Of a stretch of DNA of 32,364 nt, positions 1 through 32,364 are shown one piece after another (the first letter of the stretch is position 1; every line of letters starts with the position of its first letter). Source of the stretch: an uncultured Nitrospirota bacterium (lineage in GTDB: Bacteria; CG2-30-53-67); contig CAMYMF010000019.1 of assembly GCA_947259355.1 (NCBI GenBank), positions 43,975 to 76,338 on the forward strand, written 5' to 3'. The notes beneath the pieces are model-generated. The model made no database searches and was not told the DNA's origin. It was given only the letters and a program-made list of their open reading frames with translations. A program made the translations under genes and the position numbers.

Positions 1-260
1 TAGGAAAGCCCACTGTGTCAACCCCCATAGCAAACCCTTATCTGGCCTGCGTGGTAGCGGGATCGATAAACCTCTTCCCGTTTCTCGGTCTCTAGTATCT
101 GCCAAGCGACTATCAAGTTTACACGAAGGAAGCAACCTTCCATGTCTCTAATAAAGTCAATCAGCTAAGAATAAAGACAAAACAAGAGATTTGGGAGTTT
201 TAGATTTATTATAGATCGAATTTAGCTAAACAGAGCGTTTTTATATTGACTGCTGATTCA
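1..260. other. AT-rich leader region, no gene seen
   Basis: No convincing coding frame, RNA gene or terminator is visible here. The segment is AT-richer than the rest of the window and lies upstream of the riboswitch at 268-370, so the transcript start should lie near its right end. I could not find a -35/-10 pair with good spacing. A TTGACA-like box on the minus strand at 16-21 could be the -35 of a promoter reading out of the window to the left, but its -10 would lie outside. Confidence 0.4.
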
Positions 261-267
261 AACGCCC

Positions 268-370
268 TTAAACTGAACAAAGTACCGACAAGAGCACACC
301 ATCCGAGAGGGTGGGTCGCAAAGCCCCATGGCCCGAAAGGGTTGCAGGGCCGCCGAAGTACTACTCAGTT
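268..370 (+). promoter_or_regulatory. c-di-GMP-I (GEMM-I) riboswitch aptamer
   Basis: This is an RNA aptamer that senses cyclic di-GMP and acts in cis on the downstream transcript. The core at 294-323 aligns without gaps to the Vibrio Vc2 aptamer: GCACACC, a CCGAGAGG hairpin cap, then GGGTCGCAAAGCC. The base equivalent to Vc2 G20 is G294 and the intercalating A47 is A321. A G at position 20 favours c-di-GMP over the cGAMP-type GEMM-Ib variants, which usually have A there. The second arm runs to GCCGCCGAAG at about 348-357. P1 closes through AACTGA (271-276) with TCAGTT (365-370), plus GTAC (282-285) with GTAC (358-361). It is followed by an intrinsic terminator, so control is probably by transcription termination. 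The only intact gene downstream encodes a secreted cysteine-rich protein. Confidence 0.85.
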
Positions 371-384
371 AAACTCACACTTCG

Positions 385-418
385 ACCCGCTCTTACGGAA
401 ACTAGAGTGGGTTTTTTT
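385..418 (+). terminator. Riboswitch expression-platform terminator
   Basis: ACCCGCTCT (385-393) pairs with AGAGTGGGT (404-412), a 9-bp stem with one G-U pair, followed directly by a T-run (412-418). It lies 15 bases after riboswitch P1 and about 60 bases before any possible start codon, as expected for a ligand-controlled intrinsic terminator. The 3' arm can also pair with AAACTCAC (371-378), which suggests an alternative fold. Confidence 0.8.
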
Positions 419-477
419 ATTGCCGGGGGCACACACAGTTATTCGAGCCGGAGAGTTGGAGAATAAAAGCGGTGACA

Positions 478-823
478 ATGAAGAGCATCAAACACAGCAC
501 AATTGAAGACCAAACGAACAGATTCAAGCCGTTTTTGTGGTTGGGCATGGTTGCACAGATGTTATGGCCGATGCTGTTGGCAAGAAGCGTTAATTGCTAT
601 TTGTGCTTGTTTCCGGAAAAAGAGGGAGCCAACCCGCGCCCAAAAAGAGGAGGTACCTTGATTGCACAAAGAATCTTACCATTCATTTCATTGTGTGTAC
701 GACCACTGCGTTTTTATCTCCTTTCTTAATGCCGAGGTCTGTGACGACGACATCGACAACGGCGCTTACGGGAAGATAGATTGTGCCAACAAACAGGTGG
801 GTGATTTGGCACCAAATTGTTAA
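478..823 (+). pseudogene. Broken small secreted protein with acidic CDDDIDN motif
   Basis: The frame from ATG 478 starts with a basic stretch and a hydrophobic segment (FLWLGMVAQMLWPMLLA), then reads on to a stop at 729. A second frame ending at 823 carries EVCDDDIDN, then GKIDC and a final Cys. This resembles the Ca-binding-type 'CDDGIDNDGDGLIDC' motif common in secreted deltaproteobacterial proteins (established knowledge). Joining the two would need a frameshift near 700-730, so I read this as a decayed gene. An alternative is a separate 53-residue ORF starting at TTG 662, with a GGAGG box (649-653) at ideal spacing and no frameshift. It ends 21 bases before the next gene's start codon, so it would share the riboswitch-controlled transcript. 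The function is not recognised. Confidence 0.4.
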
Positions 824-844
824 TCGAGCATGGAGGGATGTTAA

Positions 845-1447
845 ATGAAAAGATGTGTTGTTGTTTTGCTTATGGTTGTGCTCGGGTTTGCGCCTACGCA
901 TGGGCAAGCCGTAGCAGCAGATGAAATTACCCCTGCTAATGAGGCAATATGCGATGAGTTGATGGGCGGCACCCCAGGTCTGTACGGATTGTGCGTGGCG
1001 TTTTGCGAGGCCCAGGACTGCGAAGCTACTTTCTACCGGGCCGGTGGCGAGGTGACGTTTCGCCCCAATTGCAAGCCGTCTAACCCCAAGTTGCTCGTCA
1101 ATTACAATCGCCTTAGAAATTCGGACGACCCTGAGATGCCCTGCATAAACGTGGTAGACAATGAGTGTCCTTGTTGGACGCAAGATGAGTTGACTGCCAT
1201 CGCCGACGGTGGCTTAAATCGTTGCGGTGAAACAGTTGATGGTTACGCACTTTCGGCGTACGGTCCAAGGCGTCTAAGAGCTGGCGCAGCAATTTCCTTC
1301 GATGAGTCAGAAGAGTTAAATGGCGGCGAATGTTATTATAGGGTAATGACTCCACAGTACGTCGTCAGGAATCTGCAAGTCACATTCACGGAAGCGGAGA
1401 ACTGTGCGCTATCTATCCAAGCTGAGTGCGCAAACCGAGGGCTCTAG
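845..1447 (+). CDS. Secreted 12-cysteine protein under c-di-GMP riboswitch
   Basis: This is a 200-residue protein with a clear Sec signal peptide: MKR, a hydrophobic core, and a probable cut after AVAA near residue 25. The mature part has 12 cysteines, an even number that suggests disulfides in an extracytoplasmic protein. It includes the run LYGLCVAFCEAQDC (residues about 46-59) and a CPCW element near residue 109. I have a general memory of GLC-x-A-[YF]-CEA-x-DC proteins as uncharacterised secreted proteins of Proteobacteria, but know no function. The start is chosen from GGAGG at 832-836, eight bases before ATG. It is the first intact gene after the c-di-GMP riboswitch and terminator, so it is probably switched with the sessile/motile state. 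A terminator lies 108 bases downstream. Surface or matrix association is inference. Confidence 0.75.
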   Translation: MKRCVVVLLMVVLGFAPTHGQAVAADEITPANEAICDELMGGTPGLYGLCVAFCEAQDCEATFYRAGGEVTFRPNCKPSNPKLLVNYNRLRNSDDPEMPCINVVDNECPCWTQDELTAIADGGLNRCGETVDGYALSAYGPRRLRAGAAISFDESEELNGGECYYRVMTPQYVVRNLQVTFTEAENCALSIQAECANRGL

Positions 1448-1554
1448 CTCACGATGCAACCAGGAGGGACTGGCACTTCTTCCCATCCCTTCAAGAGGAG
1501 CATGCTATAATTTCCCAGAGAATCCTGCCGTTTCTCATGTGTAAAAGATGACAG

Positions 1555-1586
1555 AGCCCCGTCCCTTTCGAGATGGGGCTTTTTTT
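1555..1586 (+). terminator. Intrinsic terminator after the cysteine-rich gene
   Basis: AGCCCCGTC (1555-1563) pairs with GATGGGGCT (1572-1580), a 9-bp stem with one G-U pair and an 8-base loop, followed by a T-run (1580-1586). It ends the riboswitch-controlled unit on the plus strand. Confidence 0.8.
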
Positions 1587-1712
1587 CGATAGCAGTTAGT
1601 AAAAGAGAGCATTCACGTCTTCCTTTCGCCCTACGGGAACTCAATCTAGACATCTCACCTAGAACGCAACTCCCTGCCCACCGCATCCTTATAACTCTGT
1701 CTAAAATCCCCG

Positions 1713-2178
1713 GTCTCGATTCATTCGTTGCTTTCCGCTTCATGAAAAGCTTCTGCTCTACGGGCTCGAAGTACCACTCGAAGGTTTTCCTGGCGGCGTG
1801 CATGTTGGCGCGCTTGATCTCCTCAGGCGCCCGAAGCTTCCTCAACGCAATGCCCGAGCCGTGCCGGGTGCCGCCATGCAAGCCCAGTCTCCGTTCGAAA
1901 CATTGTGAGAACGGAGACTGCAGCGGCGTAGTTGAACAGCGGAGCCGGGTCACACCAATAAGTTATGCGCGCAGCGTTTCGAACCTCGCCTCGGCACGCA
2001 ACCATTTGTAGAGATATTTGTCCCGAAAGACTTGGCCAATCTTCTCCTTCCTACGGGGGCCGTGGGGCTTATAGGCCTGAACCGTTGTTAAGAGAGCGTG
2101 AAGCTGTTTGACCTTATCGGTCTTACCAAGAATGAAGTTACAAGCTTTTCGGAACGGTAGGAAAAAGGAGCGGGGTAA
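1713..2178 (-). pseudogene. Decayed tyrosine recombinase (integrase), C-terminal part
   Basis: One minus-strand frame is open from 2178 down past 1713, except for a single TAA at 1963-1965. There is no plausible start codon, so the N-terminal part is missing. The upstream half reads PHGPRRKEKIG then FRDKYLYKWLRAEARF. The downstream half reads GLHGGTRHGS, ALRKLRAPEEIKRANMH, then KTFEWYF. This matches the C-terminal pattern of a phage-type integrase subfamily (GGTRHS, ALR, PEEIKRA-x-H-x-TNKAF, RYF). The box II Arg is at about 1866, the later His near 1800, and the candidate Tyr nucleophile codon at 1771-1773. The stop and missing N-terminus make it non-functional. Duplicated tRNA-Ala 3' ends just to the right support a former integration here. 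The assignment is from remembered family patterns, without a search. Confidence 0.65.
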
Positions 2179-2261
2179 TCAGGTGGTTTTTTCCAGAGTG
2201 AACCCCACTAGACAAAAACTAAACAATCCAAGAAAAAAGGAGTTAACCAGTGGGAAAAAGA

Positions 2262-2299
2262 GGGACAGGCACCGCAAAGTCTTCGGAGTCAGACCCCTT
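2262..2299. repeat. Possible REP-like dispersed repeat
   Basis: A GGGACAGGCACC segment followed by GGAGTCAGACCCC resembles short dispersed repeats seen in many Proteobacteria. Only this copy is in the window, so the call rests on memory of the motif. It lies between the integrase remnant and the first tRNA-derived module. Confidence 0.3.
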
Positions 2300-2310
2300 T
2301 CTGTCGGAAG

Positions 2311-2480
2311 GTCAACCGACGACCACAGATGCATGCTGTCGGGGCGATCCCGATGCAAATAAAAAAGAGGTTTAGACGATTGGTCTAAACCTCCCTGAAG
2401 GTTAAGCCCGGCTTCGTCTCACGACTTCGCCGTGGCATTTTTCGCCGGAGGCGAAAAATGGTGGAGCTGATCGGGATCGA
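2311..2480 (-). repeat. Module A: diverged copy of tRNA-Ala 3' end plus terminator
   Basis: Read on the minus strand, this module begins with the last 23 bases of tRNA-Ala including CCA (2459-2480 region). A perfect TTTTTCGCC/GGCGAAAAA hairpin follows (2438-2458), then an intrinsic terminator (2361-2393) and a 44-bp block (2311-2354) that contains a T-arm-like GGTCGTCGGTT. The same order recurs at 2585-2769 next to the real tRNA. The two copies share an identical 28-bp segment (2453-2480 and 2742-2769), 289 bp apart, but differ elsewhere. This is what an attachment-site duplication from integration at the tRNA 3' end would leave. The neighbouring integrase remnant fits that reading. Confidence 0.6.
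2361..2393 (-). terminator. Terminator in module A
   Basis: GAGGTTTAGAC (2367-2377) pairs perfectly with GTCTAAACCTC (2383-2393) around a 5-base loop. On the minus strand it is followed by a run of T (the A-run at 2361-2366). It has no intact gene to serve now, and corresponds in position to the terminator behind the true tRNA-Ala. Confidence 0.75.
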
Positions 2481-2584
2481 CAATGCACCGGCGATGTGGA
2501 GCCGGCGATCTTTGCCGGGTCCATGAGCCGAGACCGATGAGCCCTTCCGCTCATTGGACGTTGCCCGGCGGACTGCCGGGAAAC

Positions 2585-2747
2585 GTCAACCGACGACCCT
2601 AGATCAATGCCGTCGGGGCGATCCCGATGGGAAAAGAAAAGAGGCTTAGGCGTATTTGCCAGAGCCTCCTTGATTTCCTACCCTGCGTCTCAAGATAGGC
2701 AGTGTGCCATGGGATTTTTCTTTCGCAACTTACCTGCGAAAGAAAAA

Positions 2748-2769
<22 letters not shown>
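2585..2769 (-). repeat. Module B: tRNA-Ala 3' end, hairpin, terminator, 44-bp block
   Basis: This is the second copy of the module, attached to the intact tRNA-Ala. Going away from the tRNA on the minus strand there is a perfect 13-bp hairpin directly after CCA (2715-2727 with 2735-2747), then a terminator, then the 44-bp block (2585-2628). That block matches 2311-2354 at its 14 left and 17 right bases and differs mainly in the 13-base centre. The stems of the hairpins differ in sequence but both remain perfectly paired. Confidence 0.6.
2635..2668 (-). terminator. Terminator of tRNA-Ala transcript
   Basis: GAGGCT (2641-2646) pairs with AGCCTC (2663-2668), and inside it GGC (2649-2651) pairs with GCC (2658-2660). 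On the minus strand this is followed by TTTTCTTTT. It lies about 80 bases after the tRNA 3' end and is the natural end of that transcript. Confidence 0.65.
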
Positions 2770-2823
<54 letters not shown>

Positions 2824-3002
2824 ACTTCCTGTCTATTACGTTCTAATCGCAACTCCGTGATGTTCTAACCGAATGGTCGACCTTCCCGGTGGCATGCGGA
2901 AACGTTTCAAGGGCCCCCCGGCGGAAAACGGCACATCCATCTTCATGGCGGTGCGTAGGACTATAGCACCGCAAAAATTCCGTTGTCAAGGCGAAATACT
3001 GT

Positions 3003-3030
3003 TTGACTTTTGGAGTAGTTGCAGTAAACT
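3003..3030 (+). promoter_or_regulatory. Putative sigma-70 promoter of gap
   Basis: TTGACT (3003-3008) and TAAACT (3025-3030) are separated by 16 bases. They lie about 70 bases before the GAPDH start codon, which is preceded by AAGGAGGG (3087-3094). The -35 is near consensus and the -10 is moderate. Confidence 0.5.
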
Positions 3031-3088
3031 GAGCGGCATTCAGCAAACAGGTCTCTCTTCAGTTGCCGCCAATATTTCACCAATCTAA

Positions 3089-4108
<1,020 letters not shown>

Positions 4109-4140
4109 CAGAGTGAACGACCTCCCTGGGAGGACACCCC

Positions 4141-5199
4141 ATGTATGCCGTGATTCTGGCCGGCGGAAGCGGAACCCGGTTCTGGCCAAAAAGCCGTGAG
4201 ACGCGACCCAAGCAGCTGCTGAGCCTCTCGGGATCGGCATCGCTGCTCCGTCAGACCGTCGACCGGATTCGCCCGCTGGTGCCTCACGAGAGGATTCTGA
4301 TCGTGGCGGGCACTGCCCTGGAAGACGGGGTGCGTGAAGCCCTTCCCGAACTCCCATCGGAAAATCTCATCCTGGAGCCCGTCGGACGGAATACGGCCCC
4401 CGCCATCGGGCTCGGAGCGTTGATTCTGCGACGGCGGAATCCGGACGCGGTCATGGCCGTCCTGCCTGCGGATCACGTGGTGCAGAAAGAGGCGGAGCTT
4501 CTTCGGGTGCTCCAGAGGGCCGCGGAGATCGTTCGCGACCATCCCTTTCTGGTCACCCTCGGTATTCAGCCGACCCGCGCGGAAACAGGGTACGGATATA
4601 TCGAGCAGGGAGCACTCGTTGAGCCGGGGGCCTACCGCGTCCAGTGCTTCACGGAGAAGCCCGACACCAGAACGGCCGAGGCGTTTCTACGGACGGGACG
4701 GTTCTCCTGGAACAGCGGAATGTTTGTCTGGAAAGCCTCGGACATCCTGGCTGCCATGCAGGCCCATTGCCCGGAGACGCACCGGGATTTGCAGAAAATC
4801 GACGGGGCGCTGGGGACGCAAGACGAGGCGCAGGTCCTTCGGCAGGTGTACGAGGAGATGCCGGCGGAGTCGATCGACTACGCCGTCATGGAGAAGGCCC
4901 GGGACATCGTCGTCATCCCTGTCGATCTCGGCTGGAGCGATGTCGGGTCGTGGCGTGCCCTGGAGGAGGTGCTCCCGCAGGATGCCCAGGGAAACACCCT
5001 GAGGGGCCAAACGGTGCTGCGGAACACGTCCAACAGCATCGTCGTCGGTGAGAAACGATTGATCGCGGCCGTCGGCGTGAACGATCTCATCGTGGTTGAA
5101 ACGGACGATGCGGTGCTGGTCTGCCACAAGGACAAGGCCCAGGAGGTCCGGCAGGTGGTGGAACTACTGCGGGTACGCGGACTGGATCAATATCTGTGA
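4141..5199 (+). CDS. manC: Mannose-1-phosphate guanylyltransferase (short form)
   Basis: The protein of 352 residues matches the GTP:mannose-1-phosphate guanylyltransferase family, which makes GDP-mannose for polysaccharides and glycoconjugates. The nucleotidyltransferase signature LAGGSGTRFWPKSRETRPKQ is at residues 6-25, with the catalytic Lys at 24. GRNTAPA is at 82-88, LPADH at 108-112 (metal-binding Asp111), TGYGYI at 149-154, FTEKPD at 170-175 and WNSGMFVW at 190-197. It lacks the C-terminal phosphomannose isomerase cupin of bifunctional ManC, so it is the single-function form. GGGAGGA precedes the ATG. Its stop overlaps the acpS start by four bases, so the two are probably translationally coupled. 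Confidence 0.9.
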   Translation: MYAVILAGGSGTRFWPKSRETRPKQLLSLSGSASLLRQTVDRIRPLVPHERILIVAGTALEDGVREALPELPSENLILEPVGRNTAPAIGLGALILRRRNPDAVMAVLPADHVVQKEAELLRVLQRAAEIVRDHPFLVTLGIQPTRAETGYGYIEQGALVEPGAYRVQCFTEKPDTRTAEAFLRTGRFSWNSGMFVWKASDILAAMQAHCPETHRDLQKIDGALGTQDEAQVLRQVYEEMPAESIDYAVMEKARDIVVIPVDLGWSDVGSWRALEEVLPQDAQGNTLRGQTVLRNTSNSIVVGEKRLIAAVGVNDLIVVETDDAVLVCHKDKAQEVRQVVELLRVRGLDQYL

Positions 5200-5579
5200 G
5201 CCGAATCATCGGAATCGGAATCGACATCGTCGAGATCGCACGCATCGAAAAGGTGTTTGCCAATTTCCCACTGCGCTTTCGGGATCGCGTCTTCACCGAG
5301 CAGGAGATCCGCCATGCCGAGGCCCGGCGGAATCGCTTCGAAGAATATGCGGCACGGTTTGCCGCCAAGGAAGCTGCCATGAAGGCCCTAGGAACGGGCT
5401 GGCGGCGAGGCATTGCCTTCACGGACATTGAGGTGGTCAACGAGGCTTCGGGCAAACCGAATCTTCTCTTCGCAGGCCGAGCGGCCGAGATTCTCCAGGA
5501 GCTGGGCGCAACAGCATCCTTTGTCTCACTGACCCATTCCGAATCGTACGCGGTGTCGCAGGTGATTCTAACGGGGTGA
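5196..5579 (+). CDS. acpS: Holo-[acyl-carrier-protein] synthase
   Basis: AcpS moves 4'-phosphopantetheine from coenzyme A to a serine of acyl carrier protein, activating it for fatty-acid synthesis. The length of 127 residues is typical. The motif GIGIDIVEI at 6-14 contains the Mg-binding Asp10. ARFAAKEAAMKALGTG at 53-68 contains Glu59, and SLTHSESYA lies near the C-terminus. It starts at GTG, overlapping the manC stop as GTGA. In many genomes acpS is followed by the NAD(P)HX repair gene nnr; here it instead meets a convergent gene, with a 12-base tail-to-tail overlap. Confidence 0.95.
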   Translation: MSRIIGIGIDIVEIARIEKVFANFPLRFRDRVFTEQEIRHAEARRNRFEEYAARFAAKEAAMKALGTGWRRGIAFTDIEVVNEASGKPNLLFAGRAAEILQELGATASFVSLTHSESYAVSQVILTG

Positions 5580-6944
5580 TTGCCCCTGCCCGGGGCATTC
5601 CGCTATAACCCGAGTGCGCTCGGCCCGGCCTGGAAGCCTTCCGTTCTGCTGTCTCACGAATTGAACCTTCCCACCGGACACTCTCGCGATGTAGGACGCG
5701 GGCAAAGGGGGCGGCTCCTGGATGATCAGCTCCGTCAGTGGCGTCTCGATGTAGTGTCGAATGGCGCGTTTCAGCGGCCGGGCTCCGTAGTCGGGGTCCA
5801 TACCGTTTCGCACCAGATAATCGACCACGCCCCGGGTGAAACGGATCCCGATTCGGGTGTCGGCCAGATTCCTGCGAACTGCCTGGAGCATCTGCCTCAC
5901 AATGTCCCGGCTGTGCCCCGGGCTCAGCGAGTTGAAACAAATGATATCATCCAGTCGGTTCAGAAACTCCGGGGAGAAGACCGTCCGCATCCCTTTGAGT
6001 GTCTCCCGTTGACGGACAGATGCATCGGGGGAGTCGGTCCGGCAAAATCCGACGGTTCCCTTCATTGCCTGAACCCGCTGGGTGCCGACATTGCTCGTGA
6101 GAATTACCACGGCCTGTCGAAAACAGATCCGTCGCTGGCGGTTGTCGCTGACATACCCTTCGTCCATAATCTGCAGCAGCAGGTTGTGCAGTTTCGTGTT
6201 CGCCTTTTCAATCTCATCGAAGAGGACCACATTCTCCGGATGTTTCGCCAAGGCATCGCCTAAGTTGCCGCCGTCCTCATAGCCGACGTACCCGGGCGGC
6301 GCCCCGATGAGCTTGGAGTACTCGTGGGGCTGGGAGAATTCGGAGCAGTCCACCCGTACCATATTCTTTTCGCTCCCCGTCAGAAGCTCGGCCAGCGCCT
6401 TGGCTAGCTCGGTCTTGCCCACACCCGTCTGGCCGGCGAAGAGAAAGCATCCGACAGGCCGTTGCGCGTCCCGGATGCCGAGGCGCGCACTCTGGACGGC
6501 CCGTGCGACTCTCGCCACAGCATCATCCTGGCCGATGACGCGCCGACGCAGGGCCTTTTCTATGCCGGCCGCCTCCCGGATCCGGCTGCGAAAGGCCTTG
6601 GGTTTCGCAAGCCGCATGGAGGCCGACTCGGCGGATGAATGGACGGGAATGCTGATGTTATAGATGTTCAGTGTCGGATTGACTTTGATGCACATGCGGT
6701 AGAGCTCTTCCACCACGTTCTCCTCGTCATAGCCACCATCCATATCCCCGTACCCCACGGCGAGATATTTCTCCCGGTATTCCGGGACTGCGGTGCTGAC
6801 GACGAATTCCTGATAGGCGCGCTTGTCCGGGATCTCCACACCCGAGAGTAACTGGTCGATTTCGTCTGGGGAGAACTCACGGATCTTGATAAAGCTGTCC
6901 AGAATGGGGCAGTACTTCAGTTTCATGTTGCTCTTCGGCTGCAT
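5568..6944 (-). CDS. Clp-like (ClpB/ClpX-type) AAA+ ATPase with novel N-terminus
   Basis: This is a single-ring AAA+ protein of 458 residues. Walker A GQTGVGKT is at 171-178, pore-loop GYVGYEDGG at 218-226, Walker B VVLFDEIEKA at 239-248, sensor-1 LTSNVG at 282-287 and sensor-2 GARPLKRAI at 387-395. This corresponds to the second AAA module of ClpA/ClpB with its C-terminal small domain. Residues 1-125 contain neither a Clp N domain nor a ClpX zinc finger; I do not recognise that part. It presumably unfolds or remodels substrates, with or without a protease. No IGF-type ClpP-docking loop is obvious. The start at 6944 is chosen because GGGAG lies nine bases upstream; the frame is open to 7118 but looks non-coding there. 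It is transcribed away from groESL, sharing its upstream region. Confidence 0.8.
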   Translation of the reverse strand: MQPKSNMKLKYCPILDSFIKIREFSPDEIDQLLSGVEIPDKRAYQEFVVSTAVPEYREKYLAVGYGDMDGGYDEENVVEELYRMCIKVNPTLNIYNISIPVHSSAESASMRLAKPKAFRSRIREAAGIEKALRRRVIGQDDAVARVARAVQSARLGIRDAQRPVGCFLFAGQTGVGKTELAKALAELLTGSEKNMVRVDCSEFSQPHEYSKLIGAPPGYVGYEDGGNLGDALAKHPENVVLFDEIEKANTKLHNLLLQIMDEGYVSDNRQRRICFRQAVVILTSNVGTQRVQAMKGTVGFCRTDSPDASVRQRETLKGMRTVFSPEFLNRLDDIICFNSLSPGHSRDIVRQMLQAVRRNLADTRIGIRFTRGVVDYLVRNGMDPDYGARPLKRAIRHYIETPLTELIIQEPPPLPASYIARVSGGKVQFVRQQNGRLPGRAERTRVIAECPGQGQSPR

Positions 6945-7132
6945 CGCTGAGAACTCCCGGTGAAAAGATGCTGCGTGCCGGTCGAGTGGCTTGAGCTTCT
7001 TATCGGCCCCGTGCCGGCAAACTTGAGGCGCCCACACACCGCGCCAGCATGGGGTCAGCGGCCCGTCGAGAAGCGCCGGTTGGGGCTTTGACGCTGTATG
7101 ACGTGCGCTGCCAACCAAGATCAGAAAAGACG

Positions 7133-7168
7133 ATGCAATATAAAAATACTTCTCAAGAGGTATTGCAT
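7133..7168. promoter_or_regulatory. Inverted repeat upstream of groESL promoter
   Basis: ATGCAATA (7133-7140) and TATTGCAT (7161-7168) are perfect 8-bp inverted repeats 20 bp apart. A smaller imperfect dyad (AATACTTCTC/AAGAGGTATT, 7145-7164) is nested inside. The right arm overlaps the -35 of the groES promoter. It could be an operator for an unknown regulator or serve both divergent stress genes. This is inference from symmetry alone. Confidence 0.4.
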
Positions 7169-7190
7169 TTTGTAGTTTCGGGAGTATATT
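7163..7190 (+). promoter_or_regulatory. Putative sigma-70 promoter of groESL
   Basis: TTGCAT (7163-7168) and TATATT (7185-7190) are separated by 16 bases. The predicted start near 7198 places the CIRCE element (7205-7231) in the early transcribed region, the usual arrangement for HrcA-controlled vegetative promoters. Confidence 0.6.
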
Positions 7191-7204
7191 GCCTCACATC
7201 CCAA

Positions 7205-7231
7205 TTAGCACTCTTCAGAGGCGATTGCTAA
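7205..7231 (+). promoter_or_regulatory. CIRCE operator (HrcA binding site)
   Basis: TTAGCACTC (7205-7213), nine bases, then GATTGCTAA (7223-7231). The consensus is TTAGCACTC-N9-GAGTGCTAA, so there is one mismatch in the right arm. HrcA would repress groESL here until heat shock. A perfect 10-bp hairpin (CAGAGGCGAT 7216-7225 with ATCGCCTCTG 7231-7240) overlaps the right half. Confidence 0.9.
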
Positions 7232-7316
7232 TCGCCTCTGATTTGTTCAATGAAAACATCGCTTTTTGTTACTGTTGCACTCACTGTCAACCTGTTTTGG
7301 ACGAAAGGAGAGAACT

Positions 7317-7574
7317 ATGCTTAAACCGTTGAAAGATCGCCTTTTGGTCAGTTTTCTGGATCAGGAAGAGAAGACGGCCGGGGGAATCATCATTCCCGAG
7401 ACCGCGAAGGAGCGGCCCCAGAAGGGAAAAGTGGAAGCCATCGGGAGTGAAGTGGAAGACGTCAAGGTTGGCGACATCATCATGTTCAAGACCTATGCCC
7501 CCGACAACATCAAGATCGAGGGGAAGGAATACGGGATCCTAAAGTTCGAAGATGTGATGGGCATCATTGAATAA
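7317..7574 (+). CDS. groES: Co-chaperonin GroES (short roof)
   Basis: GroES caps the GroEL ring to close the folding chamber. The start is ATG 7317 with AAAGGAGAG just upstream, giving MLKPLKDRLLV and 85 residues. Typical GroES has 94-97 residues. The mobile loop with GGIIIPETA is present at about 25-33. The difference is at the roof beta-hairpin: AIGSEVEDVKVGD joins directly where E. coli GroES has about 12 more residues between AVG and DVKVGD. GroES with short roofs exist, so it is probably functional. It is the first gene of the operon, with groEL 75 bases downstream. Confidence 0.95.
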   Translation: MLKPLKDRLLVSFLDQEEKTAGGIIIPETAKERPQKGKVEAIGSEVEDVKVGDIIMFKTYAPDNIKIEGKEYGILKFEDVMGIIE

Positions 7575-7628
7575 CCCGGCCCAAAGGATACGACAAGGAG
7601 ACTCTAAAACGGCATTCTATCTAATTGA

Positions 7629-9296
<1,668 letters not shown>

Positions 9297-9340
9297 CCCA
9301 GGCGTCCTGCCGTCAGCCGTACCCAAACAGGAACAGAGTC

Positions 9341-9379
9341 AAAAAAGGAGTTGGTCATCCCAGACCAACTCCTTTTTTT
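9341..9379 (+). terminator. Bidirectional terminator after groEL
   Basis: GGAGTTGGTC (9347-9356) pairs perfectly with GACCAACTCC (9363-9372) around a 6-base loop. There are seven Ts after it and six As before it, so it can act on both strands. It would also end the minus-strand operon whose last gene stops at 9492. Confidence 0.95.
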
Positions 9380-9491
9380 CGCTCTAGCCCGGATATACCA
9401 CGACTGATCGTCATGAAAGGCCCCAGAGGTATTGGAGGCGCCCCAGGGGGCCTCGTCATAGATTACGCATGAATATTCTGGCTCGGAGTCT

Positions 9492-10061
9492 TCAGGATAG
9501 AAAGGCGTCCCGCTCCTCGCCGCTCAGCGACACCACGTCGCCTGCCATGCCAACCCGAAAGGGTGGCAGGTCTGCCTCGGCTGTGTCGCCCAAAGGGGCC
9601 GAGGGGCGCTCGAGCGCAACCTTTTCAAGATGCAGAAAACGCTCATTCCCTGCGTCGAAACAGCGATAGCGGTACAGCAGCAGAGTAAAGGAGGAGGGGG
9701 CTGCCCTGATGAAACTCTTCACAAGCAGAGGGAACTCCGGGTAGATCAGGGCAGCCCCGGGGGGAGCTGATTCGTCCGTTTCAAAATCATCGAAGAGCCG
9801 TGGGAGGATCATGCGGTTGGCGCGAACCCACGCCAGCTGCGCGGCAGCCTTCAAAGGGGCCTGCCGATCCGGAGCGACATCAACCTGGATCAGCAGCAGC
9901 CTGCCGGAAGGATCCCGGCCGATTAAGTCGATCCGTGGACATTCATCGGTCTCCAGATAGCGGCCGATGATCTCGAAGGGCCCCTGGCCTGTCGCGCAAG
10001 CCGCCTCCAGGAGCTCCAACAGCTCTTTCTTATGGGTGAGCGCTACCGATTGGACAGACAT
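9492..10061 (-). CDS. Uncharacterised protein, degenerate PD-(D/E)XK-like domain
   Basis: The protein of 189 residues is not recognised with certainty. Residues 44-84 (IDLIGRDPSGRLLLIQVDV and the following helix with QLAWVRAN) resemble the core of PD-(D/E)XK nuclease-like proteins such as the NucS type, normally D...(E)xK. Here the triad reads Asp45, Gln59 and Asp61, so the usual acid and lysine are absent and catalysis is unlikely. No signal peptide or membrane segment is seen. The start at ATG 10061 leaves seven bases after the preceding stop; GTG 10076, which would overlap that gene, is the alternative. It is the last gene of the ParA-CBM operon. Confidence 0.6.
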   Translation of the reverse strand: MSVQSVALTHKKELLELLEAACATGQGPFEIIGRYLETDECPRIDLIGRDPSGRLLLIQVDVAPDRQAPLKAAAQLAWVRANRMILPRLFDDFETDESAPPGAALIYPEFPLLVKSFIRAAPSSFTLLLYRYRCFDAGNERFLHLEKVALERPSAPLGDTAEADLPPFRVGMAGDVVSLSGEERDAFLS

Positions 10062-10068
10062 GTTGGCC

Positions 10069-10950
10069 CTACGCACGCGCTGGCTCGGGGTCCTTCGCAG
10101 TGTAATCCCCGAGAACCAGGCCGCTGATGGTGAACAAGTGTTTACGGATGACGGAAGAGGGCCACTTCAACACGAGCGGCGCCGTCTCCTCCAGGGACGC
10201 CTTGATTTCCTGACCCTTGGGAAGGAAGGCGTAGCTGATCAATTCCCGTTGCAGAAAATGCCTGACGTTTCGGGCCATGCGGTGAAAAGCCTCCCGTGCC
10301 GCTGTCTCGCCTTCACCGGTATAGACGATCATCCCCAGGTCGGCCTCGGGACTGCGGCGGTGGAAGTCCTTGAAGGTCATGTACGTTTCCAGCATCCCGT
10401 CGGAATCTTCGGGAGCAATGGCGATGCAGAGGGAAATCCGCTTGACCAGCGGTCCCATCTCACGGAGGCGCCGATAGGGGAGGCTGAAGAGCATGAAATC
10501 GAACTGTCCATAGGCCTCAGGCCAGGCCGCCCCATGGCTGTCGCGGTTCAGACCCCCCTGTGAGGCCATGGCGTCCATGAACGCGGTCCGATGAATGAGG
10601 CGAACCCCCATGGGCCCTGTGAGCAGCGCGGGCCCGTCCTCACCCGGTGTCTGCACCTGTCCCATGAGCCGGGCGGTGTTCGGTTGACCGGCATCTTCAT
10701 CCACCACCAGAATGCGACACCCCTGGCGGGCCATTTCGATGGCGAGATTACACAGGACGAAAACCCCGATTCGGGAATCGTCCCCCCCGGCAATCCCGAT
10801 TGCGTGGGGGCGGGCGCATGACACATCCGCTTCGGGCTTGGCTGAAACCGTCTCAGCTTCCGGTGCGTCCTCCGTTATCGGCTCTGCTTCCGATGAGAGA
10901 AAGACATGGGAGATATCTTCCAGTCCCCTTCCCAGGCTCTTTCCCTTCAT
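10069..10950 (-). CDS. MinD/ParA-like protein lacking a P-loop
   Basis: The protein of 293 residues has the layout of a deviant-Walker ATPase (MinD, FlhG). After a short acidic linker comes AIGIAGGDDSRIGVFVLCNLA (from residue 50), where MinD has a GKGGVGKT P-loop. The lysines and the GKT/S are gone. The Walker A'-like strand RILVVDEDAGQPN (79-91) is kept, as is the later FDFMLFSLPYR strand where MinD carries IIDCP/APPG. It probably keeps the fold but not ATP hydrolysis. It starts with MKGKSLGRGLEDI, reminiscent of ParB-like starts, behind GAAGGAG. It sits between the ParA-CBM48 gene and the degenerate nuclease-like gene, so it may be a partner of the active ParA. Confidence 0.65.
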   Translation of the reverse strand: MKGKSLGRGLEDISHVFLSSEAEPITEDAPEAETVSAKPEADVSCARPHAIGIAGGDDSRIGVFVLCNLAIEMARQGCRILVVDEDAGQPNTARLMGQVQTPGEDGPALLTGPMGVRLIHRTAFMDAMASQGGLNRDSHGAAWPEAYGQFDFMLFSLPYRRLREMGPLVKRISLCIAIAPEDSDGMLETYMTFKDFHRRSPEADLGMIVYTGEGETAAREAFHRMARNVRHFLQRELISYAFLPKGQEIKASLEETAPLVLKWPSSVIRKHLFTISGLVLGDYTAKDPEPARA

Positions 10951-11058
10951 GGTGACTCCTTCGCAAGTCGATTCACAACGAGGGTACTGTCTCTCTCTAT
11001 GGTCCGGTTCGCGTGAGGGCACACTCGGCGCGAAGCTGCAACACCAGGTCCGACACCG

Positions 11059-12192
11059 CTAGGCATCGGGGCCTCTGTCAGACTCCTCGGTCTTCATGAG
11101 TTCCGGAAATTCGAACGGCGCGACTTCGATAACCGAGTCGATGCCCCCAAAATCATTGACCACGTTGCAGGGATTGGCTGGGTCGGCTTTCCAGGCCCCG
11201 TCCACAATGTACTTGTAGTGGTACTTCCCCGGGGGCAACGGCACCACCTTCTCCCAGCGGCCCGACTCCCCCTTGGCAAGCTCTGCACTCCTGTCGGGAG
11301 TCCAGTTGTTGAAATCCCCCACCAGCTTCAACGACTGGACGTCGGGCGCATCAAAGGAAAACAAGATCCCGTTGCGCACCGGCTTGGGCCCCTGCTTGTA
11401 GACCGGTCGATCCGCCACCGTCGGCGCCTCCAGGGCCGCCAGCTCTCGGGAAAGCGCAGTATAATCCCTATAGCCCGCGCAATACCTGTCAAAATCGGCA
11501 ATGGCCGTACCGTAACTGGCTGCCTCTTTGAGACGGACATTATAGTGAATCACGGTCTGCAGGGTTCGTTTGCCGAAATGCTTGCGCACCTCCTCCAGCA
11601 CTTCCCGGGCGATTCGCGTTCTGCGGTCGAACATGGTCACCAAAGTGCGGATCTCGATATGATGCCCCAGTTTCTCTGAAAAGAGCTGAATCGACTCAAT
11701 CTGCTTGCCCAATCCGTGGAGTGAAAAAAAGCTGGGCTCAACCGGAATGAGCGCATCCTGTGCTGCCCGGAGCGCGTTAAAAGAAAGAAGCCCCACCGAC
11801 GGCGGACAGTCGATGAGAATAAAGTCATACTGCTTCGGCATCCGTTCAATGGCCTGTAGCAGGCGGGATTCGCGACCGGGGCTTCCCGACAGCTTCTGCT
11901 CGAAGGCGGACAGGACAATGTTGGACGGTACCAGCGCAAGATGATCCGTGACCTTCACGGCGATATCTTCCAGGCGCGGGCCGTCCTGGTCCCCCGCAGC
12001 GAGGAGAACATCGTAGAGGCTCAGTTCCAGTTCCGTGGTTTTGAGATTGAGTCCGAGTGAGGTATGGGACTGGGGGTCCATGTCGATGAGGAGGACCTGC
12101 TTCTTCTGGTCGGCCAGACAGGCTGCCAGGTTGATGGCCGTGGTGGTCTTACCGCATCCGCCCTTCTGGTTGATGATTGCAATAGTTCTCAT
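11059..12192 (-). CDS. ParA ATPase fused to glycogen-binding CBM48 domain
   Basis: Residues 1-255 are a ParA/Soj ATPase: deviant Walker A INQKGGCGKTTTAINLA at 7-23 (signature Lys10, P-loop Lys15), LIDMDPQS at 35-42 and FILIDCPPSVG at 124-134. After a linker, residues 272-357 form an AMPK-beta-type glycogen-binding module (CBM48-like). Its parts are GDFNNWTP (Trp297), YHYKYIVDGAW (Lys327, Trp334), DPANP and GGIDSVIEV. The two tryptophans and the lysine occupy the sugar-contact positions of the AMPK beta module. ParA proteins partition or position cargo over the nucleoid; the CBM suggests the cargo is glycogen or another alpha-glucan (inference). It is the first gene of a three-gene operon with a sigma-70 promoter at 12389-12417. 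No ParB gene is nearby. Confidence 0.88.
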   Translation of the reverse strand: MRTIAIINQKGGCGKTTTAINLAACLADQKKQVLLIDMDPQSHTSLGLNLKTTELELSLYDVLLAAGDQDGPRLEDIAVKVTDHLALVPSNIVLSAFEQKLSGSPGRESRLLQAIERMPKQYDFILIDCPPSVGLLSFNALRAAQDALIPVEPSFFSLHGLGKQIESIQLFSEKLGHHIEIRTLVTMFDRRTRIAREVLEEVRKHFGKRTLQTVIHYNVRLKEAASYGTAIADFDRYCAGYRDYTALSRELAALEAPTVADRPVYKQGPKPVRNGILFSFDAPDVQSLKLVGDFNNWTPDRSAELAKGESGRWEKVVPLPPGKYHYKYIVDGAWKADPANPCNVVNDFGGIDSVIEVAPFEFPELMKTEESDRGPDA

Positions 12193-12388
12193 AAACTGCT
12201 CCTTTCAAGTTCACAGGCCCCTTAACTGGACACTGCACTGTGTTGCTTGACGTTGATGAGCAGAATGTAGAACGCCGGCGGGACCGGTTGTCTCACCCCC
12301 TTTCACCCTCGATGCACCTGTTGACGTTTTGGAATAGGCCATTTATTTTGTGTCGGCAGGATGTGGATATACTACATATTGTGTAGGC

Positions 12389-12417
12389 AAGATAATCGAT
12401 ATCAAATCAAATGTCAA
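12389..12417 (-). promoter_or_regulatory. Sigma-70 promoter of ParA-CBM48 operon
   Basis: On the minus strand a perfect TTGACA (12412-12417) and TATCTT (12389-12394) lie 17 bases apart. The predicted start near 12382 leaves a leader of about 190 bases before the ATG. The flanking 12193-12546 gap has no gene; an inverted CTACA/TGTAG pair lies near the start site. Confidence 0.75.
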
Positions 12418-12546
12418 GAAAAAATATCAATTAATTGACAAAAAAGTTGTCCCGGGAAAAATGGGCCGGCTTACCGGTCAGGCAGTTGGTGAGACTGAAC
12501 GAAAAAAGAGAGAAGAAAGGCTGCCAATGGGCCGCTGAGGCAGGTC

Positions 12547-13911
12547 TTAGATGCCGTATTTTTCTATCTTGTACCGGAGGATCTTTCGGGTGATCTGAAG
12601 CAGCTCGGCCGCGCGCGTCTGCACACCCTTGGCCTGAATCAGGGCCTTCTTCAGATAGGCCTTCTCCATCTCTTCCACGACATCCGTGAGGGAGACCCCC
12701 TCCGGCGGGATGCTAACGTCATCCACCCCGAAAGAGGGGCCCGGCGATGTGTCGGGCAGTGAAAAAGACCGGGGGGTCAGGATGTCGGAGCGACTCAACA
12801 CAACCGCTCGCTCGATCAGGTTCTGCAGCTCGCGAACATTGCCCGGGAAGTCGTAGTGCACTAGAGCATCCATGGTCTCGGGCGTCACCGTCTTCGGTTT
12901 CTGGTGCGTCTCTTCCGCGTACTTGTTGACAAAGTAGTGCACAAGCGCCGGAATGTCGTCGCGACGCTGACGAAGGGGGGGCACTTCAACGGGTACCACA
13001 TTGATCCGGTAGTAGAGATCCTCCCGGAATGTCCCCTCCTCTACTTTCTTCTCCAGGTCGGTGTTGGTCGCCGTGATTAATCGGACATCCACCTGGATGG
13101 TGCGGGTGCCACCGAGATGCTCGAATTCTCCACTCTGCAGGACCCGCAACAGCTTGACTTGAAGGGCGCTCTCCATATCGCCGATCTCGTCAAGAAAGAG
13201 GGTGCCACCGTTGGCCATTTCGAACCGGCCCGGCTTCTGCCGATGCGCCCCGGTGAACGCGCCTTTCTCGTAGCCGAAAAGCTCCGACTCCAGCAGCGTG
13301 CCTGGAATGGCGCCGCAGTTGAGTTTGATGAATGGCGCAGAGGCACGGTCGCTGTGATAATGGACGGCCCCGGCGATCAGCTCCTTTCCGGTCCCGCTTT
13401 CGCCGCGGATCAGCACACTGCTCTTGGTCGGCGCAATCCGGCTGATGAGGTTAAAGATCTTCTGCATGGACGCACTGCGGCCGATGATGTTGTCGAACTG
13501 ATACCGGGAGTGAAGTTCAGAGCGGAGCTGTTCGTTTTCCCTGGCCAGCTGGCGGTAGCGCAGCGCCTTCTTGACGATGGCCTCCATCTCGGTGATATCA
13601 AAGGGTTTGAGGATATAGTCAAAGGCCCCGGTCTTCATGGCATCCACCGCGGTCTGCACGGTCCCGTAGGCGGTCATGATGATCACCGGGATCTCCTCAT
13701 CGAGCGCTTTGACCTCCTGCAGGACCTCCATTCCCGACATGCCGGGCATCTTCATGTCGGTGATGACCAGCCCCGGCAGACGGCTCCTAGCAAGCTCGAG
13801 GCCCTCCAGGCCGGTGCTCGCAGTGAGGACACGGCAGCCAATCCCCTCCAGGGAGAGCTGCAGAATCCGGTGCATTTTCTCTTCATCGTCGATGACCAAC
13901 ACCTGTTCCAA
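12547..13911 (-). CDS. NtrC-family sigma-54 response regulator
   Basis: The protein of 454 residues is a three-domain transcription activator. The receiver spans residues 1-120, with the phospho-acceptor Asp52 (VITDMKMPG) and the LKPF lysine at 102. The AAA+ domain spans about 140-370, with Walker A GESGTGKE at 170-177, the sigma-54-contact loop GAFTGA at 217-222 and Walker [11 protein letters not shown]. The Fis-type helix-turn-helix is at the C-terminus ([18 protein letters not shown]). When phosphorylated it should remodel sigma-54 RNA polymerase at enhancer-dependent promoters. The start is TTG 13911, supported by AGAGGTG upstream and a standard receiver beginning. It lies 217 bases downstream of its likely partner kinase. 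It does not resemble PrsR closely. Confidence 0.93.
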
Positions 13912-13937
13912 CAGAACACCTCTTTTCTAGGTTCTTT

Positions 13938-14058
13938 ACAGAGCGACAGAACTTTGCATACCTTTATTGCTTCCTCGCCTCGTCGCTGCGGAGTGTGAGA
14001 TGTACACCTTGCTCCTCGACTTCGTCGCGCCTCGGTCTGCTTTGTTCTGTCGCTCTGT
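13938..14058. repeat. 121-bp palindromic (MITE-like) element
   Basis: Perfect 15-bp inverted repeats ACAGAGCGACAGAAC (13938-13952) and GTTCTGTCGCTCTGT (14044-14058) bound the element. Inside are two imperfect direct repeats of the type GCT-CCTCG-TCGTCGC. It has no coding capacity and sits between the kinase and regulator genes. It could be a small non-autonomous mobile element, or form a large hairpin in the message. Only one copy is in this window. Confidence 0.65.
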
Positions 14059-14128
14059 ATGCGCAACTATTTCTGTCACCATGTCCCTGAGTAAAAACTC
14101 CGCCTGTCTGCCGGTGACGGCTACTCCC

Positions 14129-16216
14129 TCATGACCCCGCGACGGTATTCGGCAGGACACCTTCGAACTTCTCCGCTGCGGGAATCCGGATCGTAAACTG
14201 CGCCCCCTGCCCCTCCTGGCTGACGAGAAAGATCTTGCCGTGATGATTCTCCACAATCTTGCTCACCACCGAGAGACCGAGACCCGTTCCCTGCTTTTTC
14301 GGTATCCCCATCCCCGTGTCTGAGAAGACAATTGCGACCTGTCCCTCGCCGGGCAGATAACGGCTGGTGATCTCGATGCGATCCCCGTCTTCCGTAGACT
14401 GCAGGGCATTGAGCAGCAGATTCAAAAACATCTCATGCAACTGGTGCTCATCGGCCATGACCTCGGGCAGATTGGCATCCAGCTGCGTGTGCACAGCAAT
14501 TTTCTGCTGTTCGATCTGCAGTGAGGCCATCTGGAGCGTACCCTGAATCAGGTCGTTGATGTTGTGGCGTTTGAACTGCGGCGGTTTGGGGCGGGCGAAC
14601 TCCAGGAAATCGGTGATGACATCGTTGAGGCGGTCGACCTCTTCCGAGATGACCCCGGAGAGCTCCTCCAGACGCGGGTTGCCGTGATCCGATTCCTTGC
14701 GGAGAATTCCGGCCGCCCCCTTGATGATCCCCAGGGGGTTTCGAATTTCATGGGCGATGCCCGCAGACAGCTCGCCCAGAGCGGCCAGTCGGTCCTGTCG
14801 CCGGATATGCTCTTTCAACGCCTGGATCTCAGTCAGGTCCCGCAACAGGATGACCAGACCGGTTCCCGAACCATTCGGATGCATGGGGTCTTCCAGGATG
14901 GAGAGACTCAGCTCGACAGGCACCGTCGATCCGTCACTGCGGTGCATAACGGTTTCGATGGCTTCCAGCCGTCGATGGTGCTGCATGGCATCCTGAATGA
15001 GACGCAACAGCTCGCTGTCCTGGGCGAGCACCTCGGAAATCTCCCGGCCGAGCAGCGCCTCGGCCGAAGACTCTAGGATGTTCTCAGCCGTGCGATTGAC
15101 CTGCATGATTCTGAACGCAGGGTCTATGGTGATCACCCCATTGATGAGACTGCGCAGAATGTTCTCCATATAGTTCTGGTTCTCCACGAGTTGGGCCACC
15201 GTCTCTTGAAGCCGATCGGTCATCAGGTTGAAGGACTCGGCCAGCTCCCCGATCTCGTCGCGGCTGCGGATATGGATCTTCTGGCTGTAGTCGCCCGCAC
15301 TGATGGCCCGCACCCCCTCGGAGAAGCGCAGAATAGGCCAGGAGATCCCCGTGGCCACCGCGGAGCCCACCACCACGGAGAGCAGCAGGCCCAGCACAAT
15401 CAGAATATAGTAGAAGCGGGCCGAGGCGAGCTTCCCGCTCAGGGTTTCCGATGTCGGTATTCCGTTGGCCAGAATGAAGGAGACCCGTCCCGCCGCGTCG
15501 GGCAACGGTGTCAGCAGAGCATTGTACTCGAAAAGCTCTTCGCCTCGCACAATGGCGGCGCTCTTTGTGAAAGTCTGATGGCTCTGGGTCACGACCTTCT
15601 TGAACACCGTATCAGTCAGCTCGAGTTTTCCTTCCGTCCCGATGGAGAGATACGCGCCTGCCGCGTCCTGTCGGAACAGAATCGACTCCACACCGGTGAC
15701 ATTCTGAAGATCGCTCAGAAACTCGTGGTTGAGGCTGTAGCCGGTCATGATTGTTCCAATGGGCCGATCCTGATCGGTTACGGGCAGGACATAGACCAGC
15801 AGGGGCCAAAGATCGTAGGCCCCGTCGGTTCGAAGCAGCGTCATCCCCTGCACCGGGCTCCCGGGTCGCTCCACCTTGGTGCCCGTGTTGGAGAAGATCG
15901 TGCCGCCCTCATTGTCAAAGAGAAAGACCTTCAGCGGCGTGTCGAACCAGAGGAACTTGATGTTCACGCCCCCCTGCATGGCCTGCCTGAGACGCGCGTC
16001 ACCCGACATGGAGCGTGCGACACCCTCCAGTTCGGTCTTTTTCCGTGCCAAGAGATAGACCGCGGACTTGCCGGCATAATTGATCCGCTCTTCGATACCT
16101 TTGCCGAGCCTTACGGAGGCAATCTTCACCCCGACGTAGGTCGCGATCAGCATGGGAATGACGCCGACCAGGATGAATGCAACAATCAATTTTCGGCGGA
16201 TGGGGAAACGACTCAT
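14129..16216 (-). CDS. Membrane sensor histidine kinase (Cache-like/HAMP/PAS)
   Basis: The protein of 695 residues has a first membrane helix at about 9-31, a periplasmic sensor of about 235 residues with Cache-like character, and a second membrane helix at about 268-291. A HAMP linker follows (about 291-343), then a PAS domain (about 350-465). The HisKA motif AGIAHEIRNPLG places the phospho-His at 489. The ATPase domain has NLLLNALQ, DTGMGIP and GTGLGLS boxes. It should autophosphorylate in response to an extracytoplasmic signal and pass phosphate to the NtrC-type regulator directly downstream. The ligand is unknown. No strong ribosome site precedes the ATG. A good promoter lies 47-75 bases upstream. 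Confidence 0.92.
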   Translation of the reverse strand: MSRFPIRRKLIVAFILVGVIPMLIATYVGVKIASVRLGKGIEERINYAGKSAVYLLARKKTELEGVARSMSGDARLRQAMQGGVNIKFLWFDTPLKVFLFDNEGGTIFSNTGTKVERPGSPVQGMTLLRTDGAYDLWPLLVYVLPVTDQDRPIGTIMTGYSLNHEFLSDLQNVTGVESILFRQDAAGAYLSIGTEGKLELTDTVFKKVVTQSHQTFTKSAAIVRGEELFEYNALLTPLPDAAGRVSFILANGIPTSETLSGKLASARFYYILIVLGLLLSVVVGSAVATGISWPILRFSEGVRAISAGDYSQKIHIRSRDEIGELAESFNLMTDRLQETVAQLVENQNYMENILRSLINGVITIDPAFRIMQVNRTAENILESSAEALLGREISEVLAQDSELLRLIQDAMQHHRRLEAIETVMHRSDGSTVPVELSLSILEDPMHPNGSGTGLVILLRDLTEIQALKEHIRRQDRLAALGELSAGIAHEIRNPLGIIKGAAGILRKESDHGNPRLEELSGVISEEVDRLNDVITDFLEFARPKPPQFKRHNINDLIQGTLQMASLQIEQQKIAVHTQLDANLPEVMADEHQLHEMFLNLLLNALQSTEDGDRIEITSRYLPGEGQVAIVFSDTGMGIPKKQGTGLGLSVVSKIVENHHGKIFLVSQEGQGAQFTIRIPAAEKFEGVLPNTVAGS

Positions 16217-16262
16217 AGGATTCTACGTTTTGTAACCTTCTGTAATTAAATCTTTTTCCGAG

Positions 16263-16291
16263 ATTGTACAAAAAAGAACATGCGGTGTCAA
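16263..16291 (-). promoter_or_regulatory. Sigma-70 promoter of the sensor kinase gene
   Basis: On the minus strand a perfect TTGACA (16286-16291) is 17 bases from TACAAT (16263-16268). The expected start is near 16256, giving a leader of about 40 bases. It lies in the gap after RNase G, so the two-component genes form a separate unit. Confidence 0.75.
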
Positions 16292-16328
16292 CCTGTGGGT
16301 GCAGGGCCCCTGCCATGAACTCTCCGGG

Positions 16329-17843
16329 CTAGTTCGTAAGCATGACCTCGAACTGTTCGGCATGGAATTCGGGCTCGCTCTTGATGATGATCCGTTTCTT
16401 GAACATGGTCTCCAGCTCCTCGACGCCGCGGCGCTCTTCGTCGTAGAGCATATCGACGATGTCGTTCTCGGCGATGACGAGCACCTTCCGCTCACGGGTC
16501 AGTGGTGCGATACGGGTGATCTCCCGAAAGATGTCGTAGCAGATGGTCGTCTTGGACTTGATGAACCCCTCCCCCTCACAATAGTTGCACGGCTCCATCA
16601 GGATCCGTCCGAGACTTTCCCGAACCCGCTTGCGGGTCATCTGGATCAGACCCAGCTCAGAGATCTCATACAGGGTGGTTTTGGCCCGGTCATTGGCCAG
16701 CGCTTTTTCGAGGGCGCTGAAAACGAGCTGGCGGTTCTTTCGGTCCTCCATATCGATGAAATCGAGGATGATAATCCCGCCGATGTTTCGCAGCCGGAGC
16801 TGGTAGGCGATCTCCCGGGCTGCCTCCATGTTCGTTTTGAAGATCGTGTCCTCTAGGTTTCTCTTTCCCACGAACCGCCCGGTATTGACATCGATGGCGA
16901 CGAGCGCTTCGGTCTGGTCGATGACAATGTAACCGCCCGACTTGAGCCAGACCCGCCGCTTCAGGGCCCGGGAGATCTCCACCTCCACGCCGTGGGCATC
17001 GAAGATGGGCTCCGTGCCGTCATAGAGTTCGATCTTGTCCTGGAGGTTGGGGAGGAAATTTGCCACGAACTCCTTCACCCGGAGATACTCCGAGGGTGAA
17101 TCGATCACCATGCGGCTGATGTCGGTGGTAAAGAGATCCCGAATCACCCGGAAGACGAGATCGAGATCACTGTGGAGCAGACAGGGCGCGCTGGCCTTGT
17201 CGGCCTTCTTCTGAATGTTGACCCAGAGGCGCTTCAAAAACGATTTGTCTGCGAGAAACTCCTCCTCACTCTTGCCCTCCCCGACGGTGCGCACGATAAA
17301 CCCTTCCGTGCCCTCTCGGAGCTGGATCACGATCTCCCGCAGCCGTTCCCGTTCCGCCTCGTCCCGGATCTTCCTGGAGATCCCCACGTGATCCACCGAC
17401 GGCATGTAGACGAGGTTTCGCCCGGGCAGCGAAATGTAGGAGGTCACCCGGGCGCCTTTGCTCCCAAGGGGCTCCTTGGAGACCTGCACCATGATCTCCT
17501 GCCCCTCTTTGAGCAGGTCTTCGATGGGCGGCTCGCTTTGCAGTATCGAGACCTCCTCCTGAATCTCCTCCTCTTCAAAACCATCTCCGCCCAGCATTTC
17601 CGAATAGAGTTCATGATCGTTGTAGATGTCGGAAACGTAGAGAAAGGAGGACTTCTCGAGACCGATGTCGACGAAGGCCGCCTGCATGCCCGGCAAAACC
17701 TTGATGACCCGCCCTTTGTAGACGTTCCCCACCATGCCCCGTTCCTTCTTCCGGTCGATGTAGATCTCCACCACGTTGTTGTTTTCCAACATGGCGACCC
17801 GGGTCTCCTGGGGCGTGGCGTTGACGATCAACTCGGTGCTCAT
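16329..17843 (-). CDS. rng: Ribonuclease G (RNase E/G family)
   Basis: This single-strand endoribonuclease, 504 residues, works in RNA maturation and decay (5' end of 16S rRNA in E. coli). The start MSTELIVNATPQETRVAMLE is typical of the family. The S1 domain (about 38-130) carries an acidic insertion rich in Glu at 88-98. The DNase-I-like catalytic part has the metal-binding Asp318 (VAIDVNTG) and Asp361 (ILDFIDM). The zinc-link is present as CNYCEGEG (Cys419, Cys422). It lacks the long RNase E scaffold tail, hence RNase G. The start codon overlaps the stop of the radical SAM gene as ATGA, implying coupled translation. Confidence 0.94.
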   Translation of the reverse strand: MSTELIVNATPQETRVAMLENNNVVEIYIDRKKERGMVGNVYKGRVIKVLPGMQAAFVDIGLEKSSFLYVSDIYNDHELYSEMLGGDGFEEEEIQEEVSILQSEPPIEDLLKEGQEIMVQVSKEPLGSKGARVTSYISLPGRNLVYMPSVDHVGISRKIRDEAERERLREIVIQLREGTEGFIVRTVGEGKSEEEFLADKSFLKRLWVNIQKKADKASAPCLLHSDLDLVFRVIRDLFTTDISRMVIDSPSEYLRVKEFVANFLPNLQDKIELYDGTEPIFDAHGVEVEISRALKRRVWLKSGGYIVIDQTEALVAIDVNTGRFVGKRNLEDTIFKTNMEAAREIAYQLRLRNIGGIIILDFIDMEDRKNRQLVFSALEKALANDRAKTTLYEISELGLIQMTRKRVRESLGRILMEPCNYCEGEGFIKSKTTICYDIFREITRIAPLTRERKVLVIAENDIVDMLYDEERRGVEELETMFKKRIIIKSEPEFHAEQFEVMLTN

Positions 17844-20446
17844 GGCCCTTCCTCTGGACTCCGTCCCGGCGAGCCCGCCTGCGCAGCGACGAGAATGCGC
17901 TCTTCGAATGGCTCGTTTTTCTGCCCGTCCGTGTAGAGCCCGACCCGTGTGATCTCCACATCGTGCAGCCGCCGGGCATCGGTATTGAGCAGGGCCAGCA
18001 ACGGCTCCTCCGGGCGCACACCTCCCTGATCCCCGGTCTGCACCATCATGTGCAGCACGACGGTGTCCTTCGCCTCGGCGTGCAGAAGCATCTCGGGAAT
18101 CATGGGGCGAATGTCCAGCGTCTTGGTCCGCCCCTTTTTGGTGCGCTGCACGGGGATCGTCTCCCGGGTCAAAAACTGGGCCACCCGCGCAGCGGGCTCG
18201 CCGGGAAAGAAGACTTTCGGAATGGACACCCGATACTCTCCAAAGCGGATCAGCGACGAAACAGCTGCCGCCTGATTGGGAATCCAATTCACCCCGCTGA
18301 TCCTAATCTCCTGGGGCAGCACCCGGTTCAACCTTTCGGCCAAATCGTACTCGAAGAGAGAGCCCGCCACTGTGAGGTCGAAGTATTCGCGAAGCGCTGC
18401 CACCCCCACCGGACGGGCGGGCCCCATGGCGATCTTGGGATGGGGATGAAACCCCTGGGAATAGGCCACCGGAATCCCCGCTCGGGAGAGCGCCCGCGCC
18501 AGCAGACCCATCGTCTCGAGGTGGGACAGAAACCGCAGTCTTCCCGTCACCTCATAACGGAGTCTAAACCGCTTCAGCACCTGCGGATGCTGCCGGCCCC
18601 CAACGGAACGGCGCGGTGGCGCATCCTTCGCAACATTGGCATAGAGGTTGGAAAGCTCCTCGCTGCACACACCGCAGAGACTGCAGGCATCGGTGCGGCA
18701 GTCGGGCGTGGCGGCGCCAGCGAGGGCTCGGCGGTATTCCTCCTGGAGAAAGGCTTTGGTGATTCCCGTGTCGATGATATCCCAGGGAAGCGTTTCGGCC
18801 AGGTCGCGCTCGCGGTAGAGATAGAAATCGGCGTCGGCACCGGCCTCCCGAAAGGCCTCCATCCAGGCGGACAAGTCAAACTCTTCGGTCCAGCCGTCGA
18901 ACCGGCATCCCCGACGCCACGCGTCCTGGAGCACCGCGCCGAGCCTTCGGTCGCCCCGGGAGAAGACCCCCTCCAGCATGCTAATGCCCGGGTCATGCCA
19001 CTTCACCGTGATCTTGCGGTGCTTCAGCCGCTTCTTGAGAAAGCTGAACTTGTCCCGAATCTCGTCGGAGCGGTCCTGCCGGGACCACTGAAACGGGGTG
19101 TGGGCCTTCGGCACAAAGGGCGAGAGACTGACCGTGATCTGTTTCAGCCGCGGGTTGGCGGCCCGGGCCGCCTTGAGCGCCGCGAAGCTGAGGCGCGCAA
19201 TCCCCTGGAGGTCTTCTTCGGTCTCGGTGGGGAGGCCGATCATGAAATAAAGCTTGAGGCTCTCCCAGCCCGCTTCAAAGAGCCGTGTGACCGACTCGAT
19301 CAGATCGCCTTCGGTGACCCCCTTGTTGATGACGTCCCGCAGCCGCTGCGTTCCCGCTTCGGGGGCGATGGTGAAGCCCGTCTTTCGGGTCTTTTGGATC
19401 TCATGGATGATCTCGGACGAGAGCGCCCCAGGCCGCAACGAGGGCAGGGATACGCCGAGGTTTCGTTCCCCGCCGAAGCGCACCACCGACTCCACAAGCT
19501 CCGGCAGCGCCGAGTAATCGCCGCTGGACAGTGAGTTGAGGGACACCTCTTCATGACCGGTGCAGGCCACCGACTCCTTGAGCAGTCCCATCAGCGTCGG
19601 CACGTCCCGCTCCCGTCCGGGCCGGTAAATCATCCCGGCCTGACAGAAACGGCAGCCTCGGGTGCAGCCCCGGGAGATCTCCAGGGCAATCCGGTCGTGC
19701 ACCGTCTTCATGTAGGGAAGCACCGGGGCGGCGGGATAGGGCGCCTGGTCGAGGTCGCGAACCACCCGTTTGCGGATTCGCTCCGGGCCGTCCACGTTGC
19801 GGCGCACCGATTCGATGCGGCCGTCCGGCCCGTAGGAGACGTCAAAATGGGCGGGCACGTAGACACCCTCGATCCGCTCGAACCGACGGAGCAGGGCCTT
19901 TCTCTCTTTTGCGCGGGCCTCTTTGAAGACATCGATGATCTCGCCCACGATCTCCTCCCCGTCGCCCAGGACAAAGAGATCGAAGAACTCCGCCAACGGC
20001 TCCGGATTGAAGGCGCAGGGCCCCCCGCCGATGATCAGGGGATGGGAGCTGTTCCGCTGCGCGGCCCGCAGGGGAATACCCGACAGATCGAGCATGTTGA
20101 GAATGTTGGTATAGCTCATCTCGTACTGCAGGGTGAACCCGACGATGTTCATGTTCCCCAAGGCGGTGTTGGACTCCACGGTGCAGAGCGGCGCGCTCCG
20201 CTCCCGCAGGAGCGCCTCCATGTCTTTCCAGGGGGTGAAGACCCGCTCGGCGGCCGTGTCGGCGCGCCGGTTGAGGATATCGTAGAGAATCCGCAAACCG
20301 ATGTGGGACATGCCGATCTCATAGGTGTCCGGAAAGGCCAACGCCACTGTCACCGCCACCGACGCATGATCCTTGCGGATGGCGTTGATTTCGGCCCCCA
20401 CGTATCGGGAAGGCTTCGAAACTCGACCCAGGATCTTTTCGTCCAT
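17840..20446 (-). CDS. B12-binding-type radical SAM protein with DUF2344 domain
   Basis: The protein of 868 residues is a fusion. Residues 1-240 are a B12-binding-like Rossmann region (FPDTYEIGMSHIGLRILY and GGGPCAFNPEP). Residues 250-480 form the radical SAM core with Cys261, Cys265 and Cys268 (CTRGCRFC). A small cysteine cluster lies at 583-594 (CRTDACSLCGVC). From about 625 there is a DUF2344 domain (RLRFLSHLETMGLLARALSRA). This matches the TIGR03960/TIGR03936-type pair often found beside RNase G. The reaction is unknown; an RNA-modification role is an inference from the neighbour. The start is ATG 20446 with AGGGGTG upstream; an in-frame TTG one codon earlier is less likely. Confidence 0.9.
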   Translation of the reverse strand: MDEKILGRVSKPSRYVGAEINAIRKDHASVAVTVALAFPDTYEIGMSHIGLRILYDILNRRADTAAERVFTPWKDMEALLRERSAPLCTVESNTALGNMNIVGFTLQYEMSYTNILNMLDLSGIPLRAAQRNSSHPLIIGGGPCAFNPEPLAEFFDLFVLGDGEEIVGEIIDVFKEARAKERKALLRRFERIEGVYVPAHFDVSYGPDGRIESVRRNVDGPERIRKRVVRDLDQAPYPAAPVLPYMKTVHDRIALEISRGCTRGCRFCQAGMIYRPGRERDVPTLMGLLKESVACTGHEEVSLNSLSSGDYSALPELVESVVRFGGERNLGVSLPSLRPGALSSEIIHEIQKTRKTGFTIAPEAGTQRLRDVINKGVTEGDLIESVTRLFEAGWESLKLYFMIGLPTETEEDLQGIARLSFAALKAARAANPRLKQITVSLSPFVPKAHTPFQWSRQDRSDEIRDKFSFLKKRLKHRKITVKWHDPGISMLEGVFSRGDRRLGAVLQDAWRRGCRFDGWTEEFDLSAWMEAFREAGADADFYLYRERDLAETLPWDIIDTGITKAFLQEEYRRALAGAATPDCRTDACSLCGVCSEELSNLYANVAKDAPPRRSVGGRQHPQVLKRFRLRYEVTGRLRFLSHLETMGLLARALSRAGIPVAYSQGFHPHPKIAMGPARPVGVAALREYFDLTVAGSLFEYDLAERLNRVLPQEIRISGVNWIPNQAAAVSSLIRFGEYRVSIPKVFFPGEPAARVAQFLTRETIPVQRTKKGRTKTLDIRPMIPEMLLHAEAKDTVVLHMMVQTGDQGGVRPEEPLLALLNTDARRLHDVEITRVGLYTDGQKNEPFEERILVAAQAGSPGRSPEEGP

Positions 20447-20482
20447 CAAAGAACACCCCTATCGCAAAAATGTGAGCTCATA

Positions 20483-20511
20483 ACCCTAGCATGGACGAGG
20501 AAATTGTTCAA
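20483..20511 (-). promoter_or_regulatory. Weak candidate promoter of radical SAM-rng operon
   Basis: On the minus strand TTGAAC (20506-20511) and TAGGGT (20483-20488) are 17 bases apart, about 35 bases before the start codon. The -35 has four consensus bases and the -10 is poor, so this is tentative. Confidence 0.3.
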
Positions 20512-20572
20512 ATCGAAAATGTTGCCGCATCAAGATCGTCTAGGCAGGTTCGATGCGATGAAACAATTGGAG

Positions 20573-20656
20573 CCCCCTCACCTTAGTCCTCCCCGCGAGG
20601 GAGAGGCACTAAGTCATGGGGGACCAAAATACCACCATTCTCCCTCCGGCGGAGAG
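20573..20656. repeat. Dispersed CCCTCACC-type intergenic repeat
   Basis: A CCCTCACCTTAGTCCTCCCC start, a GAGGGAGAGG block, and then CTCCCTCCGGCGGAGAGG form short nested hairpins. This style of sequence is a common interspersed repeat in Proteobacterial intergenic regions. It fills much of the 293-bp gap between the permease and radical SAM genes, in which I see no gene. Confidence 0.45.
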
Positions 20657-20742
20657 GATGTTTCTCTTGTAGGGTCCAACTTCGACGATCTACCCGTGAC
20701 ACAGGAGAACTTGAAAATTTTGCAGAAACGGCCCGGACCGGC

Positions 20743-22278
20743 TCAGGAGACGCTGTGGGCCCCGCGGCTGAGCCCGAGCATCAGGGCGGCACTCAACAGA
20801 TAGCCCGCGCAGAGACGATAGGGTGCGTGGGAGTCGATCTGCCAGGGGAGAAAGATCTCCCCGCTCGGCAGGGGAGAGTGGATGATGCCAAAGAGGGAAA
20901 AGAGACCGGCCGCGGCGAAAAAGAGGGCCGCGGCGCCCAGGTTGCGGTCAATGATTTTCGCCGCCCCCGCCGCCCAAAGGAGGGCGGAGAGGATAAAGCC
21001 GTTGCCCATGATGAGGATCGTCTGATAGACGACGGCGGCTTGCCCGCTCAGCTCGGAGGCCTCCCGGCCGAGGTTGGTCAGGATCGTGTTGATCTGGATG
21101 AACAGCAGGTTTGCAATCACCGGGATGAAGGCCAGCGCCACCGCCTTGGCATGTTGCGGCGGGCTTGCCTCAAAGGCCTGGGCCGTGATTTCGAGGCCGA
21201 TGAAAATCAGAATGGGCGCAACGGCCGCCTCCGGCAACAGGTCGACGAAGAAAGAGAGGTACCCCAGCACGCCGCCCAGCCCGATGAAGATGGCCGTGGC
21301 GAAGGTGTAGGCCGCCCGTCCGCCCATGTCTTTGTACGCGGGATGCCCGATGTAGGGTGTACTCTGCACGACCCCGCCGCAAAGCCCCGTGAGAATTGTG
21401 CCAATGCCATCGGCCAGCAGAATGGTGCGGCTGTTGTATTCATCGCCCGCGGCCGCGGCCGATTCGGTCACGTCAATCCCGCCCACCACAATGGCGATGG
21501 CGAAGGGCGCGGCGATCGGCAGATACCGCAGGGCGGCGGGCACTCCCTCGAGAAATCCCAGGGTCGGCACGGGAAGGCTGAAGCTCAGCTGCAGCGCCGG
21601 CAGCACTTCCTCTTCGCCCGCGGCAAGACCGGTCAGGTGCATGAAATAGTAGATTGCCGTGCCGACGAGGACCGCGGCAAAGGCCCCGGGGATTCTGCGG
21701 GGGAGCCGGATCCGTGCAATCAGCGTCATCAGAATGATCCCCAGGGAGATGAATCCGACGACGGGATCGGCAAAGACTTTGAGCGCCGGGAAAAAAGCGA
21801 TCAGCATGAGCGCGACCGCGGCGATGGAGCCGAGCAGGCCGGCCCGGGGTACGACGCGCCGCACCGTGGGACCGACCCAGGCCCCCGCGATTTTGATCAA
21901 CCCCATGAGCACCATGAGGGCCATGGTCATCTTCCAGACCAGAATGGCATCCTGGAACTTGAGGTACGCCGGTCCCATGACGCCGAAGGCCAGGCCGAAG
22001 GTGGAGGGCGTGTCGAGGCCGAGGGGCATGGCCGTGACGTCGTCTCGCCCGCTCTGCCGGGCGAGACGGAAGGCAAGCCATGTGTAGACGAGATCGCCCA
22101 CGAACACACCGACGGCGGTGCCCGGAATCATGCGGTAGAGCACGATCTCTTCGGGAAAGCCGAACACACCGATCAGGATGCCCGCCATGATGACGAGATC
22201 GGACATGTTGTCCAGCATCAGGCCGAAGAACGCGTTCAGGTCACCGATACGGGCCCAGTGGTAGCGAGGGGCCGACAT
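20743..22278 (-). CDS. NCS2-like membrane permease
   Basis: This is an integral membrane protein of 511 residues with roughly 12-14 hydrophobic segments. It resembles the NCS2/AzgA-type nucleobase transporter fold: an N-terminal GDLNAFFGLMLDN, MPLGLDTPSTFGLAFG near residue 85, GGIDVTESAAAAGDEYN in the middle, and GGVVQSTPYIGHPAYK, the region that usually forms the substrate half-helix. Substrate prediction (purine, uracil or other) is not possible by eye. The start at 22278 (MSAPRYHW) is supported by GAGAGG upstream; the frame is open further but overlaps prsK in a non-coding-looking way. It lies 61 bases after prsK on the same strand and is probably cotranscribed. Confidence 0.8.
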   Translation of the reverse strand: MSAPRYHWARIGDLNAFFGLMLDNMSDLVIMAGILIGVFGFPEEIVLYRMIPGTAVGVFVGDLVYTWLAFRLARQSGRDDVTAMPLGLDTPSTFGLAFGVMGPAYLKFQDAILVWKMTMALMVLMGLIKIAGAWVGPTVRRVVPRAGLLGSIAAVALMLIAFFPALKVFADPVVGFISLGIILMTLIARIRLPRRIPGAFAAVLVGTAIYYFMHLTGLAAGEEEVLPALQLSFSLPVPTLGFLEGVPAALRYLPIAAPFAIAIVVGGIDVTESAAAAGDEYNSRTILLADGIGTILTGLCGGVVQSTPYIGHPAYKDMGGRAAYTFATAIFIGLGGVLGYLSFFVDLLPEAAVAPILIFIGLEITAQAFEASPPQHAKAVALAFIPVIANLLFIQINTILTNLGREASELSGQAAVVYQTILIMGNGFILSALLWAAGAAKIIDRNLGAAALFFAAAGLFSLFGIIHSPLPSGEIFLPWQIDSHAPYRLCAGYLLSAALMLGLSRGAHSVS

Positions 22279-22339
22279 GCAATCCTCTCTTTCCGGCAAG
22301 TACCCGCGGGCGAGCCGAGGGGCGCCCTGCGGCCACGGT

Positions 22340-24433
22340 TCAAGAGTCCCGATGAATTGGAAAACTGAGAATGAATTGACTGCCCCGGTTGGGAATGCTG
22401 TGGACCTCGATGCCTCCGCCGTGTGCTTCCATGATGGCCTTGCTCTGATAAAGCCCGATGCCGAGCCCCTTCTTCTTGGTCGAGCTGAAGGGCTTGAAGA
22501 GCTTCGTCTGGACAAACTCTTCGGGCATCCCTTCCCCGGTGTCGAGCACTTCCAGATGAACGAAGTCGCCGTCCGCTTGCGAGCTCACTTCGATTCTGCC
22601 GGTGCCGTTGGGCAGGGCCTGCACGGCATTGAAGATCAGATTGATCAGGACCTTGCGCACATATTCCCCGTCTGCAAGCACCTGTGGTATCTCATTGAGA
22701 TCGGCCGAGATGTCCACATTCCGAATCTTCTCGACCTGTGAGCTGTTCAACACATCCTGAACGACCGTATTGAGATTCAGGGGCACCGCCTGCAACTCCA
22801 GCTCCTTGGGAAGGGTGGAGAGCTTTTCGATGAGCGTCTGCATTTTCTCGACGCTTCGCCTAAGCGTGGCGAGCAGGTCTTTCTGAAACTCTGGCTTGGT
22901 AATGTTGCGCTCGGCGTTTTGCAGCGCCAGGGAGATGGAAGAGGCGAGGTTTTTCAGATCGTGTACCAGAAAGGACGAGAGCTTGTTGAACGATTCGGCC
23001 TCACGGGACGCAGCCACTTCTTCGATCAGCTGTGCACTGATGATGGCACTGGAGGCCTGATCGGCAATGACCGTCATCAGCTCGGCATCCTCATCTGTGT
23101 ATTCGAGCCCCTGCATCCCCGGTCCCATGGTAATCATCCCAACGAGATCGGGTCCCGATTTCAGGGGGACGATCAGGGCGATGTTGAAGCGCCGACAGAG
23201 GTCTTCATGGGCCTCCACGATGGGGCGTGCGGCAGTGTCGTGTAGGGTGAGCGGAGCACGGTGTCGCTCCAGATAAGAGACGAGCGGCGTTTCCCGGCGC
23301 AAAAACTCGGCCTTTCGGGGGAGGTTGCGACTCACGGCAAAGGAGAGGGTGCCAGCCCGATCGTTGTAGAGCCATACGGAAACCTGGTTGACCCAGAGGG
23401 TCTCAGAGACCATCTCAATGACCTTAAGGAGAACGTTTGGCAGGTCGTGCACGGTGCTGATCTTGCGGGTGAATTCGTTCCATTCCACGCGGTAGTCATA
23501 CTTGTAGCGGTAAAAGTGGAAATGGATGAACCGCTTCATTCTGCGCTGCAGCCGCTCGGAAAAGAGGAGCAACCCCAGAACGATCACCGCCATGGAGAGA
23601 AAGACCGCGATCAGGAGAAGGTCCCACCGTCCAGCGACGCCGCGGATGATATAGGCACCCGTGCCGATGATCACCAGGTAGAGGCCAACCGCCACGGTGG
23701 CGATGGAGGTGAACACCACGTGGCGTGAGATGAAGATGTCGACTTCCAGAAGCCGATGACGCACCACAGCGAATTGGATCAGGAGCCAGCAGATGGGAAA
23801 GACCAGGGAGCCCGCCACCAGTAGGTCGATCGCCACAGCATGATGGAGCAGCGCCGCACTGGCCAGTACCAGGGCGTAGACCGCACCCGACACGATGCCG
23901 ATGGTCAGCAGTTTGAGGCGTATGCGCCCCATGGGCGGCGTGGCCCGGTAGCTCTGTTCCATCTGATAGAAGATCACCAGCAGGCCGAGAATCGCATAGA
24001 TGTGAAAAGGGGTCCCCAGCGACCCGAAGCGAAGCACCCACCTATCCCCAGCGAGGAGCAGTCCCTCCAGCAGGAGGGGATGCCATGAGAGCACAGCAAA
24101 AACGATCCCCGCGCCGAGGAACAGCGGCACGGCAACCCGCTTGATTCCCGGAAAGAGCGGGGCATCCAACCGGACATGATAGAAGGAGAAAACCACCATC
24201 AAGGCGGTGGAGAGCGCCGCACCCGTCAGGGCGATTCGAAGATAGGGCAGTGAAGCTTCCCCGGGGGTGTCACGAAGCGCCAGGAAGAGGCAGGCGGTCA
24301 TGGCGCTGTGTAGCAGCGCGGTACCCCCCAGTGCGGAGGCCGCAATCCTGTTTCGGGGGCGCGTGACCAGGAAAAGGCCCACGATGAGGGTGATGACGGA
24401 ATTGGTGATGGGAAGAAGGTGATATAGCGTCAT
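22340..24433 (-). CDS. prsK: PrsK-type histidine kinase of XrtA/PEP-CTERM systems
   Basis: The protein of 697 residues has an N-terminal half of seven to nine membrane helices (residues 1-295) without a large periplasmic domain. A cytoplasmic GAF domain follows (about 325-470), then a HisKA-like segment FLVHDLKNLASSISL with the putative phospho-His491. The ATPase boxes are NLIFNAVQ, DTGEGMP and GLGIGLYQSK. This order and the HDLKN motif are typical of PrsK, which in exosortase systems pairs with the sigma-54 regulator PrsR to control exopolysaccharide and PEP-CTERM genes (established knowledge). No prsR lies next to it here. Its start overlaps the deacetylase stop as ATGA, so the pair is coupled. 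Confidence 0.88.
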   Translation of the reverse strand: MTLYHLLPITNSVITLIVGLFLVTRPRNRIAASALGGTALLHSAMTACLFLALRDTPGEASLPYLRIALTGAALSTALMVVFSFYHVRLDAPLFPGIKRVAVPLFLGAGIVFAVLSWHPLLLEGLLLAGDRWVLRFGSLGTPFHIYAILGLLVIFYQMEQSYRATPPMGRIRLKLLTIGIVSGAVYALVLASAALLHHAVAIDLLVAGSLVFPICWLLIQFAVVRHRLLEVDIFISRHVVFTSIATVAVGLYLVIIGTGAYIIRGVAGRWDLLLIAVFLSMAVIVLGLLLFSERLQRRMKRFIHFHFYRYKYDYRVEWNEFTRKISTVHDLPNVLLKVIEMVSETLWVNQVSVWLYNDRAGTLSFAVSRNLPRKAEFLRRETPLVSYLERHRAPLTLHDTAARPIVEAHEDLCRRFNIALIVPLKSGPDLVGMITMGPGMQGLEYTDEDAELMTVIADQASSAIISAQLIEEVAASREAESFNKLSSFLVHDLKNLASSISLALQNAERNITKPEFQKDLLATLRRSVEKMQTLIEKLSTLPKELELQAVPLNLNTVVQDVLNSSQVEKIRNVDISADLNEIPQVLADGEYVRKVLINLIFNAVQALPNGTGRIEVSSQADGDFVHLEVLDTGEGMPEEFVQTKLFKPFSSTKKKGLGIGLYQSKAIMEAHGGGIEVHSIPNRGSQFILSFPIHRDS

Positions 24434-25326
24434 GGCTTTGTTTCGATCTCGACCGCTTCGGAAAGAGGCTGTCCTTTATCTTTGCCGGGGTGCTTTATCG
24501 CATCTTCAAGCACCTCCCTAACTGGACCAAAGGAAAAATCCGCCAGGAGCCGCCGGATCTTCTCATGCATGCGACGCAAATTGTAGTAGTGTCGGAAGCG
24601 GGTGAGCAGACCGACCGACTGTTTCGGTTGCTCAGAATCGATCTCCCAGGGATGAAAGTAGACGATGGCCGGCTTGCCTTCCTCCCGATTGATCCGCTGC
24701 AACCCCCAACGCATGAAACGATAGGGGAAAAGACGCATGTAGCCGCCGCCTGCGATCGGCACGTTGGTGCCGAAAAGCCGGACCGTGGAGAGAGGGAATT
24801 CGAGGATCTCCCCCTTTTCCCGTTTGATGAGATGCGGATGACGGGGGCTTGCAGGCACTCCGTAGCGATCGTGGTGGATGGGGAAGATACTGGAATCGTA
24901 CCGGAACCCCTCTTCGATCAGAATGTCCAGAGCCCAGAAGGAAGCGGCCGTAATGGAATAAGTCGGGGCCCGAAACCCGAGGATCCCTTCGCCCGTCAGA
25001 TCTTCCAGGATCTTTTTGCATCGGGTCAGATCGTCCCGAAAGGCCTCGGGCGTCATGTTGTAAATCAGTTGATGGGCGAAGCTGTGGGACGCAACCTCGT
25101 GCCCCCGCCGATGTATTTCGCGAATGAGCTCGGGGTGCTGCTCGGCCGTCCATCCCACCACGAAGAAGGTGGCTCGCGTCTCGAACCGGTCGAAGAGATC
25201 GAGCAGACGGTGCAGCGGCCCCTCGATCCGGCTCTCATGGCTGGGCCAGTCGCTCTGCCTGATCAGCGATCCGAACGCGGAGACCTGAAAGTATTCCTCC
25301 ACATCGACGGAAAGGGCGTTTTTCAT
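24430..25326 (-). CDS. XrtA-system polysaccharide deacetylase (DUF3473)
   Basis: The protein of 298 residues is a NodB-fold carbohydrate esterase, expected to remove acetyl groups from an exopolysaccharide precursor. MKNALSVDVEEYFQVSAF gives the catalytic/metal Asp8. SHSFAHQ supplies His81 and His85, and GFRAPTYSIT supplies Arg119. The C-terminal part (YFHPWEID then RFRHYYNLRRM) is the DUF3473 tail found in deacetylases of XrtA/PEP-CTERM loci. No signal peptide is seen, as is usual for that family. The start at 25326 is chosen by family alignment; an upstream ATG at 25362 has no ribosome site. It overlaps prsK by four bases. Confidence 0.9.
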   Translation of the reverse strand: MKNALSVDVEEYFQVSAFGSLIRQSDWPSHESRIEGPLHRLLDLFDRFETRATFFVVGWTAEQHPELIREIHRRGHEVASHSFAHQLIYNMTPEAFRDDLTRCKKILEDLTGEGILGFRAPTYSITAASFWALDILIEEGFRYDSSIFPIHHDRYGVPASPRHPHLIKREKGEILEFPLSTVRLFGTNVPIAGGGYMRLFPYRFMRWGLQRINREEGKPAIVYFHPWEIDSEQPKQSVGLLTRFRHYYNLRRMHEKIRRLLADFSFGPVREVLEDAIKHPGKDKGQPLSEAVEIETKP

Positions 25327-25404
25327 GTCGTAACCCCATGAAACCACAACGTTTTGGCCCATTATGGCACAAAATGGGAGGAGCGTCCAGATGAAAGATG
25401 GCGG

Positions 25405-25438
25405 GAAAAAAGAGGCAGAAGGGATTCCTTCTGCCTCT
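25405..25438 (-). terminator. Terminator after the large PKD/TSP3 gene
   Basis: AGAGGCAGAAGG (25411-25422) pairs perfectly with CCTTCTGCCTCT (25427-25438) around a 4-base loop. On the minus strand it is followed by six Ts. It separates the surface-protein gene from the deacetylase-prsK unit, which must therefore have its own promoter in 25327-25404; I did not find a clear one. Confidence 0.92.
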
Positions 25439-25458
25439 TCGGTTGTTTATCGCGCTCT

Positions 25459-28400
25459 CTATAGGAAGTGCTTTCGTTTCAGTGCTCCGATGAGCACCAG
25501 GGCCAGGGCGAGCGAAAGCGCCGCAGCGAAGGAGGAGGGGTGCGAGAAGAGGCGACGCGCGCCTTTTCCCGCACCGCCTCCGGGGGCTTCAGAATTAAAC
25601 GATGCCGTAGCGTCCGGGAAGTCCGGCACGGCAATCACGGCGGGATCGACGATCACGCCGTTTGCAAGATGGTCGATGTCACCAACGCCGCCGTCCCTGA
25701 GCGTTACAGAGAGCCGGTTGGCCGAGACGGTGCACGGTATCTCGTAGTAACCGACGGAGGGATCAAATTTCCAATAGCGGCTGTCCCAGTGAAGCAGCTG
25801 ATCCATCATCACCATGAGACCGACGGAGCCCCCGGTCGGCACCTCCCGCACTTCAAAAGAGAGCCCATTGAAACGGGCTCGTTTGACCATCTCCCACTGA
25901 TAGTCCGGAATGGGATCCCGGACGAACCCGGTCTCAGTGAGACGCCCTTCGCCGGCCACAATTTTCAGAGCCATTCTCTGTCCCACATCGGTCAGCAGGG
26001 TGGCCATCCTGGGGTCGAGCCGGTCGGCCAGACCGTCACCATCGAAATCCTCGTACCCCTCGACGGCGTCCGCCACACCATCGTCATCGGAGTCCCGGTC
26101 GATCCCGTCCGTGAGGCCGTCGTTATCGGTGTCCGCCGCTGCGTTGGGAATGCCTGTTTCAATGAGGTCGGGAATACCGTCTCCGTCACTGTCCCCAAGA
26201 TTCGGATTGAGACCGATGTTCGTCTCCGCGACGTTGGTGATACCGTCACCGTCCTGGTCCGCACCGGGGCCGTCGGTATCCACCGAATCGCGGTAATTGA
26301 GCGCACCATCCCCATCGGCATCGCCCATTCCCTCCTGCGCGTCGGGCTTCCCGTCGTTGTCCGAATCGACGTCGCGTGCGTCGATCGTTTCATCCCCCTC
26401 GGAGTCCAAGGGCCATCCAAGGGGTCCGAATTCGAGCCCGTCGGAGAGCCCATCGCCGTCGCTGTCCGAACGGTTGGGGTTCATCATGTAGGTCACTTCG
26501 GTGGAATTGCTGACGCCGTCGTGATCCTGATCACCCAGGGGTCCGTCGTTATCGAGGCTATCGATGAAATTGGGGGCACCGTCATTATCGGCATCGGAGA
26601 AACCCTCCTCGGCATCGCTTTTCCCGTCGTTGTCCGAATCGGGATCGCGGGCATCGATGATGCCGTCGCCGTCGGTGTCGAGAGGCTGTTCGGATGAGCC
26701 CCACTCGGCGAAGTCGTCCAGGCCGTCGCCGTCGGTGTCCGATGCGTGTGGATCCAAGCCGTTCAGGACTTCCTGCGCGTCCGTCAACCCGTCCAGATCC
26801 GTGTCCCCGTCGGACCAACTCTCTTGAACATGAATCATGATGGAACGGGTCGTTTGGGCGCCCTGGTCGTCGGTAACGGTGAGGGACGCGGTGTAATCTC
26901 CTGTGCTTTTGTACTGATGTATGGCATGGGCGCTTTGCGACGCGCTGCCATCTCCGAAGCTCCAGAGATAGGAGGCGATGCTCCCGTCACTGTCGGAGGC
27001 AGAGCCGCTGAAATTCACCGTCAGCGGGACGGGTCCACTCGTCGGATCTGCGGACGCCGAGACAGAGGGGGGCGTGTTCCTTGGGGGAGCGGAAACCACA
27101 ATGGTCTTGGTGGCTGTGGCCGTGGCACCATTGTCGTCGGTAACAGTTAACGTGGCCCTGTAGCTGCCTGCTTCGTCATACGCATGCGATGGATTTGCTG
27201 TCAACGCGGTCTTGCCGTCACCGAAGCTCCAGCTGTACCCAACGACTGTTCCATCCATGTCGGTTGCACTTCCACTGAAAGCAACGGCGAGCGGCGCAAT
27301 GCCTTCAGCGGGGTTGGCAACGATCTGAACCGTGGGCGGCTCGTTCTGCGCAGGGGGCGACTCCGCAATGGTTGCGGGAGACTCAGGAGCTGAAGAAATC
27401 TGAGCCGTCTGCATCGAGGCTGTTTCGATGAGAAGAACCGGCGAATGGTTCGAATTCTCTCTCGAACTGTAGTCGGCGCCGTCCCGGTTCGCCGATACAA
27501 ATGCAAAACTATAGACGCCGCTGCCATGAATCGCTGATGTGACATCCAATTCGACGGTCTCCCCGACATTGACCGGCCCCACATCAGCCAGCAGCTGACC
27601 ATCCACCGGCGGGCGGTTAGAAAAGGTGAGAGCGTTTTCGCTCCATCCCGTGTCGGACAACGAATAAAGGGTCCCGCCGGATGTACTGGAGTCTACGCAA
27701 TAAAGCCGAAGACTTACAGAGCGAACCGCCCCGCTCAATCCAGTGACGTTGAACTTGAGATAGATGACTTTTGCAGGACTGCCATCCACCTGTAAGACAG
27801 AAGACCAGCCAAAACTCACTGTGGGTATTTGTTCGCTCACCGATACGTCGGCTACCGGAACAAATGTGAAGACCTCGGTGGTGCCTCCGGACGAGGTGTC
27901 GAAGCCGGACCCGTCCGGCGGGGTATCAGCCGTCACCGGTTCGGTGACGGTGATATGCACCGTGTTCTGTGAGCTCGCCCCGTTGTCATCGGTCACGGTA
28001 ATTGTCGCGGTATAGCTTCCGGGGGCAGTATAGGTGTGCGTCGGGTTCTGACTGGCGGCACTCATCCCATCGCCGAAGTTCCAGGCATAGGCGACCACGC
28101 CACCGTCCGTATCAGTTCCGGTCCCGCTGAAGCTGACCGTCAGCGGTGCACTCCCCTGAAGCGGCGTCGCCGTGATGGCCGCGCTCGGCGGGATGTTTCC
28201 TGCCACCGTGATCGCATTGGAATAGCCGCTCTCATTGCCGGAGGTGTCGTAGGCAGTCACTGTCAGATAGTACCTCGCACCGGCGGAGAGCCCTGAGAGA
28301 ACAAATTCCGGATGCGTGGGATCAGGCAAAGAGGACACCGGAACCGTAATCGGCGAATTCCCCTCGACCAGCCCAGTGCCGGCGTAAGGCGCCGCCGCAA

Positions 28401-28581
28401 TGTCGGTATCGTAGTAGACCTTGTAACCTGCCAGATCTGTGCAGGGCGTTCCGTCGGAGTTGGTCTCCGGTTTATCCCAAGCGAGGGTGATGGCGGCCTC
28501 TGATGACGAAAAGATGAAAAATGATAAGAACAACGCGAAGATTGAAAGTAAAACGGCTCTGTGGTGGCTCCCATGGCTCAT
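25459..28581 (-). CDS. Large secreted FN3/PKD/TSP3 protein, choice-of-anchor-U type
   Basis: The protein of 1040 residues is exported and probably cell-surface. The signal peptide covers residues 1-30. A fibronectin III domain follows (31-128), PKD domain 1 (131-213, WNFGDG), a DNRLRE/CBM96-like beta-sandwich (235-386), PKD 2 (416-497) and PKD 3 (505-585). About 270 residues of thrombospondin type 3 repeats (590-858) have many DTDGDG calcium loops. A choice-of-anchor-U-like domain is at about 862-980 (DGGVGDIDHLANGVIVDP). The tail 1000-1040 is Gly-rich, then a membrane helix, then KRK: a C-terminal sorting signal without PEP or Cys. The start is supported by GGGGGA upstream. A sigma-54 promoter at 28854-28871 may drive it. 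Confidence 0.88.
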   Translation of the reverse strand: MSHGSHHRAVLLSIFALFLSFFIFSSSEAAITLAWDKPETNSDGTPCTDLAGYKVYYDTDIAAAPYAGTGLVEGNSPITVPVSSLPDPTHPEFVLSGLSAGARYYLTVTAYDTSGNESGYSNAITVAGNIPPSAAITATPLQGSAPLTVSFSGTGTDTDGGVVAYAWNFGDGMSAASQNPTHTYTAPGSYTATITVTDDNGASSQNTVHITVTEPVTADTPPDGSGFDTSSGGTTEVFTFVPVADVSVSEQIPTVSFGWSSVLQVDGSPAKVIYLKFNVTGLSGAVRSVSLRLYCVDSSTSGGTLYSLSDTGWSENALTFSNRPPVDGQLLADVGPVNVGETVELDVTSAIHGSGVYSFAFVSANRDGADYSSRENSNHSPVLLIETASMQTAQISSAPESPATIAESPPAQNEPPTVQIVANPAEGIAPLAVAFSGSATDMDGTVVGYSWSFGDGKTALTANPSHAYDEAGSYRATLTVTDDNGATATATKTIVVSAPPRNTPPSVSASADPTSGPVPLTVNFSGSASDSDGSIASYLWSFGDGSASQSAHAIHQYKSTGDYTASLTVTDDQGAQTTRSIMIHVQESWSDGDTDLDGLTDAQEVLNGLDPHASDTDGDGLDDFAEWGSSEQPLDTDGDGIIDARDPDSDNDGKSDAEEGFSDADNDGAPNFIDSLDNDGPLGDQDHDGVSNSTEVTYMMNPNRSDSDGDGLSDGLEFGPLGWPLDSEGDETIDARDVDSDNDGKPDAQEGMGDADGDGALNYRDSVDTDGPGADQDGDGITNVAETNIGLNPNLGDSDGDGIPDLIETGIPNAAADTDNDGLTDGIDRDSDDDGVADAVEGYEDFDGDGLADRLDPRMATLLTDVGQRMALKIVAGEGRLTETGFVRDPIPDYQWEMVKRARFNGLSFEVREVPTGGSVGLMVMMDQLLHWDSRYWKFDPSVGYYEIPCTVSANRLSVTLRDGGVGDIDHLANGVIVDPAVIAVPDFPDATASFNSEAPGGGAGKGARRLFSHPSSFAAALSLALALVLIGALKRKHFL

Positions 28582-28598
28582 TGTAAATCTGTCCCCCT

Positions 28599-28632
28599 AC
28601 AAGAAAGCCGCCGGGGGGAGTCCTCCGGCGGC
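28599..28632 (-). terminator. Terminator-like hairpin in the leader of the PKD/TSP3 gene
   Basis: GCCGCCGG (28607-28614) pairs perfectly with CCGGCGGC (28625-28632). On the minus strand it is followed by TTTCTT. It lies 25 bases before the start codon, inside the leader made from the sigma-54 promoter. It could attenuate transcription, or just be a stable leader hairpin. The T-run is interrupted. Confidence 0.5.
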
Positions 28633-28853
28633 TGATGACGGATGAAAGCGGTCCTGTATGCCCTGCATTTTCAATCGCTGTAAGGTGCGTGGCTGGGATG
28701 TGCGGTTGCCCGCCTGTGTTCCCTTGATCATCTGGATCACTTGCAAACTCCTGACGCTGCTGTATGCGTTCCCGTCCAAAAGGACTCCAACAAATCTCGG
28801 CGTCGTCGCCATTGCAATGCAAGGGACCTATCGGGCAAGTTTCCCGGGTAGTT

Positions 28854-28871
28854 GAGCAAAATGAATGCCAA
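28854..28871 (-). promoter_or_regulatory. Sigma-54 promoter of the PKD/TSP3 gene
   Basis: On the minus strand TTGGCATTCATTTTGCTC carries the -24 GG (28868-28869) and -12 GC (28856-28857), exactly ten bases apart, as in TGGCAC-N5-TTGC. The predicted start near 28844 leaves a leader of about 260 bases. PrsK/PrsR-controlled genes are RpoN-dependent in studied exosortase systems, which fits the nearby prsK. Confidence 0.65.
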
Positions 28872-28905
28872 CCCTCGGGAACTATTTACTTGAATGTCGC
28901 TAACT

Positions 28906-28924
28906 AATTGTTTTTTTAACAATT
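28906..28924. promoter_or_regulatory. Dyad, possible enhancer site for sigma-54 activator
   Basis: AATTGTT (28906-28912) and AACAATT (28918-28924) flank five Ts, about 60-80 bases upstream of the predicted sigma-54 start. That is a reasonable place for an activator site, but symmetry in AT-rich sequence is weak evidence. Confidence 0.3.
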
Positions 28925-29235
28925 TTGGGATAAGGGGCCATGAGGCGGAAAAGAAAACCAATTTTGTCTTTTGTAGGTGTTCGTATACAATGAGGATCAT
29001 TGGAGTGTAGAAGAATCAATACACATTTTTGTCATTTCGCTTTAAAAACGAATCCCTGCACAATATCTAGAGGCCTGAATCACAGACTCATCAATATATG
29101 CTAAAGGAACGACCAGAAAGAGCAAGAGATCGCCTGAACGAGCCAACAAAATTCTGACACTAAGCTGGAAATATTCCTGAGTGCGCGCGGCTTTTGGGAG
29201 ACTGACCGGTCTGTTGGGAAGGGGGGAGTAACAGG
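28925..29235. other. AT-rich intergenic stretch, nothing recognised
   Basis: No gene, RNA or clear promoter is visible between the upstream edge of the sigma-54 region and the terminator of the neighbouring surface-protein gene. Confidence 0.4.
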
Positions 29236-29237
29236 AA

Positions 29238-29272
29238 AGGAGAGACAGAGGGAAAACCCCTCTGCCTCTCCT
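29238..29272 (-). terminator. Terminator after second PKD/TSP3 gene
   Basis: AGGAGAGACAGAGGG (29238-29252) and CCCTCTGCCTCTCCT (29258-29272) form a 15-bp stem. The one irregular position is a G-U pair on the minus-strand RNA. It is followed by TTTCCTG, so the T-run is short. It lies 22 bases after the gene's stop. Confidence 0.75.
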
Positions 29273-29294
29273 GAAGAGGGTCCTAGTCCGAATT

Positions 29295-31157
29295 CTACAT
29301 GAGTGACCGTCTCCGCTTCACGATCCAGACCAGAAGGACCGGAAGCAGGAAGGAAAGCGCATCCGCCAATGATCCCGGCTCCCGGGCCAGGCTGCACCCG
29401 CCAGCGCCGGAGGAACTGACTGAAGGTTGAGGCTCGCTCGTGGTTTCAACGGGCTCCTCGATGAATCCGGGATCCACAATCGTCCCGTCCGGTATTGGAT
29501 GCACATCCCCGATACCGCCATCGACCAGCTCCAGGGTCAGCCCATTGCCGGAAACAGCGCATGGAATGGTGTAGTAACCAACGACCGGGTCGTATTTCCA
29601 GTATCGGGTCCCCGGCGCAAAACGCCTCTCTATCAGGATCTGGACCGTCGCCGATCCACCAACGGGCAGATTCCTCACCTCAAAAGAGAGGCCGCCGAGC
29701 CTGAACTGCTTTATGATGGACCAGAGCAGATCGGGAACGGGGTCCTTGACGAACTTGGTATCGGACAGTCTCGCCCCGTCGGTGAGCACTTTCAGGGCCA
29801 TTCTCATCCCTTTGTGACCGACGACGGTGGCTGTGGTCGGATCGAGACGATCGATGTGGCCGTTCCCGTCAAAGTCTTCCCGGGATTCAGTTCCATCCGG
29901 CACGCCGTCACCGTCGGAGTCGGTATCGAGGGCGTCAATGGTGCCGTCGCCGTCGGTGTCCACAGGAGCGTTGGGGTCCTGCACTTCAACCATGTCATCG
30001 ATCCCGTCCCCGTCGCTGTCCGCGAGGTTCGGATTGAGCCCAAGCTCCGTTTCCCGCACATTGCTCAACCCGTCTTGGTCGAGATCGACAAAGGGACCGT
30101 CGTTGTCGTTCGCGTCCCTGAAATTGGGGGCGCCGTCGCCGTCATCATCAGCAATACCTTCGTCGCTGTCGCTTTTGCCGTCACCGTCCGAGTCGAGATC
30201 GAGAGCGTCCGGCACGCCGTCGCCGTCGGAGTCTGCAGGCTCGGTATTAGAACCGAACTCCACCCCGTCTGAAATGCCGTCCCCGTCCGAATCGGGTACG
30301 TTGGGGTTCATCATATAGGTCACTTCGGTGGAGTTGTTCACACCGTCGCCATCCTGGTCACCCAGGGGGCCATCGCTGTCGTCGCTGTCGGCATAGTTGG
30401 GCGCACCGTCGCCGTCTGCGTCACCGGTTCCTTCGATCGCATCGGAGTCGCCGTCCCCATCCGAATCGGAGTCGAGCGCGTCAATGGTACCATCGGCGTC
30501 GGTGTCGGCCGGGGTCTCAGCCGGCCCCCACTCGATGAAGTCGGACAGTCCGTCGGCGTCGCTGTCGGGCAAATATGGGTCAAGCCCGTTTGCTTCTTCC
30601 TGCGCGTCCGTCAACCCATCTTGGTCGCTGTCCTGATCTGACGGAGTCTCCTCCGCGAGTATGCCGATGGTGCGCGTCGTCTGGGCTCCCTGATCGTCGG
30701 TCACGGTCACGGACGCCGTATATTTGCCTTTGCTCTTATACTGATGCGAGGCCTGCGAGTTATTCGACCTACCGCCGTCCCCGAACTTCCAGAGGTAGGA
30801 GACGATGCGCCCGTCGCTGTCCGAGGCGGCGCAGCGGAAGTTCACCGCCAGCGGAGCAGGACCGGTGGTTGGGTCCGCCGACACCGTCACGGACGGCGGT
30901 GTATTCTTCGGCGGTGCAGAGACCACAATCGTCTTGGTGGCCGTCGCCGTGGCACCATCGTCATCGGTGACTGTCAGTACGGCGTTGTAGCTGCCCGCTT
31001 CGGCATAGGTGTGCGAGGGATTGGCGGCCTGGGACGTCGCGCCGTCACCAAACTGCCATTTGTGAGATGCAATGGTACCGTCCGAGTCGGTCGCGGAGGC
31101 GGTGAAATTTACCGTGACCGGTGCTTCGCCCGTCGTCGGGTCCGCTGTAATCGACAC
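29295..31157 (-). CDS. PKD/TSP3 surface protein, C-terminal part of a split gene
   Basis: This is the downstream part of a large secreted protein split by a 53-bp tandem duplication. Counted from an internal ATG it has 620 residues: two PKD domains (about 1-85 and 93-175, FGDG motifs), thrombospondin type 3 repeats (about 180-450) and a choice-of-anchor-U-like domain (about 455-575, DGGIGDVHPIPDGTIVDP). The tail is GAGGCSLAREPGSL, a hydrophobic helix and KRRR. The Cys after GlyGly resembles MYXO- or JDVT-type sorting signals rather than PEP-CTERM. It is paralogous to the gene at 25459-28581: STEVTYMMNPN recurs in both. With one duplication unit removed, its frame joins that of 31109-32364. 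On its own it has no start signal or secretion signal. Confidence 0.75.
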   Translation of the reverse strand: MSITADPTTGEAPVTVNFTASATDSDGTIASHKWQFGDGATSQAANPSHTYAEAGSYNAVLTVTDDDGATATATKTIVVSAPPKNTPPSVTVSADPTTGPAPLAVNFRCAASDSDGRIVSYLWKFGDGGRSNNSQASHQYKSKGKYTASVTVTDDQGAQTTRTIGILAEETPSDQDSDQDGLTDAQEEANGLDPYLPDSDADGLSDFIEWGPAETPADTDADGTIDALDSDSDGDGDSDAIEGTGDADGDGAPNYADSDDSDGPLGDQDGDGVNNSTEVTYMMNPNVPDSDGDGISDGVEFGSNTEPADSDGDGVPDALDLDSDGDGKSDSDEGIADDDGDGAPNFRDANDNDGPFVDLDQDGLSNVRETELGLNPNLADSDGDGIDDMVEVQDPNAPVDTDGDGTIDALDTDSDGDGVPDGTESREDFDGNGHIDRLDPTTATVVGHKGMRMALKVLTDGARLSDTKFVKDPVPDLLWSIIKQFRLGGLSFEVRNLPVGGSATVQILIERRFAPGTRYWKYDPVVGYYTIPCAVSGNGLTLELVDGGIGDVHPIPDGTIVDPGFIEEPVETTSEPQPSVSSSGAGGCSLAREPGSLADALSFLLPVLLVWIVKRRRSLM

Positions 31158-32364
31158 GGTGGGACCGTGACCGGTGCTTCGCCCGTCGTCGGGTCCGCTG
31201 TAATCGACACGGTGGGTGCTTCATTTTCGGGCGGTGCGGTGACGACAATCCGCACGGTGGTGCTGGCGGTCGCCCCGTCATCGTCGGTGGCTGTGAATAC
31301 CGCCGTATACGTACCGGCAGTGGAGTATGTGTGAGCCGGCTTTTCCACAGTGGTCGTTTTGCCATCACCGAAGTTCCAGACACACCCCGTGATAGTGCCA
31401 TCGCTGTCGGTAGCAGTTCCGCTGAAGGATACAGCCAGAGGCGCTACACCTTCGCTAGGCGTCGCACCAACCTGAACCACAGGCGGCTCATTCGGCGGCG
31501 GTGGCAAATCGGCAATGTCGACGATTACCGTGTCCGGATCACTGGCGATCTGACCGTCATGCACGGTCAATTCGAACGCGAGAGTCTGCCCTGCAAGGGC
31601 AGTGGTCACGGAGAAGAAGGGAGAAACCGTGCTTGCCCCGATCAGATTGACTCGGCTTCCTTGAATTTGCCGCCAAGCATAGGCGAGGGTGTCCCCGTCT
31701 GGATCGGAGCTCCGGGAGCCATCCAGAGCGACCTGCACACTCTCGGTGGCAAGTTGTGGCTGTGTCACCGTTTGGTCTGCGCCGGCATTCGCCAATGGTG
31801 GGCTGTTGCGTCTTCGCTGATTGCAGGTGACGGTGAGTGTGTCGTGAGTGCTGTTGCCCGCCACGTCATGGGCCGTGACCGTGATGACATTGTCACCCTC
31901 GGCCAATGAGATGGACGCCACCGACCAAATGCCGCTGCCCACCGCAGTGCCGCTGACGCCGCGATCCGAGGACCAGGTGATCCGTGCCAGCTGCTTGTCG
32001 TCGCTCGCGGTCCCCGCCAAACCAATTGTAGTGCTCTTAGTGGTATATGTGGAAGCATTAGTCGGGATCGTGATAAAGATGGCGGGCGCCGTCGTGTCCA
32101 GAGCCGTGTAAGTCACGGTCAGACTGTCCGAACCCGTGTTGCCCACTGCGTCCTGCGCTGTTACGGTGATCGTGTTCTGACCTTGGGCCAAGGAAATGTT
32201 AGCGGCACTCCAATTATCGGTACCGCTGGCGGTGCCGCTTCCGCCCCGGTTATTACGCCAACTGACCTGGCTCACGGCCATATTGTCGGCGGCGGTACCA
32301 GCCAGTGTGAGGGTGCTGCTTGCCGTATCATAGGTCGCAGAGACCGTGGGGCTTGTAATAAGAA
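31109..32364 (-). CDS. Ig-like/PKD surface protein, N-terminal part, off right edge
   Basis: This is the upstream part of the same gene. It is open to the window edge, so the true start and any signal peptide lie outside. Visible are two bacterial Ig-like repeats (each with ISLA-GxNxITVTAxDxxGN), a PKD/REJ-like domain starting at PPLANAGADQTV, and a PKD domain (VWNFGDGKTTTVEKPAHTYS). The frame shifts at the second copy of the 53-bp repeat, giving a nonsense tail and a stop at 31109. If the duplication is an assembly artefact or reverts, 31109-32364 and 29295-31157 are one continuous coding region. Confidence 0.75.
   Translation of the reverse strand, partial: LITSPTVSATYDTASSTLTLAGTAADNMAVSQVSWRNNRGGSGTASGTDNWSAANISLAQGQNTITVTAQDAVGNTGSDSLTVTYTALDTTAPAIFITIPTNASTYTTKSTTIGLAGTASDDKQLARITWSSDRGVSGTAVGSGIWSVASISLAEGDNVITVTAHDVAGNSTHDTLTVTCNQRRRNSPPLANAGADQTVTQPQLATESVQVALDGSRSSDPDGDTLAYAWRQIQGSRVNLIGASTVSPFFSVTTALAGQTLAFELTVHDGQIASDPDTVIVDIADLPPPPNEPPVVQVGATPSEGVAPLAVSFSGTATDSDGTITGCVWNFGDGKTTTVEKPAHTYSTAGTYTAVFTATDDDGATASTTVRIVVTAPPENEAPTVSITADPTTGEAPVTVPPCRLQRTRRRAKHRSR
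31111..31216. repeat. Perfect 53-bp tandem duplication inside a gene
   Basis: 31111-31163 and 31164-31216 are identical. The unit encodes part of a PKD domain (SITADPTTGEAPVTV). Because 53 is not a multiple of three, the second copy shifts the frame. Removing one copy restores one reading frame through both flanking PKD segments. Confidence 0.95.

Follow-up and report, generated by a model that had tools for sequence, protein, structure and literature searches.

A ParA ATPase fused to an AMPK-type carbohydrate-binding module, with a MinD-like partner, as a candidate intracellular positioning system

ATPases of the ParA/MinD type determine where chromosomes, plasmids, carboxysomes, flagella and division sites lie in the cell; to our knowledge the cargo is known for few orphan ParAs, most having none assigned. 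A three-gene operon in the window (the whole 32,364-nucleotide stretch of DNA that was analysed) raises the question of what is served by a ParA that itself carries an AMPK-type carbohydrate-binding module (CBM), and of which protein drives its cycle. An earlier note, made from the sequence, had proposed that the set places or shares out glycogen granules or reports carbon stores to the cell-cycle machinery, and had looked to Desulfuromonadales for relatives; that placement was not supported, the phylum of the genome comprising 8 species in the genome set.

The genes for the ParA-CBM fusion (377 aa, 11059-12192), a partner protein (293 aa, 10069-10950) and a third protein (189 aa, 9492-10061) run in one direction on the minus strand, within 9492-12192 of the window. 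The start of the partner gene was placed at the ATG at 10950, with the ribosome site AAGGAG, the listed 317-aa ORF starting too early, and the third gene starts 7 nt past the end of the partner gene. A sigma-70-like promoter, TTGACA-N17-TATCTT (12389-12417, minus strand, beginning at 12417), was assigned 5' of the operon by consensus match alone (10/12 matches). An A/T-flanked inverted repeat, AAGGAGTTGGTC-TGGGAT-GACCAACTCCTT (9341-9379), which was read from the sequence and was not listed by the scan that gave the promoter match, lies between the operon and the convergent groEL and is a probable bidirectional terminator. In the window's own family the operon is neighboured by groESL, a sensor kinase/NtrC pair and an RNase E/G-type gene, and no glycogen genes adjoining it were found there. 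The genome also has its own parAB, which adjoins an rsmG-type gene.

Both domains of the fusion were detected by Pfam above cut-off, namely AAA_31 (1.1e-50) for the ParA ATPase domain (residues 1-255, 11428-12192, minus strand) and AMPK1_CBM (PF16561, 2e-12; 47.6 bits against a curated cut-off of 26.8) for the CBM48 domain (about residues 270-358, 11119-11385, minus strand), the latter being the only such domain found in the genome. The nearest solved structures to the ParA domain were Soj/ParA (8ray, 5.9e-52). Relatives were collected by a scan of GTDB genomes with the patterns [IV][VIA]NQKGGC and G[DS]FN[NG]W[TE]P, and the best 80 of more than 500 were analysed together with those of six genomes of our own set (n = 86). 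K10 and K15 of the deviant Walker A motif (NQKGGCGKTTT), D128 of Walker B and Arg191, at a DNA-binding-site position, were each invariant (86/86 of the best 80 plus six). The glucan-contact residues of AMPK, which we take to be W100, K126, W133 and N150, correspond to W297, K327, W334 and D352 in the window protein, and among the same 86 sequences the four positions were occupied by W (85/86), K (27), R (47) or Q (11), W (85/86), and N (54) or D (31), respectively. Both tryptophans that would form the aromatic sugar platform are thus kept in 85/86, a count in which the conservation of W297, like that of Cys13, was partly selected because the scan patterns include it, W334 lying outside them. 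Full ParA-CBM fusions made up 85/86 sequences, the single exception being L100, a ParA with a partner and no CBM. The intact ParA motifs and the AMPK-type CBM with Trp297, Lys327 and Trp334 that the earlier note had read from the sequence were accordingly borne out.

The three genes, whose co-conservation the note had made one test of its proposal, are syntenic in relatives and recur across phyla. They stand together in all family relatives with an unbroken contig (G002-G005; the contig of G001 ends inside ParA) and, with different flanks, in G006 of a second family. The set turns up in ten phyla or more, the fusions being found in Omnitrophota, Planctomycetota, Myxococcota, Desulfobacterota, Eiseniibacteriota, Rokuibacteriota, Latescibacterota, Zixiibacteriota, Krumholzibacteriota, Acidobacteriota and others. 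By a quick tree with some long branches, in which the place of the window's own family is unsure, a branch with SH-aLRT 95 sets the 86 sequences apart, as one clade, from 15 plain ParAs including the genome's own. A phage or defence origin was rejected, the PHROGs/PADLOC matches to ParA being generic only. Outside Omnitrophota and Planctomycetota, the partner or its motif was encoded directly 3' of ParA-CBM in 37/40 loci; two of the remaining three had too little contig, and the third (L105) groups with the Omnitrophota clade. The partner was not recognisable next door in 30/32 Omnitrophota loci and in most Planctomycetota loci, and ParA-CBM thus does not depend on it everywhere. Elsewhere in the Omnitrophota genomes the motif was found, among MinD/ParA-like matches, only on ordinary ParBs.

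The partner gave a Pfam match to CbiA below threshold and matched FlhG among PDB sequences (1.2e-7), and its AlphaFold model (pLDDT 85) was closest to the FlhG/FleN/MinD folds (1.1e-15). The P-loop site reads GGDDSRIGVF, in agreement with the MinD-like protein lacking a P-loop that had been described before. GKS/GKT is still carried at this site by 6/26 aligned homologues and is lost in the others, so that the protein is a decayed ATPase. No match to a ParB/Srx CTPase or HTH domain was obtained with Pfam or NCBIfam. The FlhG-type N-terminal DQAxxLR was not present, LGRGLEDIS being found instead.

The absence of a ParB, also claimed before, holds for the operon in that none is encoded there; what had been overlooked is that gene 2 starts with a ParB-type ParA-binding peptide, so that the set would have an activating partner. 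The N-terminal motif MKGKSLGRGLEDISHVFLS of the partner (10894-10950, minus strand) matches the ParA-activating N-terminus of ParB and, by analogy with that protein (PMC12462528), is proposed as a ParA-activating peptide. The genome's own ParB starts MSRKALGKGLSALI, with the partner motif in the same register, and the ParBs fetched from beside plain ParAs start LG[RK]GL-x-AL, likewise in register. The partner is not a ParB, CTPase and HTH domains being absent, but by its LG[RK]GL motif it may act on ParA likewise. Partners were not ranked at the very top by a PSSM built from ParB N-termini, because the ALI residues that follow in ParB dominate it, and a census of the core motif was used instead. 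Over the 1.18 million residues translated from the surroundings of the 86 loci, LG[RK]G[LMIF] had 30 occurrences, of which 20 lay within 400 nt past the ParA-CBM stop, one per locus. The family motif at the partner start is LGRGL-x-[DE]-[IV]-SH-x-F-[LF]-S, with variants at the same position in Myxococcota (LPRDLxDVLHYFLPE), Planctomycetota (RRGIxSIAHLFLS) and Eiseniibacteriota (SPKTLADVSHLFFS). The carrier of the motif is the MinD-like body in most lineages; the motif is joined straight to the third-protein domain in Rokuibacteriota (Rokubacteria) and in one Acidobacteria MAG, stands on a Cys-rich domain in Desulfobacterales, and shares one ORF with the MinD-like and third-protein domains in Planctomycetota. 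This domain shuffling links genes 2 and 3 and leaves the motif as the constant element, as fits the piece that contacts ParA; being preserved in front of varying domains, the motif is probably the ATPase activator of ParA-CBM, on the ParB analogy.

The putative docking site was compared with that of Myxococcus xanthus ParA through the 8ray alignment. There, the ParB peptide occupies a cleft with ParA L150, G151 and L152, and ParB Arg13 acts near Y81, E82, D110 and E117 (PMC12462528). The cleft residues correspond to V133, G134 and L135 of ParA-CBM, with G134 in 84/86 (best 80 plus six), and Y81 corresponds to Y60, kept in 75/86 of the same sequences, with Asp61 present; D110 and E117 are replaced by V93 and K100 in the window protein, both charges being gone. 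Judged from the alignment, a ParB-type docking surface is kept, and the acidic cluster for Arg13 is partly kept. The position of the partner gene is also in line with other systems, as ParA partners are usually encoded directly 3' of parA and several stimulate ParA through a charged N-terminus (PMC8262871).

The third protein had no match in Pfam and none of note among PDB sequences. Its AlphaFold model (pLDDT 89) weakly matched EndoMS/NucS (2.5e-4, TM 0.39), suggesting a PD-(D/E)XK-like fold, and the ExK pair was formed in 0/29 homologues, in keeping with the earlier reading as a nuclease-like fold without catalytic residues; the protein is, from the model, a probable pseudo-nuclease. It belongs to the gene set in most cases, though not in all. 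PHROGs/PADLOC gave one weak candidate-system match to it.

We consider it fairly probable that the gene set represents a branch of ParA-type patterning systems in which the partner is the activator and the CBM is placed on the ATPase itself. ATP-bound ParA-CBM dimers would sit on the nucleoid, as expected from ParA biology; the N-terminal peptide of the partner would enter the ParB cleft and set off both ATP hydrolysis and release; and the partner body and the third protein may together connect the ATPase, as an adaptor, with a cargo or signalling complex. The CBM would either tie the ATPase to a polysaccharide or place the cycle under the control of a glycan ligand. Such a cycle would space or position a complex or see to its inheritance, or would act as a switch tied to carbon stores. 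A fuller version, in which nucleoid-bound ParA-CBM tethers and spaces inherited polysaccharide bodies (glycogen or another, by lineage) and a ParB-type peptide on a MinD-like pseudo-ATPase triggers turnover across phyla, is regarded as unlikely in its entirety.

ParA/MinD patterning is a known kind, and the ParA-CBM architecture with its partner is new here. ParABS (Soj/Spo0J) shares the ParA domain and a partner encoded downstream with LG[RK]GL at its N-terminus in the ParB register, whereas here a CBM48 is carried on ParA, the partner has a MinD-like body without ParB CTPase or HTH, and a third protein, a probable pseudo-nuclease, is added. FlhF-FlhG resembles it in the MinD-fold partner, FlhG being the nearest solved fold, and in an N-terminal extension that activates a SIMIBI NTPase (here putatively), but the target is ParA rather than FlhF, the motif is LGRGL rather than DQAxxLR, and the P-loop is lost in most lineages. 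McdAB and PomXYZ are ParA systems for non-DNA cargo with a charged-N-terminus activator (PMC8262871, PMC13170346), as is proposed here, but the present partner is unrelated to theirs in sequence, the CBM is on the ATPase, and no carboxysome or division genes are nearby. The module of the AMPK beta-subunit, of which the equivalents of W100 and W133 are kept here and the AMPK1_CBM cut-off of Pfam is exceeded, differs in that the present one is C-terminal on ParA, with Lys/Arg at the K126 site and Asn/Asp at the N150 site. The predicted fold of the third protein weakly matches EndoMS/NucS, from which the protein differs in lacking the ExK residues in 29/29 homologues. In agreement with the earlier note, literature searches (open-access papers) found no described system of such make-up; nothing relevant was found there for a ParA with AMPK1_CBM or an isoamylase early set domain or for a ParA-like ATPase with glycogen granules, nor was any match found for the LGRGL string together with ParB.

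What the CBM binds was judged from the glycogen enzymes that accompany it. Out of 39 ParA-CBM genomes searched, seven of the Myxococcota branch had no GT5 glycogen synthase, and five of the seven also had no GH13, with GH57 absent or represented by weak partial matches, these negatives coming from possibly incomplete MAGs and, for the synthase, covering the GT5 type; the full set and both binding tryptophans were kept in all five. Such genomes favour a CBM48 fold that acts as a protein-protein or structural module and binds no carbohydrate, the set then positioning an unrelated complex, as do the variation at the Lys126 and Asn150 positions and the L100 locus, with its partner and no CBM. This explanation, which we hold to be possible if doubtful, has to be set against the two tryptophans retained in 85/86 (best 80 plus six), with W334 outside the search patterns, and against the alpha-glucan enzymes (GH57 or GH13) that stand beside ParA-CBM in about ten loci.

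The set may also be a regulator that moves no body, the CBM reading the level of an alpha-glucan or other saccharide and gating the cycle of ParA in much the way that the CBM of AMPK beta acts on its kinase, and the partner and third protein relaying the signal as from FleN to FleQ or from FlhG to FlhF. The proximity of the partner fold to FlhG/FleN, the activation of another SIMIBI NTPase by FlhG through its N-terminal helix (PMC12826062), the predicted DNA-enzyme fold without catalytic residues in the third protein and the sensor histidine kinase/NtrC-type regulator pair found upstream throughout the window's family are consistent with this. The pair is, however, not beside the operon in the second family, the conserved set contains no transcription factor, and the invariant DNA-binding residue of ParA suits nucleoid patterning as well. 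Regulation of this kind appears somewhat unlikely, though the activator role of the partner could hold while the output is regulation and not positioning.

Glycogen granules as the body that is bound by the CBM and spaced along the nucleoid or shared out by ParA-CBM and its partner are a quite unlikely answer, even with the AMPK1_CBM score over cut-off and the conserved tryptophans. GlgA and GH57 were found in 8/8 genomes of the window's phylum; in 7 Omnitrophota loci a same-strand GH57 gene lies about 2 kb upstream of ParA-CBM, an arrangement that these loci have by common descent and that should not be counted as seven separate events, and CBM-bearing GH13 enzymes lie 5-7 kb upstream in 2 other loci. 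Glycogen as cargo would fit the window's organism, with its GlgA and GH57, and some Omnitrophota, and glycogen is possible as the CBM ligand in the window's own lineage. It is not the general ligand, given the Myxococcota genomes with the system but without GT5, GH13 or convincing GH57, and a system that moves glycogen in every lineage is unlikely; conversely, G007 has GlgA without ParA-CBM. The Asn150 equivalent is Asp in the window and the Lys126 equivalent is mostly Arg family-wide. Moreover, as in ParABS and McdAB the partner and not the ATPase binds the cargo, it is unusual for ParA to carry a glycan module, and this calls for caution on cargo claims. Of the function proposed earlier, the idea of an unusually composed ParA-type set that serves positioning or regulation, and not the chromosome, is retained, and glycogen as its general cargo is not.

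That the fusion is a further ParA for chromosome or plasmid partition is very improbable, since the nearest solved relatives are indeed Soj/ParA but the genome already has parAB beside the rsmG-type gene, the ParA-CBMs form a separate clade, and neither a ParB/Srx nor an HTH domain was matched in the partner.

Judged from sequence, the gene set appears to encode an intracellular positioning system that the searched literature does not describe, and the ParA-CBM family is widespread and coherent, being one clade with a dedicated partner. If the proposed reading is true, the ParB activation peptide would extend to a non-ParB body, a MinD-like ATPase would have decayed into a scaffold for an activating peptide, and a patterning system would carry a carbohydrate-binding module on its motor side.

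Immediately preceding the three-gene operon, window 12547-16216 encodes a sensor histidine kinase together with an NtrC-type regulator; the pair holds this upstream position throughout the window's family and is missing from it in the second family. An AAA+ protein (window 5568-7118), judged by eye to be ClpA/B-C-terminal-like and lying opposite acpS, was also conserved in this neighbourhood in relatives.

At seven Omnitrophota loci (L086, L093, L104, L107, L114, L116 and L128), ParA-CBM, the ParA ATPase with a C-terminal glycogen-binding module, was encoded in a cassette with the gene order GH57, single-TM protein (~200 aa, with a beta-rich C-terminal part), ParA-CBM, DUF4870-like membrane protein and Lys-rich EF-Tu-domain-2-like protein. 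No ParB-like partner adjoining ParA-CBM was seen at these seven loci, and alginate-export-like porins (PF13372) were encoded farther upstream at many of them. At two other loci (L058:5345-5824 and L067:3550-3909), AMPK1_CBM-type proteins that stand alone and are about 120-160 aa long were encoded ~2.5 kb upstream of ParA-CBM and were closely similar to its CBM. GH13-type enzymes with a signal-like N-terminus and an N-terminal CBM of this kind were encoded upstream of ParA-CBM at L060:1-2532 and L066:2572-5025.

At L144:1098-2829 (G000:C12), a second plain ParA of the source genome was followed by a protein with the short, positively charged N-terminus MSDKEEELRKQAKRRLNPKGWEALLEG, and the two possibly represent another ParA/activator pair. 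In the Desulfobacterales partners (L057, L059, L063 and L077), the LGRGL motif was fused to a Cys-rich domain whose CxxC...C pattern may give the activator a metal site. The LGRGL partner was retained at L100:7992-9897, beside a ParA of the ParA-CBM clade in which the CBM was either lost or never present. L100 thereby offers a natural control, as a CBM-less ParA of this clade with an LGRGL partner.
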